Shown here piece after piece: positions 1 to 64,000 of a stretch of 64,000 bases of DNA; the stretch's first letter is position 1, and each line of letters opens with the position of its first letter. The notes beneath the pieces were generated by a model. That model was not told where the DNA came from. It saw nothing but the letters and a program-made list of their open reading frames with translations, and ran no database searches. Source of the DNA: Chryseolinea lacunae (GTDB lineage Bacteria; Bacteroidota; Bacteroidia; Cytophagales; Cyclobacteriaceae); assembly GCF_016735595.1 (NCBI RefSeq), contig NZ_JAERRB010000001.1, positions 1,302,001 to 1,366,000 of the forward strand, in the 5' to 3' direction. A program made the position numbers and the translations under genes.

Positions 1-185
1 TCTTTGGCCTCCATGCGCGCGCTGTATTTGCCACCCACACGCAGATCGTTTTCGGCTTTGGGGCATTGCCAATCGGGCGATGCAAAATTCCATTTCGTGA
101 TATGCTTGGGATTTGTGTAGTAGTCCCAAACTTTTTTTGTGTCGGCCAAAATGTTTGCCTGAACAGAGATCTTTACGGTATTCAT
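1..185 (-). CDS. SRPBCC/AHSA1-family protein, N-terminal part (runs off left edge)
   Basis: The visible 61 codons start at the ATG complementary to 183-185 and read MNTVKISVQANILADTKKVW, followed by a YYTNPKHITKW segment. This is the usual opening of the AHSA1 (Aha1 C-terminal-like) branch of the START/Bet v1 fold. Such proteins have a hydrophobic ligand cavity and mostly unknown ligands. It lies about 100 bp downstream of a second AHSA1 gene and an ArsR regulator on the same strand, so the three probably form one unit. The C-terminus is outside the window. Confidence 0.8.
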   Translation of the reverse strand, partial: MNTVKISVQANILADTKKVWDYYTNPKHITKWNFASPDWQCPKAENDLRVGGKYSARMEAK

Positions 186-287
186 TTGTTTTAAGATTTT
201 AGACGTTGTTGGAATCAATTGTTTCACAGAAAGATACTTTGCGGCGGTTGTCCGAAAAGACAACCCACCACAAAACATCCATCGGCG

Positions 288-791
288 CTATTTTTTTAGT
301 TTAAGCAACAGGTCATCCAGGCGCTCAAGCGTTGATGTCATGCCTTCCTTCATACCCATTTGTATCACGGTTTCCAGATCGGCCAGGGAGCGATAAGACA
401 CGATGGTTTGCACGAGCGAATGTTGGGCAAGGTCCTCGAAGGTCACATCCCACTGGGCGCGCGGAAGGTTTGGGTTTAGTGTTCCGGTTTCGTCGCAGAA
501 GCCATCGAGTGCGGTATACTTTTCGATGGGTTGAATTTTCACATAGTCAAGCCTTGCCCAATACTCTTTTCCTTCGGGTTCTACCATGGCATAGAGCCAG
601 TGACCACCGTCGCGGAAGTCCATCGATTTTGTTTTGGTGATGAGCGGCCTTGGGGCAAACCACTGGTCGAGGAGTTCGCGCGTGGTGTGTGCATCCCAAA
701 CCAATTGGCGGTCGGCTGCAAATTCACGTCTGATGGTGAGGGTGTTTTTTTCCTTGTCTACAAGGAAATCGAATTGCATGATGTTCTTCAT
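288..791 (-). CDS. SRPBCC/AHSA1-domain protein (ATPase activator Aha1-like fold)
   Basis: This 167-residue protein has one AHSA1/START-like domain over most of its length. The N-terminal part holds the strand-helix pattern [15 protein letters not shown] and the motif LLDQWFAP, both typical of the family. The C-terminus ([18 protein letters not shown]) matches the long terminal helix of these proteins. No catalytic residue is expected. Its start codon overlaps the stop of the upstream ArsR gene by 4 nt (ATGA), so the two are translationally coupled. ArsR-SRPBCC pairs are common, and the regulator probably controls this gene, but the ligand is unknown. Confidence 0.85.
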
Positions 792-1114
792 TTTTTTCGT
801 TTTTGAATGGTTGCTAATACGTTGTCAAGTTGATTGAAGCGCGTTTCCCAGATCTTTCTGAATTGCGCCAGCCAGGCATCTATTTCTTTCATTTTGTCGG
901 CCTTTAGTTGATAGGTAATTTCTCTCCCCTGCTGATTGGCTTCAATGAGTTCGCACTCGTTCAGTATTTGAATGTGTTTCGAGATGGTGGGCCGTGCCGT
1001 GTCAAAGTTGTCGGCAATGGCGCCGGCGGTCATGGCCTGCGCGGCGAGCAACACCAGGATGGCGCGACGTGTGGGATCGGCTATCGCCTGAAAAGGATCT
1101 CTTCTAAGTTTCAT
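788..1114 (-). CDS. ArsR-family winged-helix transcriptional regulator
   Basis: This 108-residue protein is a single winged-helix domain. It opens with [19 protein letters not shown], the signature start of ArsR-type repressors. The recognition helix is in [19 protein letters not shown] (about residues 42-60), followed by a wing (GREITYQLK). There are no cysteine or histidine clusters for metal binding, so it belongs to the non-metal ArsR branch found next to SRPBCC/AHSA1 genes. It is the first gene of the minus-strand unit and is coupled to the next gene by an ATGA overlap. An imperfect palindrome at 1160-1189, about 46 bp upstream of the start, is a candidate operator. Confidence 0.9.
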
Positions 1115-1500
1115 AGCTGAAATTTCATCTGGCGCTATTGTGAAGCCATTTGACTACAAATATATGCGTAGCCATATAACTACATATATTTTCCCCCGTA
1201 TTTTTTTCAAAAAAGAATGATTGATGATTCAATCAGCGTCAAAAAACCGCCATTTAAGACTCACGATCAGGCCGTTACAAAGCTTGTGATCGTTGATTAA
1301 AAAAGTTGAAGCCGCGTCATTCAAAAGGACATTGAACGGGTTCATGCCCAATACCAGCTTTTCACTCGGACGTTCGACACGTCCCCAACAGCTATTGTCC
1401 ATCCCACCCCTCAATTTGTCCACCTCACCCCGATTGCACTCCGACAGGGTCGCTCATTAAAACACCTTTGTCGCATCAATCACATAAACACATCAAGACT
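1115..1500. other. Intergenic region between divergent arsR and DoxX-like genes
   Basis: This 386-bp gap separates divergent genes. An AT-rich imperfect palindrome (ATATATGCGTAG at 1160-1171, CTACATATAT at 1180-1189, one bulged base) lies in front of the arsR gene and may be its operator. The rest shows no convincing coding sequence. A 64-codon minus-strand frame at 1229-1423 has no recognisable features. Confidence 0.5.
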
Positions 1501-1926
1501 ATGAACTTAAAAACAACAAAGGCGATCTATTGGGTGGGTGCAGCATTAACCTCGTTATGGTTTGGAGCCAGCGGCTTTTTTGAACTCACCACAAATCCCG
1601 TGGTATGGGACATCACGGTGAAGCTGGGGTACCCTTCACATTTCATCTACATTCTTGGCGTGGCCAAACTTTCGGGCGTGGCCGTGCTCCTCACACCAAA
1701 CCGTTTGCTCCGGTTGAAGGAATGGGTGTTTGCCGGAATCTTTTTCGACATCACATTTGCGTTCTTTTCCAAACTGAGCGTGCTCGGTTTCGCCGACACG
1801 GCCGACGCCATCATCGCGTTTGTGATGGTGACCGTGACCTATTTCATGTTCAGGAAACTGTATCCGGCAACCTACACCGACGTGACGACCAACGGTGCGA
1901 CCGAACAGGTTTCTGCCAACGCCTGA
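1501..1926 (+). CDS. DoxX-like integral membrane protein
   Basis: The 141-residue product has four predicted membrane helices: AIYWVGAALTSLWFGASGFF, HFIYILGVAKLSGVAVLL, a helix around EWVFAGIFFDITFAFF, and one around AIIAFVMVTVTYFMF. The GASGFFELT and LG-x-AKLSG-x-AVL motifs are typical of DoxX-like (DoxX_2/DUF) proteins. I chose the ATG at 1501. The frame stays open to 1468, but that extension (MSHQSHKHIKT) is not hydrophobic and lies close to the likely promoter. Family members are of unclear function; some are linked to thiosulfate or quinone redox chemistry. A terminator follows at 1946-1986. Confidence 0.75.
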   Translation: MNLKTTKAIYWVGAALTSLWFGASGFFELTTNPVVWDITVKLGYPSHFIYILGVAKLSGVAVLLTPNRLLRLKEWVFAGIFFDITFAFFSKLSVLGFADTADAIIAFVMVTVTYFMFRKLYPATYTDVTTNGATEQVSANA

Positions 1927-1945
1927 AAAATTCAGACACACGGAT

Positions 1946-1986
1946 TGTCCCGGGAACCTGACCAGTTCCCGAGACATTCTGTTTTT
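1946..1986 (+). terminator. Rho-independent terminator after the DoxX-like gene
   Basis: A hairpin with arms 1946-1957 (TGTCCCGGGAAC) and 1965-1976 (GTTCCCGAGACA) has one internal mismatch and a 7-nt loop. It is followed by TTCTGTTTTT. It lies 20 bp after the stop codon. Confidence 0.75.
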
Positions 1987-2040
1987 AAATGTGTATTGCT
2001 AAGGATTTTAGATTGAGGGCTATGCCTTATACGGAAGTGC

Positions 2041-2583
2041 TCAGAGAAAAAGCAGCAGTATGGTCAACACAACGCCACCCAGGGTGAAATACAATCCCTT
2101 CCTGAACACGGTTGTGTTTGGAAAAAACATCCAGAACGACGACACCACAAAAAACAACAACGACACTCCAAAAAAGATATTCAAAAAGAAGAGCGGTGTC
2201 TTTGTGTTAGCCTTGTGCAACCGGGTGATCTTTTCGGCCAGAAAAGGCAATTGCTTTGTGCGATAAACAGCCATGCCGGTTGTCTTATTGTAGGTCCCCT
2301 CCTTGAAGGTCACTACGTCGCCCGCTTCTTTTTCGATCTTGAAGTCGCGCATCCGCATTTCGCGACCCAACGCTTCGGCTGTTAACTGCGGGGCGAGTTG
2401 CCGTTCGATCACCTTCTCTTCTTTCAGAAAATCGGTGTCCCTGAAAATCAGAATAATTCCGCTGATGGCGTAAACAGCCATGATGCCCGCGAGGAAGAAA
2501 CCTAGATAGCGATGGTATACTCTCATTCTGCTGTGCATATATCTCTCGTATGTTTTCGATTTGATGGGCTGCAAATAACACAA
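2041..2583 (-). CDS. PepSY-associated TM helix domain protein
   Basis: This protein has up to 180 residues. An N-terminal membrane helix follows the motif MRVYHRYLGFFLAGIMAVY and continues through AISGIILIFRD, the hallmark of PepSY-associated TM proteins, where the histidine can ligate heme or sit at the membrane face. A soluble loop of about 75 residues follows, then LHKANTKTPLFFLNIFFG and two C-terminal helices. It is short compared with the 350-500-residue iron-uptake PepSY proteins and resembles the small single-PepSY type. The start is uncertain: 2583, 2538 or 2526 would all keep the first helix. It is divergent from the AraC-type gene at 2654. Confidence 0.75.
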   Translation of the reverse strand: MCYLQPIKSKTYERYMHSRMRVYHRYLGFFLAGIMAVYAISGIILIFRDTDFLKEEKVIERQLAPQLTAEALGREMRMRDFKIEKEAGDVVTFKEGTYNKTTGMAVYRTKQLPFLAEKITRLHKANTKTPLFFLNIFFGVSLLFFVVSSFWMFFPNTTVFRKGLYFTLGGVVLTILLLFL

Positions 2584-2653
2584 TTATCTCCTACTATTTA
2601 AATCTCAAAAAGACTACGCCAATTTCGTAACTTAGGGTGGTTCGCTGCCGGGA

Positions 2654-3553
2654 ATGCACAACAAAACCATGCAGAATCACGTAAGTCCCTCCATGAATAA
2701 CCTCTACGAGTTCAACCTCAAAACCAATTACAACAAATTGGAATGCGACGGGCTTCTGTTCGTGGAATATCAATGTATGCCGGGCGATGTTCGCAGTGGC
2801 ATCTGGTCGCAGCACAACTACCTCGCGTTTATTCAAAGTGGCAAAAAAACCTGGATCACACCCGACGGCGAATTTCCCGTGACCGTGGGCGACGCGATCT
2901 TCTGCAAGAAGGGCGCACACGCCATCAAAAATTATTACGACGAGCAATTCTGTGCCTTGCTCTTTTTCATCCCCGACGATTTTGTGAAACAGGTCATCCT
3001 GGAATCGGAACTTGTTCCCAAACACACCGAGGTTCAATCCAGCATCTTCAGGCTAAAGGTCGACCTAAGCCTGCGAATCTATTTTGAATCGATGATCAGT
3101 CAGTTTTTAACCGAAGAGAATCCTTCGAAACATTTGCTGAAGCTCAAGTTTAAAGAGCTGATTCTTCAGGTTGTCACAGCCAACATCAACCCCGAGCTAA
3201 CGTCTTATTTCTTTGCGCTGGCCCGCGAGGAAAAAGCAAACCTGAAACAGGTCATGCTCAACAACTATCTGTACCGGCTCAGCCAGGAAGACTTTGCAAA
3301 ACTAACACACCGCAGTCTTTCCAGTTTCAAACGCGATTTTCAGCAAGCGTTTGGCACGTCGTTCACCAAGTGGTTAACCGACATGCGGCTGAAGCATGCC
3401 CGCGTTCGTTTGCTCACTACCGAAGAAAGCATCAGCGAAGTGGCCGATCAATCCGGCTTCGACACTACCACGCATTTTATCCGTTGTTTCAAAAAACAAT
3501 ACAACGCACCACCCCAACAGTTCCGCCAGCAAAATGCGGTCACAACCTCCTGA
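2654..3553 (+). CDS. AraC-family transcriptional regulator
   Basis: This protein has up to 299 residues. The N-terminal half is a cupin-like sensor region (GIWSQHNYLAFIQSGKKTW, then a PDGEFPVTVGDAIFCKKGAH stretch). The C-terminal 100 residues contain the two AraC helix-turn-helix units: LAKLTHRSLSSFKRDFQQAF-type first helix pair near residues 215-235, and ISEVADQSGFDTTTHFIRCF near 257-278, ending in PPQQFRQQ. Starts at 2654, 2669 or 2693 are all possible and do not affect the domains. The co-directional methyltransferase gene 130 bp downstream is the likeliest local target, but it has its own -7 element. Confidence 0.9.
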   Translation: MHNKTMQNHVSPSMNNLYEFNLKTNYNKLECDGLLFVEYQCMPGDVRSGIWSQHNYLAFIQSGKKTWITPDGEFPVTVGDAIFCKKGAHAIKNYYDEQFCALLFFIPDDFVKQVILESELVPKHTEVQSSIFRLKVDLSLRIYFESMISQFLTEENPSKHLLKLKFKELILQVVTANINPELTSYFFALAREEKANLKQVMLNNYLYRLSQEDFAKLTHRSLSSFKRDFQQAFGTSFTKWLTDMRLKHARVRLLTTEESISEVADQSGFDTTTHFIRCFKKQYNAPPQQFRQQNAVTTS

Positions 3554-3619
3554 CTTTTCCTTGGCCTAAATGAGCAGTTTTTTGGACTAAACTGCAATCT
3601 CTGCCCTTTAAGGTTCCCA

Positions 3620-3627
3620 TACTTTTG
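3620..3627 (+). promoter_or_regulatory. Bacteroidota-type -7 promoter element
   Basis: TACTTTTG matches the TAnnTTTG -7 consensus of the Bacteroidota primary sigma factor. It lies 54 bp before the ATG at 3681. It also argues against translation starting at the GTG at 3633, which would lie at the transcription start. A clear TTTG at the -33 position is missing. Confidence 0.5.
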
Positions 3628-3680
3628 CCTTCGTGATCACAACGATCACAGACAAAAAAAACCTTAAAGCACAAAAACCA

Positions 3681-4760
3681 ATGTCAGTTTTAGCAACAGA
3701 AAAAAAAGCAATCGACTCCCAAAAAGTCGAACAATTTGCCGGGCAGTTCATCCTCGATCTTTCCGCAAACTATTCCGGAGTCATGACGTTCCTCGGCCTG
3801 GAGCTGGGGTTGTATGAAGCAATGCGCGGAGCAGGTCCGTTAACGCCCGGGCAACTCGCCGTGAAAACAAAAACCTTCGAACGTTATGTTCGCGAATGGT
3901 TGAACAACCAGGCAGCCGGCGGCTACGTGGCGTATGACCCGGGAACAAAAACCTATGCCCTGCCCGAAGAACATGCGCTGGTGTTGTTAGAGAAGGACAG
4001 CCCCGTGTTGCTTGGTCCAGCCTATTTCATTGTGAGCAGTTTGTGGAAAGACAAAACCAAACTGATCGACGCTTTCAAATCGGGCATCGGCATTGGCTGG
4101 CACGAACATCATCACGATCTGTTTCATGGCATCGAAGCGGTTTACCGGACCGGCTACCTGGCCAACCTGAACACGGCGTGGATTCCTTCGCTGGCCGGCA
4201 TGGAAGAAAAACTCCGCCGCGGCGGGCGCGTGGCCGATGTAGGTTGCGGGCATGGTGCATCGACCATTCTGATGGCCGAAAAGTTTGTGAACTCCGAATT
4301 CTATGGCTTTGACTATCACCAGCAATCTATCGACGTGGCCAGGCAACGCGCCACCGAAAGGGGTCTCACCAATGTATTCTTCAAGAAAGTGGACGCCGAA
4401 GCCTACGAACAAGGCAACTTCGATCTGATTTGTTTCTTCGACTGCCTGCACGACCTCGGAGATCCCGGCTTCGCACTGCGCCATGCCCGCACAAAGCTGG
4501 CACCTTCGGGCTCACTCCTTATTGTTGAGCCAAACGCCAGCGACAACGTGGAAGAGAACTTCAATCCCATCGGCAGAATGTTCTATGCCGCATCCACGGC
4601 GCTCTGCGTTCCACACGCACATGCCGAGGGCGGCGACTATTGCCTTGGTGCACAAGCCGGCCCATCGGCCATCAAAGAGATTGCGGAAGACGCGGGCTTC
4701 TCGGTTTTCAGAATAGCCCAGCAAACACCTGTCAACCTGATCTATGAAGCTAAAGTGTGA
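3681..4760 (+). CDS. Class I SAM-dependent methyltransferase with N-terminal winged-helix domain
   Basis: The 359-residue product has an N-terminal helical/winged-helix dimerization region (GLYEAMRGAGPLTPGQLAVK, then YVREWLNNQAAGGYVAYD), as in the Rv2258c/O-methyltransferase-like group. A Rossmann methyltransferase domain follows. SAM motif I is VADVGCGHGAST (about residues 183-194), the acidic loop is FYGFDYH, and a post-motif is FDLICFFDCLHDLGDP. The ATG at 3681 is preferred over an in-frame GTG at 3633. The substrate cannot be predicted. The gene follows an AraC regulator and is closed by a strong hairpin at 4805-4844. Confidence 0.85.
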   Translation: MSVLATEKKAIDSQKVEQFAGQFILDLSANYSGVMTFLGLELGLYEAMRGAGPLTPGQLAVKTKTFERYVREWLNNQAAGGYVAYDPGTKTYALPEEHALVLLEKDSPVLLGPAYFIVSSLWKDKTKLIDAFKSGIGIGWHEHHHDLFHGIEAVYRTGYLANLNTAWIPSLAGMEEKLRRGGRVADVGCGHGASTILMAEKFVNSEFYGFDYHQQSIDVARQRATERGLTNVFFKKVDAEAYEQGNFDLICFFDCLHDLGDPGFALRHARTKLAPSGSLLIVEPNASDNVEENFNPIGRMFYAASTALCVPHAHAEGGDYCLGAQAGPSAIKEIAEDAGFSVFRIAQQTPVNLIYEAKV

Positions 4761-4804
4761 CGGTCGCGCAATGCTATAGCATCCCTTTCCCTCGTATCAA
4801 TCAT

Positions 4805-4844
4805 AAAAAAACAAGGGCAGGCATTTTCTGTCCCTTGTTTTTTT
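4805..4844. terminator. Bidirectional rho-independent terminator
   Basis: AACAAGGGCAG and CTGTCCCTTGTT form a stem with a single bulge around a GCATTTT loop, flanked by an A-run on the left and a T-run on the right. It lies 45 bp after the methyltransferase stop. Confidence 0.85.
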
Positions 4845-4882
4845 AAAGACCATGACAATTCTCTTAATCACTTTTGATTTTT

Positions 4883-5293
4883 ATGAAACCTGATCATAGA
4901 CATCTCATTCGTTTTGAAAAACCTTTAAGTTCAACGCTTGTGCTGCTGGCCGACTTCTCGGGATTGTTTGCATCGGGTTTGTGTTTCATCCATTGTTGGG
5001 CTTTGCCGCTGTTGCTGATTTTTCTTCCCGGGTTGATAACACACAATGAACTTGTGCATCCCGTATTGTGCAGCCTGTCCATGGTGAGCACGGCACCGAT
5101 GCTCTTCAAAAAAACTTTCCGGCAGCAAAGCATCTTCTTCCGATCTGCGCTGGCCCTGGGAAATTTAATGATGCTGATCATTCTGCTAGCGCACGACAGC
5201 TTGCCGTTTGTGGCCGAAATTGTGCTGAACACCGTTGGTGGTCTGTGTCTGATTGTTGTGCATTACAATAGTTTACGGCGAAGTAAAAAATAA
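4883..5293 (+). CDS. MerC-domain integral membrane protein
   Basis: This 136-residue protein has four hydrophobic segments. The first pair carries the MerC-type cysteine signature LCFIHCWALPLLL (Cys34 and Cys38 from the ATG at 4883), which in mercury-resistance MerC faces the transport path for Hg(II). It then has HNELVHPVLCSLS and a C-terminal hairpin of two helices. In Bacteroidota such short MerC-like proteins are often encoded outside mer operons, and there is no merR, merA or merT here, so metal transport is only a possibility. The gene stands alone, between a terminator and a 308-bp gap. Confidence 0.75.
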   Translation: MKPDHRHLIRFEKPLSSTLVLLADFSGLFASGLCFIHCWALPLLLIFLPGLITHNELVHPVLCSLSMVSTAPMLFKKTFRQQSIFFRSALALGNLMMLIILLAHDSLPFVAEIVLNTVGGLCLIVVHYNSLRRSKK

Positions 5294-5601
5294 TCTTTCA
5301 GTGTGTTTTCAGAACACGCAACGGGGTGTGCGTGTCCAATTAAAAAATACAGACTCCACTTCCGAAAATCCCGAAAACGATTGTCAAAATGACACACCGT
5401 GACCGGTCTTCGTTACGTTTTGCCCGCAATGATGGACCATCCCGATTCGGGAGTTCTCTAACATGATGTTTTGACACGGCCGCCTGCGCAATCAGAGTGG
5501 CCACTTACTCACTCAGGTGGCCCGTTTGTATGCTGAGGGTAGAAATACTAACGGGTCCATAGTAGTTTCGATGAAAATTAGCACGTTTCATCCCCCGTTT
5601 C
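5294..5601 (+). other. Intergenic region upstream of the chemotaxis operon, with two inverted repeats
   Basis: This 308-bp gap has no credible gene. It holds a 13-bp palindrome TCCCGATTCGGGA at 5440-5452 (6-bp arms, one central base) and an inverted repeat GGCCAC (5499-5504) / GTGGCC (5517-5522). Neither is followed by a T-run, so regulatory sites are more likely than terminators. They lie about 150 and 90 bp upstream of the first operon gene. Confidence 0.45.
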
Positions 5602-6294
5602 ATGCAGCCAATTTTGACCAGAAGGTGTTTCCTTTTTTACACGGCAGTTCCCCTGTCGCTGCTGGCCCTGGTGATGGTGCGCGGTTTCGAACCTGAAACA
5701 TCAAACACACTTTCGCAGCAACAACAGCACAGCACGCTGTTCTCCATTTCCCGATTTAACAACACTCCCACGCCATCGACCACAAACACTTCCTCCCAAA
5801 CAGACCAGGCAGGTAACGACACAACAATTTCTTCCGAGCAGTTTATGACACAGCTTGACATGGAGTTGTTGGCTGACGAATCGGAACATGAATTTCACAA
5901 AGTAAAACTGACGCCCGAGCAGTGGAATTCTCTTCTGTTCTTATCCGCGACAGGCCGCTTTCTTTCAGGATACAATTATTCCGGCTACAAAAAACCATTC
6001 CTTCGCCTGATGTGCATGCTTAAAATGGGAGGTCAGGAAGATGCATTGTCAGCGGCCCTACCAACACCGCTGCCCTTCAATCATGTTCTTCCCATTAACT
6101 CGCCGTTAGCGCAACACCACCACGCCACATGGGCCAACCCGATCGGCGAAGACAAGCCTCAGGCCAAGCTACCGACCACCCCGCAAGCCAACCACACGTT
6201 CTCCGCATCAACGCTTCAGAAAAAAATTGTTCACTCCCCTTTGAAACCCGCTATCCGAATTTCGGGACCTCGATTTCCAATTACCACATCATGA
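5602..6294 (+). CDS. Unknown membrane-anchored protein, first gene of the chemotaxis operon
   Basis: I do not recognise a family. The 230-residue product begins with three positive residues and a hydrophobic segment (residues about 10-27, FLFYTAVPLSLLALVMVRG), so it is probably a signal anchor. A low-complexity Ser/Thr/Gln-rich linker follows (about 35-80). A short folded-looking region comes next (about 95-145, including KLTPEQWNSLLFLSATGRFL), and the tail is rich in Pro, Thr and His. The stop overlaps the STAS-gene start by 4 nt (ATGA), so it is translationally coupled to the chemotaxis genes. A periplasmic or envelope role linked to chemotaxis or motility is inference from position only. 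Confidence 0.65.
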   Translation: MQPILTRRCFLFYTAVPLSLLALVMVRGFEPETSNTLSQQQQHSTLFSISRFNNTPTPSTTNTSSQTDQAGNDTTISSEQFMTQLDMELLADESEHEFHKVKLTPEQWNSLLFLSATGRFLSGYNYSGYKKPFLRLMCMLKMGGQEDALSAALPTPLPFNHVLPINSPLAQHHHATWANPIGEDKPQAKLPTTPQANHTFSASTLQKKIVHSPLKPAIRISGPRFPITTS

Positions 6295-6626
6295 AACCAA
6301 CTGCAAGCATAGCGCAAATTGAGCAAGGCCATCTTCGCGTAGTTTTTGGCGGCGAGCTCGTTCTCAAATATCAAAGTGAATTAAAATCCATTTTCACCGG
6401 CCTGAATGACCGTAGTGAACCCCTGGAGATTCAACTGCTGAAGCCGGAAGGAATCGATCTATGTTTCCTTCAGATGCTGGAAGCCTTTCGACGTGAGAAG
6501 AAGCGTGCCAATAGAAAAGTGACCGTAAGTGCTACACTGGAAGAAGAGAACGCAGACTTGCTGAAACGCACCGGACTATTGCACCTGTTGTTGGCCGACG
6601 AACCACTGAACACCGACACGATATGA
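6291..6626 (+). CDS. STAS-domain protein (anti-sigma-antagonist-like) of the chemotaxis operon
   Basis: This 111-residue protein fits a single STAS-like domain: a beta-strand opening (IEQGHLRVVFGGELVLKYQS), an EPLEIQLLKPEGIDLCFLQM core and an ALEEENADLLKRTGLLHLLL-type terminal helix. STAS proteins of the SpoIIAA/RsbV type bind partner kinases. The usual phosphorylatable serine lies in a D-S/T-G loop. Here the matching loop reads KPEGIDLCFLQ, so a phospho-site is not obvious. In Bacteroidota and some Proteobacteria a STAS gene often precedes cheY-cheA. Its start overlaps the upstream gene and its stop overlaps the next small frame, both by ATGA. Confidence 0.7.
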   Translation: MKPTASIAQIEQGHLRVVFGGELVLKYQSELKSIFTGLNDRSEPLEIQLLKPEGIDLCFLQMLEAFRREKKRANRKVTVSATLEEENADLLKRTGLLHLLLADEPLNTDTI

Positions 6627-6730
6627 GCAAAACAATTTTGGCGTACGAAACAAAAACAGCGGCTACCACCGCGCGCAGCGTTAAGCCTTCGCAGCAACTA
6701 TCGACGATCATTCAAAACATAATCCGTTAA
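6623..6730 (+). CDS. 35-codon coupled ORF, probable internally deleted cheY remnant
   Basis: A short frame begins in an ATGA overlap with the STAS stop and ends 2 bp before the cheA ATG, so it exactly fills the gap. It begins MSKTILAYE and ends VKPSQQLSTIIQNIIR. CheY proteins typically begin MSKTIL(A/V)VDDS and end with VKPF..(E/D)-LLSTI-KK-hydrophobic-R, and cheY usually sits at this place in such operons. The phosphoacceptor region is absent. I infer a near-complete in-frame deletion of cheY that kept both ends and the coupling. A genuine small protein cannot be excluded. Confidence 0.5.
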   Translation: MSKTILAYETKTAATTARSVKPSQQLSTIIQNIIR

Positions 6731-6732
6731 CC

Positions 6733-8775
6733 ATGGACAAGTTCAAGGCAATCTTTCTGGCCGAAGCAGAAGAGTTGATGGTTGATCTGGAAAAAGCCCT
6801 GCTGGACTTTGAACAGGATTTACACAACGATCATCCTGTGAAAGAGATTTTCCGCATCATGCACACGCTGAAAGGCGGCGGCAGCATGTTTGGCTTCGAA
6901 CACGTGAGCTCCCTCACACACGACCTGGAGACCATCTATGACGGTATCCGCGAAAAGAAAATCACACCCACCAAAGAGATACTGGAGGTGACGTTGACCA
7001 CCGTTGACCACCTGAAGAAAATATTGCACGACCCCATGCTGGAGGAGCGCGAACACCAGCTTCAGCAGGAAATACAGCGCAACAAAATAAAAGCCCTGCT
7101 CGGCGACGTGAAGGTGGTTGTGGCCGTGGCTCCGGAAAAACCAAAAGAACTTTCCACCTACTATGTGCTGATTGAACCCATCGCTACCATTTTTAAAAAC
7201 GGCACCAACCCGCTTTACCTGGTAGACGACGTGACCGCATTGGGCGAAGCCTTTGTGATGCCCGATCTCTCCGCAATTCCAACCTGGGCAGAACTTCAGG
7301 GTGATGTGTGCTACACGCAATTTGAAATCGCCCTCGCGACCGAAAGACCTGCCTCGGAAATCAATGATGTTTTCATCTTTGCCGAAGAGCTCTGCAAAGT
7401 GACCGTGCAACTGCTGGCGCAAGAAAACCTGCTGGCTCATCCGGCCTTTCTTCAACCTTTGCAACAGAAGTCGCTGCATGCGCCGGGGCTTGGCTATGAC
7501 GGCATGAAAGCCTTGGCCGACGCGCTTCGCACAACCGCGGAAGACGAAAACACCAATGCCGCTAAAGTCAACACAAAGACCACTACGGGCGAGAAGCGAA
7601 AAGAAACCAGCATCCGCGTGTCGTCTGACAAGTTGGAGGAATTGATGAACCTGGTGAGCGAACTGGTGACCAGCCAGGCACAACTGAGCATGATTGCCGG
7701 CAGCAACACCATTGCCGCACTGGCCGGACTGTCGGAGAACATGGAAAAAATCACACGGCGGCTAAGAGACAATGCGTTCTCCATTTGTCTTGTGCCCATC
7801 GAAACCCTGGTGACCCGCTTTCAGCGTCTTGTTCGCGACCTCTCTAAAGACCTGCAAAAAGAAATCAGCTTCACGGCATCGGGCACCGAAACCGAGCTCG
7901 ACAAATCTATTATCGATACGTTGAGCGATCCGCTGCTTCACATCATTCGAAACAGCCTGGACCACGGCATTGAATCGCCCTCGGAGAGATTAAAAAATAA
8001 CAAGCCCGCAAAAGGAACCATACACCTGCATGCATTTCATGCCGGCACCCATGTCTACATCCAGTTGAAAGACGATGGTAAAGGAATTGATCCGGAAAAG
8101 ATCCGGAAAAAGGCCATTGAAAGAGGATTGTTGTCGCCACAGGCAACTCCATCGCAGAAGGAAATACTGGACTTCATTTTTGCGGCGGGTTTCTCGACGG
8201 CCGAGAAGATCACGGATGTGTCCGGACGCGGCGTTGGGATGGACGTTGTGCGCAGAAACATCGAAGCCATCCACGGCGAAGTGTCGATTGAATCAGAACT
8301 TGGAAAAGGCACAATCATCACCTTAAAACTTCCGCTCACCCTTTCCATTATCGATGGCATGCGGGTGCGTGTAGGAAACTCCGACTACATCATTCCCCTC
8401 AGCTATGTGGAGAAATGTTTCGAGATGCCTACGGCCAAAATAAAAGCCGAGGTCATTCAACGCCATGTGCTGGATGGAGAGTTGTTGCCGGTGATCAACC
8501 TTCACGAGGCTTTTCACGAACCCGCGCCCGACCAGCCCATCACGCAGATCATTAAACTGAAGTATGCCCAGTTTCCCGTGGCCATCACCATCGACGCCAT
8601 CGTGGGCGAATACCAGGCGGTGATGAAACCGCTGGGCGACCTCTACCAGGGACAGGACGAATTTAGCGGCGCCACTATCCTGGGCGACGGAAGCGTGGCC
8701 CTGGTGATCGACACCGACAAACTGGTTCATCAGCTCATCGTCCAACAGGAAAAATCCCTATCGTATTCACATTGA
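6733..8775 (+). CDS. cheA: Chemotaxis histidine kinase CheA
   Basis: This 680-residue protein has the full CheA order. It begins with an Hpt (P1) domain with phosphorylatable His44 in IMHTLKGGGSMFGF, then a P2-like linker region (about 135-250) and a dimerization domain starting near KETSIRVSSDKLEELMNLV. The ATPase domain follows, with N-box HIIRNSLDHG (His403/Asn407), G1 DDGKGID and G2 GRGVGMDVV, and a C-terminal CheW-like domain ends the protein. It phosphorylates response regulators when driven by the MCP-CheW complex. The operon carries no intact cheY and this CheA has no receiver domain, so its phosphate acceptor besides CheB must be encoded elsewhere. The start lies 2 bp after the small cheY-like frame. 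Confidence 0.97.
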   Translation: MDKFKAIFLAEAEELMVDLEKALLDFEQDLHNDHPVKEIFRIMHTLKGGGSMFGFEHVSSLTHDLETIYDGIREKKITPTKEILEVTLTTVDHLKKILHDPMLEEREHQLQQEIQRNKIKALLGDVKVVVAVAPEKPKELSTYYVLIEPIATIFKNGTNPLYLVDDVTALGEAFVMPDLSAIPTWAELQGDVCYTQFEIALATERPASEINDVFIFAEELCKVTVQLLAQENLLAHPAFLQPLQQKSLHAPGLGYDGMKALADALRTTAEDENTNAAKVNTKTTTGEKRKETSIRVSSDKLEELMNLVSELVTSQAQLSMIAGSNTIAALAGLSENMEKITRRLRDNAFSICLVPIETLVTRFQRLVRDLSKDLQKEISFTASGTETELDKSIIDTLSDPLLHIIRNSLDHGIESPSERLKNNKPAKGTIHLHAFHAGTHVYIQLKDDGKGIDPEKIRKKAIERGLLSPQATPSQKEILDFIFAAGFSTAEKITDVSGRGVGMDVVRRNIEAIHGEVSIESELGKGTIITLKLPLTLSIIDGMRVRVGNSDYIIPLSYVEKCFEMPTAKIKAEVIQRHVLDGELLPVINLHEAFHEPAPDQPITQIIKLKYAQFPVAITIDAIVGEYQAVMKPLGDLYQGQDEFSGATILGDGSVALVIDTDKLVHQLIVQQEKSLSYSH

Positions 8776-8790
8776 AAATAATACAGCACT

Positions 8791-9282
8791 ATGTCATCAG
8801 AAACTTTATCGATTCAATCCTACCTCACGTTCCGGCTCGGGGATGAATATTTTGCCGCCAGTGTTGCACAGGTAAGTGAAATACTGGAGTTGTCGCGCAT
8901 CACCAAGGTGCCACGGTCTCCGCATTTTATGCGCGGGGTCATTAACCTGCGGGGCAATGTGCTTCCCGTTATCGACACCCGCATCAAATTTGGGTTCGAC
9001 AAAATCGAAGACAATGTGAACACCTGCATCATGGTGCTCAACGTTGAAATCGAAAATCAAACCATAAGCATCGGCGCCCTGGTAGACGCGGTGCAGGAGG
9101 TGATCGAGATCGATCCGTCCACCATTCAACAACCACCCTCCATCGGCGCAAAATACAAAACCGAATTCATCGAGGGCATGATTCAAATGAACGAACATTT
9201 TATCATGCTGCTCAACCTGAACCTTGTGTTCAACACCGAAGAAATGTCGATACTCCAACATGTCGCTGAAGAAAAAAATTAA
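8791..9282 (+). CDS. cheW: Chemotaxis coupling protein CheW
   Basis: This 163-residue single-domain protein couples receptors to CheA. It begins with YLTFRLGDEYFAASVAQVSE, and has the conserved MRGVINLRGNVLPVIDTR segment and the VDAVQEVIEI strand typical of CheW. It is 15 bp downstream of cheA and 24 bp upstream of the receptor gene, clearly in one operon. Confidence 0.96.
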   Translation: MSSETLSIQSYLTFRLGDEYFAASVAQVSEILELSRITKVPRSPHFMRGVINLRGNVLPVIDTRIKFGFDKIEDNVNTCIMVLNVEIENQTISIGALVDAVQEVIEIDPSTIQQPPSIGAKYKTEFIEGMIQMNEHFIMLLNLNLVFNTEEMSILQHVAEEKN

Positions 9283-9306
9283 ACTCAACATTTATCCATC
9301 ATACTT

Positions 9307-10971
9307 ATGAAACTTTCCATTAAAGCCCGCCTCATCGCAGCCTTCACTGTGCTGGTGGCATTGTCGGGTGCCATTTTTTACCTGGGCAACAGCAATGCAA
9401 ATGTGCTGAACGACCGCATCAACTCCATTGTGGACCTGAACGTGACCCGCCTCATGCTAGCCGCCAAAGCGTCGGAAGATATCCAGTTCATCACCAAACG
9501 TGAAAAAGAACTGATCCTGACGAAAAACATTGACGACGTGCACGACTACATCAAAATGATCGAAGACCGCGCCGCAGACATGACTGCCCGTATCGATCAG
9601 CTCAAAGGCATGTCGGACGAAAAAGGAATTGAAATCCTTGAAAACTTCAGCGCCAGCTGGACCGCTTATCAGAAAGTGTATGCCAAGGTGAAGACACTGA
9701 GCCTCACCAACACAGATTCTACCGCCGACGCCGCCTTCAGACTGTCGAGCAGCGAAGGACGTGAAGCCGCCATGGGTGCCGTGAGCGCATTGGCGAAGAT
9801 TGTGAAGAAAAACGAAAATGCGTTGGCGCTGGCCAAAACGGAAGCCGACCAGGTATATGCCGATGCACGAACCAACATGATCACTTTGCTGATTATTGCC
9901 GTGGCCATTTCCATTGGGCTTTCGTACTGGATCATCACCTCCATATCAAAATCGATACAACAGGCAAAGGTAGCCATCAAAAGCATCTCCGAAGGCGACC
10001 TCACCATCACCGTAGAAAATACCACGCACGACGAAGTTGGCGAACTGGTGGACTATCTCAAAAACATGATCGAAAAATTGAAGGAAGTGCTCACGTTTGT
10101 TTCTACTGCTTCTGATCACATTGCCACGGCCAGCAGCCAGATGAGTTCCACCTCGCAGCAGATGTCGCAGGGTTCGCAAGAGCAGGCCGCTTCTGCCGAA
10201 GAGATTTCGTCGTCGATGGAGCAGATGGTTTCCAACATTCAGCAAAACACCGACAACGCACAACAAACCGAAAAGATCGCCTCGAAGGCAGCCGACGATA
10301 TTCAGGAGGGCAGCAGGTCGGTGAACCAAACGGTTGACTCCATGAAAAAGATTGCCGAAAAAATTTCCATCATCGGTGAGATCGCCAGACAAACCAATTT
10401 GCTCGCGCTCAACGCCGCCGTGGAAGCTGCACGTGCCGGCGATCATGGAAAAGGATTCGCCGTAGTGGCCGCTGAAGTGAGAAAGCTTGCCGAACGGAGC
10501 CAGGTGGCCGCCGCCGAAATAAACGAACTCTCGTCGTCGAGTGTTTCCATTGCCGACAAGTCGGGCAAATTGCTGGAGCAGATTGTGCCCAACATTCAAA
10601 GCACGTCTAAACTGGTTCAGGAAATTTCCGCGTCCAGCATCGAGCAAAACACCGGCGCCAATCAGGTGAACACCGCCATCCAGCAGTTCAACCAGATCAT
10701 CCAGCAAAATGCTGCCGCGTCAGAAGAGATGGCCACGGGCTCCGAAGAATTGTCGAGCCAGGCAGAACACCTGCGCGAAACCATCTCGTTCTTCAAGATC
10801 GACAAAACCCACAGCGCCGCACAACGCGCTTCGGCTTCGAAGTCGCGTGCCACGGCACCACAACCCCTGAAGACGGTCTCGAAAGTAAATTCATCCAGGA
10901 AAGGTATCGCGATCGACATGAGCACCAACGGACACGCCGACGCACTCGACAACGCATACGAGAAGTACTAA
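9307..10971 (+). CDS. Methyl-accepting chemotaxis protein
   Basis: This 554-residue receptor has TM1 near residues 8-28 and a periplasmic helical region of about 160 residues resembling a four-helix-bundle sensor. TM2 is near 192-214 ([20 protein letters not shown]). A HAMP domain with [20 protein letters not shown] and a long signalling helical hairpin follow. The hairpin tip is the conserved [20 protein letters not shown] (about 359-378). The C-terminus ends DNAYEKY and has no NWETF-type pentapeptide, so CheR and CheB must act without that tether. As the only receptor in the operon, it is probably the main input of this system. The ligand is unknown. Confidence 0.95.
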
Positions 10972-10984
10972 GCGACCAGGCGGC

Positions 10985-11833
10985 ATGAGCACACCCGATA
11001 GCATGACACGGACAGGCATTTCCGATGCAGAATTTTTCCGGCTGCGTGATTTCATTCACAAGCAGTGCGGCATCAACCTGTCCGTATCGAAAAAGATTTT
11101 GATGGAAAGTCGTCTGCACAAAAGACTGAGCGCCCTAAAGCTTGACACCTACACGGCCTATTGCAACTATGTGATGAGCCCTGCCGGACTGGACAGCGAA
11201 CTGGTGCACATGATCGACTGCATCGCCACCAACAAAACGGACTTCTATCGCGAACCCGGCCACTTTCAGTTTATGACCGACGTGGTGATTCCAGAATGGC
11301 TCAACGCCAAAGTGCCCCACAAGCCCTTCAAGGTGTGGAGCTCCGCGTGTTCCAGTGGCGAAGAGCCCTACACCATCGCCATGGTTTTACAAGACCTGGC
11401 CGTGCGGCATGGCTTTGACTATCGCATTCTGGCCACAGACATCTCTACGAAGATCGTGCAACAAGCTATTGAAGCTGTCTATCCGGAGAGCGCGGCGATA
11501 CCCATCCCCATAGAAGTGAAAAAACGCTACCTGCTTCGCAGCAAAGTTACCACACCACCCACCGTGCGCATCGTTCCCCAGCTGAGAGCAAAAGTTCAGT
11601 TCAGGCGTTTGAACTTAATGGACACTGTGCTGGATGTGGACAAAGATTTTGATCTCGTCTTTTGCAGAAACCTGCTCATTTATTTTGACCGCGCCACGCA
11701 AGAAAGAGTTTTGCAAAAGCTGGCCTCCAAGCTCAAACCCGGTGGCTATCTTTTTATCGGGCATTCGGAATCCATCTACGCCATGAACCTTCCCTTGCAG
11801 CAGGTTCGGCCAACGGTTTTCCAACGTGTGTAA
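10985..11833 (+). CDS. cheR: Chemotaxis protein methyltransferase CheR
   Basis: This 282-residue protein methylates glutamates of the receptor using S-adenosylmethionine. It has the N-terminal all-helical CheR domain (FRLRDFIHKQCGINLSVSKK) and the Rossmann domain. SAM-binding motif I is SSACSSGEEPYTIAM (about residues 119-133, the GCSTGEEPYS equivalent). Later motifs are LATDIS and DLVFCRNLLIYFD, and it closes with GGYLFIGHSE. No TPR extension is present. It lies 13 bp after the receptor gene and before cheB. Confidence 0.96.
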   Translation: MSTPDSMTRTGISDAEFFRLRDFIHKQCGINLSVSKKILMESRLHKRLSALKLDTYTAYCNYVMSPAGLDSELVHMIDCIATNKTDFYREPGHFQFMTDVVIPEWLNAKVPHKPFKVWSSACSSGEEPYTIAMVLQDLAVRHGFDYRILATDISTKIVQQAIEAVYPESAAIPIPIEVKKRYLLRSKVTTPPTVRIVPQLRAKVQFRRLNLMDTVLDVDKDFDLVFCRNLLIYFDRATQERVLQKLASKLKPGGYLFIGHSESIYAMNLPLQQVRPTVFQRV

Positions 11834-11856
11834 CCTAAAAAAAATATTGTATCAGC

Positions 11857-11888
11857 TTTTGCCGGCGTCTATTCGACGCTGGGGCAAA
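11857..11888 (+). other. Hairpin in the cheR-cheB gap
   Basis: Arms TTTGCCGGCGTC and GACGCTGGGGCAAA pair around TATTC with a small internal asymmetry. No T-run follows, so it could be an mRNA-stability or processing element in the 84-bp gap between cheR and cheB rather than a terminator. Confidence 0.35.
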
Positions 11889-11917
11889 CGAATGATCACA
11901 CCTTTATCGAAGCGCAA

Positions 11918-12964
11918 ATGATGAACAAAATAAAGGTGTTGGTGATCGATGATTCGGCCGTGGTTCGCCAGGCGTTGACGGCGTTGCTGGAGAGCGACAA
12001 ACAAATCGAGGTGACGTCGGCGGCCGACCCATTCATCGCAGCGCAAAAAATGATGAAGGAAGTTCCGGATGTGATCACACTCGACGTGGAAATGCCCCGC
12101 ATGGACGGCATCACCTTTCTGCGCAAAATCATGTCGCAGCATCCCATTCCCGTCATCATCATTTCCAGTCTGACGGAAAAGAACACAGAGACCGCCATTC
12201 ACGCGCTTGAACTGGGCGCCATCGATGTTTTGAAAAAACCCACGTTCGACCGGAACGATCACAGCGACTATGCGCAGTCCATCATCCGGGTGGTGCGCGC
12301 TGCGTCGAAGGCGGTGGTGAGAAGGAAGCAGGTTGAAACGCTGCGGCCTGTCATCAACAAGCCTGCGCAAAACATGGCCATGATTCGCACCACCGAAAAG
12401 CTGGTGGCCATCGGCGCCTCTACCGGCGGCACGGAAGCGCTTGTGGAACTCTTGCAGGCACTGCCGGTAGATTGCCCCGGGATGGTCATTGTTCAGCACA
12501 TGCCCGAAGTATTTACCAAATCGTTTGCCGAGCGCCTTAACCGCATTTGCAAAATCACCGTGAAGGAAGCCGCGCACGGCGACAGTATCTTGCGCGGACA
12601 CGCACTGATTGCCCCCGGAAACAAACACATGGAAGTGAAGCGCAGCGGCGCAAGATATTATGTTGAAATCTCACAAGGCGAACCTGTCAATCGCCATCGC
12701 CCTTCGGTGGATGTGTTGTTTTCGTCTGTATCGAAGTATGCCGGCAAAAATGCCATCGGTGTGATCATGACCGGCATGGGTGCAGATGGCTCGAAAGGGT
12801 TGTTGCAAATGAAAGAAGCGGGAGCCTTCACGATCGCGCAGGATGAAAAATCGTGCATTGTGTTTGGCATGCCGAAAGAAGCTATCAGGTTAAATGCTGT
12901 TGACAAAATTGTGGCGCTGAGAGAAATCGCGGGTCAGATACAGACGGCCGCTCACGCCCACTAA
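11918..12964 (+). CDS. cheB: Chemotaxis response regulator/protein-glutamate methylesterase CheB
   Basis: This 348-residue two-domain enzyme is activated by CheA phosphorylation and demethylates or deamidates receptor glutamates. The receiver domain has the acidic pair VIDDSA (Asp11/Asp12) and phosphoacceptor Asp56 in [11 protein letters not shown]. The methylesterase domain has the catalytic triad Ser168 ([10 protein letters not shown]), His194 (QHMPEVF) and Asp290 (GMGADGSKG). A second in-frame ATG at 11921 is equally possible. It is the last gene of the operon, and with the cheY-like frame deleted it carries the only receiver domain encoded here. Confidence 0.97.
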
Positions 12965-13004
12965 GAACACCGGCGCTTTCTCTGCGCATATTTGCCGCGC
13001 ATCA

Positions 13005-13571
13005 TTATTCTGCTCCTTTCCTAATCAAACAATCAATCTTTTGTTGATCCTTGCCATACCTGGCCAGCATCAGTGCCGTATACCCGTCAACTGTTCTTTT
13101 TGCGTGGATGTTCGCACCGCTGCCAATTAATAGTTCCATCAATTGAATATCGCCAAAGGACGTTGCACCCATAAGTGCCGTCCAGCCGCTTACGTTACTT
13201 CGATTGGGATCAGCGCCCTTCCTTATCAGCATCTGAGCGATCTTAAGTTCGTTGTGCAAAGATGCCTCCATCAAGGGCGTCATCATGTCTTTATCTGAAA
13301 GATTTGGATCGGCTCCATTTCTCAACAAAAATTCAACTGTTTTTAAAAGCCCCTTTTTCGTCGCAACTTTCAGAGCAGTCCATCCCGCTTTATTCTTTAG
13401 GTTAATGCTAATCCCTAACTTCACAAATTGTGTAACACCAAGAGTATCGTTGTTATAGGCCTGCTTCATCAAGACCGTCCATGAAGATTGATCAAAGTCC
13501 CAGCGTTCTGAATGAGCGTATCCCTGTACGAGCACGAAGGTCAACACCACGACATAGATTCCTCGTTTCAT
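13005..13571 (-). CDS. Secreted ankyrin-repeat protein
   Basis: This 188-residue protein has an N-terminal signal peptide (MKRGIYVVVLTFVLVQGYAHS, cleaved near residue 20). Four to five ankyrin repeats follow, with recognisable cores AGWTALKVATKKGLLKTVEF, GADPNLSDKDMMTPLMEAS, GADPNRSNVSGWTALMGATS and GYTALMLARYG. Such repeats mediate protein-protein contacts, and the location is likely periplasmic. It is convergent with the chemotaxis operon and divergent from the Crp/Fnr gene. Codons look more AT-rich than those of neighbours, which may point to a different history. The partner is unknown. Confidence 0.85.
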   Translation of the reverse strand: MKRGIYVVVLTFVLVQGYAHSERWDFDQSSWTVLMKQAYNNDTLGVTQFVKLGISINLKNKAGWTALKVATKKGLLKTVEFLLRNGADPNLSDKDMMTPLMEASLHNELKIAQMLIRKGADPNRSNVSGWTALMGATSFGDIQLMELLIGSGANIHAKRTVDGYTALMLARYGKDQQKIDCLIRKGAE

Positions 13572-13736
13572 AAAATCTTAAACCATCCCCAATATACAGT
13601 GTACCGGATCACCTCGCAATTGTTCGCATGTATGATGCTTGTCCTTATATATGGAGGTAAAGTTTTTTCGTTTCCTTCAGTCTAAAAGAAATTCGGCATT
13701 TATACTGGAAATTCACAAATTTACACCAGACCAACT

Positions 13737-14315
13737 ATGCCAACCATGGACGCCAAACAGGCCCTCAAGACCACCATCAGCAAAACATCCACGTTGACAG
13801 ACGAACAGTTTGATTACTTCTTTTCCCATTTCAAACCCTTGAGCTATAAAAAAGGACAGGCCATCATCAGCGCGGGCGACCTGGTCGACCGCGAATATTT
13901 CGTGGTTTCGGGGTGCATAAAGTCTTTCTTTATTAATGAAGACCTGAAAATGTTCATCCTCCAGTTTGCAATGCCGGGATGGTGGAGTTCGGACTACAAT
14001 GCGCTGTACAATCATACCAAAGCCACCATCAACCTCGACTGCATTACCGATGCCGAAGTGTTGTGCCTCACAAGCGACGATCGCGAAAAACTTTGCAGTG
14101 AGCTTCACCCGGTGGAACGTTTCTTCCGGTGGCGAACCAACAACGGCTATGTGGCCACACAAAAACGACTGATGTCGTTCATGAATAACAATGTGAAGTA
14201 TCGCTACGAAGAGCTTTTGAATCTTTATCCCGAGCTTTACAATATGGTTCCCAAAAACCTGATCGCCGCCTACCTGGGCGTGTCACGCGAGACGCTTAGC
14301 CGGCTCCGCGACTGA
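13737..14315 (+). CDS. Crp/Fnr-family transcriptional regulator
   Basis: The 192-residue product has an N-terminal cyclic-nucleotide-type beta-barrel (KKGQAIISAGDLVDREYFVV, then SGCIKSFF) and a C-terminal helix-turn-helix (LIAAYLGVSRETLSRLRD). There is no N-terminal cysteine cluster for an FNR-type iron-sulfur centre. It resembles the short Bacteroidota Crp-like regulators that often control a neighbouring operon. The ATG at 13737 is used; 13746 is also possible. Two CRP-type palindromes follow directly after its stop and precede the YceI operon, so it probably controls that operon. Confidence 0.9.
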   Translation: MPTMDAKQALKTTISKTSTLTDEQFDYFFSHFKPLSYKKGQAIISAGDLVDREYFVVSGCIKSFFINEDLKMFILQFAMPGWWSSDYNALYNHTKATINLDCITDAEVLCLTSDDREKLCSELHPVERFFRWRTNNGYVATQKRLMSFMNNNVKYRYEELLNLYPELYNMVPKNLIAAYLGVSRETLSRLRD

Positions 14316-14316
14316 A

Positions 14317-14367
14317 GTGATCTACATCACATAATCCATCCCGCCCCTCAAAAGTGATCTAGGTCAC
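14317..14367 (+). promoter_or_regulatory. Two CRP-type operators upstream of the YceI operon
   Basis: GTGATCTACATCAC (14317-14330) and GTGATCTAGGTCAC (14354-14367) both fit the textbook CRP pattern GTGA-N6-TCAC. Their centres are 37 bp apart. A weak -7-like TATTTG lies at 14393-14398. This would put the second site near -44 and the first near -81, close to a class II activator arrangement. The first site begins 2 bp after the Crp/Fnr stop codon. Confidence 0.7.
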
Positions 14368-14423
14368 CCGACCTCCTTCGATGCGTCCCGTTTATTTGTG
14401 TAGTTATTTAAACACACAAAAAA

Positions 14424-14966
14424 ATGAAAAACACAACAGCAAAAATCGAACGTGCACAAAGCACAATTGAATGGGTCGGTAAAAAAGTGACCGGCGCACA
14501 CAACGGAACGATCGACATCAAAGAAGGCGAACTTGTCTTTTCGGACAACACGCTGACGGGTGGCCATTTTGTGATCGACATCACCTCCATCAAAATTCTG
14601 GACATTGAAGATCCTGCAACCAACGCACAGTTTGCCGGCCACCTGGATTCGGATGATTTTTTCTCCACACAAAAATTTCCGGAAGCCACATTCGAAATCA
14701 CTTCCGTGAAAGGTAATCACGTCGTGGGAAATCTCACCATTAAGGGCATAACCCACCTCATCGGCTTCGAAGCTGCCATTGATTTCAAAAATGAAACAGC
14801 AACCGCCACGGCCAAAATCATTGTTGACCGGACAAAGTATGACATGAAGTTTCGCTCCAGCAATTTCTTTGCAAACCTCGGCGACACACTCATCTACAAC
14901 GACTTTGAATTGAACGTGTCGATCACCGCGCGTGTGGCCACCAAAAATTCATCTGTGTTAGCTTAA
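14424..14966 (+). CDS. YceI-family lipocalin-like protein
   Basis: This 180-residue protein has one YceI domain. Hallmarks are STIEWVGKKVTGAHNGTIDI near the N-terminus, the DxxSI-x-ILDIE region, HLDSDDFFSTQKFPEATFEI (the conserved HL-s-dFFd-e-yP motif) and VGNLTIKGITH. YceI proteins bind long isoprenoid chains such as polyprenyl or ubiquinone-like lipids. No signal peptide is present, so it is probably cytoplasmic. It is the first gene of a five-gene plus-strand unit and lies 57 bp after the second CRP-type palindrome. Confidence 0.93.
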   Translation: MKNTTAKIERAQSTIEWVGKKVTGAHNGTIDIKEGELVFSDNTLTGGHFVIDITSIKILDIEDPATNAQFAGHLDSDDFFSTQKFPEATFEITSVKGNHVVGNLTIKGITHLIGFEAAIDFKNETATATAKIIVDRTKYDMKFRSSNFFANLGDTLIYNDFELNVSITARVATKNSSVLA

Positions 14967-14978
14967 CCCCACAACGCC

Positions 14979-15197
14979 ATGCCATACATTAAAATCGACG
15001 TGACCCGCGAAGGTGTCACCAAAGAACAAAAGAAAGCCCTCATCAAGGGTGTTACCGATCTGATCACCGATGTGCTGAACAAGGACCCTCAGCTGACGCA
15101 CGTGGTGATTCAGGAACACGACCTCGACAACTGGGGCTTTGGTGGAGAGCAGGTTTCAGAGCTGCGCGCAAAAGGAATCACGGCCGACAAAAAATAA
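14979..15197 (+). CDS. 4-oxalocrotonate tautomerase family protein
   Basis: This 72-residue protein begins MPYIKIDVTREGVTKEQKKA. After removal of Met, the amino-terminal proline would serve as the general base of the tautomerase superfamily. The THVVIQEHDLDNWGFGG segment resembles DmpI/YusQ-like small tautomerases, which are homo-oligomers acting on dienols. It is 12 bp downstream of the YceI gene and 6 bp upstream of the SDR gene, so it is co-transcribed. The substrate is unknown. Confidence 0.9.
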   Translation: MPYIKIDVTREGVTKEQKKALIKGVTDLITDVLNKDPQLTHVVIQEHDLDNWGFGGEQVSELRAKGITADKK

Positions 15198-15203
15198 AGC
15201 GTC

Positions 15204-15938
15204 ATGAAAAAACAAACCATCATCATTACCGGTGCCTCGTCGGGCATCGGTAAAGAAATTGCCCGTCACTTTCTGCGAAAAGGCGACAACGTCGTGATCA
15301 ATTCATCGACCGCCGAAAAACTCCAGGAGGTCTATGAAGAACTGGGCGGCGGCGAAAGCCTGGCGTGGGTGGCCGGCAATGTGAGCGAAAAAAGCACAGG
15401 CGAAAAACTGGTGGCCACCGCGCTGGCAAAATTCGGCTCCGTAGACGTGCTCGTAAACAACGCCGGCATCTATGAAACCAAACCATTTCTCGAAGTGGAC
15501 GAAGCTTATCTCGACAGATTTCTGAATACCAACCTGAAGGGAACTTTCTTCACTACGCAGGCGGTCATTCCCCAAATGCTGAGGCAGCACGATGGCGTGG
15601 TGATCAACATCGGCACACCATTAGTGAATCACGCACTCGGCGGTGCGCCCAGCACAGCACCCATTTCATCGAAAGGTGCGATCCATGCACTCACACTGCA
15701 ACTGGCTGCCGAATTTGGACGGCATAACATACGCACCAACACGATTGCTCCCGGCGTGATACGCACCCCGATGCACGGAAACCTGGCCGACGAAAGTGCC
15801 TCGCTGCACCTTGTGAACAGAATTGGCGAAGTGGACGACATCGCCGAAATGGTCTATACCGTTGCCAAGAGCACCTTCGTGAACGGAGCCATCATCAACG
15901 TTGACGGCGGCATGGCCGCAGGACACAATCTGAATTGA
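15204..15938 (+). CDS. SDR-family protein lacking the catalytic tyrosine
   Basis: This 244-residue Rossmann-fold protein has the cofactor motif TGASSGIGKEI (residues about 8-18), NNAG, and the C-terminal GAIINVDGGMAAG typical of classical short-chain dehydrogenases. The catalytic YxxxK site reads PISSK: Lys157 is kept, but Pro153 stands where tyrosine should be. The usual active-site serine segment NISS reads NIGT. Either the chemistry is altered or it is a binding or structural paralogue. The rest of the chain is intact with no frameshift. It lies in a tight operon between the tautomerase and the NTF2-like gene. Confidence 0.88.
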   Translation: MKKQTIIITGASSGIGKEIARHFLRKGDNVVINSSTAEKLQEVYEELGGGESLAWVAGNVSEKSTGEKLVATALAKFGSVDVLVNNAGIYETKPFLEVDEAYLDRFLNTNLKGTFFTTQAVIPQMLRQHDGVVINIGTPLVNHALGGAPSTAPISSKGAIHALTLQLAAEFGRHNIRTNTIAPGVIRTPMHGNLADESASLHLVNRIGEVDDIAEMVYTVAKSTFVNGAIINVDGGMAAGHNLN

Positions 15939-16003
15939 CACGAAGCCCTGGCGCGGCTCCTACGCTTCACAAATTTCTAAAACAACCCAAAATTTTAAAC
16001 ACC

Positions 16004-16384
16004 ATGAAAAATAATAAGCAGGATATAATTGAGATCACCGAAACCTTGGAGAACTATTACTTCAAAGGAATCTATGAAGGCGACCTGGACGCGCTGGCAA
16101 AAATTTTGAATCCAGGCGCGCTGTTGTTCGGCGATGTGAAGGGCGTGCCCTATGCCAAAACACGCGATCAATACCTCGACGGCGTGAAAAACCGCCAAAG
16201 TCCGAAAGACACCGGCAAGCCCTTCAAAGGAACCATCGGTTCGATTGAAGTGATCAATTCCATTGCTGTGGCCAACGTTCAGGTGAAAATGTACGACTTT
16301 AACTATGACGAGTTCCTGTCGTTTCATAAACTTGACAACCGGTGGGTCATCGTCACAAAAATGCTCACGGATGTAGCGGCCTGA
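16004..16384 (+). CDS. NTF2-like/putative lumazine-binding family protein
   Basis: This 126-residue protein has a cone-shaped NTF2-like fold pattern: an N-terminal helix pair with ITETLENYYFKGIYEGDLDA, then NPGALLFGD, and C-terminal strands (IAVANVQVKMYDF, FLSFHKLDNRWVIVTKML). It matches the Lumazine_bd_2 group often found next to oxidoreductases in Bacteroidota. I chose the ATG at 16004. The frame is open to 15935, but that extension overlaps the SDR stop and lacks family similarity. The ligand is unknown. Confidence 0.85.
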   Translation: MKNNKQDIIEITETLENYYFKGIYEGDLDALAKILNPGALLFGDVKGVPYAKTRDQYLDGVKNRQSPKDTGKPFKGTIGSIEVINSIAVANVQVKMYDFNYDEFLSFHKLDNRWVIVTKMLTDVAA

Positions 16385-16397
16385 AAATTTCAACACT

Positions 16398-17483
16398 ATG
16401 TGGTATCAAACCAAAGCATCGAAAATACTGGGCATCGACTACCCCATTCTTCAGGGGCCGTTTGGCGGCAACCTGTCGTCGGTTGAGCTTGTAGCGACCG
16501 TGTCTAATGCGGGAGGGCTTGGCGGGTATGGGGCATACACCCTGAGTCCGCAAGAAATCATAGCGGTTGACAAACAGATTAAGGCAGCCACCAACAAACC
16601 CTACAACATCAACCTCTGGGTTTCGGACACTGACACCGCCGATGGGACAGTTTCGGATGAGCAGTTCAAACAGGCTCAACACGTATTCAAACCCTATTTC
16701 GATGAACTGGGAATTGCCTTACCCACGAAACCCACGCCGTTCAAATCGCGGTTTGAAAACCAGGTCGACGTCGTCCTGCATCAACGCCCTGCTGTGTTCA
16801 GCTTTATGTTTGGTATTCCCGCGGCCGACATCCTGGAGCAATGCCGCCGGCTGGGCATCGCGACGGTGGGTGCAGCCACCACGTTGGATGAAGCCCTCGC
16901 GTTGGAGTCGGCCGGTGTGGACCTGATCATCGCTTCCGGTTTTGAAGCCGGTGGACACCGGCCCTCGTTTCTCGCGCCGGCCGAATCGTCGACAACCGGA
17001 ACGTTTGTGCTGCTTCAACTGATCCGCGAGAAAGTGAAGACACCGATCATCGCCGCCGGTGGCATTGCCAATGGAAAAGGCATAGCCGCCGCCCTTACAC
17101 TCGGTGCAGACGCCGCACAGGTTGGCACCGCCTTCCTCGCCACCGAAGAATCGAACGCCACAGACATTCACCGTCAAATGTTGTTTTCTGACAACTCAAA
17201 GTATACCACGCTGTCGCGCGCGTTCACTGGTCGCCTGGGCAGAGGAATCACCAGTCGACTTGCCAAAGACCTTGTTCATAAGGAAAGCAGTTTCCTTCCC
17301 TTCCCGCTACAAACACAATTCATGTCGTCGCTGAGAACGGCAGCCGTTGAGCAGGAGAAATGGGATATGATTTTGTTCTGGGGCGGACAGATTGCGCCAC
17401 TATTGAAACATCGGAAAGCGGGTGAACTCATGTTGTCGCTTATTGAAGAGACAACAGCGCATTTTGAGCAATTGAAAAGATAA
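16398..17483 (+). CDS. Nitronate monooxygenase (NPD family, FMN-dependent)
   Basis: This 361-residue TIM-barrel flavoprotein would oxidise alkyl nitronates. It has the N-terminal YPILQGPFGGNLSSVELVA, SNAGGLGGYGAY and PYNINLW segments, the conserved ASGFEAGGHRP loop carrying the catalytic-type histidine, and IAAGGIANGKGIAAALTLGA with DAAQVGTAFLATEES, all typical of bacterial NMO. It is the last gene of the YceI-tautomerase-SDR-NTF2 operon. Nitronate detoxification or an enoyl-reductase-like reaction are both possible in this family. Confidence 0.92.
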   Translation: MWYQTKASKILGIDYPILQGPFGGNLSSVELVATVSNAGGLGGYGAYTLSPQEIIAVDKQIKAATNKPYNINLWVSDTDTADGTVSDEQFKQAQHVFKPYFDELGIALPTKPTPFKSRFENQVDVVLHQRPAVFSFMFGIPAADILEQCRRLGIATVGAATTLDEALALESAGVDLIIASGFEAGGHRPSFLAPAESSTTGTFVLLQLIREKVKTPIIAAGGIANGKGIAAALTLGADAAQVGTAFLATEESNATDIHRQMLFSDNSKYTTLSRAFTGRLGRGITSRLAKDLVHKESSFLPFPLQTQFMSSLRTAAVEQEKWDMILFWGGQIAPLLKHRKAGELMLSLIEETTAHFEQLKR

Positions 17484-17519
17484 GGACATAGTTACTTGTG
17501 GCCGAACGTGTGAAGTAGA

Positions 17520-18164
17520 TCAATCCTCGATAAAATAAGTCATGTAGTCTGTTGCGTGTCGTTTTATGAAAGGTTCCACATTTTCAGGCGCCTTCAACTT
17601 GTCCCTCAGAAACGCGACGATTTCCTCGTATTCTTTTGTGGACTTAAATAGCTCAAATTGACTATCCTTAAATTTTTCATAGTCTTCGTGTGCAAAGTCT
17701 TTTGATTTTGTGAACCGGCCCGACCTGATTTCAAGCAACGTATAATTCTCGTAGGTTGAGGCGTAGCCCATGTGCACGTACCGAACAAGCTTGCCGACGG
17801 GCAAAGTGAGTATGCCATTGAACCAATCCATCCACACCACGCTTTGGCCGGAAAAAACTTCCGCCATCACAGACTTTTTGCCATCGCCATAATCGCTATC
17901 AATGTCAATGTCGCGCAGAAAGAGAGTGCTGTCAATAATTTCAAACGTTGCCCGATAGCCCCTCCACAACGATGTGGATATTGAATTTGTTTTCGGCCTC
18001 TTTTCTTGAAACTTCTTGAAATAAGCTTCCAAAGGATTTGTCTGCAGGTTATACGTCTTCCCCTGATAAATCAGGATGTCGGGTTCCTGCGCCGTGCCAT
18101 AGGCAAAGTCTGTTAACAGGATTAATACCAGGACAAACAACGAAGCTGAAAGCGATTTTTTCAT
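17520..18164 (-). CDS. Secreted protein of unknown function
   Basis: I do not recognise the family. The 214-residue product has a clear signal peptide (MKKSLSASLFVLVLILLTDF, cleavage after about residue 23), so it is exported. The mature part contains PDILIYQGKTYNLQTNPLEA and a WRGYRATFEIIDSTLFLRDI segment, and is rich in aromatic and charged residues. A single-gene minus-strand unit, it is convergent with the nitronate monooxygenase operon. Base composition is more AT-rich than the flanking operons. Confidence 0.7.
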   Translation of the reverse strand: MKKSLSASLFVLVLILLTDFAYGTAQEPDILIYQGKTYNLQTNPLEAYFKKFQEKRPKTNSISTSLWRGYRATFEIIDSTLFLRDIDIDSDYGDGKKSVMAEVFSGQSVVWMDWFNGILTLPVGKLVRYVHMGYASTYENYTLLEIRSGRFTKSKDFAHEDYEKFKDSQFELFKSTKEYEEIVAFLRDKLKAPENVEPFIKRHATDYMTYFIED

Positions 18165-18350
18165 AACGCGACCAAATGGAAACGATCAAATATACTAGAA
18201 TGTAGCTATTTAACCTGGCTCACCACCACCGAACAAAAGTGTTCAACTCCGAACATCCATTCCGCTCAACACCTCACTCCCGCGCACGTATACGCATGAT
18301 TTCACCCTGGCATGATTATTATTCCTACATTTAGATATTAATATTGACCA

Positions 18351-18692
18351 ATGAAAAAATACCAGTTGGGCGAATTCGAAGAGATCGTCATCCTCACGGT
18401 GGGCATCCTGAACAATGAAGCCTATAGTGTGGCCATTAAAGACGAAATCGAATCGCGGCTTTCGCGCAGCGTGAGCATGGGCGCGCTCCACACCGCCCTG
18501 AAGCGAATGGAAGACAAAGGCTATCTGAAATCATTTGCCGGTGAAGCCACCGAGGAGCGGGCCGGCCGGCCAAAGCGCTATTTCGAAATAACCGCCCTGG
18601 GCAAGAAAGCCATTCACTACACCAAGTCCACCCGCGAAGAGCTTTGGCGCGCCATTCCGAAATCGGTATTGCAGATTAACCTGGAAGCTTAA
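18351..18692 (+). CDS. PadR-family transcriptional regulator
   Basis: This 113-residue winged-helix protein begins YQLGEFEEIVILTVGILNNE and has the PadR recognition region SMGALHTALKRMEDKGYLKS and wing GRPKRYFEITALGKKA. It has the short PadR-s1 form, without the long C-terminal coiled coil. It is 6 bp upstream of the ABC permease gene and almost certainly controls it, as in many such pairs in Cytophagales. Confidence 0.92.
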   Translation: MKKYQLGEFEEIVILTVGILNNEAYSVAIKDEIESRLSRSVSMGALHTALKRMEDKGYLKSFAGEATEERAGRPKRYFEITALGKKAIHYTKSTREELWRAIPKSVLQINLEA

Positions 18693-18698
18693 GCGGCG

Positions 18699-21329
18699 AT
18701 GACAAAAAAAACCGAACACCCACCAAAACTGTTCCTGAAATTTTTTCGCTGGTACTGCCACCCGCAAATGCAGGACTACATTGAAGGCGACCTCATGGAA
18801 GTTTATGACGCGCGCTTAAAAAAACTTGGAAAACGAAAGGCCGATCTGAAATTTATAGTCGACGTGCTGTTGCTCTTCCGGCCCGGCATCATCAAACCTG
18901 CAGAAGGCTACAAACATTCAACCCCCTACGGTATGTATAAGAGTTACTTTAAAATAGGTTGGAGAAACCTGATCCGGAACAAAGCCTATTCCATCATCAA
19001 TGTCGCCGGACTGGCGCTGAGTATGACATGCGGGATTTTTATTTTCGCGTTGGTGAAACACAACCTGAGCTTCGACAACTTTCATCAAAACCCCGAACGA
19101 ATCTACAGAGTGGTCACAGAACTTCATCGCGATGTGATTGCCTACAGAAACAATGTGCCGTCGCCGCTGGGAGAATTTTTCCGAAACGACTATCCCTATG
19201 CCGAGAAAGTGGCGCGCGTCTACACCGAAAGCGGCTCACTCATCACCCTGAGAAAAGGAAACGACCTCCTCAAATTTAAAGAAGATGGAAACGTGTCATT
19301 CGCCGAAACCACCTTCTTCGACATTTTCAATTTCCCGCTGCTGGAAGGCGACAAAGCCACGGCGTTGACAGCACCCAACACAGCCATCCTGACAAAACGC
19401 ATGGCCCAAAAATATTTTGGCGACAAGAGTGCTGTAGGCGAAACGTTCTGGCTGGAAAACAAGATCCCTTGCACCGTCACCGGCGTGCTGCACGACCTGC
19501 CCACCAACACCGACATCCGGTCCGAAATTTTTGTCTCCTATGCCACACTCAAATCATACGATCCCTGGCTGGCCAGTGCCACCGACGGCTGGAATGGTAT
19601 TCGCGATGGCATGAAATGTTATGTGCTTCTTCAGCCTGGCGCTTCCGTTGCCAAGGTTGAGGAAGTGATGTCGGCTTATGTAAAAATATATCGCCCCACC
19701 AGCAAGAACGTTCATCGCTACAAACTGCAGCCGTTGGCCGACGTTCACTTCAATGCGCAATATGGAGGCTCCATGGAAAAACGCAGCCTCTGGATTCTGT
19801 CCGTCATCGGTCTGTTTCTGATGGCAACCGCCTGCGTCAATTTCATAAACCTCGCCACAGCGCAAGCCCTGAAACGTTCGAAAGAAGTTGGTGTGAGAAA
19901 GGTTCTCGGCAGCATCAAACGCCAGCTCTTCTGGCAATTTATTTTCGAAACCGGAATGATCACATTCACCGGGTTGATCGTGGCCGCCATGCTCGCCTAC
20001 ATTGGTTTTCCCTATGTGAATGCCTTCTTCAAAACCCAGATCACCATCAACCTGTTTTCCGATTGGACCATGGCCCTCTTCATCGTGGGGCTGGGGTTTG
20101 TGGTCACGTTTCTTGCCGGCTACTATCCCGGCCTGGTGCTGTCGGGTGTGCAACCGGTGGCCGCTTTGAAAGGAAAACTTTCTCAACAAAACATTGGCGA
20201 CTTCAATACGCGACGCACATTGATTGTGGCCCAGTTTGCCATCTCGCAAGTGTTGATCATTGGCATGGTGGTGATCATGAATCAAATGCGTTTTGCCAAA
20301 CAATCGGATCTCGGGTTCGATAAAGAGGCCATTGTCATGATCAACGCTGGGCGAGACTCTACGGGCACGGTGGCCAACACCATGAAAAACGAAATCTCCA
20401 GGCTACCCGGTGTTGAGAAAATTTCGCTTTGCTTTGCCGCACCATCGTCCGAACACGACTGGGGCAATTCCATCCGGATAGACAACAACACGGAAGAAGT
20501 AAATTTCAGAACGAGCATTAAATCAGCCGATGCCGACTATGTCTCTACGTTCGACCTGGAGCTTGTTGCCGGAAGGAACCTCGTGACCTCCGACACCGTG
20601 AGAGAAATGCTGGTGAACGAAGCCATGGTGCGCAAGCTGAACCTGAAGTCGCCCGAAGACGCCATCGGCCACATCATTGTCGCCAACGGCGGCTCCATGA
20701 AGGCTCCCATTGTGGGTGTGCTCAGAGACTTTCACGACAAATCATTCCACGAAGAAATAAATCCTATCCTGGTCACCACCTATCGCGACGACTACTCAAA
20801 CTATGCCGTGAAGCTCAACATGACCCAGGCAAAATCTACGCTGACCGCCATCGAAAAACTCTGGACGCAACAACACCCCGATCAGCTTTTTGAATATGCG
20901 TTTGTCGACGAAAGCATTGCACAGTTCTATGCCAACGAAGAAGCCACGCTCAAGCTCATTCAGATATTCTGTTTCATCGCCATCTTCATCGGCTGCCTGG
21001 GGTTGTATGGACTCGTGTCGTTTATGGCGTCGCAGAAAACAAAAGAAATCGGCATCCGGAAAGTGCTGGGTGGCTCGGTGGCGCACATCGCCTGGCTTTT
21101 TGGAAAAGAATTTGCACGCCTCATCGTCATCGCCTTTGCACTGGCTGCGCCCATCGGCTGGTGGCTCATGCACAACTGGCTCCAGGGCTTTGAATTTCAG
21201 ATTTCCATAAACGCATGGACCTTTGTTCTCGCCATAGGTTGCTCATTGTTCGTGGCCACACTCACCGTGGGCTATCAGGTGCTGAAAACAGCCTTCGTCA
21301 ATCCGGCGAAATCGCTGCGCATTGAATGA
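18699..21329 (+). CDS. MacB/FtsX-type ABC transporter permease with N-terminal prefix domain
   Basis: This 876-residue protein begins with a cytosolic prefix domain (FLKFFRWYCHPQMQDYIEGD, then YDARLKKLGKRKADLKF), found in permeases encoded next to PadR regulators. TM1 follows (AYSIINVAGLALSMTCGIFI), then a MacB-type periplasmic domain, three TM helices around FLMATACVNFINLATAQALK with the RSKEVGVRKVLG coupling motif, a second periplasmic domain, and a second FtsX block (SQKTKEIGIRKVLGGS). It has eight TM helices and no ATPase domain, so the nucleotide-binding partner must be encoded elsewhere. Substrate unknown; such permeases export peptides, lipids or drugs or act as mechanotransmitters. 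Confidence 0.93.
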   Translation: MTKKTEHPPKLFLKFFRWYCHPQMQDYIEGDLMEVYDARLKKLGKRKADLKFIVDVLLLFRPGIIKPAEGYKHSTPYGMYKSYFKIGWRNLIRNKAYSIINVAGLALSMTCGIFIFALVKHNLSFDNFHQNPERIYRVVTELHRDVIAYRNNVPSPLGEFFRNDYPYAEKVARVYTESGSLITLRKGNDLLKFKEDGNVSFAETTFFDIFNFPLLEGDKATALTAPNTAILTKRMAQKYFGDKSAVGETFWLENKIPCTVTGVLHDLPTNTDIRSEIFVSYATLKSYDPWLASATDGWNGIRDGMKCYVLLQPGASVAKVEEVMSAYVKIYRPTSKNVHRYKLQPLADVHFNAQYGGSMEKRSLWILSVIGLFLMATACVNFINLATAQALKRSKEVGVRKVLGSIKRQLFWQFIFETGMITFTGLIVAAMLAYIGFPYVNAFFKTQITINLFSDWTMALFIVGLGFVVTFLAGYYPGLVLSGVQPVAALKGKLSQQNIGDFNTRRTLIVAQFAISQVLIIGMVVIMNQMRFAKQSDLGFDKEAIVMINAGRDSTGTVANTMKNEISRLPGVEKISLCFAAPSSEHDWGNSIRIDNNTEEVNFRTSIKSADADYVSTFDLELVAGRNLVTSDTVREMLVNEAMVRKLNLKSPEDAIGHIIVANGGSMKAPIVGVLRDFHDKSFHEEINPILVTTYRDDYSNYAVKLNMTQAKSTLTAIEKLWTQQHPDQLFEYAFVDESIAQFYANEEATLKLIQIFCFIAIFIGCLGLYGLVSFMASQKTKEIGIRKVLGGSVAHIAWLFGKEFARLIVIAFALAAPIGWWLMHNWLQGFEFQISINAWTFVLAIGCSLFVATLTVGYQVLKTAFVNPAKSLRIE

Positions 21330-21349
21330 CGTTCCGTGACCTTCACATC

Positions 21350-21399
21350 ATAAATCATAAAGCCAATCGACTCGGAAGTTGATTGGCTTTATGATTTAT
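21350..21399. terminator. Perfect 19-bp bidirectional terminator hairpin
   Basis: Arms 21350-21368 and 21381-21399 are perfectly complementary over 19 bp (ending in AAAGCCAATC / GATTGGCTTT) around a 12-nt loop. It lies between the ABC permease gene on the plus strand and the convergent MFS gene. Confidence 0.88.
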
Positions 21400-21433
21400 C
21401 GCGAACCTCGCCGTGGAATTTCTGTATTATCCT

Positions 21434-22657
21434 TTAGACCGCTGGTGCGGCCTGCAACTGTTCCACCATTCTGCGTTTGTGCGCGTGAACAAACAAGATC
21501 AACGACAAGCTTATGAACGAAGCGATAACGAGATAACCAACGCCCAGCATCACCAGCGTTTGGATGTGAAGCAGGCTCACAATGGCATAGCTCACAATAG
21601 AGGTGACGATGAACGTGCCGCCACCGGTGATGCCACTGAGGATTCCTGCATTTTTTGAAAACCGACCAAGCGCGTAAGTATAAAAGGTGTTGAACGTGAA
21701 CCCGGACCCAATATGCAGCAACATCACCATAACCATCATCGCGACGAGGTTGGGAAAGAAATACAAGACAACAACCGACAGGGCCGCCGAAACAAAAATC
21801 ACCGGGCCTGCAATCAACATCTTCTCGGTTATTGCCTTATGGATAAGTGATTTGCTGAGGAGCCCGCCCATCATGACGGCCAGACCCGAAAGAAGCGATG
21901 AGTTGCCCGTGGCCACAGCCGACTGATGAAACACATTTTCGATGATGAAGGGACTGGCCATGTTATACAATATCACGTCTGCGAAACACAAGCCCAGAAT
22001 CAAGACGCTTAGGGTATAGTCAGGCGTTTTTAAGACCGAAGCATAGACATTTAACAGCGGGCGGATTTTGAAGGGATGAAAAGTCTTTAGCGTTTCGCCA
22101 CTATACACCAGTTCGAATAACAAGATGGTGAGTGTAGCCAATCCAAGAAAATAGAAGTTCGACTCCCATCCGAAATAAAATTGCAAAAATCCGCCAATAA
22201 AAGGAGCAATGATGGGCGCCGTGGACCACACGATGGCAAAGAGACTGGTGTAGTGTTTCAGTTGAGCGCCTGAATAAATGTCCATAAAGAAAGCCCGTTT
22301 GCCCACCACGATCAATGCCACGGCCATACCTTGCACAACCCGCATGGCCAGCAACACCGGGAGACTACCGGTTAGGGCGATGACGAAAGAAGAAATTGCA
22401 AAAATCAGCAACGCACCCAGGCTAATCCGATAGCGTCCAAAACTATCGAGCAGGCTTCCGACAAAAAGTTGGCTGACGCCACTGCTTATCACAAAAACGA
22501 TGAGCGATAACTGAATGTCGCCGCGGCTGGTTCCAAAAAAATCGGCCATGGCGGGAAACGACGGAATATAAACATCCGTGGCAAATCCCGATAGCGGAAT
22601 GAGCGCGAAGGCCAGCACAGTGCTGATGGCGGCATGACTTTGTTTTAATGTTTTCAT
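21434..22657 (-). CDS. Bcr/CflA-family MFS drug efflux transporter
   Basis: This 407-residue protein has 12 predicted membrane helices. TM1 leads into LSGFATDVYIPSFPAMADFF, the Bcr/CflA signature with Asp in TM1. Motif A-like SGVSQLFVGSLLDSFGRYRI follows TM2, and RVVQGMAVALIVVGKRAFF corresponds to motif B. These proton-driven exporters remove antibiotics and dyes. The gene lies 65 bp downstream of a TetR gene on the same strand and has the palindrome GACCGATCGGTC at 22692-22703 in front, so it is probably repressed by TetR and induced by its substrate. Confidence 0.92.
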   Translation of the reverse strand: MKTLKQSHAAISTVLAFALIPLSGFATDVYIPSFPAMADFFGTSRGDIQLSLIVFVISSGVSQLFVGSLLDSFGRYRISLGALLIFAISSFVIALTGSLPVLLAMRVVQGMAVALIVVGKRAFFMDIYSGAQLKHYTSLFAIVWSTAPIIAPFIGGFLQFYFGWESNFYFLGLATLTILLFELVYSGETLKTFHPFKIRPLLNVYASVLKTPDYTLSVLILGLCFADVILYNMASPFIIENVFHQSAVATGNSSLLSGLAVMMGGLLSKSLIHKAITEKMLIAGPVIFVSAALSVVVLYFFPNLVAMMVMVMLLHIGSGFTFNTFYTYALGRFSKNAGILSGITGGGTFIVTSIVSYAIVSLLHIQTLVMLGVGYLVIASFISLSLILFVHAHKRRMVEQLQAAPAV

Positions 22658-22689
22658 AAAGTATGGGTATTGTTTTGAGTTGGTATTTT

Positions 22690-22705
22690 TAGACCGATCG
22701 GTCCA
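22690..22705 (-). promoter_or_regulatory. TetR operator upstream of the MFS gene
   Basis: TAGACCGATCGGTCCA contains the 12-bp perfect palindrome GACCGATCGGTC (22692-22703). It lies about 35 bp upstream of the MFS start. An almost identical copy precedes the tetR gene. The ACCG-N2-CGGT form is typical of TetR-family operators. Confidence 0.8.
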
Positions 22706-22722
22706 TTTTCATTCAAAAAAAA

Positions 22723-23304
22723 CTATAGGGTTTCAATTTCATTTTTCAGCACATCAACCACCGTCTTCATAAAGGTTTTGCTGCTGGTTACGCGCGATGC
22801 AAAAATGCCACCTTCAATCATGGCAAACATCTTGATTGCAAAAAGGCTCGCGTCTGTCGACTTTTTGAATTCGCCAGAGGCCTTTCCTTCTTCAACCAGT
22901 TTTGTCATGCGCGCCTGGCTCCGCTTCACAGCCTTGGCCACCAGCGTTTTCAATTCTACATTGGTGTCGTCGGCCTCGGTGCCAAAATTGAGGAGCGGGC
23001 ATCCGCCCATATCGCCGGGAGCAAGGTTGTCCTGGTAGTAGTCAAGGAGGGCGAACAGTTTTTCGCGGGCCGTCGATTTTGAGGTCACAGCATTGTCGAG
23101 TCCGCTGGCAATTTTGCCGGCCAGGTAGTTGAAGGCCTCGGTGCAGATTTCTTCTTTGCTTTCGAAATTGCCATAGATTCCACCCTTTGCTAGTTTTGTG
23201 GCCTCCATCAAATCCGATATAGCCGTGCCGGCAACGCCTTTTTTATTCATGATGGCTGCCGATTGTTCGATGATGAATTGCCGTGTTTTCTCAGATTTTG
23301 TCAT
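22723..23304 (-). CDS. TetR/AcrR-family transcriptional repressor
   Basis: This 193-residue protein has an N-terminal helix-turn-helix (TRQFIIEQSAAIMNKKGVAG, then TAISDLMEATKLAKGGIYGN and FESKEEIC). The ligand-binding helical domain follows, with YYQDNLAPGDMGGCPLLNFG, as in the TetR_C_33-like group with a conserved GGCPLLN motif. It is upstream of the Bcr/CflA gene. Related palindromes in front of both genes suggest autorepression and control of the pump. Confidence 0.93.
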   Translation of the reverse strand: MTKSEKTRQFIIEQSAAIMNKKGVAGTAISDLMEATKLAKGGIYGNFESKEEICTEAFNYLAGKIASGLDNAVTSKSTAREKLFALLDYYQDNLAPGDMGGCPLLNFGTEADDTNVELKTLVAKAVKRSQARMTKLVEEGKASGEFKKSTDASLFAIKMFAMIEGGIFASRVTSSKTFMKTVVDVLKNEIETL

Positions 23305-23631
23305 AGCGTCGTAAAATTAGACCGTTCGGTCCAATTCTTAACGCAGTTGCTCTGATTTTGTTCCCATGAACGGATAAAATTATTGCCACGCACTAAATTT
23401 TGTGATCCAGAACGCAGAATCCACGCTTTTCAAAGGTTACAGTATTGAGACCAATACCTGACGGCTCATGCGTCGGAAACCTGAAATGGTCGGTTTGGGA
23501 GGTTCAGTCAAGTCTGGCCGAATCTATTATATGGGGATTTCTCCTGTGATGCGTACTTTGCATAGAAATTATAAGAGACAGCGATTGTAACAAATTCAGC
23601 ATATGATCGTCGTCGGGAGATAGATAAAGAA
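23305..23631. other. Intergenic region with TetR operator
   Basis: This 327-bp gap lies between divergent tetR and DUF4386 genes. It holds a TetR operator at 23318-23333 and a small inverted repeat GTATTG (23442-23447) / CAATAC (23452-23457). I see no gene in the rest. Confidence 0.5.
23318..23333 (-). promoter_or_regulatory. TetR operator upstream of tetR
   Basis: TAGACCGTTCGGTCCA contains GACCGTTCGGTC (23320-23331), one base different from the copy in front of the MFS gene. It lies 14 bp upstream of the tetR start codon, consistent with autorepression. Confidence 0.8.
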
Positions 23632-24357
23632 ATGAGCACAGCGATCAACAAGTCCGATTTTTCACCACAATCCTATGCCAGGGTTGGGGGTGTTTTGTAC
23701 CTTATCATCATCATCGCCGGCATCTTTGGGGAGTTTTTTGTCAGGGGCAAGCTCTTTGTGCCTGGCGATGCCACAGCCACGGCCCATCAGATCGCCGCCT
23801 CACCTTTGCTGTGGCGCATCGGCATTTGTGCTGACCTGATCATGCAAAGCTGCGACATTCCCCTGATGCTCATTTTCTATGTGCTGCTCCGGCCAATAAA
23901 CCGGAATCTTGCCTTACTTAACTTGCTGTTCAACGTCATACAGACCGCTGTTCTGGTGGCCAATAAACTAAACTTGTTGATGGCACTCTTTCTGCTGTCG
24001 GATGCTCCCTACCTGCAATCCCTTGATCCAACCCAACTCCACGCCCTCTCCTACCTCTCCATCAAATTGCACGACCATGGTTTTGGCATCGGCCTCATCT
24101 TTTTTGGATTTGTGTGCCTGGTGGAAGGGTACTTAATTTTCAAGTCTGGCTATTTTCCAAAAACACTGGGCGTGCTCATGCAAGTAGCCGGTGTGTGCTA
24201 CCTGATCAATACGTTCTCGCTGCTGCTGGCACCGAAGTTTGCAAGCCAGTTGTTCCCTTTCATTTTGATGCCCTGCTTTATTGCAGAGTTGTCGCTTGGG
24301 CTATGGATGTTGGTGAAGGGTGTGAATTTACCGAAGTGGAAAGAACGCGTTGGTTAA
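23632..24357 (+). CDS. DUF4386-domain membrane protein
   Basis: This 241-residue protein has six hydrophobic helices. The N-terminus SYARVGGVLYLIIIIAGIFG (about residues 14-33), then EFFVRGKLFVPGDATATAHQ, and SPLLWRIGICADLIMQ are the signature of DUF4386. A central HDHGFGIGLIFFGFVCLVEG-type segment and PKTLGVLMQVAGVCYLIN are also conserved. Function is unknown. The gene is a single unit divergent from tetR. Confidence 0.88.
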   Translation: MSTAINKSDFSPQSYARVGGVLYLIIIIAGIFGEFFVRGKLFVPGDATATAHQIAASPLLWRIGICADLIMQSCDIPLMLIFYVLLRPINRNLALLNLLFNVIQTAVLVANKLNLLMALFLLSDAPYLQSLDPTQLHALSYLSIKLHDHGFGIGLIFFGFVCLVEGYLIFKSGYFPKTLGVLMQVAGVCYLINTFSLLLAPKFASQLFPFILMPCFIAELSLGLWMLVKGVNLPKWKERVG

Positions 24358-24634
24358 CTAAGTTTGGTGACGAGTGGGAAGCCTGGCTTTTCGCGAGTTG
24401 GCTTCCTGGTGCCAATCGATACAGGTCGTTCAGAGAACTGATTGAATGTGAATTTCAATCCACGCTGGACGTGCTTGATGGAGAGTCCGAAAAATGACTT
24501 CTTACATCTAAGCATCGACCAAATTCATGTCCGTCTTCGGTCGAAGTAATACCAGTACCGGGCATGCACATTCCCGACAACCTTCGTTTGCTTGGCGTTG
24601 TGGCGTATGGCACAGTTGTTGGCATAACGATGGC

Positions 24635-25519
24635 ATGAAAAAACTTATCCCCTCGCTGGTTGTCGCTGCGCTGTTCATTTCCATGATAGAAGCATACGCC
24701 CAAACTCCTGATCCGAAATACTTCAACCAGCCACCGGTGTCCAGCACACCAAAGGTCTTTGCTCCAGGTGTGGTGTCTCTGGAAAATGAATTCGAATTCG
24801 GGGCTGTCTTTTCAAAAGATCGCAGTGAATTTTATTATGGTGTAGAAATTAACGGCAAAGCCGAAACACGCATGATGAAATTTGAAAACGGAAAATGGAC
24901 CGCTCCCACCACGATTCTCGTGCACGATGTCTATAGCTTCAACGATCCGTTTCTCTCTCCCGACGAAACCAAATTATTCTTCATCTCCGACCGTCCACTC
25001 TCAGGCCAAGGCCCAAAAAAGGACTATGACATTTGGTACGTTGAGCGCCAGGCCGGAAAATGGTCCCAACCCAAAAACGCCGGCCCCAACGTCAACACAG
25101 CCGAAAATCAATACTACATATCGTTCACCAAAACGGGCACCATGTATTTTTCCTCCAATGTCAACAAGAACTATGACATTTATGCTTCCGCCCAAAAGGA
25201 AGGAAAATTCCAACCCGCCGAAAAGCTCAGCACCAACGTGAACACCACCCACTACGAAGCCGACGTGTTTGTTGCTCCCGATGAATCGTATGTAATTTTC
25301 TCAGCCAACCGCCCCGGAGGATTGGGCAGTGGCGATCTCTACGTGAGTTTTCGCGACAAGGAAGGTCGTTGGTCGCCTTCAAAAAGTTTGGGCAATGCCA
25401 TCAATTCTGAGACGGACGATTTTTGTCCGTATGTTAGTCCCGATGGAAAATATTTGTTTTATGCCAGCCGCAGGGATATTTATTGGGTGTCGATGGAGGT
25501 GGTTCATAAGTTAAAATGA
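24635..25519 (+). CDS. Secreted PD40/TolB-like beta-propeller repeat protein
   Basis: This 294-residue protein has a signal peptide (MKKLIPSLVVAALFISMIEA, cleaved near YAQ). At least five WD40-like/PD40 repeats follow, with cores FSKDRSEFYYG, LSPDETKLFFISDRP, FTKTGTMYFSSN, VAPDESYVIFSANRPGG and VSPDGKYLFYASR. Such TolB-like propellers mediate protein or glycan contacts in the periplasm. I chose the ATG at 24635 because the signal peptide starts there; the open frame upstream (to 24527) has no hydrophobic character. No operon partner is evident. Confidence 0.88.
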   Translation: MKKLIPSLVVAALFISMIEAYAQTPDPKYFNQPPVSSTPKVFAPGVVSLENEFEFGAVFSKDRSEFYYGVEINGKAETRMMKFENGKWTAPTTILVHDVYSFNDPFLSPDETKLFFISDRPLSGQGPKKDYDIWYVERQAGKWSQPKNAGPNVNTAENQYYISFTKTGTMYFSSNVNKNYDIYASAQKEGKFQPAEKLSTNVNTTHYEADVFVAPDESYVIFSANRPGGLGSGDLYVSFRDKEGRWSPSKSLGNAINSETDDFCPYVSPDGKYLFYASRRDIYWVSMEVVHKLK

Positions 25520-25598
25520 TGCCACTATTCGATTGTGCTCCTTCGGTCCTATGTCCTCGATTTCTAAAATTCGTTTAAGATTTGGGTAAGCGCATACG

Positions 25599-26417
25599 CT
25601 AAACCACCCTCCACCGATTCTCCCGAACAAAAGAATTAAACAACTCCGATCGCGAGGGAATTTCCAGGTAAGGATACTTCACTTGTGAGAGATACAATCC
25701 CTGCGGATAGGCGCTGTTAATAATTTTTGGGATTTCCTTTGAAATCAGGTGGTTCTCAAATTCGTCTACGCTAAGTTCTCCGCGACCGATCAGGAGGAGT
25801 TTCTGCACAATGATTCTGATCATGCCGCTGAGGAAACGGTTTGCCGAAACTTCAAAGCGGATGTTGTCGCCGCTTTCGTCGACATAAAGATTTGCGTGCG
25901 TCACTTTGCAGATGGTGGTGCGGTGCGCGGACAAGCTTCTGCAAAACGGACGGTAGTCGTCATATTGGGTGAGGAGCGAAACGGCGCGTTTCATTTCACC
26001 AAGGTTGAGGTGTCTTCCGAGATACAAGGAGCTTAGCTTGTTGAGATACGGATCTTTATAGGTATGGATGAAGTAGTTGTACGTGCGGCTTATGGCGTCA
26101 AAACGGGCGTGGGGCAATCCGTCCATGGGAAGGATGTCGAAGATGGCGATGTCGGAGGGCAGGTTTTTGTTTAGCCTGAACAGCAGATCATAGTCCCATG
26201 CTTCTTCGATGTCGACGTGGAAAAAGAACTGGCTGGCGTGGACCTGTGCATCGGTGCGGCCACACCCCACCACGGTGAGCTGTGTCTTAAGAACCTGGCT
26301 CAGCAATGCCTCCACAATGAATTGAACACTGCTTGCCTGTGGCAGTTTTTGCCAACCGCGATAGTTGAAGCCGTTGTAGCCGATGTGAAAAAAGTAGCGC
26401 ACTATTTTTTTGCCCAC
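25599..26417 (-). CDS. truA: tRNA pseudouridine synthase TruA-family protein
   Basis: This 272-residue protein has the TruA fold: YFFHIGYNGFNYRGWQ at the N-terminus, catalytic Asp56 in GCGRTDAQVHASQFFFH, and ARFDAISRTYNYFIH. A C-terminal block with RFEVSANRFLSGMIRIIV matches the conserved FL-x-x-MIR-x-x-V motif. TruA modifies U38-40 in tRNA anticodon arms. The usual GRTDxGVHA is GRTDAQVHA here, a difference I associate with Bacteroidota members of the family. It could be a second TruA paralogue in the genome. Confidence 0.88.
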   Translation of the reverse strand: MGKKIVRYFFHIGYNGFNYRGWQKLPQASSVQFIVEALLSQVLKTQLTVVGCGRTDAQVHASQFFFHVDIEEAWDYDLLFRLNKNLPSDIAIFDILPMDGLPHARFDAISRTYNYFIHTYKDPYLNKLSSLYLGRHLNLGEMKRAVSLLTQYDDYRPFCRSLSAHRTTICKVTHANLYVDESGDNIRFEVSANRFLSGMIRIIVQKLLLIGRGELSVDEFENHLISKEIPKIINSAYPQGLYLSQVKYPYLEIPSRSELFNSFVRENRWRVV

Positions 26418-26572
26418 AAGGTACAGTTAAAACCAATTGAAGGAAATATCAATATTTTGCATCACGTTAGCGGGCCTTTATTAAAGTACTTTGCTTAATT
26501 TTAAGCATCCAGCGGGCAGTTCTTTTCAAAACTATCCATGCATATCACAAGAAAAATCCGACCGTTTGATCG

Positions 26573-26989
26573 ATGACAAAGAGTTTCCGTTATAAGCCTC
26601 CATTCTTTTTCATCTTCCTGGGACTCGGTTTTCTATTTGTTTCTTTTCCGATGCTCATTCTAGCCGGAAACGCCGAGGTTGGCCTTTCAATGCTCGCCGG
26701 TTTTCTCGGATTGTCTGGCCTGGCACTCGGCATATTCTTTACACTGAAATTCATCACAAATTTTGGCGGGGACCTGCGCATACATGACGACTTCATTGAG
26801 ATTCCGCTACGAGGGAGGAAATACGCGACGATTAACTTTCGCGACATAAAGAAAATAACCAAAATCGACACTTTCGATAACGTGATCGAACTCTCAAGCA
26901 AAAGCGGACTTCATGTCATTGAAGGACACTGGATGAAGAAGAACGACTTTCAGGAATTGAAGGCCATTCTATTGAAGAGTATTAAATGA
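26573..26989 (+). CDS. Small membrane protein of unknown function (PH-like tail)
   Basis: The 138-residue product has two N-terminal membrane helices (FFFIFLGLGFLFVSFPMLIL and LAGFLGLSGLALGIFFTLKF). A soluble C-terminal half with strand-rich pattern follows (IEIPLRGRKYATINFRDIKK, then VIELSSKSGLHVIEG). This layout resembles bacterial PH-domain-like membrane proteins. No specific function can be given. It is a single gene closed by a bidirectional terminator. Confidence 0.7.
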   Translation: MTKSFRYKPPFFFIFLGLGFLFVSFPMLILAGNAEVGLSMLAGFLGLSGLALGIFFTLKFITNFGGDLRIHDDFIEIPLRGRKYATINFRDIKKITKIDTFDNVIELSSKSGLHVIEGHWMKKNDFQELKAILLKSIK

Positions 26990-27025
26990 TTGACATGAAA
27001 GCGACGCACGGTAACAGCCCTGACT

Positions 27026-27067
27026 CACAAAAAAGCCCGGCACATTTTAGTGTCGGGCTTTTTTGTG
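27026..27067. terminator. Bidirectional rho-independent terminator
   Basis: Arms 27026-27043 and 27050-27067 (core AAAAAAGCCCG / CGGGCTTTTTT) pair over 18 bp with one mismatch around a 6-nt loop. It serves the convergent membrane-protein gene and the aldo/keto reductase gene. Confidence 0.9.
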
Positions 27068-27077
27068 CGAAGGCGTT

Positions 27078-27962
27078 CTATTTTGTTGCCTGATAAATGT
27101 CATACCAATCCTGGTGATCGAGCTCAATGTCGAAAGCGTCAACGATGTTTCGGATGCGTTGCTCTTCTTTTGTGCCGATGAGGGGCAGGGCGCCAAGTTT
27201 GATGAGCCACGCCACGGCGATGGACTCCAGGTCTTTGCCATACTTGGTAGCATAGGTCTTGAGCGTTTCGCGCACGCGCACGGCCACGGGGTCGCTACCG
27301 GAGGCGATACGGCCTGCTGCCACAGGGGCCGAGGCCAGGGGACGCATGTATTTTTGTTTGATGTAGTCCATCTGCCCGTTGTCAAGCGCAGGGGTGTTGA
27401 GCAGGTTCAGCTCCAGGTGGTGAGTAACCACGTTGCTTTGTAGGTGAGCGCTGAGCAACTGGTGCTGGAACACCGAAAAGTTTGCCACACCAATGTTCCG
27501 GATCTTACCGGCCTTCAATGCTTGCTCAAGTGCCAGCGCTGTTTCCTCGAGGCTCGAGATCGGGTCGAGATGGTCGAGCAGAAATATGTCGATGTAGTCT
27601 GTGTTGAGTTTGGACAGCGATTGGTCGATGCTCTTGCGGATGCGTGCCGCAGAAGTGTCTACATGGCGTATGCGGATGTCGGGCTGCGAGGGATGGGGCA
27701 CGCGCAGGCCACACTTGGTGAACAAAACGAGGTCTTCGCGTTTGAAGCGCTTTTCCTTGATCAGCTTGCCAAATTGTTCTTCGCAGGAATAGTCGCTGTA
27801 GTAGTCGGCATGGTCGAATGTGTTGATCCCGAGCTCAAGGCACAGGTGGACGACTTTCTCCATCTCTGCCGAGTTGGCCGACGTATCGCCATCCCAACGA
27901 TAGAAACTATAAATGGCTTCCGAAACTTTCGGACCTGAGTCACTGAGGTAAACTTTCTTCAT
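27078..27962 (-). CDS. Aldo/keto reductase
   Basis: This 294-residue TIM-barrel oxidoreductase uses NADPH. The tetrad residues are visible: Asp50 and Tyr55 in NTFDHADYYSDYSCEEQFG, Lys83 in LVLFTKCG, and the histidine in IFLLDHLDP. The C-terminal half carries the cofactor-binding LPLIGTKEEQRIRN. It belongs to the YdhF/AKR-like group. I chose the ATG at 27960-27962 (MKKVYLSD) over an upstream in-frame ATG at 28061, which would add 33 non-conserved residues. Substrate is unknown. Confidence 0.92.
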   Translation of the reverse strand: MKKVYLSDSGPKVSEAIYSFYRWDGDTSANSAEMEKVVHLCLELGINTFDHADYYSDYSCEEQFGKLIKEKRFKREDLVLFTKCGLRVPHPSQPDIRIRHVDTSAARIRKSIDQSLSKLNTDYIDIFLLDHLDPISSLEETALALEQALKAGKIRNIGVANFSVFQHQLLSAHLQSNVVTHHLELNLLNTPALDNGQMDYIKQKYMRPLASAPVAAGRIASGSDPVAVRVRETLKTYATKYGKDLESIAVAWLIKLGALPLIGTKEEQRIRNIVDAFDIELDHQDWYDIYQATK

Positions 27963-28228
27963 TCGTGGTTTATTTTGACCGATCAAGATCGTAATTAAAA
28001 ATAAGTTGTCAAAATAGCCCATAATCAGACTCCCGCCACACATTTTCATCATGCCCATCACCCTGCGTTTGGTCCGGTGGCTTCCTGCCCCGCTCGTCCA
28101 TTAGGAGGAAGCTAAAAGCTTTTCGCGTCCATGGGAAATCTGGTCTGGGGTGATACTTTTGTTCCCTATATTCTCCACCCGGCTTTCGGGGCTCGGCGTC
28201 TTTTTCCCCGGAATTTTTCTGCGTGCCA

Positions 28229-28236
28229 TAACTTTG
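28229..28236 (+). promoter_or_regulatory. Bacteroidota-type -7 element
   Basis: TAACTTTG matches TAnnTTTG and lies 30 bp upstream of the ATG at 28267. A distinct -33 TTTG is not evident; a TTTTTC run is 23 bp upstream. Confidence 0.5.
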
Positions 28237-28266
28237 AAATCAAAACATACAGAACCTTCACTTTCT

Positions 28267-28569
28267 ATGGAAACTTCCTATACACCCGTCGCTTACGACT
28301 ATCGCGAGGTCATTGAAGAGCAGATTGCCGCCGGCAAAATGGGCAAAGTTTTTTTCTGGTCGGCCGATCAAAAAGTCGACGACGTTCAGGGCCGCGTGAC
28401 TAAACTTGAAGATGTTCCGGGAAAGGGATTGTTCATTACGTTAGACAGTGGCGCACAAATTCGCATCGACAGGATCATCACCCTGTTTGGAAAACCCGGT
28501 GCAGCCTATGACGAATATGATGCATTCGCCAATGCATGCCTGGCTTGCACGGCCGGGGTGCCGTTGTAA
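28267..28569 (+). CDS. Conserved small hypothetical protein
   Basis: This 100-residue protein is not one I can name. It starts METSYTPVAYDYREVIEEQI and has an internal strand-rich portion, GRVTKLEDVPGKGLFITLDS then GAQIRIDRIITLFGKPGAAY, which suggests a small beta-barrel. It ends in NACLACTAGVPL with two cysteines. The ATG at 28267 fits the -7 element at 28229; the frame is open further upstream, but that part would lie before the promoter. No partner gene is close. Confidence 0.65.
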   Translation: METSYTPVAYDYREVIEEQIAAGKMGKVFFWSADQKVDDVQGRVTKLEDVPGKGLFITLDSGAQIRIDRIITLFGKPGAAYDEYDAFANACLACTAGVPL

Positions 28570-28702
28570 TAAAACAAAAATTCATTCTACTTTTTTTAAC
28601 TACAGAACTATTGCCGAGATCGGTGTATTTCTTCGTTCCGTATTTCTCCATTCATACATCACATTCAGCAGTTTATTCATTTCCCTCCGCATAGCCGGGG
28701 TC

Positions 28703-28710
28703 TACTTTTG
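28703..28710 (+). promoter_or_regulatory. Bacteroidota-type -7 element
   Basis: TACTTTTG, identical to the element at 3620-3627, lies 58 bp before the ATG at 28769. No clear -33 element. Confidence 0.45.
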
Positions 28711-28768
28711 CGCATAGCGAAGAATCATGATCTCCGCTTGTATCCTGTTAAAGCAAAAGAATAACCTT

Positions 28769-29524
28769 ATGAATAAATCAATTCGTATCCTGACGTTTGC
28801 TTTCGGAATGATAGCCTATGTTAGCGCCGCTGCCTGCGAAAAGTGCCGTGTCGATGGAGACAACCCCGATTTCAAAATCAAATCAGCCACCGTAACGCTC
28901 AACAAAAAATGGGGACAGCTGGAGCTTGAGATCATTGTTGAAGGACAAGCTGGCCGCACCGTGCCCAAACCCGTTGGCAAACTCGACGGCGCCCCGGTGC
29001 TGGGTTATGTGTTTCCCACCACCCTGAAACCTGAAGACATCGGATTCAACGCAACGGATGGCATAGTGGCCATGGCACTGACCTCGCATCCCGATTTTGA
29101 CGACACGCCTTTGTGGGATGAAGACCTTGACGGAAATTACGTCAACGCAAGTGAAGGCATCGTGTGGCATCCGCATTGGGTGATCCTCGTGAAAGACGAT
29201 CGCGTTCCCGGCGGACTGTCGGTTAAGGAATATGACACCAACGACAAAAGCGTGAAGAAACCCTCGACCGCGGCACCGGGAATGAACATGTATATGGACT
29301 CTCCGGGATTTCAAATCGTGACAGAAGGCAACGCCATTCGCATGACAATTCCCACCTATCGCGTCAACAACAAGACGTCGTTCAAGTTCGATGCCGTGGC
29401 CTGCTACATGGGAATCAGCGCGCCGGAAGGTGGTCATGGCAAACATGCGAAACCGATGTTGGGTGTGTATACTGTATATAGTATCCTCTCAAAAAATCTG
29501 TCGCTCCCGTATTCTACCAAGTAA
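28769..29524 (+). CDS. Exported protein of unknown function
   Basis: This 251-residue protein has a signal peptide (MNKSIRILTFAFGMIAYVSA) followed directly by ACEKCRVDGDNPDFKIKSAT. The Cys pair CEKC could form a disulfide or bind metal. The mature part contains a beta-rich region with GKLDGAPVLGYVFPTTLKPE, GIVAMALTSHPDFDDTPLWD and GIVWHPHWVILVKD. His/Asp-rich motifs suggest metal binding, but I do not recognise the family. The ATG at 28769 opens a good signal peptide. A terminator follows at 29540. Confidence 0.7.
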   Translation: MNKSIRILTFAFGMIAYVSAAACEKCRVDGDNPDFKIKSATVTLNKKWGQLELEIIVEGQAGRTVPKPVGKLDGAPVLGYVFPTTLKPEDIGFNATDGIVAMALTSHPDFDDTPLWDEDLDGNYVNASEGIVWHPHWVILVKDDRVPGGLSVKEYDTNDKSVKKPSTAAPGMNMYMDSPGFQIVTEGNAIRMTIPTYRVNNKTSFKFDAVACYMGISAPEGGHGKHAKPMLGVYTVYSILSKNLSLPYSTK

Positions 29525-29539
29525 CCCAACCTGAGTTCG

Positions 29540-29575
29540 AAGTCCTCTTCTCATGGAAGGGGACTTTTCATTTTT
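29540..29575 (+). terminator. Rho-independent terminator
   Basis: AAGTCCTCTTC (29540-29550) and GAAGGGGACTT (29556-29566) form a stem with one wobble pair and a short loop, followed by TTCATTTTT. It lies 16 bp after the stop of the exported protein. Confidence 0.75.
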
Positions 29576-29582
29576 ACACGCT

Positions 29583-29945
29583 CTACTCCGCGTCTTGCAG
29601 TTCGTCCTGACGCTGCTTCACAAAATCAGAATGCACGGTGCCCCATTTGTCTATCTGCGTCAAAAGCGGAAGTATCGTTTCACCAAAGGGCGTGAGTTTA
29701 TATTCAGACTTTTTTGGATAGATGTCTTCAGCCGATTTTTCTACAACACCATAAAACAACAGTTCGGCCAGTTGAATCTCGATCACACGCAACGTGGCCG
29801 AGGCAATGCTCCTATGGATATCGGTCGGGCGAACAATGCCCTTGTTGATGGCATCGATTATGCAAAGCTTCCATTTGCCACCAAAAATCTTGAAGGCCAC
29901 CCGCACGCCACAATCCAGTTCCTCGTCTGTTTTTCGGTTATACAT
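29583..29945 (-). CDS. HxlR-family transcriptional regulator
   Basis: The 120-residue winged-helix protein has the family hallmarks: CGVRVAFKIFGGKWKLCIID, then GIVRPTDIHRSIASATLRVI, the recognition-helix region, and a wing YKLTPFGETILPLLTQIDKW. The cysteine near the N-terminus is the conserved redox- or aldehyde-sensing position in some members. It is divergent from the DUF2306 gene at 30079, which is a plausible target. Confidence 0.92.
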   Translation of the reverse strand: MYNRKTDEELDCGVRVAFKIFGGKWKLCIIDAINKGIVRPTDIHRSIASATLRVIEIQLAELLFYGVVEKSAEDIYPKKSEYKLTPFGETILPLLTQIDKWGTVHSDFVKQRQDELQDAE

Positions 29946-30078
29946 AGCAACTATTTTATACTTAAAACTACCAAAATAAAACGGCCCGCGTCGGCCAACC
30001 GATACCGAATCTTTTTTCGGTTATTACGTATGCCTGGTGGATAGAGGACTTTTGCTTAAATTCAAAAACAAAGCAATC

Positions 30079-30531
30079 ATGCACAGCAGCAAGCCCTTTA
30101 AATTGACCACGACCGACATCACGCCGCTATTGATCTGGCTGGCCATAGCCTTCATCACCTGGACATTTATGCACAGCGCCGACCACTTCCTCGCGCTGAC
30201 CCCAGAAGCCCTCGGAAAATATTACAACCTCCGGTGGATTCTTATAGCACACATCACCGCAGGCGGGGGATCGTTGATATTGGGCGCTATTCAATTCTGG
30301 CCAAAGCTCAGAAACTATTATAAAAAACTTCACCGCGTTATCGGCTTGTTCTATCTTCTGGCAGTGATCGTGAGCAGTTCTTGCGCCGTGGTGCTGGCGT
30401 TCACCACGGCCTATCACGTGAACCTGCCTTATGCATTTTCGCTCCAGGTATGGGTCAGTGTCTGGATAAGCTCTACGCTCATCGCCTACTACAGTGCGCT
30501 TAAAAGAAAGTTTGAGCTTCACCGCCAATAG
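30079..30531 (+). CDS. DUF2306 membrane protein, truncated by an in-frame TAG
   Basis: This 150-residue protein has four membrane helices. The family core is visible: LIAHITAGGGSLILGAIQFW, then KKLHRVIGLFYLLAVIVSS. DUF2306 proteins are usually about 210-220 residues and end with a motif like HRxWMIRSYALT. Here the chain stops after ELHRQ at TAG (30529-30531), and the next codons in the same frame read MTRSYLVTLAFVVSG. The stop therefore stands where the conserved tryptophan should be, as if TGG had become TAG. The ATG at 30079 is chosen over 30037. The gene is divergent from hxlR. Confidence 0.8.
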   Translation: MHSSKPFKLTTTDITPLLIWLAIAFITWTFMHSADHFLALTPEALGKYYNLRWILIAHITAGGGSLILGAIQFWPKLRNYYKKLHRVIGLFYLLAVIVSSSCAVVLAFTTAYHVNLPYAFSLQVWVSVWISSTLIAYYSALKRKFELHRQ

Positions 30532-30717
30532 ATGACGAGAAGCTATCTGGTGACATTAGCCTTTGTTGTTTCCGGCCTGATTCTGAAAATGCCGTTTGTT
30601 CAGAAGCTGGGGAGCTTCGAAGAAATATCGCCCTCCCTTTTCTGGCTGGGTTGGGCTGTTCCGTTGTATGTTTATGAAATCATTCGCGGTCAACGCGAGT
30701 TGCGCCTGAAGACATAG
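30532..30717 (+). pseudogene. C-terminal fragment of the interrupted DUF2306 gene
   Basis: This 61-codon piece is in the same frame as 30079-30531, directly after its TAG stop. It reads MTRSYLVTLAFVVSGLILKM, the start of the last helices of DUF2306, and contains a second helix (SLFWLGWAVPLYVYEIIRG). Joined across the TAG, the two pieces would give 212 residues plus the lost tryptophan position, the usual family length. It is either dead sequence, a readthrough product or a sequencing error. Confidence 0.7.
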
Positions 30718-30727
30718 CAACTTTCTG

Positions 30728-32470
30728 CTATAGGAACACGGGCGTTGTCGGAAGCGCGTCGGCAGCTTCAAAAGCTTTGGTTGCTTTCTGTCGATAGTCT
30801 GCGGCTTCTTTGGTTTTCTTTTGGGCCTCCAAACTTTGCTGCATGCCCAGCAATGACCAGCCGTTGCCCGGATTGGCGATCAGATCTTCCTGGAATATTT
30901 TTGCGGCTTCGGCCGGCTTGTTCATCTTGAGCAGATACGTTCCCAGATATTGGCGGGCCGGGATCATCCAGTCGTGCGGCTCGCGATAGATCATCTGATC
31001 TTCTTCGGCCACGGCTTTGGTGAAGGCCACGATCGACGCCTGGGTTTTTCCTTCGGCATACAATAGTTGCCCGTTTAAAATACCAGATGCCACCCGGCAC
31101 GACTGAACCGGACTGTTGAACGGCATCAGCCGCACACCAAGCAAACTGTCGCCGAGCACGGCATTCAACGCAGCCAAACACTTTTTCGCCTCCGGAATAT
31201 TCTTCGCGTGAATGTGCGCCACACCTTTTGCAAAATTGTCGAGCGCTAGCGCATACTTCCAGCTTGGGTTGGGTTGAGGTGCGCCGAGGATGGCATCCCA
31301 TTTTCCCAAACGCACGGCGGCTGTGACGGGGATCATGTAGATGAATTGGGCGTAGGCATCTTTTTCAAATGCAGGTGCCATGGCCACTTGCCGTTCGCGG
31401 GCACGATCATACAACGGCGCTCCCTTTGTATCCATACCGGCCGTCATGGCGCAATACGATTGCACGGCATAATAGTGGATCGATTTGTTTTTTCCGAGGT
31501 TCAGTTGTGGTGCTCTCGAATCGACGCTGTTGCTCACGGCGCTTGCATCTTCGTTCACCTTCACGCCTTTTGCATAGAGCCCGTTGCGCTGATACATGTG
31601 CGACGACATGTGCACCATGTGGGGAACGCCGGGCAGATTGTCTTTCAGTGCATCGGCGGCCGACAGTGCGCGCTGTGGCGTGCGCGAAGCTTCGACCAGG
31701 TGGATGTAGTAGTGGAGAAAGGCAGGATGATTGGCATCGGTTTTCAATCCCGCTTCGCATACCGAAATCAACTCCTGTGTCCAGGGACGGGCCACGCCGT
31801 CGTTGCTCCAGAAATCCCATTTATGCTCCAGCATCACCGCGTCCACATACAAGGCCTTGATATCATGGTCGTCTGGAAATTTCTTCGACGCAGCGGCCAG
31901 CGCAAGGGCGTAGTCCCTGTTCAGCTTCTGCCGGTCGGCGTTGGTGAGGTCGTTGGAGTAGCGTTGGTCTATGGCCTCTATCAACACTTTTTCTTTTGCC
32001 GTGGCGGTGGACGAATACAGCTTCATGCTGGCCACAACCGCCGGCACTTCTTTTCGCATTTTATAAACATAGGTGTTATAAAAAGGTCCCATAGCAAGCG
32101 CCTGTCCCCAATAGACCATGGCGTTCGAAGGATCAAAGCGACTGGCCTCTTTGAAGGAAGCGAGCGATTCGGTGAAATGATAACCATAGTAAAAACTCAG
32201 TCCCTGGTTAAAATAAAACTGAGCGCTATCGTTGGCGGACGAAATTTTGTAGTGCAGGTTGCCCCAGCCGGGAAGCACCGAAATGAATTTACCATCCTCG
32301 TCGGCGGTGATTGTCCCGGCCGAAGAAGCGCAAATGGCAACGTCGTTTGTTTCAATCCGGTTTGCATTTTCAATGCCAACGGTCTTCTGGGAAAATTGAA
32401 ATTTCACTACTGCCAGGGTAGCCGTCAGTGCCAACCCTACGGGCCACAGACTAAAAACGATGTTTTTCAT
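30728..32470 (-). CDS. Exported tetratricopeptide-repeat protein
   Basis: This 580-residue protein has an N-terminal hydrophobic segment (VFSLWPVGLALTATLAVV) acting as signal peptide or anchor. TPR-like helical repeats are spread through the chain, including FNQGLSFYYGYHFTESLASF, YWGQALAMGPFYN, HPAFLHYYIHLVEASRTPQR, and YLGTYLLKMNKPAEAAKIFQ followed by LLGMQQSLEAQKKTKEAADY. It carries HMSSHMYQRNGLYAKG, seen in a family of TPR proteins of Bacteroidota and Proteobacteria without known function. It is convergent with the DUF2306 gene. A periplasmic scaffold role is inference. Confidence 0.88.
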   Translation of the reverse strand: MKNIVFSLWPVGLALTATLAVVKFQFSQKTVGIENANRIETNDVAICASSAGTITADEDGKFISVLPGWGNLHYKISSANDSAQFYFNQGLSFYYGYHFTESLASFKEASRFDPSNAMVYWGQALAMGPFYNTYVYKMRKEVPAVVASMKLYSSTATAKEKVLIEAIDQRYSNDLTNADRQKLNRDYALALAAASKKFPDDHDIKALYVDAVMLEHKWDFWSNDGVARPWTQELISVCEAGLKTDANHPAFLHYYIHLVEASRTPQRALSAADALKDNLPGVPHMVHMSSHMYQRNGLYAKGVKVNEDASAVSNSVDSRAPQLNLGKNKSIHYYAVQSYCAMTAGMDTKGAPLYDRARERQVAMAPAFEKDAYAQFIYMIPVTAAVRLGKWDAILGAPQPNPSWKYALALDNFAKGVAHIHAKNIPEAKKCLAALNAVLGDSLLGVRLMPFNSPVQSCRVASGILNGQLLYAEGKTQASIVAFTKAVAEEDQMIYREPHDWMIPARQYLGTYLLKMNKPAEAAKIFQEDLIANPGNGWSLLGMQQSLEAQKKTKEAADYRQKATKAFEAADALPTTPVFL

Positions 32471-32735
32471 TGATCCGCGAAAAGATGTTTGCTAAAGTTA
32501 CTACAACCTGTAAAGCTTCACAACCCAAACTGTCACGCATCTTAGGCACCTTATGCAACATGCCCGTTGCCACCCATACAAATGAATTGACCATCAAACT
32601 AAAAGCTGGCGAAAGGAGTCTATAAAATGACGTGACAATGGTGTAATTTAGATTGACGCACGCGTTTTTAAAAACCAATAACTCAAAGACTGCAGCGCGA
32701 AAAATCAATTCAGGCATCACATTATTTTTATAGAC

Positions 32736-33599
32736 ATGAGAATAACCTTTGCGATCGTCTTACTGTTGTTGGCGCGGAATGTCAGCGCCACAACCGATTC
32801 ACTCATTCACAAACGGGTGATCTACAAAGTAGCAGACACCAGTTCGCTTCACCTCGACATCTTCTACGCGCCCGGTGCGCTGAAGCAAAAGAACAACACG
32901 GCGCTAGTGTTCATTCACGGTGGTGGCTGGGCCTATGGAAGCCCTTCTGAATTTTATGGCGCCTGTCGTCGCTATGCAATGGCTGGCGCCATCACCTTCT
33001 CGGTGCAATACAGACTTTCAAAAGACTCCAAAGGCAACGTGCCGATCGCCGGCATCACGCCCGTTGAATGCGTGAAGGACGCCCGCTCAGCGATGCGATG
33101 GGTTCGTGAACACGCCAGTGAATTTTCTATCGATCCACAAAAGATCGTTGTGGGTGGCCAGTCTGTGGGCGGTCATCTTTCGTATGCCACGGCCTACATC
33201 GACCAGCACAACGAAGCCACCGACAACCTGAACGTGAGCCCCATGCCCAACGCCATTATATCGTATTCGGGAACAGCAAATTGTATGGAAGCCTGGTGCG
33301 ACATGCTGCTCGGCGAAAAACGCAACCAGATCTGGAGCATCTCGCCAGCGCACAACGTAAAAAAAGGTATGCCACCAACGCTGGCCTTCCACGGTAAAGA
33401 AGACAACATTGTTCCCCTCTGGACAGTCCAGTTTTTCAAGAACGACACCGAGAAGCTTGGCAACCACTTTGAGTTTGTTACCTACGAAGGCCGCAAGCAT
33501 TATTTGGGAATGGGCAATAAAACCTATTCAAACCTCTTCGATGAAGAAATCCTCCAGAAGACCGACGACTTCCTGCGACGATTGGGATTTCTTAAGTGA
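32736..33599 (+). CDS. Exported alpha/beta hydrolase (carboxylesterase/acetylesterase type)
   Basis: The 287-residue protein has a signal peptide (MRITFAIVLLLLARNVSA). The hydrolase domain has the oxyanion-hole motif VFIHGGGWAYG (hormone-sensitive-lipase type HGGG), nucleophile serine in VVGGQSVGGHLS, acid residue near FHGKEDNIVPLW and histidine in EGRKHYLG. Such esterases remove acyl groups from small esters or sugar acetates. It lies at the left side of the glycan locus, convergent with the GH35-type gene, so deacetylation of oligosaccharides is plausible. Confidence 0.88.
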   Translation: MRITFAIVLLLLARNVSATTDSLIHKRVIYKVADTSSLHLDIFYAPGALKQKNNTALVFIHGGGWAYGSPSEFYGACRRYAMAGAITFSVQYRLSKDSKGNVPIAGITPVECVKDARSAMRWVREHASEFSIDPQKIVVGGQSVGGHLSYATAYIDQHNEATDNLNVSPMPNAIISYSGTANCMEAWCDMLLGEKRNQIWSISPAHNVKKGMPPTLAFHGKEDNIVPLWTVQFFKNDTEKLGNHFEFVTYEGRKHYLGMGNKTYSNLFDEEILQKTDDFLRRLGFLK

Positions 33600-33632
33600 T
33601 CCTTTGAGCATGCCACACTAAAAACACCGCGT

Positions 33633-35255
33633 CTACTTCTGTTCAAAGTTTGCGCGAATTGGCCCTTGCGAAGACGCCTTCACTTTTCGAAGACGAATCT
33701 TCAACACCGTTCCCCTGGGTGTGAGTGTGGAATGGTAGGTTTCATCGCCATTCCAAAGGCGCTCGCGAACCCATTTGTCGCCTTCGTAGTAACCTTCCTC
33801 CACCAGCACATAATCAGCTTTTGAAAAACCTGATCCATACTTGGGCCTGAATCTGAATTTTGCATCGAACCCCACAATCAGAAACTCATTGGCACTGAGC
33901 TGACCAATGAGTGCCCGACCGCTTCGTGTGCCGCGTTCCTTATAGGAGGGATACCCAAAGTCGAACAACACATCAAACTCGTCGAAGCGCACCAGTTGTT
34001 CGTTGAGACCATCTTCTTCGCCAACGGCCCTGAGTTTGTTTTGTTCCTGCAGGGCGAGCACCGGGCTGGCAACTTTTGCCAGAAGTTTGTAGTTGTTGGC
34101 GATGTCAGAAAAACGTTCGTCCAGTTTGTCGAAGGTGCGCTTGTCGTGCGGGTCGGCGTGAAACGGGTCGACGCCATAGACCGCCAGGCCTTTTGCATGA
34201 TAGTTGCCGATGGCATAAAAATGAAACCGCGCATAGGCCACGCAATTGGCTGTTTCCGGGATGAATAGCATGTTGTCGTCGCGGTCGTACTTTTCGCAAA
34301 GATCAAGAAAGACGTTCGGGTTGGAGATGTAGATATCGGGTGAAAGAAAATCAAGTTGGGGAGCGGCGATCTTCCACACGCCGATCATGTTCGTGGTGGG
34401 TCCTCCGCTGGGATATTCGCCGGGAGTGTGAAACAAATGTTCGCGGCCCCAGGCGTTGGCATACATAGGGAGGTTGTAGACGGCTTTTCCCACGTCGGCA
34501 ATCTCATTGATATAGGACGCGATGTGCCAGGCGTTAAACGTTTCGGCGGCGGCAATTCCAAAGAGGTCACTCCACTTTCCTGCTTGTTTGCCGAGACCTG
34601 TCGCGAGTTTGTCCGGCACATTGGCGTCGAACAATTTGTTGGCAGCTTCCGAGTAGTCGCGGTCGGTGCCCAGCGAACCGGATTCATTTTCTACCTGCAC
34701 CATGATCACGGTTTGCGCTTCGCTGTCGAGTTCTTTCACGTGCTTCATCAGCGCGGTGAATGCCCGTTTGTCGGCGTCGAGGTTCACACGCGACACCGGC
34801 GACAAAACCTGGATCTCGTCGCCATAGCCGTTTCTCATCAGCGGATACTTCTCCGGATTTTCGAGCACCCATGGCGGCGCATAGGTCGAGCTTCCATTTT
34901 TATAGGAGGCAAACCAGAGCAGCACAAGCCTTAGCTTTTCTTTCCGGGCATTGAGAATGAGGTTATCAAGTTCTTTAAAGTTATACACGCCCGGTTCCGG
35001 TTCTATGTTCTGCCAATACACCGGCGCTTCGAGCGTGTTGCAGTTCAGTTCTCTCAGCTGTGTCCAGAACTTATCCGTCACGACAGGCCAGGCACTGCTG
35101 TTCCACAGTTGGGCGCCCAGTACCAGGAATGGTTTGCCATCTACCAGCAATTGATAGCGGCCGTTTCGCTTCACCACTTTGGGAAGTTCTCTACCATAGG
35201 AAAGTGCCAGCGCGCACATCAGCACCAGGCTTAGCATTGTGAGTTTCTTCGTCAT
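33633..35255 (-). CDS. GH35-type beta-galactosidase with DUF5597 domain
   Basis: This 540-residue exported protein has a signal peptide (MTKKLTMLSLVLMCALALSY) and a TIM-barrel catalytic domain. The N-terminal motifs are FLVLGAQLWNSSAW and NTLEAPVYWQNIEPEPGVYN. The acid/base glutamate is likely Glu191 in VQVENESGS (the GH35 QxENE pattern), and the nucleophile is Glu334 in MLFIPETAN. The C-terminal region corresponds to DUF5597. Family members are reported as beta-galactosidases, some active on xyloglucan side chains. It is the last enzyme before the RidA and SusCD genes on the same strand. Confidence 0.85.
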   Translation of the reverse strand: MTKKLTMLSLVLMCALALSYGRELPKVVKRNGRYQLLVDGKPFLVLGAQLWNSSAWPVVTDKFWTQLRELNCNTLEAPVYWQNIEPEPGVYNFKELDNLILNARKEKLRLVLLWFASYKNGSSTYAPPWVLENPEKYPLMRNGYGDEIQVLSPVSRVNLDADKRAFTALMKHVKELDSEAQTVIMVQVENESGSLGTDRDYSEAANKLFDANVPDKLATGLGKQAGKWSDLFGIAAAETFNAWHIASYINEIADVGKAVYNLPMYANAWGREHLFHTPGEYPSGGPTTNMIGVWKIAAPQLDFLSPDIYISNPNVFLDLCEKYDRDDNMLFIPETANCVAYARFHFYAIGNYHAKGLAVYGVDPFHADPHDKRTFDKLDERFSDIANNYKLLAKVASPVLALQEQNKLRAVGEEDGLNEQLVRFDEFDVLFDFGYPSYKERGTRSGRALIGQLSANEFLIVGFDAKFRFRPKYGSGFSKADYVLVEEGYYEGDKWVRERLWNGDETYHSTLTPRGTVLKIRLRKVKASSQGPIRANFEQK

Positions 35256-35350
35256 TGGAAATTTCTTAAGGTCAACCGAATGCTGAAGTTAATAACTTTC
35301 TGAAACTGCCGCTATTTGATTCGACTACGCTTCCAGCTTTTTTCAACACG

Positions 35351-35761
35351 TTATTTTTCTTTCTTGAATGCCACGGCCTCAATTTCCACGAGGTAATCTG
35401 GATTTGCCAACGCCGCCACCACAACACCAGTGATCACCGGAGGGTGACTTAACTTTTTCAAAAAGCTCTGTGCGCCCTCAAAACCTTTTCGCACATCCTG
35501 CCCTTGTACAATATAAATGGTCAGCTTAAACAGGTCGTCCAGCTTGGCGTGAGCGGCCTTCAACGCGATTTCAACATTTTTCAGAATGTATTCAGTTTGC
35601 GCGACAATGTCGTCCTTGCCCACAATTTTGAGATCTTTCGTTATGGCATTTTGCCCGCCGATGTAAACGGTATTGCCATGACCTTTTGTGATCGCAATTT
35701 GAGAGAACGCGGGGTTCTTCAATAGCTCGTCCGGATTTAAAAATTCAATGCCTGAGTTCAT
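35351..35761 (-). CDS. RidA/YjgF-family protein
   Basis: This 136-residue protein has the YjgF/RidA fold: AITKGHGNTVYIGGQNAITK at the start, then ALKAAHAKLDDLFKLTIYIV and PPVITGVVVAALANPDYLVE. RidA deaminases hydrolyse reactive imines made by PLP enzymes. The terminal block lacks the canonical RVEVD pattern and reads YLVEIEAVAF, with the usual arginine (about position 105) replaced by surrounding residues (HPPVITGV), so this may be a non-deaminase subgroup. It lies between the GH35-type gene and susD. Confidence 0.85.
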   Translation of the reverse strand: MNSGIEFLNPDELLKNPAFSQIAITKGHGNTVYIGGQNAITKDLKIVGKDDIVAQTEYILKNVEIALKAAHAKLDDLFKLTIYIVQGQDVRKGFEGAQSFLKKLSHPPVITGVVVAALANPDYLVEIEAVAFKKEK

Positions 35762-35947
35762 AACTTTATTTGTTTAAAGGTTGTTGTTAATACTAACGAT
35801 CTATAATTTTTTAACAACGGCCCTTCCGCTATGTTTGATAAAATTTAACACGCAACGACTTTTTCACACCGTTTGGGTGATTCAGCATAGGCAAAGTTGG
35901 CAGCGACAACTTCTGTCGTGTGTTCGATGCGGCAGTGCACAAAAACA

Positions 35948-35972
35948 GAGGCTGTCCTTTTGAGACAGCCTC
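35948..35972 (-). terminator. Rho-independent terminator after susD
   Basis: On the minus strand, GAGGCTGTC and GACAGCCTC pair around TCAAAAG and are followed by TGTTTTT. It lies 25 bp beyond the susD stop, ending the SusC-SusD transcript. Confidence 0.8.
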
Positions 35973-35997
35973 CTTTTACAAACTAAAAAACCCAATA

Positions 35998-37620
35998 TTA
36001 ATTCCAGTCTTCGGATATATCTGTCGACAATGCTGTGTTGGTTGTCTTTTCGATTTGAGGAATCGGAAGTAAGACATGATGATCTTCGAAGGGTTGCTTG
36101 CCTAGCTGGAGTTGCTTCTCGCCATTGAGCGTTTGTTTTGCAATTCCCCAACGCACAAGGTCAAACCAGCGCACCTGCTCTCCGGCCAATTCCAATTGTC
36201 GCTCGCGTCTTAGAATCGTTTGTGCATTGTCGTGTGTTCCCAGCGATGTGTATTGAAACGCACCCACACGTGCACGCACAGTGTTGATGTAGGGCATGGC
36301 ATCGCCGATCTTGTTTTGCTCGATCAAACTTTCGGCAAGCATCAGCAACACGTCGGCATAACGAACAATTTGTGTGTTGATGTTGCTGTCGGGGCCTGCA
36401 TAAAATTCTTTCGTTTCATAATACTCATACTTGCGCCAGTTGTAGCCGATAGCGTTGTTCGCGCCAAACGGATAGGTATAGGGACCGGGCTGATTGGCAT
36501 CGGGCGCATACACCGCCATGAGGCTTCCTCCTTTGCTGGCCTTTGTGCAGGTGTGACAAAAATCAGTATCACCCCCGCTATCGGCATCGCCATAAAATGT
36601 ATAGTGTGCCCGTGGATCGGTGTAGTCGTCGCCAACTTCATCTTTGTATTTGAAGGCCTTCACCAGCGCCGGCGACACAAACGTGTTGTTCCAATCGTTC
36701 CATCCATACTCCATGGCTCTGCCGGTATGGGTTGTTTTGCCACCCCATGCTTCCTGGCCACCAAACATATAATACTGATCACCCGAAGCCCAGTCGGTCC
36801 ATTTGTGCTGGATGTCGAACACCGTCTCTACGCTGGTGTTGTTCGTAGCCGAAAACTGATTGTCGAAGTTTGCATTCAAAGTATAGGTGAACGGCGCCGT
36901 AGTGAGTTTCCGGAATTCACTTTCGGCCTGCGCATATTTCTTCTGATACAAGAAGGCCTTGCCAAGCAACGCAATGGCGGCACCCTTCGTGACCCGGCCA
37001 CGATCGGCTGCGCCATAAACAACGGGAAGCGAATTGGCGGCGTTGATGAAATCCGTTTCCACCACGGCCCACACATCGTCTACACTACCGGCGCGCGGTG
37101 TCAACTCGGTTGCTTTAGAAAATTCAAGCTTCAGGGGAACACGACCCCAAAGATTCACAAGCATGAAATAGGCATAGCCACGCAGGAAAGAAACTTCGCC
37201 AATGTATTGCGTCTTCTTGTCGATGTCGGTCTGCAACGTAGGTTGCCACTCGGTTGCTTTCGCCAGCACCAGGTTGGCACGGAAAATCATGCGATACAGA
37301 TTTCTCCACAAGTCAGACATCTGGGGTTGTGTGGGACCATAGCTATAGTCGTGAAGCTGTGCCACGTCGCCCAGCAAAAACACATTGTTTTCGGCGTCGT
37401 TTGCCAGCAAATCAAAAAGATAGTATGCGTCTCTCGAATACAAACCGTTCATCAGCAAGGTCGAGTAGGTAGCCACAACGCCCTCGTTAAACTGCGGCGC
37501 GGTTTTGAAATACGTCGTTTCGCTATACTGGCTTTGGCTTTTGATGTCGAGAATGTCTTCGCTACAGCCGCTGGCCAGCACGAAGACCGGAATCATGATA
37601 TAGGTTATAATTTTTTTCAT
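35998..37620 (-). CDS. SusD/RagB-family outer-membrane glycan-binding lipoprotein
   Basis: This 540-residue lipoprotein has signal sequence MKKIITYIMIPVFVLASGCS with lipobox LASGC, so Cys19 is lipidated. The SusD N-terminal region has LDIKSQSQYSETTYFKTAPQ and several TPR-type helices. The C-terminal part includes VRYADVLLMLAESLIEQNKI, YINTVRARVGAF and RRERQLELAGEQVRWFDLVR, standard RagB/SusD motifs. It acts on the cell surface as a lid and ligand binder for SusC, which is 13 bp upstream. A longer frame (to 37740) runs into the susC gene and is not used. Confidence 0.95.
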   Translation of the reverse strand: MKKIITYIMIPVFVLASGCSEDILDIKSQSQYSETTYFKTAPQFNEGVVATYSTLLMNGLYSRDAYYLFDLLANDAENNVFLLGDVAQLHDYSYGPTQPQMSDLWRNLYRMIFRANLVLAKATEWQPTLQTDIDKKTQYIGEVSFLRGYAYFMLVNLWGRVPLKLEFSKATELTPRAGSVDDVWAVVETDFINAANSLPVVYGAADRGRVTKGAAIALLGKAFLYQKKYAQAESEFRKLTTAPFTYTLNANFDNQFSATNNTSVETVFDIQHKWTDWASGDQYYMFGGQEAWGGKTTHTGRAMEYGWNDWNNTFVSPALVKAFKYKDEVGDDYTDPRAHYTFYGDADSGGDTDFCHTCTKASKGGSLMAVYAPDANQPGPYTYPFGANNAIGYNWRKYEYYETKEFYAGPDSNINTQIVRYADVLLMLAESLIEQNKIGDAMPYINTVRARVGAFQYTSLGTHDNAQTILRRERQLELAGEQVRWFDLVRWGIAKQTLNGEKQLQLGKQPFEDHHVLLPIPQIEKTTNTALSTDISEDWN

Positions 37621-37633
37621 AAGCTTATTTTTT

Positions 37634-40600
37634 TTAGAAGGCGACCTGAACACCGAGCATATAGGTTTTGGGTTGAGGATATTGGCCTCTGTCGATTCCA
37701 CGATCGAACAGAAAATCCTGGCCCACAATCTCGGGATCATAGCCTTTGTATTTTGTGAAGGTGAACAGGTTCTGCGCGGTCACGTAGACCCGGAGCGACG
37801 ATATGGTTTTGTTGAGTCCAGGCAACGGCACTTTATAGCCAAGCGTAACGCTGCGCACTCTGATGTAGGAGCCATCTTCCAGAAAACGATCCGACGCCCG
37901 CAGGTTTCGGCTCGCGGTGGCGTTTTGTCCGGCCTTGGGATACGCCGAAATGTCGCCTTCTGTTTTCCAACGATCAACAATGGCCACGCTGGAATTGAAC
38001 GGCCGGGTTGTTCCTTCTGTCCAATACGTCAAGTCATTCCAGACGCTCACTTTCGAAATGCCGTAGAGGCTCAACATGAAATCAAAATTCTTGTAGCCGA
38101 GGTTCACGTTCGAACCGAAGTTCCATTTCGGAATGGGACTCCCCAGAAAAGTTTTGTCGGCATCGGTCAACACACCGTCGCCGTTGATGTCACGAAAGAT
38201 GATGTCGCCCGACAAAAGACCTGCCTGATAGATCGCCGTCGGATTGCCTGTGGCGTTTCGAGCCGCCTGGTTGTAGGAATCCACATCGGCCTGATCGATG
38301 GCTACGTGATCTACCACGAAGCCAAAGAACGATCCAATGGGCTGGCCTTTCGCCGTTTTTGTTACGAGGTTCCCGCCGGTCACACCGCCGCGCTGAAATT
38401 CAGAACCTTCTCCAAGCGACACCACTTCGTTTTTGTTATAAGCCACATTCGCACCAATGGAATAGCGGAAAGCACCTGCGTTGCCCTGAAAGCTCACATC
38501 CACTTCCACACCTTTGTTCGATGCCGTGGCCGTGTTTTTCAGGATGCTCCCCGGATTGTCGAACGGTCCGCCAATACCCGTCGACAACGGAATGGGTACG
38601 TAGGTGAGCAGGTCTTCGTTCTTCCGGTTGTAGTAGCCAACGCTCAGCAGCAACCGGTCTTCCATAAGGCCCACATCAATGCCCACATCAAGTTGTTTGG
38701 TAGTTTCCCATTTGATGTTCGGATCGAACGACGAGTTTACCGTTGCTCCTTGCACATAGTTTCGTGCGTCGCCAAATGAATACACAATGTTGTTCGACTG
38801 TCCCTTCCAGATGGAAGAAAACTGAAGCGGCGCACTGGAGTTTCCGGTGATGCCGTAGCTTCCGCGAAGTTTTAATTGCGAAATAAATTCAACACTCCTC
38901 ATAAACGATTCTTCACTGATCTTCCACGCCAGGCCCACCGAGGGGAAATTCCCAAACCGGTTGTTCTTACTGAACACATAACTTCCGTCTCTGCGAAAAG
39001 AGGCTGTCAACAAATATTTATTCATGAGCGAATAGTTGACACGCGCGAAATAGGAAAGCGAAGAATACTCCGCAATGGTGCCACCGGTGATGCTGCTACC
39101 TGGCGCGGCGATAACCGTTTTGAGGTCGTCGTTCGGGAAATTTGTTCCTCTCACATTTACGCTGCGGGCCTGCGATCCATTGCGATAGGTGTTTCCGACC
39201 ATCACATCAAAATTGTGAACACCCAGTGTTTTGGCATAGGTGAAATAATTTTCCAACAGGGGATTGATATAATAGCCATACGATTCGTCTATGCCATTGG
39301 GGTTAACAAGGTTGCCATTGGCATTGGCCTGTTTGTAGTTATAGCTCGACGAGTTGCTGATATCGATCGAAACCTGCGAACGAAACTTTAGCCCCGACAG
39401 AATGGTGGCCTCACCAAAAAACTGGCCAAACGTGAGCGAGTTGCGTCCCTTGCGTTCACTCAACCGCACGCTGGTTAAGGGATTAAATGTGTCGTTGAGA
39501 TCGTCGGCAGAAGTAACTTTTGCATAGCCTCCAAGATTGGTAGGATCGTAGACCGGCGAATAGGTAGGCATGCGTAAGGCTTCGGTGAAGCTTGCTGTGT
39601 TGCCCGAGCTGATGTTGTATTGATAGTTTATCGTTTGTCCCAACCTCAACCACTTGCCCACTTTTTCTTCCAGTGCCAGGCGCACAATGAACCGTTTATA
39701 GTTGTATGTCTCCATGATGCCGTCCTGGTTCGTATAGGTAGCCGAGGCCTGATACAAAACTTTTTCTGTTCCTCCCGAAAGCCCAATGTTGTGTTCGGTG
39801 AGGGATGCGGTTTTAAAAATTTCGTCCTGCCAGTCGGTGCGATCCACGGTCACGTAGTCGCTCTTTAGTTTAGTGGTGAGCGCGTTGTTGGTGATGTCTT
39901 TCACCAGGTCCAGGTATTGGGCAGCGTTCATCATGTCGAGTTTTTTCCAGGGCTGCGCAATGCCGTAATAACCATTGTAGGTCACGCGCACATCGCCGGA
40001 TTTTGCTTTCTTGGTCGTGACAATGATCACACCGTTGGCCGCATTGGCACCATAGATGGCTGTGGATGCTGCGTCTTTCAACACGGTGATACTCTCGATG
40101 TCGTATTGACTGATGGCATTAAACAACGATGCGTTGCCTTGAATGCCGTCAATAACATAAAGAGGATCAACACTGGTGAAACTTCCGGCACCGCGCACGG
40201 CGATGCGCACACCGCCACCGGGCAGGCCCGAGCTGTTCACCACCTGCACACCCGAAATCTTTCCCTGAATCAATTGCTGCGCCGTGGTGGCCGGCACTTC
40301 ACCAAAATCTTTTTTCGTGGCCATGCCCACAGAGCCGATCAGGTTTTGTTTTTCAACCGCGCCATAGCCCATCACAATCACTTCGCTAAGCTCACGCACA
40401 TCGGGATGCAATACCACATTCAACGTTGTTTGAGTTCCCGCCGACACTTCTTGTGTGAGGTAGCCGATGAAACTGAATCGAAGCACATCGCTGGGTGACG
40501 CGGAAATAGAAAAATTTCCCTGCGCGTCGGTGGTGGTGCCAATAGTTGTGCCTTTGATGATGACACTTACGCCCGGCACGGGGCTCTTATCGTCTTCGGA

Positions 40601-40750
40601 CGTTACTTGCCCTGTAATAAGGCCTGCCTGAGTCTGTAAATGAATGCCGGCCTGCAGGCTGATCGTGGTTGCGATGCTCAGCGCCAGCATCAGGAACAGT
40701 TTGAATCCTGATGTAAATTTATGCTGCATAGATAAAGGGTTTGGTTTCAT
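37634..40750 (-). CDS. SusC/RagA-family TonB-linked outer-membrane transporter
   Basis: The 1038-residue protein has an N-terminal signal region (KLFLMLALSIATTISLQAG), then a carboxypeptidase-regulatory-like domain (GQVTSEDDKSPVPGVSVIIK, then GTTTDAQGNFSI), a plug domain (LSEVIVMGYGAVEKQNLIGS, QVVNSSGLPGGGVRIAVRG, DPLYVIDGIQG) and a 22-strand barrel ending SNVNLGYKNFDFML and a terminal aromatic (LGVQVAF). It imports oligosaccharides together with the adjacent SusD, powered by TonB-ExbBD. I prefer the ATG at 40748-40750; 40729 is also possible. An operator-like direct repeat lies upstream. Confidence 0.95.
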   Translation of the reverse strand: MKPNPLSMQHKFTSGFKLFLMLALSIATTISLQAGIHLQTQAGLITGQVTSEDDKSPVPGVSVIIKGTTIGTTTDAQGNFSISASPSDVLRFSFIGYLTQEVSAGTQTTLNVVLHPDVRELSEVIVMGYGAVEKQNLIGSVGMATKKDFGEVPATTAQQLIQGKISGVQVVNSSGLPGGGVRIAVRGAGSFTSVDPLYVIDGIQGNASLFNAISQYDIESITVLKDAASTAIYGANAANGVIIVTTKKAKSGDVRVTYNGYYGIAQPWKKLDMMNAAQYLDLVKDITNNALTTKLKSDYVTVDRTDWQDEIFKTASLTEHNIGLSGGTEKVLYQASATYTNQDGIMETYNYKRFIVRLALEEKVGKWLRLGQTINYQYNISSGNTASFTEALRMPTYSPVYDPTNLGGYAKVTSADDLNDTFNPLTSVRLSERKGRNSLTFGQFFGEATILSGLKFRSQVSIDISNSSSYNYKQANANGNLVNPNGIDESYGYYINPLLENYFTYAKTLGVHNFDVMVGNTYRNGSQARSVNVRGTNFPNDDLKTVIAAPGSSITGGTIAEYSSLSYFARVNYSLMNKYLLTASFRRDGSYVFSKNNRFGNFPSVGLAWKISEESFMRSVEFISQLKLRGSYGITGNSSAPLQFSSIWKGQSNNIVYSFGDARNYVQGATVNSSFDPNIKWETTKQLDVGIDVGLMEDRLLLSVGYYNRKNEDLLTYVPIPLSTGIGGPFDNPGSILKNTATASNKGVEVDVSFQGNAGAFRYSIGANVAYNKNEVVSLGEGSEFQRGGVTGGNLVTKTAKGQPIGSFFGFVVDHVAIDQADVDSYNQAARNATGNPTAIYQAGLLSGDIIFRDINGDGVLTDADKTFLGSPIPKWNFGSNVNLGYKNFDFMLSLYGISKVSVWNDLTYWTEGTTRPFNSSVAIVDRWKTEGDISAYPKAGQNATASRNLRASDRFLEDGSYIRVRSVTLGYKVPLPGLNKTISSLRVYVTAQNLFTFTKYKGYDPEIVGQDFLFDRGIDRGQYPQPKTYMLGVQVAF

Positions 40751-41068
40751 TTTAATGACCACGCCGCGATGTCGCGTTGGAGGCGAACGATGCCTCGCCA
40801 AATGGTTCAATAAAATTATGGCGAATTGTCCGCACACGTTTGTGACATCTTCCCAAGTTGTTGCATTATGTTACCGCGTGCTTTTTCAACCCATCCTCTA
40901 CCCCTATTGTATCCGTTGGGTAAGTATTCCCAAGTTCTGTAACTATATTCCCAACAGCTCACAGATTGATACGCCAACCCAGTTCAGCCAATCTGCGCCC
41001 GGCGTTCAATAGCCGATTCAATGAAAAGTTTCTAAATTACCTTTTGCCTAAACGGGCAGTGGCATGCT
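40751..41068. other. susC-hybrid regulator intergenic region with direct repeats
   Basis: This 318-bp gap lies between the divergent susC and regulator genes. It contains TATTCCCAA at 40925-40933 and again at 40946-40954, exactly 21 bp apart, plus a third TTCCCAAG at 40850-40857. TTGGG at 40916-40920 makes an inverted partner. A -7-like TAATTTTA for susC is on the minus strand (complement 40811-40818). Confidence 0.6.
40925..40954 (+). promoter_or_regulatory. Putative hybrid-regulator operator (21-bp-spaced direct repeat)
   Basis: Two copies of TATTCCCAA are separated by 12 bp, a 21-bp period, so both face the same side of the helix. This suits the two DNA-binding units of an AraC-type regulator dimer. 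The same arrangement (TTCCCAA / TTCCCAG, 21 bp) occurs at 47991-48018 before the GH97 gene. The divergent hybrid regulator is the best candidate to bind both. Confidence 0.6.
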
Positions 41069-44000
41069 ATGCTCAAACGCAATCACTTTTTTACACTCGC
41101 AGCCTGGCTATCGGCACTCTGCTGTAGTGCACAAACGCTCAACTTCAAACACATCACGGTCGAACACGGGCTGTCGCAAAACACGATCCGGTCTATCTGC
41201 CAGGATTCGCTGGGCTACCTGTGGTTTGGCACACAAAACGGCCTCAATCGTTACAACGGCCACGACATCGACATCTATGAGTTCGACAAAACCGATCCGG
41301 GTTCGCTCTCCAGCAACTTCATAAACACACTGCACGCAGCAAAAAATGGTGACGTCTGGATTGGAACCAACCACGGTCTTTGTGTGTGGGATCATCGCAC
41401 GGGACGTTTCGTGCGAATGGACACCAAATTCGACTACGACTGGCGAGGCGGTCAATATACGTTCTACGCCATTTACTTCGACCGCGAAGGCACCCTGTGG
41501 ACGCTGGCGCATAGCCAGGGCATGCACATCTACCGGAAGGGCCGAAACGAAACCAAATTCCAAAAAGTAAAATTCGTTGAGGATGAAGCCGACGAAAAAA
41601 CGTGGGACCTGTTTGGTCAGATAACCGAAGACACTGAAGGAAATTTATGGATCGGCTCCACGCGAAACGGCTTGTGGACGTGGCACCGGAAAACAAATGC
41701 CTGGACAAAAATCAACAACCCCGGTCACGACTACGCGATCACCTCGGTTGCTGTGGGCAAAAACAATTCGGTGTGGCTGGGCACGTACAGCCACGGGCTC
41801 GTGAGGTTTGATGCGAAAAAAAATCACTTTCGTGAGATCGCCGGACTGAACGATCACTCCGTGCGGAAACTGTATTTTGACCGGACCGGAAAGTTCTGGA
41901 TCGGCACCGACAAAGGCGGCCTCAACCTCTACGACACCACAAGCTCCACGTTCAGCTATGCCGACCATTTCCCCGACGACGCTACCACCCTGAATCACAA
42001 TTCGGTGATGGACATCTTTCGCGACAGACAAGGCATTCTGTGGGTTGGCACGTTTGCCGGCGGCGCGAACTATGCAGATCCGGGTTCAGGAAAGTTCAAG
42101 CTGATAACCGGAAGCGCCCACACCGGCACAAAACTCAGCAACAACATCGTGACCTCCTTCGCCGAAGATCCCCGGGGCAATCTCTGGATCGGCACCGACC
42201 GCGGTGGCCTGAACTACTTCGACCGAAAGATGGGCAACTTCAAACACTACCGCAAAGACGATCGCAAACACCACTGGATCTCGACCGACATTATTAAACA
42301 TCTCCTATACACCAGCCACAATCAATTGTGGATCGGCACCTGGCAGGGTGGCTTAAACTACTTCGACGAACGCAAACAGCAATTCACGCAATACCCGGTG
42401 AACGCAACCGCATCGGGTGTGAGTTCGGATATCATATTTTTCCTTGAAGAAGATTCGCAAGGCAACCTTTGGGTAGGCACTCCTGCCGGTCTTGATCGCA
42501 TCGATGCCAAAAGCATGCACAGTCAGTCGCCGCCTAAGATAAACGTGAAACACTTTAAAAAGACAGGAAGCGGGCCCGGCGAGCTGTCGGACAACTATGC
42601 CAACACGATCCTTGAAGACAATCAGAAACAAATCTGGATCGGCACCCGAAACGGCATCAACTTGCTTGACCCAACGTCCAACACGTTCTTCAACACCGGC
42701 AACAACCCCCAGCGAAAAAAAATCTTCACCACCGACTATGTGCAATGCATCACGCAAACAAAAGCCGGTGACTTCCTGATCGGAACAATCGAAAACGGCC
42801 TGCTCCACTACAACGCACAAAGCGATACGTTGGTCATGTATAACAAAAGCAACGGCTTTCCCAGCAATTCCATTATTGGAATCCTGGAAGCCGCCAACGG
42901 AAACTTCTGGATCAGCACCACAAACGGGCTCATCAAGTTTAACCTTCCTAAAGCCACGTTCACCCACTACAGTAAAGAAGACGGCATTCAAAGCAACGAG
43001 TTCAAGGAAAATGCTTTTTATAAACTCCGCACCGGCGAAATGCTTTTTGGTGGCACCAATGGGTTCAATCTGTTTCATCCCGACTCCATCACCGAAAATC
43101 CATACTCTCCTGTTCCCATCATCACCACGTTCAAACTATTCAACAAACCGGTTTCGCCCGGCGAAAACACGCCGTTGAAACAACACATTTCCATCACCGA
43201 CCAGATTGTGCTCAGCCACAACCAATCGTTCATTGGTTTTGAGTTCACGTCGCTGAACTTCAGTATCCCCGAAAAAAATCAATATGCCTACCGGCTCGAA
43301 GGAATAGACAAGCAATGGAACTATGTGAAGGGCGAACGCTCGGCAAACTATTCGTATCTGCCACCGGGCCGCTACGCGTTTACCGTAAAAGCCGCAAACA
43401 ACGATGGCGTCTGGAGCCCCACGCCCGCACGCCTCGTCCTCATTGTGAATCCATCGTGGTGGAACACCATATGGTTCAGGATGGCCGTTACGCTGGTCTT
43501 GATCGCCATGGTTTGGGCGTTGTTCAAATGGCGCACCCACACCTTGTACCAGCGAAAAAAAATCCTTGAACACACGGTTGCACAACGCACCATCGAATTG
43601 CAGGAGTCGAACGCGCTGCTGTCGCTCCGCCAAACGGAGATCATTCACCAGCGCGAAGAAATTAAAACACAGCACGACAACCTGGAGCAACAATACAACA
43701 CCATCCAATCGCTCAGCGAGATCGGTCAAACCATCACGGCCTCCATCAAACAGGACGAGCTGATCAAACAGATGTATACCACCATCAACAAACTCATGGA
43801 TGCGTCTCTTTTCTCCATCGGCTATTTCAGCAACGAGAAAAACGTGATCGAGTTCTCCACGCTCAAAGGTTATGGCGCCACGATCGACGCCAACCATATC
43901 GGCATTGACGAATCACGGCTTTCGGCATGGTGTCTGCGAAACAACCAGACGCTGTTGCTGGACGACATCCAGGACTATGTGCGCAACGAGGCCCCCGAAA

Positions 44001-45859
44001 TGCAGGAGCGATACGCCGCCGACAGTGCATACCGCTCGGCCATCTATCTGCCCATCGACTCCAAAAAACGAAAACCGACCGAAATCCTGGTGGTGAAGAG
44101 TTATCAACCACACTGCTACACACAGACGCACCTCAACACGCTGAAGAATCTCACGGCCTACATCGCCATTGCATTTGACAACGCGCGGGTTTACAAAAAA
44201 ATTGAACGCCAGTCAGACATGCTGAAAGAACAATCGCTGCGCCTCACGGAGCTCGACAGCATGAAGACCAGGTTCTTCCTTAATATCTCACACGAGTTCC
44301 GAACACCCCTCACCCTTATTGTGAGCCCCCTGGCAAAAATGCTGGGCGAGAAAAAAGTGCAGGAGTTACCAAACCTTTACCGCCAACTAGAGATGATGAA
44401 CAACAACGCAAACCAGCTGCTCCGATTGATCAACGAATTGCTCGAGATCAGAAACATTGAATCGGGCGGATCAACAACGGTGTCGGCCGATCAGATTGAC
44501 CTGGTGAAATTCACGTCCGACATCATATCGCGTTTCGAAGAAACGGCCCGCGAATTCGACATCCGGTTCAACCTGCTGAGCGACGCTGCCCGAATTATGC
44601 TTTGGCTCGACAAAAGCATGATGGAAAAAATTCTCCTGAACCTCTACTCAAACGCCTGCAAATACACACGGGCCGGTGGCCGCATCGACACCTTCATCAG
44701 CTATGAAGACACACCCGAGGGCCGCTATGTGAAGATTGCCATAAAGGACACCGGCATCGGCATACCTGAAAATGAACTTCCCTACATCTTCGAGCGCTTC
44801 TATCATGGTGCCGAACCGGTAAACTATAACCAGGAAAGCACGGGCATCGGCTTGTCGTTTGTGAAAGACCTTGTGAGCTTCCACTCCGGAAAAATTTCTG
44901 TGGAGAGCAAAACCAACAGCGGAACAGCCTTCACCATTCTCCTTCCCCTGGGTCATGCTCACTTCAAGGAGTCGCAGCTCATCCGCTACACCCTCGAAGA
45001 CAACGACGCGCCCACAGAACCCACACCGGTGGCAGAAGAACCCACCGGCAAAAAGCAGGACGAACTCCCTATTCTGCTAATTGTGGAAGACCATCGCGAT
45101 GTGAAGGACTTTCTGAAAATGGAACTTGAAAACGAGTTTGTGATTGTGGAAGCAAAGAACGGTGCCGATGGCCTTGACATGGCGTTCCAAAACATTCCCG
45201 ACCTCATCATCAGCGACATCATGATGCCGGTGATGGACGGCATCAAAATGTGCACTATCCTCAAATCGGACGAGCGCACAAGTCACATCCCCATCATCTT
45301 GCTGACGGCAAAGACCGGAGAGGATTCGCACATACGCGGTTTGGATATCGGCGCCGATGACTACATCCCCAAACCGTTCAACATCCGCATTCTTCGCGCA
45401 CGCATTCAGAATTTGATCGCGTCGCGAAAAATGCTGCACACCATTTTTTCATCGCGCGAAAAAATAGAGGTCACGCAACTCTTCGAAAATAAACACGACC
45501 GGATCTTTATCGAGAAAATAAACAATGCCATCCGCCAGAACGTGAAAAATCCGAACCTCAACCACGAGGTGCTGGCCAAAGAAGTTGGCATGAGCAAAAC
45601 ACAACTCTACCGAAAACTGCACGCCATCACAGGTAACACCGTGCATGAGTACATACGCAACTATCGCCTGCGATGTGCCGATGACCTGCTGGGATCGAAC
45701 CCCGACTTAATGATCTTCGAAATCGCCTACGAACTCGGATTCAAAGACCACGCTTACTTCAGCAAATGTTTTCACGCCCTCTATGGCCAATCGCCTGTGG
45801 AACGAAAGAAAGACAAAGAGAAGTCGAGACTGGAGCTGGGCGCGAAAGGTGTTTTATGA
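41069..45859 (+). CDS. Hybrid two-component system sensor kinase/AraC regulator (HTCS) with GAF domain
   Basis: This 1596-residue single-polypeptide regulator has a signal peptide (about 1-22) and about 14 Reg_prop repeats forming two periplasmic propellers (DSLGYLWFGTQNGLNRYNGH type). A Y_Y_Y domain (about 735-790) and one TM helix (about 800-822) follow. A GAF domain (about 890-1045) comes before the DHp domain with His1075 in NISHEFRTPL. The ATPase domain has DTGIGIP. The receiver has phosphoacceptor Asp1383 in ISDIMMPVMDG, and the AraC helix-turn-helix ends FKDHAYFSKCFHALYGQSPV. It senses oligosaccharides and activates the locus. The cytoplasmic GAF domain is not usual for HTCS proteins. 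Confidence 0.95.
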   Translation: MLKRNHFFTLAAWLSALCCSAQTLNFKHITVEHGLSQNTIRSICQDSLGYLWFGTQNGLNRYNGHDIDIYEFDKTDPGSLSSNFINTLHAAKNGDVWIGTNHGLCVWDHRTGRFVRMDTKFDYDWRGGQYTFYAIYFDREGTLWTLAHSQGMHIYRKGRNETKFQKVKFVEDEADEKTWDLFGQITEDTEGNLWIGSTRNGLWTWHRKTNAWTKINNPGHDYAITSVAVGKNNSVWLGTYSHGLVRFDAKKNHFREIAGLNDHSVRKLYFDRTGKFWIGTDKGGLNLYDTTSSTFSYADHFPDDATTLNHNSVMDIFRDRQGILWVGTFAGGANYADPGSGKFKLITGSAHTGTKLSNNIVTSFAEDPRGNLWIGTDRGGLNYFDRKMGNFKHYRKDDRKHHWISTDIIKHLLYTSHNQLWIGTWQGGLNYFDERKQQFTQYPVNATASGVSSDIIFFLEEDSQGNLWVGTPAGLDRIDAKSMHSQSPPKINVKHFKKTGSGPGELSDNYANTILEDNQKQIWIGTRNGINLLDPTSNTFFNTGNNPQRKKIFTTDYVQCITQTKAGDFLIGTIENGLLHYNAQSDTLVMYNKSNGFPSNSIIGILEAANGNFWISTTNGLIKFNLPKATFTHYSKEDGIQSNEFKENAFYKLRTGEMLFGGTNGFNLFHPDSITENPYSPVPIITTFKLFNKPVSPGENTPLKQHISITDQIVLSHNQSFIGFEFTSLNFSIPEKNQYAYRLEGIDKQWNYVKGERSANYSYLPPGRYAFTVKAANNDGVWSPTPARLVLIVNPSWWNTIWFRMAVTLVLIAMVWALFKWRTHTLYQRKKILEHTVAQRTIELQESNALLSLRQTEIIHQREEIKTQHDNLEQQYNTIQSLSEIGQTITASIKQDELIKQMYTTINKLMDASLFSIGYFSNEKNVIEFSTLKGYGATIDANHIGIDESRLSAWCLRNNQTLLLDDIQDYVRNEAPEMQERYAADSAYRSAIYLPIDSKKRKPTEILVVKSYQPHCYTQTHLNTLKNLTAYIAIAFDNARVYKKIERQSDMLKEQSLRLTELDSMKTRFFLNISHEFRTPLTLIVSPLAKMLGEKKVQELPNLYRQLEMMNNNANQLLRLINELLEIRNIESGGSTTVSADQIDLVKFTSDIISRFEETAREFDIRFNLLSDAARIMLWLDKSMMEKILLNLYSNACKYTRAGGRIDTFISYEDTPEGRYVKIAIKDTGIGIPENELPYIFERFYHGAEPVNYNQESTGIGLSFVKDLVSFHSGKISVESKTNSGTAFTILLPLGHAHFKESQLIRYTLEDNDAPTEPTPVAEEPTGKKQDELPILLIVEDHRDVKDFLKMELENEFVIVEAKNGADGLDMAFQNIPDLIISDIMMPVMDGIKMCTILKSDERTSHIPIILLTAKTGEDSHIRGLDIGADDYIPKPFNIRILRARIQNLIASRKMLHTIFSSREKIEVTQLFENKHDRIFIEKINNAIRQNVKNPNLNHEVLAKEVGMSKTQLYRKLHAITGNTVHEYIRNYRLRCADDLLGSNPDLMIFEIAYELGFKDHAYFSKCFHALYGQSPVERKKDKEKSRLELGAKGVL

Positions 45860-45900
45860 AAGAATACAAGCGACCCGGATCTGTGTTCGTGAGTTTTAGT

Positions 45901-47904
45901 CTATTTCGAAAGTTTATATTCCACTGGATACATGTTGTTGATCCATCTGTCAAACTTTCGTTCTTCCGTGGTCAGCACCCAATCGTCGCTTCGAAAGGGC
46001 GACGCAGGGAGGCCCGCCTCGTTGTATAGATTCCCATCGGGGTTGTTGGACCAGGAATAGCGAACCGCTTCGGGCGAAACCACCAACGGACTCTCTACCA
46101 CCACCACGTTTCCCTTGATGACCGCCGCAGCATTAAAAAAGATCTTATCCTTTCCGGCCACTTCAAAACCCCGAAGATATCCGTAACGATCGCGGGCAAT
46201 CAGTCGCGCTCCCTCCCGAAAGGTGATCAGTGTTCTTCCATTTTCGAATGACACACTTTTCACTTCCGGTCCGGCACTAACATACTTTTTCCCATAAAGA
46301 TGATTGAGCGCGATCAGCGACAACCGTTTGCCAACATCTTCCTTGTTTCTTGGATGAACATCTGTTGAATCTCCAAGATCAATCGTCACGGCCATGCCGG
46401 TGTTTGGCACAGCCAATGTCTTCTGCATCGACTCGCGGATCTCCGCCCATTGTGCTCCGCCATTTTTAGAATTCTGTTGATATTTCAAATAGTTCGGAAG
46501 CTGCACAAAATAGAAAGGCATCTCGGGCTGATCGAACCGTGCACGCCAGTCGGCGATCAATGCCGGCAGAAGCTGACGATATTGAAAAGCATACTCCGCA
46601 TTGTTCTCTCCCTGATACCACAACACGCCCTTCACCGTATAGGGAATGACCGGGTTAACCATGCCGTTGAAAAGAACATTTGGCTGAACATTCGGCGTGC
46701 GTATCCAGGTCTTCGCAGATGCGAAATTCATCTTCCAGGGCAAACCCGACAATTCAATACGCGACGACACACCCTCACTGCCTTCCAAATAGTAGGCTTG
46801 TGCGTGGGAAGTAAAGCCGCCGGTTTCCCAATAGTCGTTGATCTTGATAGCGATAACATTTTCGCCCGGAGTCAAAACAGATGCATCAATCACAAGGTCC
46901 GACGCGTTGGTGTTGTTGGAAGCGCCTCCTATTCGCTTTCCGTTAATAAAGATGTCGCCATAGTCTTCAACTTTCCCGAGGTGCAATGTCCATCCTTTCG
47001 GCGAAGTATGATCGGCCAACCTAAATCTGCCTCGGAACCAGACCGTTCCATCAAATCGAGGCAGCACCGTTTTATCGAAATCACCTGGAAAGGGAATCGA
47101 GATCCAATTGAGGTCGGCACAGTCACCCCGATGCCACAGCGAGTCATTCGTTTTGTAGTTGGTGAAAGATTCAATGCCGAGTTTTTTTCCATAGTCAGCA
47201 TAGAGTGCCTCAACGCTGGCAAACCAGGATGACAGCTGATGGTCAGTTAACGCGGACACATCGCGATAGTCCGGATTTTTGATGAGCGTTGAATGACTCA
47301 TCCACGCTTCAATGTAGGTGCCTCCCCAGGACGCATTAACAATGCCGACCGGCACGTTCAATTCATGGTTGAGCGCCTTTGCAAAAAAATAGCCAACCGC
47401 CGTAAACGACGGAACGGTTTCGGGCGAACAGACCGTCCACGAACCACCGGCAACATCATCGGAAGGCGATGCCGCTATTTTTTCCTTTACTTTAAAATGC
47501 CGTATAGTGGGCCAGTTGGCTTTTGCTATCTCCGTTTTGGCCGATGCTGTGTTCTGAACAACAAACTGCATATTGGATTGCCCCGAGCACAACCACACCT
47601 CGCCGATAAGAATATCGGTGAAGCGAATTGTGTTTTTCCCTTGCACAACAAGTTCATAAGGTCCACCGGCTACCATTTCCGGAATCACCACAAGCCAACG
47701 GCCTGTTTGATCGGTTACAACGGCCTTCTTGAATCCATTGAGATATACAGTCACCCGTTCTCCCTTGTCGGCCCATCCCCAAATTTTGATCGGCGCATTT
47801 CGCTGCAGCACGGCGTGGTCTGTAAAAATTCCAGGCATCCGCACATGGGCAGAAACCGCGATGGTGCACAACATGGCAACGGAAAACAAAATCAATTTCT
47901 TCAT
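45901..47904 (-). CDS. Exported SGNH O-acetylesterase (sialate O-acetylesterase family)
   Basis: The 667-residue protein has a signal peptide (MKKLILFSVAMLCTIAVSAH). The catalytic SGNH domain is split by an inserted beta-sandwich (about 290-370). Block I has Ser110 in LCSGQSNMQF. VGIVNASWGGTYIEAWM carries the glycine and asparagine blocks, and VLWYQGENNAEYAF is near the C-terminal half. DSTDVHPRNKEDVGKRL provides the Asp-x-x-His pair. Family members remove acetyl groups from sialic acid, xylose or galactose units. In a plant-glycan locus, the last is more likely. It is divergent from the GH97 gene. Confidence 0.9.
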   Translation of the reverse strand: MKKLILFSVAMLCTIAVSAHVRMPGIFTDHAVLQRNAPIKIWGWADKGERVTVYLNGFKKAVVTDQTGRWLVVIPEMVAGGPYELVVQGKNTIRFTDILIGEVWLCSGQSNMQFVVQNTASAKTEIAKANWPTIRHFKVKEKIAASPSDDVAGGSWTVCSPETVPSFTAVGYFFAKALNHELNVPVGIVNASWGGTYIEAWMSHSTLIKNPDYRDVSALTDHQLSSWFASVEALYADYGKKLGIESFTNYKTNDSLWHRGDCADLNWISIPFPGDFDKTVLPRFDGTVWFRGRFRLADHTSPKGWTLHLGKVEDYGDIFINGKRIGGASNNTNASDLVIDASVLTPGENVIAIKINDYWETGGFTSHAQAYYLEGSEGVSSRIELSGLPWKMNFASAKTWIRTPNVQPNVLFNGMVNPVIPYTVKGVLWYQGENNAEYAFQYRQLLPALIADWRARFDQPEMPFYFVQLPNYLKYQQNSKNGGAQWAEIRESMQKTLAVPNTGMAVTIDLGDSTDVHPRNKEDVGKRLSLIALNHLYGKKYVSAGPEVKSVSFENGRTLITFREGARLIARDRYGYLRGFEVAGKDKIFFNAAAVIKGNVVVVESPLVVSPEAVRYSWSNNPDGNLYNEAGLPASPFRSDDWVLTTEERKFDRWINNMYPVEYKLSK

Positions 47905-47990
47905 AAAAAACTTTTTAAACAGCACGAAATACCGTTGTTCGTGAACGATTGTAAAACTATTGAACCTTTCACCATGCGTCTAGAATCCGG

Positions 47991-48018
47991 TTCCCAATCT
48001 GTTGTTCCATTTTCCCAG
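47991..48018 (+). promoter_or_regulatory. Second putative hybrid-regulator operator
   Basis: TTCCCAA (47991-47997) and TTCCCAG (48012-48018) are spaced by exactly 21 bp, like the pair at 40925-40954. It is located between the esterase and GH97 genes and about 37 bp upstream of a -7-like TATCTTTA (48055-48062), a position suited to activation of the GH97 gene. Confidence 0.55.
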
Positions 48019-48054
48019 ATCCTCACCCCGCGAGATTAACATGACGGGCGCGGG

Positions 48055-48062
48055 TATCTTTA
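48055..48062 (+). promoter_or_regulatory. -7-like element of the GH97 gene
   Basis: TATCTTTA matches TAnnTTTG at seven of eight positions, 19 bp before the ATG at 48082. There is no -33 TTTG, as would be expected of an activator-dependent promoter. Confidence 0.4.
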
Positions 48063-48081
48063 GCAAAAAAAAAGACTGATC

Positions 48082-50076
48082 ATGTTCAAATTTTTTCTTG
48101 CGTTCTTTTTAACCTTCTCCATTCTCTCAACCGCCCAAACGCGAAACGACAGCACGCTGCTCACATCGCCCGACAAGAATGTACACGTGATTATCAAAAC
48201 CGGAGAGCGCATTTCGTATCGTGTCGTTTTCAAAAACAAACTCATTCTTCCATCCGGCAACATTGCGCTTTCGCTTAGCGACGGAAGTGTGCTGGGCCAC
48301 AACAGCCGGATGAAGTCAAAAAAATTATTAAGCGTCGACAAAATTGTGACACCTCGCTATGGCATGGCCGACCGTTATCACGACCGGTATAACGAAGTGG
48401 AGCTCCAGTTCGAAAACCAGTTTTCGGTCACCTTTCGCGCATACAACAACGGCGTGGCCTATCGCTTCTCGACCCGCCTTCCCGGAAAAATCAAAGTCAC
48501 AAACGAAGAAACAACGTATAGACTGGGCGCCGACACGCGTGGATGGATGCAAAAAGTTTCCGGCTTTCTCAATTCTTATGAAGAACATTATCTGGATGCG
48601 CCCGTCTCGGCGCTCGATTCAGGTAAAATAGCCGTGCTCCCACTATTGGCCGAAACAAAGGGAGTCAAAATCGCTTTCACCGAGGCTGATCTTTTTGACT
48701 ATCCCGGACTCTATCTTACCTACAGCAAAACAGAAGGTCTCAAAGGCATGCACCCCCCGGTGGCCCTTAAAGACTCGGTAGGAGGCTGTTGCCCTGACTT
48801 CGAAAAACTCGTTACCCAAACTGCACCGTACATTGCCGAGACCAATGGCACACGCAAATTCCCCTGGCGCCTCATGATTGTTGCCGAACAAGACAAAGAG
48901 CTTCTTTATAACAACCTGGTCTACCTGCTGGCCGCCGATCCTAAAAACGAAACCAACTTCTCATGGGTCAAACCTGGAAAAGTGGTTTGGGATTGGTGGT
49001 TTGCCAACAACCTTAAAGGAGTCGGGTTCACCGCCGGCATGAACACGGAAACCTACAAACACTATATCGACTTCGCCGTCGAACACAACATTGCCTACAT
49101 CAACATGGACGAAGGCTGGAGCGATCAGCACAATCTGCTATCGGTGAGCTCAACAAATAGTCAACCCCTTGACTTGCCCTATCTTTTCCAATACGCGTCA
49201 CAAAAAGATGTCGGCATCATTTTATGGTGCGTATGGCATACACTCGACAGGCAAATGAAAGAGTCGTTCGACCAGTTTGAAAAATGGGGTGTGAAAGGAT
49301 TGAAGGTTGACTTTATGGATCGCGACGATCAGTACGTGGTCAATTTCTACGAGCGTGTTGCCAGCGAAGCGGCGAAACGAAAGATGCTCGTCAATTTTCA
49401 TGGCGCCTTTAAACCCACCGGCATGGAACGGACCTACCCCAATGTTATCAACCGCGAAGCCGTTCTGGGGCTGGAGTATAACAAGTTTTCAAAACGATCC
49501 ACACCCGATCATGCCGTTGACATTGCTTTCATCCGCATGCTCGCGGGTCCCCTTGACTACACGGCGGGCGGCATGACGAATGCAAACGCAGAAGATTTTC
49601 GCATCAGCAAGAACCGCCCCATGACCCAGGGCACCCGTTGCCAGCAACTGGCCATGTTTGCACTTTATTATTCTCCCCTGCAAATGCTGTCAGACTCTCC
49701 CGAAGAATATCGGAAAGATCCCGCCATTCTTCACTACATCACGTCTGTGCCCACGGTTTGGGATGAGACCGTTCCCGTGGCCGGAATGATGGGCGAGTAT
49801 GCGGCGGTGGCCCGAAGAAAAGGCAACGTGTGGTATGTGTCAGGCATAACAAACTGGGCGTCAAGAACCCTTGAAGTCCAGTTAAGCTTTCTGCCCGATG
49901 GCGACTACAAAGCAATGCTCTTCACAGACGGAAAGAACGCTTCCCGGATTGGCGACGATTATGTTCAGGAGATTAAAACCCTACATGCCGGCGAAACCAT
50001 TTCCGTCACGATGGCCGAAGGCGGTGGATTCGCGTTTGTGTTGGAGCCAAAGCATGACAGCGAAAAAGAAAAATAG
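48082..50076 (+). CDS. GH97 glycoside hydrolase, probable retaining alpha-galactosidase
   Basis: This 664-residue exported enzyme (signal peptide to about residue 19) has an N-terminal GH97 beta-sandwich (VFKNKLILPSGNIALSLSDG), a TIM barrel and a short C-terminal beta domain. Barrel motifs are WVKPGKVVWDWWF and IAYINMDEGWSDQHN. Asp410 in GLKVDFMDRDDQ and Glu465 in LGLEYNKFS match, with the same 55-residue spacing, the nucleophile (Asp415) and acid/base (Glu470) I recall for Bacteroides BT1871, a retaining alpha-galactosidase. Inverting SusB-type members use glutamates instead. It is at the right border of the glycan locus and preceded by the second repeat pair. Confidence 0.9.
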   Translation: MFKFFLAFFLTFSILSTAQTRNDSTLLTSPDKNVHVIIKTGERISYRVVFKNKLILPSGNIALSLSDGSVLGHNSRMKSKKLLSVDKIVTPRYGMADRYHDRYNEVELQFENQFSVTFRAYNNGVAYRFSTRLPGKIKVTNEETTYRLGADTRGWMQKVSGFLNSYEEHYLDAPVSALDSGKIAVLPLLAETKGVKIAFTEADLFDYPGLYLTYSKTEGLKGMHPPVALKDSVGGCCPDFEKLVTQTAPYIAETNGTRKFPWRLMIVAEQDKELLYNNLVYLLAADPKNETNFSWVKPGKVVWDWWFANNLKGVGFTAGMNTETYKHYIDFAVEHNIAYINMDEGWSDQHNLLSVSSTNSQPLDLPYLFQYASQKDVGIILWCVWHTLDRQMKESFDQFEKWGVKGLKVDFMDRDDQYVVNFYERVASEAAKRKMLVNFHGAFKPTGMERTYPNVINREAVLGLEYNKFSKRSTPDHAVDIAFIRMLAGPLDYTAGGMTNANAEDFRISKNRPMTQGTRCQQLAMFALYYSPLQMLSDSPEEYRKDPAILHYITSVPTVWDETVPVAGMMGEYAAVARRKGNVWYVSGITNWASRTLEVQLSFLPDGDYKAMLFTDGKNASRIGDDYVQEIKTLHAGETISVTMAEGGGFAFVLEPKHDSEKEK

Positions 50077-50121
50077 ATCAGGTCGGGTGTCTGAACGAAA
50101 CGCAACCGTCGCAACACTACG

Positions 50122-50766
50122 TCATAGCAGCTCCTGCAATTCGGCCAGGCTGCTGATTGTGGCGACCATGCCTTCGGACACAACGCCAAAACCATAGTTT
50201 GCAAAAATGAAGGGAACGCCGGCCTGTGTGGCCGCATCATAGTCACCTTTGGTGTCGCCAACATAGACTGGTGCTTTCAACTGGTGATCGTTAACCACGT
50301 CTTTAATGTTGTCGGCCTTGGGAGCTCCTTTTGTCCCGAAACACTGATGACCCTGAAAATGAGCATGCAGCCCTGTGAGGTCCAGAAACAATTCGATATA
50401 CCCCCGCTGACAATTGCTGACAATGTAGAGCTTGTATTTTGAACCGAGGTATTGGAGTGTTTCTTCAAGCCTTGGATAGAGCTCGCCGCCTTTGGTGTGC
50501 AAAATGTTCTGCTCGCTCACGGCACAAAGCGCTTGCACTTCTTTGCGCTGCGCGTCCGTGAGGTTCGGGAACAGTTTGTCAAAAATGGCGTCATAGGTCA
50601 TGCCTGTAACAGAACGCACGCGTTCGCGGGAGATTTCCTCGTCCAGATAGCCGACCTTGTTCACGGCGTCTTGCCAGGCCAGGGCAACGTTTTCGGTACT
50701 GTCCCAAAGCGTGCCGTCAAGGTCAAAAATGATACTATCGAAGTTGTGCTTAATCGGGTTCTTCAT
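50122..50766 (-). CDS. HAD-family hydrolase (phosphoglycolate-phosphatase-like)
   Basis: The 214-residue protein has the HAD motifs: nucleophile Asp15 and Asp17 in SIIFDLDGTLWDS, motif II in YIVSNCQRG, the lysine in CFGTKGAPKADNI, and motif IV in VYVGDTKGDYDAATQAGVPF. The cap is helical (C1 type). It probably cleaves small phosphate esters such as phosphoglycolate or sugar phosphates. It is convergent with the GH97 gene and may have no functional link to it. Confidence 0.9.
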   Translation of the reverse strand: MKNPIKHNFDSIIFDLDGTLWDSTENVALAWQDAVNKVGYLDEEISRERVRSVTGMTYDAIFDKLFPNLTDAQRKEVQALCAVSEQNILHTKGGELYPRLEETLQYLGSKYKLYIVSNCQRGYIELFLDLTGLHAHFQGHQCFGTKGAPKADNIKDVVNDHQLKAPVYVGDTKGDYDAATQAGVPFIFANYGFGVVSEGMVATISSLAELQELL

Positions 50767-50923
50767 ATCGGCGGCAAGATAAAACTTATTTGCATGTGTA
50801 ACGAATGCCGCTCATTTGCCAGGGGCATTCCATTTTGATCGCTTGACCTTGTCTTTGCTGTGATCTCTATACTCAGCTTTAACAAACGGCTATATAAAGC
50901 CGTTTCATCGAAAAACTCATCGA

Positions 50924-52447
50924 TCACCCATCCTGAAGTTTCAGGTTGATTTCCCGGACAACATGATCAAGTTCATGAGCCGACGTTGACAGGTGTTGGT
51001 TGTATTCCTTGATTCTTTCCACCGACAGTTCTCCTTTCATCAAATACGTCAGGCCCATAATGCGCGCCAGGGGTCCGCGCACGTTGTGGGCATTGAAGTA
51101 GGCGTAGTCGATCAACATCTCGTTTTGCTTCTTGATGCGGGCGGCGCGATGCAACACCTCTTGTTCCAGGTTGTCGTTTATTCGTCTGATCTCGTCGTTG
51201 GCTTCCGAAAGCTCTTCGGCCTGCGTCAGAATCTCTTCATGCTTGTCGTAGATTTCCTTGTTGAGCACTTCGAGCTCGCGCGCAAAACGTTTCTTGTTGA
51301 GATAAAACCGATAGACCACAAAACCAAACACGCTCAACACAACGAGCATAAAACCAATGACGGCGATGATGGTTGATTGCATCCGGATCTGGCTGTTCTT
51401 GGCTTCCAACAACTGATCTTTTCGTTCCGTCTGATAAACCTTTTCAAGCACGGCAATTTGTTTTGACTTCTCGGCATTGAAAATTGTATCATAGAGGGAG
51501 AGGTATGCGTCCTTATAGAACAACGCAGAATCGAACCGGCCAAACGTTTTATACATGTTCGACAGCTTGAGCCGCGAACTCAGTCTGCCGTTGCCATCGC
51601 CACGCGCGTCGGCCATGCGCAACGCCCGGTGCAAATTTGAAGTGGCTTCATTTTCCTTTTTCATCTTTCCATAAATGGAGCCAATGGCCTGGTAAAGTTC
51701 AATCACCACAAACGGATCGGCGCCGTCGCCCAACAGATCGCTTGCCCGGAAGCAAGCTTCCAGCGCCCCGGCATAGTTCCCTTGTTGCTCATGCACGCCA
51801 GCCATGTTAATGAAGGCCGACCCTTCACGCGACCTAAACTTGTTTGTATGAAATATGTCTCGCGCTTCCGAAAACTTCTTTAGCGCAGACGCGTGATCGC
51901 CTTTGCCATTATAGATTGTGCCCAGAATGATATGAGCATTGCCAATAGCCTCGGGATCGTTTACCTGCTGCAGTTGCGTCAGGGCTTTGTTTGAATATTC
52001 CAACGCCTTGTCGAAATCCTTTTCATAGACATACAATCGCGAAATGTTGTTGAGTGTTCTGGAAATGCCCGTCACGTCTTTCAGCTGTTCACGGATTTCG
52101 AGGGCCTTCACAAAATAGTCCATGCTCACGGTGTACTGCCCCTGGATAGCCGAATACACTCCCAGGTTGTTGTTGGCCGCGGCCACGCCCTTTGGGTAGT
52201 GTATGGACACCGAGAGCCGCATCGCTTCATTTGCAAACTGCTCGGCCGATGACAGCGAAATCTCGGAATAGGCACGCGAAAGTCTGTTGAGCAGATCAAT
52301 GCGTTCTTCCATTTTTAGTGGCTTCGCCAACTGGCGTTGAAGAAACTCAAGGGTGTCTACCTGAGCCATGGCCGTAGACGTCAGGAAAACAAAACAATAG
52401 AGAAGCAATCTCATATAAGGGCCGTGGTTAAGCTTTCGCATAATCAA
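50924..52447 (-). CDS. TPR signalling protein ending in a DHp-like segment without kinase domain
   Basis: This 507-residue protein has a signal peptide (LLLYCFVFLTSTAMAQ), six to eight TPR repeats (residues about 30-330), one membrane helix (IIAVIGFMLVVLSVFGFVVY, about 355-375), a coiled coil, and a final segment DYAYFNAHNVRGPLARIMGL followed by about 45 residues. That segment is the H-box region of histidine kinases of this phylum (normally S/N-H-K/E-x-R-x-PL). The protein then stops; there is no ATPase domain, and the downstream 150 bp cannot encode one. It may receive or relay phosphate from other kinases. Confidence 0.85.
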   Translation of the reverse strand: MIMRKLNHGPYMRLLLYCFVFLTSTAMAQVDTLEFLQRQLAKPLKMEERIDLLNRLSRAYSEISLSSAEQFANEAMRLSVSIHYPKGVAAANNNLGVYSAIQGQYTVSMDYFVKALEIREQLKDVTGISRTLNNISRLYVYEKDFDKALEYSNKALTQLQQVNDPEAIGNAHIILGTIYNGKGDHASALKKFSEARDIFHTNKFRSREGSAFINMAGVHEQQGNYAGALEACFRASDLLGDGADPFVVIELYQAIGSIYGKMKKENEATSNLHRALRMADARGDGNGRLSSRLKLSNMYKTFGRFDSALFYKDAYLSLYDTIFNAEKSKQIAVLEKVYQTERKDQLLEAKNSQIRMQSTIIAVIGFMLVVLSVFGFVVYRFYLNKKRFARELEVLNKEIYDKHEEILTQAEELSEANDEIRRINDNLEQEVLHRAARIKKQNEMLIDYAYFNAHNVRGPLARIMGLTYLMKGELSVERIKEYNQHLSTSAHELDHVVREINLKLQDG

Positions 52448-52705
52448 AATAAACTCAGAATCTGTTTTGAGCAGGCATGGGTTGGTCTATGCAAACGTCC
52501 CGGGCAATCCGGGTAGCTTGCTTAAGATACCGTTACAAAATGAATAATGAAAGAAAAATACCATTGAACAGGGCGATGATTCCGCGATGGGTTGAATGCT
52601 CAGCCGTCCGTCCTTCGAAGGGTAGACTTCCAACTAATGGCCAGGCGCAATTAAAAAATGTCTTTCACCCCGACTAAGTCAAACGCTACAACGGTGCGAC
52701 CGGTG

Positions 52706-53713
52706 TCATAGCACAATGTCGTTCTTTGGTACTATCGGATCTGGAATTGAACGCTCATCCAACATTTCCCGCATGTCGATTTCGATCGTTCTGCTGATTT
52801 GTGTGATGGGAACATCGTTGGCGCTCCCTTCGAAAGGATTCACAGAACTTTCACCCACCGTATCCAGCGTGTGGAGCGCCCAGGTGACAACGGCTGAAAA
52901 AGGAATGTTGAACCAAATGGTATTGCCTTCTATGAATGTGCCATGGCCAAGCGTTCCGAATTCGTTGAGCAACCCGAACGGAGCCAGCACCACAAAAATC
53001 AACAGCAAGTAGGTAGCGATCGACGAGAAGTTTCTGGGGTATGGAAAATTTTTGATTCGCTCTGCCCTACCTTGATCATCGGTTAGTCGCACAAGGCTCT
53101 GTTGAAGTTGCGTCCACTGAAAATCGTTGATGGTCCCGGACTCTCTCAGAGCGCTAAGCTCGTCCGACTGCATGGCTGTTAACTGTGTGACGCGGTTCTT
53201 TTTAGAAAGCACATAGTGCAGATCTTTTTCAGACAAGTAGTGTTTCAGTTCATCTGCCAACACGCTCTTCCACTCCGGAACCTCATAGTGCTCCTGGCGA
53301 TATTCCCGAAATCTTTCCTGTTGCATATTCTCCCATGCCCGCGCTTCCCGCAGTTGAAACCTCAGCGCAGTGAGCCATGCGAAATGCCTGTAGAACATTC
53401 GCTTCACGGTTTCGGATTGTTTGCCTTTCAACACATCGCGCAACGTGTAGCCAAAGCTTCGGCTATTGTTGATGATGGAGCCATAGATCTGCCTTGCTTC
53501 CCATATTCGATTGTAGCTCGCGTTATTTTTGAAGCCCACAATAAACGCCACCGAAGTTCCCATGATGGCGATGGGTTGCCAGGGCAGTGCCAGGAAGGTT
53601 AGCCCCAATGCATACAAGGTGGTAGGAACCGAAGCAATCAGAATCATCCAATAAATATCTCGTCGTGTCCATTTTATGAACTCAATGGGAGTATAACGTT
53701 TACCGGTGTGCAT
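52706..53713 (-). CDS. Bestrophin-family anion channel (UPF0187)
   Basis: This 335-residue protein has the bestrophin fold: an N-terminal segment and TM1 (WMILIASVPTTLYALGLTFL), then LPWQPIAIMGTSVAFIVGFK and NNASYNRIWEARQIYGSIIN, the highly conserved NxxxYxRxWEAR motif. Central cytoplasmic helices follow, then ATYLLLIFVVLAPFGLLNEF and PFSAVVTWALHTLDTVGESS with NPFEGSANDVPITQI. Bacterial homologues form pentameric cation or anion channels. It stands alone, divergent from the SUMF1-type gene. Confidence 0.93.
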   Translation of the reverse strand: MHTGKRYTPIEFIKWTRRDIYWMILIASVPTTLYALGLTFLALPWQPIAIMGTSVAFIVGFKNNASYNRIWEARQIYGSIINNSRSFGYTLRDVLKGKQSETVKRMFYRHFAWLTALRFQLREARAWENMQQERFREYRQEHYEVPEWKSVLADELKHYLSEKDLHYVLSKKNRVTQLTAMQSDELSALRESGTINDFQWTQLQQSLVRLTDDQGRAERIKNFPYPRNFSSIATYLLLIFVVLAPFGLLNEFGTLGHGTFIEGNTIWFNIPFSAVVTWALHTLDTVGESSVNPFEGSANDVPITQISRTIEIDMREMLDERSIPDPIVPKNDIVL

Positions 53714-54086
53714 GGCCGTGGATGTTTTTATTTTACAGTCATTAAAGATAAAATTATCCTCCTAAGATAAGAACCCATGATTTTAAAATACCAGCTGCAG
53801 TATTGGATTCATGGCCACATTCATGTACCTACACAATAAAGATTGGCATAACAACAGTTCTTTGCCATCCGCATGGCTATTTAATGCACCCAACAATGGA
53901 TTCGATAAAAACCTGATTGCTAAGATCCAACGATTGTCTATGCAAAATTTGTTTAGAAAAATAACAACCACCTTACTGCAATGAGTACCTCCCAGAACTG
54001 ACCGGGTTTTCTCCATTTTGGTTTCTGGATTTTGAATCTGTCACGCTAGTTATTACTTTAGGACAATCACAACTTGATTTTAAAAC
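53714..54086. other. AT-rich intergenic region with one promoter
   Basis: This 373-bp gap separates divergent bestrophin and SUMF1-type genes. Apart from the promoter at 54031-54061 I see nothing convincing. A 77-codon minus-strand frame at 53783-54016 has no typical codon pattern. Confidence 0.5.
54031..54061 (+). promoter_or_regulatory. Bacteroidota-type promoter of the SUMF1-like gene
   Basis: TTTG at 54031-54034 is followed after 19 bp by TACTTTAG (54054-54061), one mismatch from TAnnTTTG. This is the best complete promoter in the window. The ATG at 54087 is 25 bp downstream. Confidence 0.55.
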
Positions 54087-55046
54087 ATGAGAAGCATTTG
54101 TGTGAACCTCCTTGTCATGCTACTGGCTGGAAGTCTGGTTGCCGTTGGGCAGTCCAAAAAACAAAAGATTAAAACATTAGCTGAAATATTCACACCTCCC
54201 AACGGGGTATACCTCCGCGACAGCGTATTTATTGACGAGACCGAGATTGCAAATGTCCATTACCTGGAATATCTGTACTATGTCCAGAAAGACTCCAGCA
54301 CGTCATTCTACTTATCGCAATTGCCGGATACAACGTGCTGGCTGAGGGGGTTTGTACCTACAGACTCCGTAAGCAAGTATGCCGAACATTACCTGCGCTA
54401 TCCAGGCTATCGCTATTTTCCAGTGGTCGGGGTGTCGTACGAACAGGCCATGAACTATTGCCACTGGAGAGCCATTGCAATCTTGGATTTTCTGAAGAGT
54501 GATTCGCTTCATAAAATGTACCCCAACATGGCGCCCTACGAGTTGCAACTCACCTTTCGCCTCCCGACGGAGGAAGAGTGGGAATTTGCTGCCTCCGGTC
54601 GGCTAGACAAAAAAACGTATCCACATGGCCTCGTGCGCCCCATAAGCAAGCGCAAATTTTCATTCCGTGTTGCCAAAAAAGATTTGTGTGAATGCCTTGA
54701 GTACAACAATATTTCCTGCCGCCCCTCCGATATTATTCATAAGATGGAGTTCAAAATTCGCGAGAAATATTATTTTAATTTGACAGACAAACCCATCGTC
54801 TGTCCGATGAATAGCGCCTTTGACCTGGGGTATATCTATGACCTTCCTCCCAACCAACTGGATCTCTACAATATGATAGGCAACATAGCAGAGATGACTG
54901 CCACCAGCGGGGTTGCAAAGGGAGGTTCGTACCGACACACGCTGGACGAGTCGAACATTGTGAATAAGCAACTTTATGCGCAGTCAGAGGCGTGGTTAGG
55001 ATTTCGGTGCATTGCCGTTGTGCATTTAAAAAAGAAATCAATTTAG
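54087..55046 (+). CDS. Exported SUMF1/formylglycine-generating-enzyme-like protein (GldK/J-type)
   Basis: This 319-residue protein has a signal peptide (MRSICVNLLVMLLAGSLVAV). The SUMF1 domain shows VFIDETEIANVHYLEYLYYV, PVVGVSYEQAMNYCHWRA, FRLPTEEEWEFAAS and a C-terminal GGSYRHTLD with LGFRCIAVV. In Bacteroidota this domain is used in the gliding/type IX secretion proteins GldJ and GldK as well as in sulfatase maturation. The copper-site cysteine pair of true formylglycine enzymes is not evident, so a structural role is more likely. The next gene encodes a small lipoprotein. Confidence 0.85.
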   Translation: MRSICVNLLVMLLAGSLVAVGQSKKQKIKTLAEIFTPPNGVYLRDSVFIDETEIANVHYLEYLYYVQKDSSTSFYLSQLPDTTCWLRGFVPTDSVSKYAEHYLRYPGYRYFPVVGVSYEQAMNYCHWRAIAILDFLKSDSLHKMYPNMAPYELQLTFRLPTEEEWEFAASGRLDKKTYPHGLVRPISKRKFSFRVAKKDLCECLEYNNISCRPSDIIHKMEFKIREKYYFNLTDKPIVCPMNSAFDLGYIYDLPPNQLDLYNMIGNIAEMTATSGVAKGGSYRHTLDESNIVNKQLYAQSEAWLGFRCIAVVHLKKKSI

Positions 55047-55138
55047 ATACCTTCCTCGAAACTGATGCCAGACGTAAACAGGAACGATGCTTCTCTTCGG
55101 GGGCATTGCACTCATCCCAACCGGCAACTATTAAAGAA

Positions 55139-55146
55139 TATCTTTG
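55139..55146 (+). promoter_or_regulatory. Bacteroidota-type -7 element
   Basis: TATCTTTG is a full match to TAnnTTTG and lies 34 bp upstream of the ATG at 55181. No -33 TTTG is evident. Confidence 0.45.
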
Positions 55147-55180
55147 CATCAAAACTGTTCTGCACTAACGTACAGGTTTA

Positions 55181-55714
55181 ATGACTGACCGACTCGCCAT
55201 TTCATTCATATTTTTTATACTCGCCGTTTCATGCTCGAGCGTTCCCAAGACATCCTATCAGGATAACGGTCTCAATTTTAAGATCACTCCAGACTTCAGG
55301 CTCGGGAGGACAGATACGTACAAGAAAAACCAGGCAACCTACATCCCATTCTATGGCAGAGACAAAAAAGTGTATGCTAAATTCTCTGTAGTGTGGATAC
55401 CTTGTCGTTCGGACCTTGACTGGGAGGTTCAAAATTATGTAGACGGACTTAACTCCATCTATAAATCTGACGCTCAAAACAAACCCGAATACAGTGAAGT
55501 CCGAAGCACTAAATTTGGTTCGCACGACGCCAGGCAAATTGACTACGTTGTGGCCAACGACGGCCCGAGAGTAGGCTCTTACACCGTCTTCTATTGCGAC
55601 AATCTTACTGTTATCATCGGACAACACAGCACCGTCGAAGGTCAAGCCATGGCCCAGAATTGTCGGGCCACAATCGAGTCAACGTATTCCTGCCCTCATA
55701 GCGTACAACACTAG
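55181..55714 (+). CDS. Small lipoprotein of unknown function
   Basis: The 177-residue product has a lipoprotein signal (MTDRLAISFIFFILAVSCSS) with Cys at about residue 18. The mature part is strand-rich (GLNFKITPDFRLGRTDTYKK, then KVYAKFSVVWIPCRSDLDWE, GSYTVFYCDNLTVIIGQH), a pattern like PsbP/DUF1795-type stress proteins, which start with a sequence similar to 'GLNFKITPDF' and end with helix and strand. I regard that similarity as possible, not established. It is the second gene downstream of the SUMF1-type gene with its own -7 element. Confidence 0.65.
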   Translation: MTDRLAISFIFFILAVSCSSVPKTSYQDNGLNFKITPDFRLGRTDTYKKNQATYIPFYGRDKKVYAKFSVVWIPCRSDLDWEVQNYVDGLNSIYKSDAQNKPEYSEVRSTKFGSHDARQIDYVVANDGPRVGSYTVFYCDNLTVIIGQHSTVEGQAMAQNCRATIESTYSCPHSVQH

Positions 55715-55874
55715 CAGATTCGAGGGTGGCCCGGCGAAAAACAAGCCCCCTATTCCCACCTGTGAACTTTAATGATTAATTGTTAAATTAGTCTGATAGC
55801 ACGTCATCCATCCAGACGAAGGAAGTCGTTTTGAGGGGTCCGGCGATCACACAAAGCAAAAGACAAAACCAGCA

Positions 55875-56606
55875 ATGGATAAATACAAAACCCTCCACCT
55901 CTGGATGATCATCCCGATGGCCATCATGCAATTTGGCATTTTCGAGGATTATTGGGGCGACTTTTCAGACAACGCTTGGGCTGTTCACATCCACTATTGG
56001 ACGGGCACAATTTGGTATCTCTACCTCATCCTTCAGCCCTACTACATCACGCATGGAAAAATTGAAAGCCACAGAACCAACGGAATCATAGGCATGTTTC
56101 TGGCAGGCGGCGTTTGTTTAACGGCCCTGAGCATGATGCACCGCGATCTGGCAAACGCGCACAATGCCCTGACCATGCCCGACAGGTTTGGTCCGTTTCA
56201 TCCCAGGTTTTTCATAGGGGTGGCCGTTGTTGAAATTGTGATGATGCCCGCATTTGGCTTTGCCGTGATCAAGAGCATAATACACAGAAAGCGAATGGAA
56301 GACCATGCCTGGTGGCTGATCTCAACTGTGTTCATCATCATGATGCCCGCGCTCGGCCGCGGTATACAGAACATCTATATTGACCTCCACGCTGAAGCCT
56401 GGCCGCACGTCGACATCATGATGCCCATTTACTACACACAAACATTCATCATTGCCATGGTGCTCTCTGCCGCCTGGAAATACGACAAACTCAGGCACCC
56501 CGCCACACTTCTGGCCACAGCCGTAAACATTTTTATTTTCTTCCTGGAACCCCTCGGCAAATCAGAAGCCATCCAATCCCTCCTCGAAACCTTTATCAAA
56601 GGATAG
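55875..56606 (+). CDS. Multi-pass membrane protein of unknown function
   Basis: This 243-residue protein has seven hydrophobic segments, among them HLWMIIPMAIMQFGIFEDYW, WYLYLILQPYYITHGK, GMFLAGGVCLTALSMMH, FFIGVAVVEIVMMPAFGFAV, HAWWLISTVFIIMMPALGRG and YTQTFIIAMVLSAAWKYD. The regular His residues in and near helices suggest heme or metal binding, but I cannot assign a family. It is a single gene, convergent with the VCBS gene and separated from it by two small palindromes. Confidence 0.75.
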   Translation: MDKYKTLHLWMIIPMAIMQFGIFEDYWGDFSDNAWAVHIHYWTGTIWYLYLILQPYYITHGKIESHRTNGIIGMFLAGGVCLTALSMMHRDLANAHNALTMPDRFGPFHPRFFIGVAVVEIVMMPAFGFAVIKSIIHRKRMEDHAWWLISTVFIIMMPALGRGIQNIYIDLHAEAWPHVDIMMPIYYTQTFIIAMVLSAAWKYDKLRHPATLLATAVNIFIFFLEPLGKSEAIQSLLETFIKG

Positions 56607-56611
56607 AACCT

Positions 56612-56659
56612 GGCGCGAGTCTCCGACTCGTGCCCATCATGCCCCAAGTCTCCGACTTG
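56612..56659. repeat. Tandem REP-like palindromes
   Basis: Two related hairpins lie in the 63-bp gap between convergent genes: CGAGTC-TCC-GACTCG (56616-56630, stem extendable to 56612-56634) and CAAGTC-TCC-GACTTG (56645-56659). They share the loop and most of the stem, and the one varied pair is compensated on both arms (G-C replaced by A-T). This is typical of repetitive extragenic palindromes. Confidence 0.6.
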
Positions 56660-56669
56660 CACACGCGGG

Positions 56670-59600
56670 TCAACGAGATTTTCTAAACGCCCTTACAGAA
56701 TCGGAGTTCACTCCAAAAATCAGCAGGTCATTGATTTCAATCGAACTCCGCACATCACCTCTCACCTTCAAACCCGATTCATACTGCGGAACATACTTGA
56801 ATCCGCATTTGCCGTCGCCCAAAAACAACATGCCGTGGTTCGCATCATATCTTCCGAACCGCACCCGTGTTTGCGTGAGGTTGCCGGTCAGAATGATATC
56901 GTCTAATCCGTCTTTGTTTGCATCCGTTTTCAAAATTGAAAAAACGGGTGAGAACTGAGCCTGAACAGGTAGGTCGATCAGTTGCAGTTTGTTCCCTTCA
57001 TTTTTCAACACCACACTTTGGAATTTGTTGGCAAAAACAACCGGCACATCCGCTGCCGCCTTGCCTGCCATCAGACTATCGCTGGTCGCCACGGCGTAAT
57101 TCTTATAGTATAAATACTTCTTCTTCAAAGACGGCACTTGCGAAATCAAATCGTCGAGGTATGGTGAAGGGTAGCTTATGCCGTCAACAAAAAATGTGAG
57201 GATCGGATCGATCGATCCGTTTTTGTCGATATCGGCGTAGAATAGTTTCGAGGGCGTTGCCTCATCAGCTCTTATCTGCGCGTTGACACCCAGGTTGCCC
57301 ACGATAAAATCAATGTCACCGTCATTGTCAAAATCGGCGGACAGAATTTTGTTCCACCATCCGTTGCTGGGTTGCGTGATATACTTTTCGGTTTGTTCTG
57401 TAAACTTCCCTGATGTGTTTATGAATACTTTTATAGATGTCCACTCCCCTGCCATGATCAGGTCGGGCCATTGGTCACCATTCAAGTCGGCTACGGCAGC
57501 ATCGGCAATCATTCCAGGAGACACACCGCCTGCAAAATTCTGCGACACGTCTTCCAGGTTTCCCTTGCCGTCGTTTTCGAACAGAAAACTGGCGGGTGCT
57601 GTGGGGTAGCTTCCGGAAATCAACCGGCCGCCAACAAATAAATCAAGGTCTCCGTCTTTGTCGAAGTCGATGGGTTTAACACACGACTTGCTCACCAGCA
57701 CTGGGGGAAGCGACTTGTTCTTCACAAAATTTCCACGACCATCGTTGATATACAACCGGTCTTGCAACGCAGCATCGCCAGGAACGAACTCGAACCCACC
57801 ACTCACTACATACAGATCCTGATCGCCGTCTTTATCACAATCAAAAAACAAGGCGTCCACATCTTCGCTCGTGGCGTCGGCCTCCAGTGCTTTCGAAGGC
57901 AAATTTTTGAAGCCTCCGGTTTTTGTCTGCACAAACAGCTGTCCGGCAAATCCTTTTGCGCCGCCCACAAAGAAGTCTTCCAGACCATCGCCGTTAACAT
58001 CGGCCTTGGTCATGCAAGGTCCGAACCGCGACAGAAAATGGGGCAAGAGGGTTTGCACTTTAAAGTCGTTGAATTGATTTTCCTGGTGAAGAAACGCAAC
58101 CTTGTCGACTGCAGGCATAAAGAACGGCGCGACAGGTTTTGGAGCGGCGCCGGGTTCGTGACCATTCTCTTTTATGCTGACCAGGGAATTGATGGTGGGA
58201 TTTTTAACCGTTTGGTGTTTGCCGTCGGGCCACGTAATCACAACAGAGTCTACTTTTTCTTTTTTCCCAATTCCAAAAGTGATCACATCATCCACCGACG
58301 ATTCATAGCCTCGCGACAGAAAATGTTCACGATAAAGTTTCAGGTTGCCAGCGAACAGCTGAACCTTGGCACCCAATGCCTGGGTGTTGCCGGCTGTTCC
58401 CATGAGGCGAACACGGACATAATTATTTTTCGCCAGCAGTTCGCTGTTGTTCTGATATACCGAAGCAAAATCGTTGATGTTATTAACCACTAGGTCCAGA
58501 TCGCCATCGTTGTCGAGGTCGGCATAGGATGCTCCCGACGAAATGCCTTTCTTTTCAAAACCCCACTCCGTGTTTTTTGAAGCAAAGGTGAGGTCGCCAT
58601 TGTTTTTATAAATATGATTATTCAATTCCGACGATGGCATCTTGGCTATGAGTTCAAGGAAGGTGAGTTCTTTCCCCGTGGCATTCACACGGTTTTGATA
58701 GTCGACCATGAATTTCATGAAGTCCATGTTGGTGTAGTCCCGGGCATAGCCGTTGGTAACAAACAGATCCTTGCTTCCATCGTTGTCAAAGTCTGCGAAC
58801 AGTGGTGTCCAGCTCCAGTCGGTGTTCGAAATGCCCGAGAGGCTTCCGATCTCGCTGAATGTTCCATCGCCGTTGTTGATGTGAAACATGTTTCGCATAT
58901 ACTGCCAGTAGAAACCGGCATCGTTCAGAATTTTGAACTTGTCGAAGTTTTCAGCACCGGCAGTCAACTTCAAACGCAAGTTGTCGGGAGGCAACATGTC
59001 TAGTGTCATGAGGTCAAGCAGGCCGTCGTTGTTCACGTCTTCCATGTCAGACCCCATCGAGAACAGGGATATATGATCCATCCGTTTTTCGAGCTCGTTT
59101 GTGAACGTACCGTTGCCGTTATTCATGTACAAATAGTCCTGTTCTTTAAAATCGTTTGACACATAAATGTCGGGCCAGCCATTATTGTCAACATCGCCCA
59201 CCGCCACACCTAGTCCGAAGCTGATAACGTTCGACACGATACCCGCCTTTTCACTGACGTCGACAAAAACGTTGTTGTTGTTTTGGTAGAGCTTGCTACC
59301 GAAGTCCTTGCTGGTTGTATTCTTTAGTTTTGTGAATTGATTGTCTACTGGAAAATAATGAATCGAATGGTTCAGGAGAAACATGTCGAGATCGCCATCT
59401 TTATCATAATCAAAAAAGGCAGCGTGCGTTGAATAGCCGGTGTCGTCGAGACCATATGCCGCTGCCTTTTCGGTAAAGGTTTGATCTTTGTTGTTGATGT
59501 ATAAGCGATTTTTCCGGTTCTCCGGTTTGATGTCGCCCGACCGGCAAATGTAAATATCATTCCAGCCGTCGCCATTGATGTCGACCAGCACAACGCCGGT

Positions 59601-59993
59601 GCTCCAGCCGCCCGCATTTTGAATGCCTGACTTTTGAGAGATGTCATCAAACGCAAAGTTTCCTTTGTTGATATACACGGCGTTTTGTTTTTGGTTGCCG
59701 GTAAAAACCAGGTCGGCCAACCCGTCGTTGTTCAGGTCGCCGGCGGCAACGCCACCGCCGTTGTAGAAATAGATATAGCTCAACACATTTTTATCGTCGG
59801 TTTCCACGAGGTCGTTCCGGAATTCAATTCCGGTGTCGTCGGGGTCGAGATCCGAAAACAGGGTTTCCTTTTTTTCAGGCGTGCATGAAAACAGGAAAAC
59901 CATCAACAGGCCGGCAAGACCGGTGGAGCGTTTAGTCTTCACGTCATCGCGGGAGGTGTGTGATGTCTTTCGGATATTTTGCGTTAAGTCCAT
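56670..59993 (-). CDS. VCBS/FG-GAP repeat lipoprotein with ASPIC/UnbV domain
   Basis: This 1107-residue lipoprotein has lipobox LLMVFLFSC. At least seven VCBS/FG-GAP repeats with calcium-binding D-x-N/D-G-D motifs follow (GDLNNDGLADLVFTGNQ, DINGDGWNDIYICRSGD, GDVDNNGWPDIYVSND, DLDNDGDLDLVVNN). An ASPIC/UnbV domain (around residues 530-605) begins YVRVRLMGTAGNTQALGAKV, and more repeats follow (KADVNGDGLEDFFVGGAKG, DFDNDGDIDFIVGNLG). Such surface propellers often accompany SusC/SusD pairs and may bind glycans or peptides. It lies 8 bp after the upstream lipoprotein gene, so the two are co-transcribed. Confidence 0.9.
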   Translation of the reverse strand: MDLTQNIRKTSHTSRDDVKTKRSTGLAGLLMVFLFSCTPEKKETLFSDLDPDDTGIEFRNDLVETDDKNVLSYIYFYNGGGVAAGDLNNDGLADLVFTGNQKQNAVYINKGNFAFDDISQKSGIQNAGGWSTGVVLVDINGDGWNDIYICRSGDIKPENRKNRLYINNKDQTFTEKAAAYGLDDTGYSTHAAFFDYDKDGDLDMFLLNHSIHYFPVDNQFTKLKNTTSKDFGSKLYQNNNNVFVDVSEKAGIVSNVISFGLGVAVGDVDNNGWPDIYVSNDFKEQDYLYMNNGNGTFTNELEKRMDHISLFSMGSDMEDVNNDGLLDLMTLDMLPPDNLRLKLTAGAENFDKFKILNDAGFYWQYMRNMFHINNGDGTFSEIGSLSGISNTDWSWTPLFADFDNDGSKDLFVTNGYARDYTNMDFMKFMVDYQNRVNATGKELTFLELIAKMPSSELNNHIYKNNGDLTFASKNTEWGFEKKGISSGASYADLDNDGDLDLVVNNINDFASVYQNNSELLAKNNYVRVRLMGTAGNTQALGAKVQLFAGNLKLYREHFLSRGYESSVDDVITFGIGKKEKVDSVVITWPDGKHQTVKNPTINSLVSIKENGHEPGAAPKPVAPFFMPAVDKVAFLHQENQFNDFKVQTLLPHFLSRFGPCMTKADVNGDGLEDFFVGGAKGFAGQLFVQTKTGGFKNLPSKALEADATSEDVDALFFDCDKDGDQDLYVVSGGFEFVPGDAALQDRLYINDGRGNFVKNKSLPPVLVSKSCVKPIDFDKDGDLDLFVGGRLISGSYPTAPASFLFENDGKGNLEDVSQNFAGGVSPGMIADAAVADLNGDQWPDLIMAGEWTSIKVFINTSGKFTEQTEKYITQPSNGWWNKILSADFDNDGDIDFIVGNLGVNAQIRADEATPSKLFYADIDKNGSIDPILTFFVDGISYPSPYLDDLISQVPSLKKKYLYYKNYAVATSDSLMAGKAAADVPVVFANKFQSVVLKNEGNKLQLIDLPVQAQFSPVFSILKTDANKDGLDDIILTGNLTQTRVRFGRYDANHGMLFLGDGKCGFKYVPQYESGLKVRGDVRSSIEINDLLIFGVNSDSVRAFRKSR

Positions 59994-60001
59994 GGATAAA
60001 G

Positions 60002-60766
60002 CTAAAGTGATTTTTCGAGGGTTGTGTATTTATTCCGGACATGATCCGATGATGTGCTGTCCAGCACCAGGCGCAACGATTGTTTCACGTCGACGCGCGC
60101 GCTACTATCCATCCATTCGCGATTCCGTTCCACCGACGCAAAAACACTATCGGCCATCCGCTCCAGATCCTGCTTCAAAAATTGCGATGTGTGACTTTGG
60201 TTCTTTAGCTCGGTGGTCAGACAGCTCACATAGTTCATTTTGATCGTTTTGTATCCATATTTCAGAACCACCGCTGTGGGATCATCCGAGTTGTTTATCT
60301 GTGTTGCCAGATTCACCATTTTTTCAGTTAGCCGCAGGTTGAAGATCTGGATGTCGATCAATTCGCTGCGATAATAATTGTCAATAACAGGGTTCGAATA
60401 GATATCGATCCAGTGGTCGCAAACTAATACAAAGGCCGATATGCGCTCAGCCTTCTCGTTCAATGACAATGTGCTGTCCATCAGAAAAGACACATTTTTC
60501 AAACTCAGCATATGCTCAAAAAGCACTCCCGATTTTTTGCTGCCTTTCACGGGAAGCTGATAAGGCCTGTCCCACTTCAATTTGGCAAGCGCCCCGTAGG
60601 CCTGGGAAAAATCGTTTATGTCCCACACCTTCGCCGGATCGGGCACGCCCATTTTCATATATTCATCTAGTGTAAGGGAGTTGTCTTCCTGTTTCTTTGC
60701 ACACGAAAAAATGCCTGTCAGAACAAAGGCGATAAGAAAAATCTGCTTCAGGGAAATGGTGTTCAT
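60002..60766 (-). CDS. Lipoprotein of unknown function, between SusD and VCBS genes
   Basis: This 254-residue protein has a lipoprotein signal (SLKQIFLIAFVLTGIFSCAK, Cys near residue 20). The mature chain is largely helical (SLNEKAERISAFVLVCDHWI, LIDIQIFNLRLTEKMVNLAT) and also contains KWDRPYQLPVKGSKKSGVLF. I do not recognise a family. It lies between susD and the VCBS gene, and a terminator (60811-60841) separates it from susD, so it may be expressed at a lower level. The ATG at 60766 was chosen because the lipoprotein signal starts there; 60817 is also open. Confidence 0.75.
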   Translation of the reverse strand: MNTISLKQIFLIAFVLTGIFSCAKKQEDNSLTLDEYMKMGVPDPAKVWDINDFSQAYGALAKLKWDRPYQLPVKGSKKSGVLFEHMLSLKNVSFLMDSTLSLNEKAERISAFVLVCDHWIDIYSNPVIDNYYRSELIDIQIFNLRLTEKMVNLATQINNSDDPTAVVLKYGYKTIKMNYVSCLTTELKNQSHTSQFLKQDLERMADSVFASVERNREWMDSSARVDVKQSLRLVLDSTSSDHVRNKYTTLEKSL

Positions 60767-60810
60767 AAAGAGAAATACGATGCTGGTTAGCATGGCAATA
60801 CTAAAAAAAA

Positions 60811-60841
60811 ACACCAACTAATCCGTTAGATCAGTTGGTGT
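60811..60841 (-). terminator. Rho-independent terminator between susD and the downstream lipoprotein gene
   Basis: On the minus strand, ACACCAACTGAT and ATTAGTTGGTGT pair with one wobble around a 7-nt loop and are followed by a run of T. It ends the SusC-SusD transcript 27 bp after the susD stop, upstream of the lipoprotein-VCBS pair on the same strand. Confidence 0.85.
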
Positions 60842-60867
60842 CTTTCACTATTAATTACTCAAATAAA

Positions 60868-62445
60868 TCAGAAGTTCGGACCTCCTGTATCCCACCACAA
60901 GCGGGTTCCAATTTCGTCAGGACCGCCCAGTTTGGTTGTTGCGTCGGCAACGCCGGCGGGGTTGTTGTTCCGCTCAGAGTTGATGAATGGCATCCGTCTC
61001 AGGAAGTCATTCGGCGCAATGATACCCCAGGTTGCATCGCTGTCGTTTTTATAATTGTAGGGAAGTTTAGGATAACCGGTTCTGCGATGATCCACCCAAA
61101 TCTCCACCGTGTTGTGCACGCTTGAAATCCATTTTTGTGTCATGATTTTGTCAAGCTTCACTTCCTTGTCTGCGGCCTCATCCCATTTCACGGTCACCGT
61201 CATGCGGTTCACGAAATCGTTGATGTCGCCCGACGCTTTCGGATCGTTGTAGTTCACAGGAAGACCTGTGTCGTTTGACAGGTAGTTGTCAACACCGCCA
61301 GCACCCCATTCGGTGAACGATGCTTTCACACCGGCTTCGTAGTTATCCTTTGCTGTTCCGGCACCGGCCCAATCGCGCAACGATGCTTCGGCAAGGGTAA
61401 ACAGAATATCGGCAGGCATCAGCATTCTTCTCTTGGTGTAGTTCTGCATGGAGGCGTCGATAGTCGAATAGGTAAGTCTGTCATCTTTGGCAACCAGCAA
61501 GGCGCCGCTGCGAATACCCTTGTAAGGGAAGTCCGGATGATCAGGATACAACGATTCGTCTGTTGCAGGGTCAAAGAATTTTTCAATTCTGGGATCTTCA
61601 TAACCAACCAAAACAGATTCCATGGCAGCATCCATGCGTGTGTCGCCCCAGCCGAAGCAAATCCGTGCAGGTTTGAACGGACCGCCATACAACGAGAGAT
61701 ACCATGCATCGGCATCGGTTTTAATCAAACCACCGGGCTCGGCAATTGCCTTTTCACCTTGGGTTTTGGCCAGATCAGGCTTCACTTTCGACAAGCGCAT
61801 GGCCAATATCAGGCGCCAGCTGTTGGCTACCTTGATCCACTTGGTCACATCGCCGCCATAGCTCGCATCAAACTTGGTCAAGCCAGGATACGTTTTGTTG
61901 GCATTGAACGTAGCCAGGATCTCGTCCAGTTCAGTGAACCAGGTGTTGTAGAGCGTTTCTTCGGTGTCGTACTTAATGGTTTGTTCGGTCGAACCATAGT
62001 TGGTGTAGATGATCGGTCCGTGGTAGGCCGAAAGTCTCGACGCACCAATGATCCGGATCAGTTTTGCCCAGGCAACAAACACATCATAGTTGTCGGCTTC
62101 AGCGATGGCAATTACTTGCCGTGCGGGTGCCATGATGTTGTTGTATACACCGTTCCAGTACGAATCACCCCAGGTGATGTAGTAGGTGGTGTTGTTTCTG
62201 CCACTCACAAAAGGTGTGGGTGTGCCCAGGTGGCGTACGAACGACTCATGAACAAGATTGTCGGCAATCTGATCCTGAAATATGTTGTCCAACATAGAAG
62301 GATAGAATGCACCAACGTGGTTAAAATCCTGCTTCAATGACTCATCCGTTATCTCGTAAGGATTTCTGTTTGTCTCCTTAAAATTGTCCGTACAGGCGCC
62401 TAAGGTCAGCGCAAGCAGGGTTAATGTATAACTTATCTTTCTCAT
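60868..62445 (-). CDS. SusD/RagB-family outer-membrane lipoprotein (second pair)
   Basis: This 525-residue lipoprotein has signal MRKISYTLTLLALTLGACTD with lipobox LGAC. It belongs to the SusD-like_2 type: KETNRNPYEITDESLKQDFN near the start, then YNTWFTELDEILATFNANKT, KWIKVANSWRLILAMRLSKV, and ADILFTLAEASLRDWAGAGT. The C-terminal IMTQKWISSVHNTVEIWVDH fits the RagB motif. It binds the ligand for the SusC partner encoded 10 bp upstream on the same strand. The pair is different in sequence from the first SusC/SusD pair. Confidence 0.95.
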   Translation of the reverse strand: MRKISYTLTLLALTLGACTDNFKETNRNPYEITDESLKQDFNHVGAFYPSMLDNIFQDQIADNLVHESFVRHLGTPTPFVSGRNNTTYYITWGDSYWNGVYNNIMAPARQVIAIAEADNYDVFVAWAKLIRIIGASRLSAYHGPIIYTNYGSTEQTIKYDTEETLYNTWFTELDEILATFNANKTYPGLTKFDASYGGDVTKWIKVANSWRLILAMRLSKVKPDLAKTQGEKAIAEPGGLIKTDADAWYLSLYGGPFKPARICFGWGDTRMDAAMESVLVGYEDPRIEKFFDPATDESLYPDHPDFPYKGIRSGALLVAKDDRLTYSTIDASMQNYTKRRMLMPADILFTLAEASLRDWAGAGTAKDNYEAGVKASFTEWGAGGVDNYLSNDTGLPVNYNDPKASGDINDFVNRMTVTVKWDEAADKEVKLDKIMTQKWISSVHNTVEIWVDHRRTGYPKLPYNYKNDSDATWGIIAPNDFLRRMPFINSERNNNPAGVADATTKLGGPDEIGTRLWWDTGGPNF

Positions 62446-62455
62446 AGAGTCTCTA

Positions 62456-64000
62456 TCAAAAGGTTACTTTGAAGTTAAATCCATAGGTGCGTGTGGCCGG
62501 CAGGTTGAAGTTATCCAACGACTGGCTGTTTTGGTCCGTGCTCATCGCCAACTCTGGATCGAATGGTGCTTTCAGATAAATGAGCCACAGGTTCTGACCC
62601 ACGATCGAGAAGGTTGCAGCCTTCAGGGCTTTGCCACTCGGGATGGGGAATCTGTAGGAAAGTGCAAGTTGTGTAAGTCTCACGCTGGTGCGATCGTATA
62701 CATACGCTTCGCCGATACCGTTCCGGTCGCCAATGGCGCGGAACCAGGTTTCTGCATCCACTTTGCTTACCGCCACATCGTTCTGAACAGCGTTGATGAA
62801 CACGCCACCCGCATCGCGAGCGTCAGCTGTGCGCTGGCTCACGCCGGCACCATCAAGCATCGACTCGGTTTGGCTGAATGCCTTGCCGCCAAATTTTCCG
62901 TTCACCATGAAGGTCAGGCCGAAGTTGCCATACGACAACGTGTTGCTCCAACCTGCGATCCAATCGGGGTTCAGGTTACCGGCATATTCCACGAGTGCAG
63001 TTTTCAAAGGCTTTCCATCAGGACCAAGAATGATGCGGCCCTGCGTGTCGCGCTGATATTTGTAGACATAGATGTCGTTGATCGAACCACCTGCCTGGAA
63101 TCTCGAATAGTAGCCTTCCGACTCACCGGTTGTGATGGGGTCTTTCAGCTCCGGAGTTGTTTCAACCACCTTGTTGTTGTTCTTCGAGAAATTGACTGCG
63201 GTTTTCCAGGTAAAGTTGCCGGTGTGCACGGGTGTGGCATCCACGGTAACTTCAATACCCTTGTTCACGATCTCACCAGCATTAACATAGTAGAACGTGT
63301 AGCCTGAACCCGACGGTGCGGGCAGCTTGATGAACTGATCCTTGCTGTTGATGTTGTAGTAAGTAACATCGAAGCCGATGTTGTCGTCAAGGAAACGCAT
63401 GTTGGCACCGAGCTCGAAGCTCTTCAGCATTTCAGGTTTTGCATCGGGGAACGGACGAATCGTGTTCCGCACCACACCACCACCTGCGCTGATCGTGTTG
63501 CCGGGGTTGATGCGGTTGTAAGGCATCTCGTTGGCAACCGACGTGTAGGAAGCGCGTACTTTCGCAAAGCTGATCACTGTAGGCAGGGCAACCATTTCGC
63601 TGATGATGCCTGTCAAACCAACCGAAGGATAGAAGTACGAGTCGTTGCCTGTTCCGGCCAGTGACGACGCCCAGTCATTTCTTCCGGCGATGTCGAGGAA
63701 TAATCTCTCTTTATAACCAATGGTGGCGTTGGCAAACAATGCTTCCTTGATGAGGGCGCTCGACTGTGTCGATTTCACCTGCACAATCGGCATCAGGTTC
63801 TGGAAGAAAAATTCATTGGGATACAGCAAACCGTTTTCAGCAGAAGCATCGATGGCGATTCCATTGCCATAGTCAGTTTTCTGATAGCTACCCCCAGCAA
63901 TGATGTTGAAATCAAAATCACCGGCTTTCTTATTGTACTTCAAGATAGCGTCCGTGTAGATGAGCTTGTCGTTGTACTTCTTGTAGTCCCATGAACCGTT
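62456..64000 (-). CDS. SusC/RagA-family TonB-linked transporter, C-terminal half (runs off right edge)
   Basis: The window contains the last about 514 codons of a SusC-type barrel. The frame is open to the edge (NGSWDYKKYNDKLIYTDAIL at the right end). Recognisable barrel motifs are ERLFLDIAGRNDWASSL, NDSYFYPSVGLTGIISEMVA, KPEMLKSFELGANMRFLDDN, IGFDVTYYNINSKDQFI, FTWKTAVNFSKNNNKVVE and GNLNPDWIAGWSNTLSYGNF. It ends with an aromatic residue (NFKVTF). It works with the adjacent SusD. The plug and TonB box are outside the window. Confidence 0.95.
   Translation of the reverse strand, partial: NGSWDYKKYNDKLIYTDAILKYNKKAGDFDFNIIAGGSYQKTDYGNGIAIDASAENGLLYPNEFFFQNLMPIVQVKSTQSSALIKEALFANATIGYKERLFLDIAGRNDWASSLAGTGNDSYFYPSVGLTGIISEMVALPTVISFAKVRASYTSVANEMPYNRINPGNTISAGGGVVRNTIRPFPDAKPEMLKSFELGANMRFLDDNIGFDVTYYNINSKDQFIKLPAPSGSGYTFYYVNAGEIVNKGIEVTVDATPVHTGNFTWKTAVNFSKNNNKVVETTPELKDPITTGESEGYYSRFQAGGSINDIYVYKYQRDTQGRIILGPDGKPLKTALVEYAGNLNPDWIAGWSNTLSYGNFGLTFMVNGKFGGKAFSQTESMLDGAGVSQRTADARDAGGVFINAVQNDVAVSKVDAETWFRAIGDRNGIGEAYVYDRTSVRLTQLALSYRFPIPSGKALKAATFSIVGQNLWLIYLKAPFDPELAMSTDQNSQSLDNFNLPATRTYGFNFKVTF

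Follow-up and report, generated by a model that had tools for sequence, protein, structure and literature searches.

Putative 21-bp direct-repeat operators of an HTCS regulator at the susC and esterase promoters of a Chryseolinea lacunae glycan locus

A 64,000-nucleotide stretch of the Chryseolinea lacunae genome (contig NZ_JAERRB010000001.1, referred to as the window) carries TTCCCAA-type direct repeats with 21-bp spacing in two intergenic gaps flanking an HTCS gene. These repeats are putative operators of the adjacent HTCS and very probably act at the susC and esterase promoters, as judged from the comparison of DNA and protein sequences. The original prediction had considered them suited to AraC-type HTCS regulators and had proposed a candidate regulon with GH97 and esterase genes. 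The domains of the regulator and the footprint in an orthologous locus indicate that the pairs behave as operators of this HTCS, whereas the pairing at susC had to be revised and the membership of GH97 was not supported.

The glycan locus and its regulator

The HTCS gene is located between two gaps, with the divergent susC and susD genes on one side and a SASA-domain esterase gene on the other, followed by a GH97 gene on the plus strand. Homologues of susC and susD stand side by side here, together with genes for glycan-active enzymes and a regulator, which is the composition of a PUL. The gene products are as follows:

35998..37740, minus strand: SusD-like glycan-binding protein (profile match; start codon uncertain)
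37634..40729, minus strand: SusC-like TonB-dependent transporter (profile match; start codon uncertain)
41069..45859, plus strand: HTCS regulator, 1596 aa, with Reg_prop, Y_Y_Y, GAF_2, HisKA, HATPase_c, Response_reg and HTH_18 domains and the recognition helix SKTQLYRK
45901..47904, minus strand: SASA-domain carbohydrate esterase, 667 aa (profile match)
48082..50076, plus strand: GH97 enzyme (profile match), outside the conserved locus

In the regulator, the Reg_prop and Y_Y_Y sensor, the HisKA and HATPase_c kinase, the receiver and HTH_18 that define the HTCS class are combined in one chain, and each scored above its Pfam cut-off. Its translation also contains TSHIPIILLTAK (SHIP) in the receiver α3-β4 loop; in the excerpts of PMC11253607 considered, this S/CHIP motif belongs to the inhibitory REC-DBD interface. 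Among the matches listed in named genomes, the 80 best HTCS loci showed 25–40% identity in their best segment.

Occurrence of the paired repeats

On the plus strand, TTCCCAA is read at 40850, 40927, 40948 and 47991 and TTCCCAG at 48012, and the spacing is exactly 21 bp in both pairs (40927/40948 and 47991/48012). All five positions and the exact spacing given in the original prediction were confirmed, and a genome-wide count spoke for its proposal of a specific paired motif: TTCCCAR-N14-TTCCCAR occurs four times in 7,916,274 bases, two of them in the window, and the reversed pattern not at all, a frequency well in excess of chance. No such pair was found in 100 dinucleotide shuffles of the window. 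The relaxed pattern TTCCCA-N15-TTCCCA gave six places in the whole genome versus one for the control. When both gaps were shuffled with retention of dinucleotides, a shared 6-mer pair of equal spacing between 10 and 60 appeared in 2 of 20,000 shuffles, and at a spacing of 20–22 in none. A looser scan of the window for TTCCCAA-N14-TTCCCAA with up to three mismatches yielded 13 places versus 10.4 expected, so no claim of further operators is possible from it.

Outside the window, the genome pair at C8:4561 is surrounded by reading frames that were judged by eye to be non-glycan. Another one, a TTCCCAG/TTCCCAA pair with 21-bp spacing (C12:521735–521762; L004 1501–1528), is intergenic between two minus-strand reading frames, with a SusD-like frame (by eye) at a distance of approximately 1 kb and another HTCS at approximately 7 kb. 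A search for TTCCCAA-N14-TTCCCAR in 146 genomes gave matches in 61 of them, with 93 places listed, three of which belong to C. lacunae. Seventy-two of the 90 outside places were examined; those left out were an array of five in genome G144 and 13 others, mostly of the recurrent TTCCCAAACCTG type or simple repeats. Thirteen of the 72 were intergenic, and one of these (L141) lies beside an HTCS. The G144 array (C22:23536–23668) consists of five overlapping TTCCCAA pairs and resembles the tandem repetition of a 21-bp unit.

Operator and promoter geometry at susC and the esterase gene

The sites and predicted promoter elements are listed with their conservation in L263, the orthologous locus of genome G236 described below:

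40811..40818, minus strand: predicted susC -7 element TAATTTTA, the sole TAnnTTT on the minus strand of the gap; 8/8 bases kept
40850..40856, minus strand (TTGGGAA): promoter-proximal half-site of the susC operator, 38 nt 5′ of the -7 element; 7/7 bases the same
40871..40877, minus strand (GCGGTAA; TTACCGC on the plus strand): distal, degenerate half-site of the susC operator, 21 bp from the proximal one; GCGGTAACATA unchanged
40927..40933, minus strand (TTGGGAA; TTCCCAA on the plus strand): half-site of the upstream pair; TTGGGAA kept
40948..40954, minus strand: second half-site of the upstream pair, 21 bp from the first; CTGGTAA in L263 (5/7 bases kept)
41038..41045, plus strand: predicted HTCS -7 element TACCTTTT, the sole TAnnTTT on the plus strand of the gap, in a conserved block
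47952..47959, minus strand: predicted esterase -7 element TAGTTTTA; 8/8 bases kept
47991..47997, minus strand (TTGGGAA): promoter-proximal half-site of the esterase operator, 38 nt 5′ of the -7 element; 7/7 bases kept
48012..48018, minus strand (CTGGGAA): distal half-site of the esterase operator, 21 bp from the proximal one; TTGGGAA in L263

The TTCCCAA at 40850 had been described as a further copy. It is not single but has a degenerate partner 21 bp away that is conserved in the orthologue, and the putative susC operator is corrected to the 40850/40871 site rather than the 40927/40948 pair. Read toward the genes, the susC operator is GCGGTAA-N14-TTGGGAA-N31-TAATTTTA and the esterase operator CTGGGAA (TTGGGAA in G236)-N14-TTGGGAA-N31-TAGTTTTA. 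At both genes, the minus strand carries a TAnTTTTA -7 element, and the proximal half-site starts exactly 38 nt ahead of it; this distance is constant in four promoters (susC and esterase, both genomes). In the part of PMC7366714 considered, TAnnTTTG is given as the -7 consensus of Bacteroides and Flavobacterium. No -33 box was seen, and the single-strand folding of the upstream region was unremarkable (z −0.60).

Conservation in an orthologous locus

A degenerate DNA pattern for the helix SKTxLYRK was searched in 390 genomes of the family and led to genome G236 (genus g74) with the locus L263, in which the identities are 87% for HTCS (1596 aa), 87% for SusC, 86% for SusD and 79% for the esterase. 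In the receiver-DBD region, 247 of 260 residues of the HTCS are identical, and both recognition helices (SKTQLYRK and DHAYFSKC) are unchanged. An esterase search in the 390 genomes revealed no second close locus (79% in G236, next 46%); with L263 as the sole orthologous locus recovered, the footprint is a comparison of two sequences. An HTCS search in 146 relatives gave best identities of 32–36%; as three candidates were scored per genome, it does not prove the absence of the HTCS from these relatives.

In this comparison, 39 of 42 half-site bases are kept (26/28 in the susC gap, 13/14 in the esterase stretch), together with 16/16 bases of the susC and esterase -7 elements. Outside the half-sites, 285 of 507 positions are kept (164/310 and 121/197, respectively), a figure that includes the -7 elements and scores unaligned ends as not kept. 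In the HTCS gene, third codon positions show 55% identity. The sites are therefore conserved 5′ of orthologous genes, in one orthologous locus. On the left side, the 5.4 kb of G236 that lie past susD had no match to any protein encoded at 28000–56000 of the window except SusD. As far as these two loci tell, the conserved unit is a set of four genes: susC, susD, esterase and HTCS.

Composite operator searches

The composite GGKAA-N14-TTGGGAA-N31-TAnnTTT was found without mismatches at two places each in the C. lacunae and G236 genomes, all four in this locus; there is no other perfect composite site in either genome. With two mismatches, 4 + 3 further places compared with 3 + 4 for the reversed control (7 versus 7), so no distant regulon member was seen in these two genomes. 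Omission of the distal half (TTGGGAA-N31-TAnnTTTR) added two places in the C. lacunae genome, both within reading frames. In seven genomes of the genus of the orthologue, the composite with at most one mismatch gave four places beyond the two of G236, versus none for the reversed control. They are located in G078, G270 (two places) and G283, and one of the G270 places resembles that of G283; the G078 place is an intergenic pair (L183), around which no HTCS was detected up to 3 kb away. The G270 and G283 places may include further members.

GH97 and the third site

The esterase operator lies between two divergent genes and could be shared, with the 47991/48012 pair also controlling GH97, for which TATCTTTA at 48055 could act as the -7 element. 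We consider this rather unlikely. The distance to this candidate element is 43 instead of 38, with the half-sites in reversed orientation, the GH97 side of the gap shows no conservation compared to L263, and GH97 was not found in the orthologous locus. In G236, genes for a Penicillinase_R (BlaI) protein and an M56 peptidase adjoin the esterase operator in its place (L263 12503–15094), and the closest GH97 of that genome is 42% identical and encoded on another contig. With GH97 missing and its gap side unconserved, its membership in the regulon is unsupported; of the two genes originally proposed as members, the esterase gene is retained. A gene next to an operator, here GH97, is not necessarily a regulon member. 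A second alternative is implied by the earlier pairing at susC, namely that susC is controlled mainly from 40927/40948 as a far-upstream operator, perhaps with looping to the 40850 site. This pair gives the best match, lies within the shared gap, and is separated from the 40850 site by 77 bp, one of the spacings (67 or 77 bp) of SusR-like motifs in the sections of PMC3878776 considered. In the orthologue, however, the distance from the pair to the susC operator is 46 bp longer, which is no whole number of turns, while that to the HTCS -7 element is equal in both genomes (index 116 versus 22); moreover, no TAnnTTT occurs 38 nt from the pair toward susC. An AraC-type HTH_18, as present in the HTCS, is not described for SusR in the same sections of PMC3878776. 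We consider a main susC operator at 40927/40948 very unlikely, and the combination of half-sites 67 or 77 bp apart with a SusR-type regulator that marks SusR-like operators does not apply here, given that the 77 bp are lost in the orthologue and the regulator is of the HTH_18 type.

The fixed distance to the HTCS promoter and the changed distance to susC favour the view that the third site acts on the HTCS promoter, with its orientation reversed. The comparison of two sequences hints at 40927/40948 as a candidate autoregulatory site, which would most likely adjust HTCS expression.

Generality of the spacing and identity of the binder

In 34 other HTCS-SusC gaps, exact repeats of length at least 8 occurred at spacing 21 in seven gaps and at spacing 22 in three, compared with a mean of 0.40 for each other spacing (12–59); none of 300 shuffles reached seven. 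The gap of the window itself is not among the 34, as it is masked by a short overlapping frame. Two of the seven repeats are A/T-rich runs (L046 and L010), and that of L116 is palindrome-like. In gaps with no HTCS beside them that also do not lead into SusC, a peak at 21 bp was present but weaker (19/536 versus a mean of 5.6 for other spacings); thus, the spacing alone cannot identify the binder. Nine other HTCS-adjacent gaps of C. lacunae contained exact 21-bp repeats of length at least 8 in two cases (L115 and L116), and their different words fit regulator-specific half-sites, with caution for L116. Repeats of the TTGCAATCGTTTGA type with 21-bp spacing stand directly before susC in L116 (6748–6770) and L245 (14336), in two genera whose adjoining HTCSs are 65% identical. 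They have the look of a LacI-type palindrome close to the start codon and not of an activator site.

Lone TTCCCA hexamers are frequent (46 places on both strands of the window, many of them coding), as would be expected if the repeats arose by chance; this origin is contradicted by the shuffle tests and by the footprint in the orthologue, and we regard it as virtually excluded. Binding by another transcription factor instead of the adjacent HTCS is a further alternative: the genome encodes 98 HTH_18 matches (97 above cut-off), 21 bp correspond to two helical turns and fit many dimers, and certain 21-bp repeats beside other HTCSs resemble operators of another kind, such as the LacI-like TTGCAATCGTTTGA of L116. 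It is nonetheless highly improbable in view of the perfect composite sites, which in both genomes occur solely beside this HTCS, and of an HTCS of another genus (L214/L243, helix SKTKLYRK) whose locus contains two copies of TATATTCCC spaced by 21 bp, compared with 0 of 96 control HTCS loci with an intergenic TTCCC pair at this spacing. The adjacent HTCS is retained as the probable binder.

Recognition helix and half-site

The L214/L243 HTCS was the best match to the DNA-binding domain (48%) in the 146 genomes, a set without the orthologue. In L243, the TATATTCCC repeat lies 5′ of a gene that is GntR-like by eye. Among the 96 control loci, two had an intergenic TTCCC pair at spacing 22. Five non-orthologous HTCSs with the helix SKTxLYRK were picked by protein (L243, L261, L262, L264 and L265), and one of their loci contained an intergenic TTCCC pair at 21; no such pair was present in the DNA examined for the other four, two of which were short (L264, 7.6 kb; L265, 13 kb). 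Of 86 typed panel HTCSs, only that of the window has the SKT triplet, and 22 more were untyped. At the DNA level, 90 of 390 genomes contained matches to the degenerate SKTxLYRK pattern, and of 20 places among the matches listed, chosen by codons, five were SKT HTCSs, one of them the orthologue. The HTCS of L141 has the helix SKTRLYDK; because L141 was found through the DNA pattern, it is not independent evidence.

One of five SKT loci versus 0 of 96 controls is suggestive of a protein-to-site recognition code. An unlikely, speculative extension is that the first HTCS recognition helix reads its half-site in a transferable manner (SKTxLYRK reading GGGAAtATA) and that the HTCS controls its own promoter via the reversed third operator; if true, regulons would be predictable from protein sequence across the phylum. 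In L243 (3360–3430), an inverted copy, CGGGAATATA, follows the TATATTCCC repeat, giving three half-sites 5′ of a small reading frame and the GntR-like gene (by eye). The pair of L141 is likewise located 5′ of a GntR-like gene.

Proposed mechanism and comparison with known systems

In the mechanism we propose, a glycan signal would lead to phosphorylation of the receiver, and an HTCS dimer would then activate, rather than repress, the susC and esterase core promoters. Its two AraC-type DNA-binding domains would bind TTGG(G/T)AAnAT half-sites, read toward the target gene and 21 bp apart. With the proximal half starting 38 nt before a TAnnTTTG-type -7 element at both genes, this geometry would place the bound dimer just upstream of the core promoter. 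In the E. coli AraC araI1-I2 operator, direct half-sites are likewise 21 bp apart, with the proximal half beside the core promoter. The half-site layout is shared, whereas the regulator described here is membrane-bound and controlled by phosphorylation, and the promoter has a Bacteroidota -7 element.

Direct repeats with approximately 21-bp spacing 5′ of PUL genes, as observed here, have the layout of HTCS operators. In the sections of Ravcheev et al. 2013 (PMC3878776) considered, direct-repeat motifs with an average spacing of 21 bp are reported for 16 HTCSs, and in Bacteroides thetaiotaomicron such operators of AraC-type HTCSs precede PUL operons. According to the same sections, the motifs vary from one regulator to another, with similar motifs in close paralogues; the likeness to our sites lies in arrangement and spacing. 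Our analysis adds the distance to the promoter and a putative operator linked to the promoter of the regulator itself. Response-regulator fragments of BT4124 and BT4663 bind susCD promoters in the excerpts of PMC11253607 considered, and these regulators share the REC and HTH_18 output and the SHIP sequence with the HTCS of the window. The considered part of PMC12125979 deals with a Vibrio XylR-type regulator. The sites are very likely HTCS operators, a type of control that has already been published; the additions are the susC pairing, the geometry of operator and promoter, a supported regulon from which GH97 is removed, and the autoregulatory candidate. The locus offers a testable regulon with two putative operators, an autoregulatory candidate and a four-gene core for an HTCS without a close relative among the 80 loci from named genomes.

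Unlike BT4124 and BT4663, the HTCS of the window has a GAF_2 domain (residues 896–1037) between Y_Y_Y and HisKA, through which a cytoplasmic signal may complement the periplasmic one. A literature search for an HTCS with a GAF domain found no publication with the terms used. Four other HTCSs scanned were without GAF_2; it is likewise present in the L263 orthologue and in two HTCSs of 1581–1656 aa from other genera (L131 and L132).
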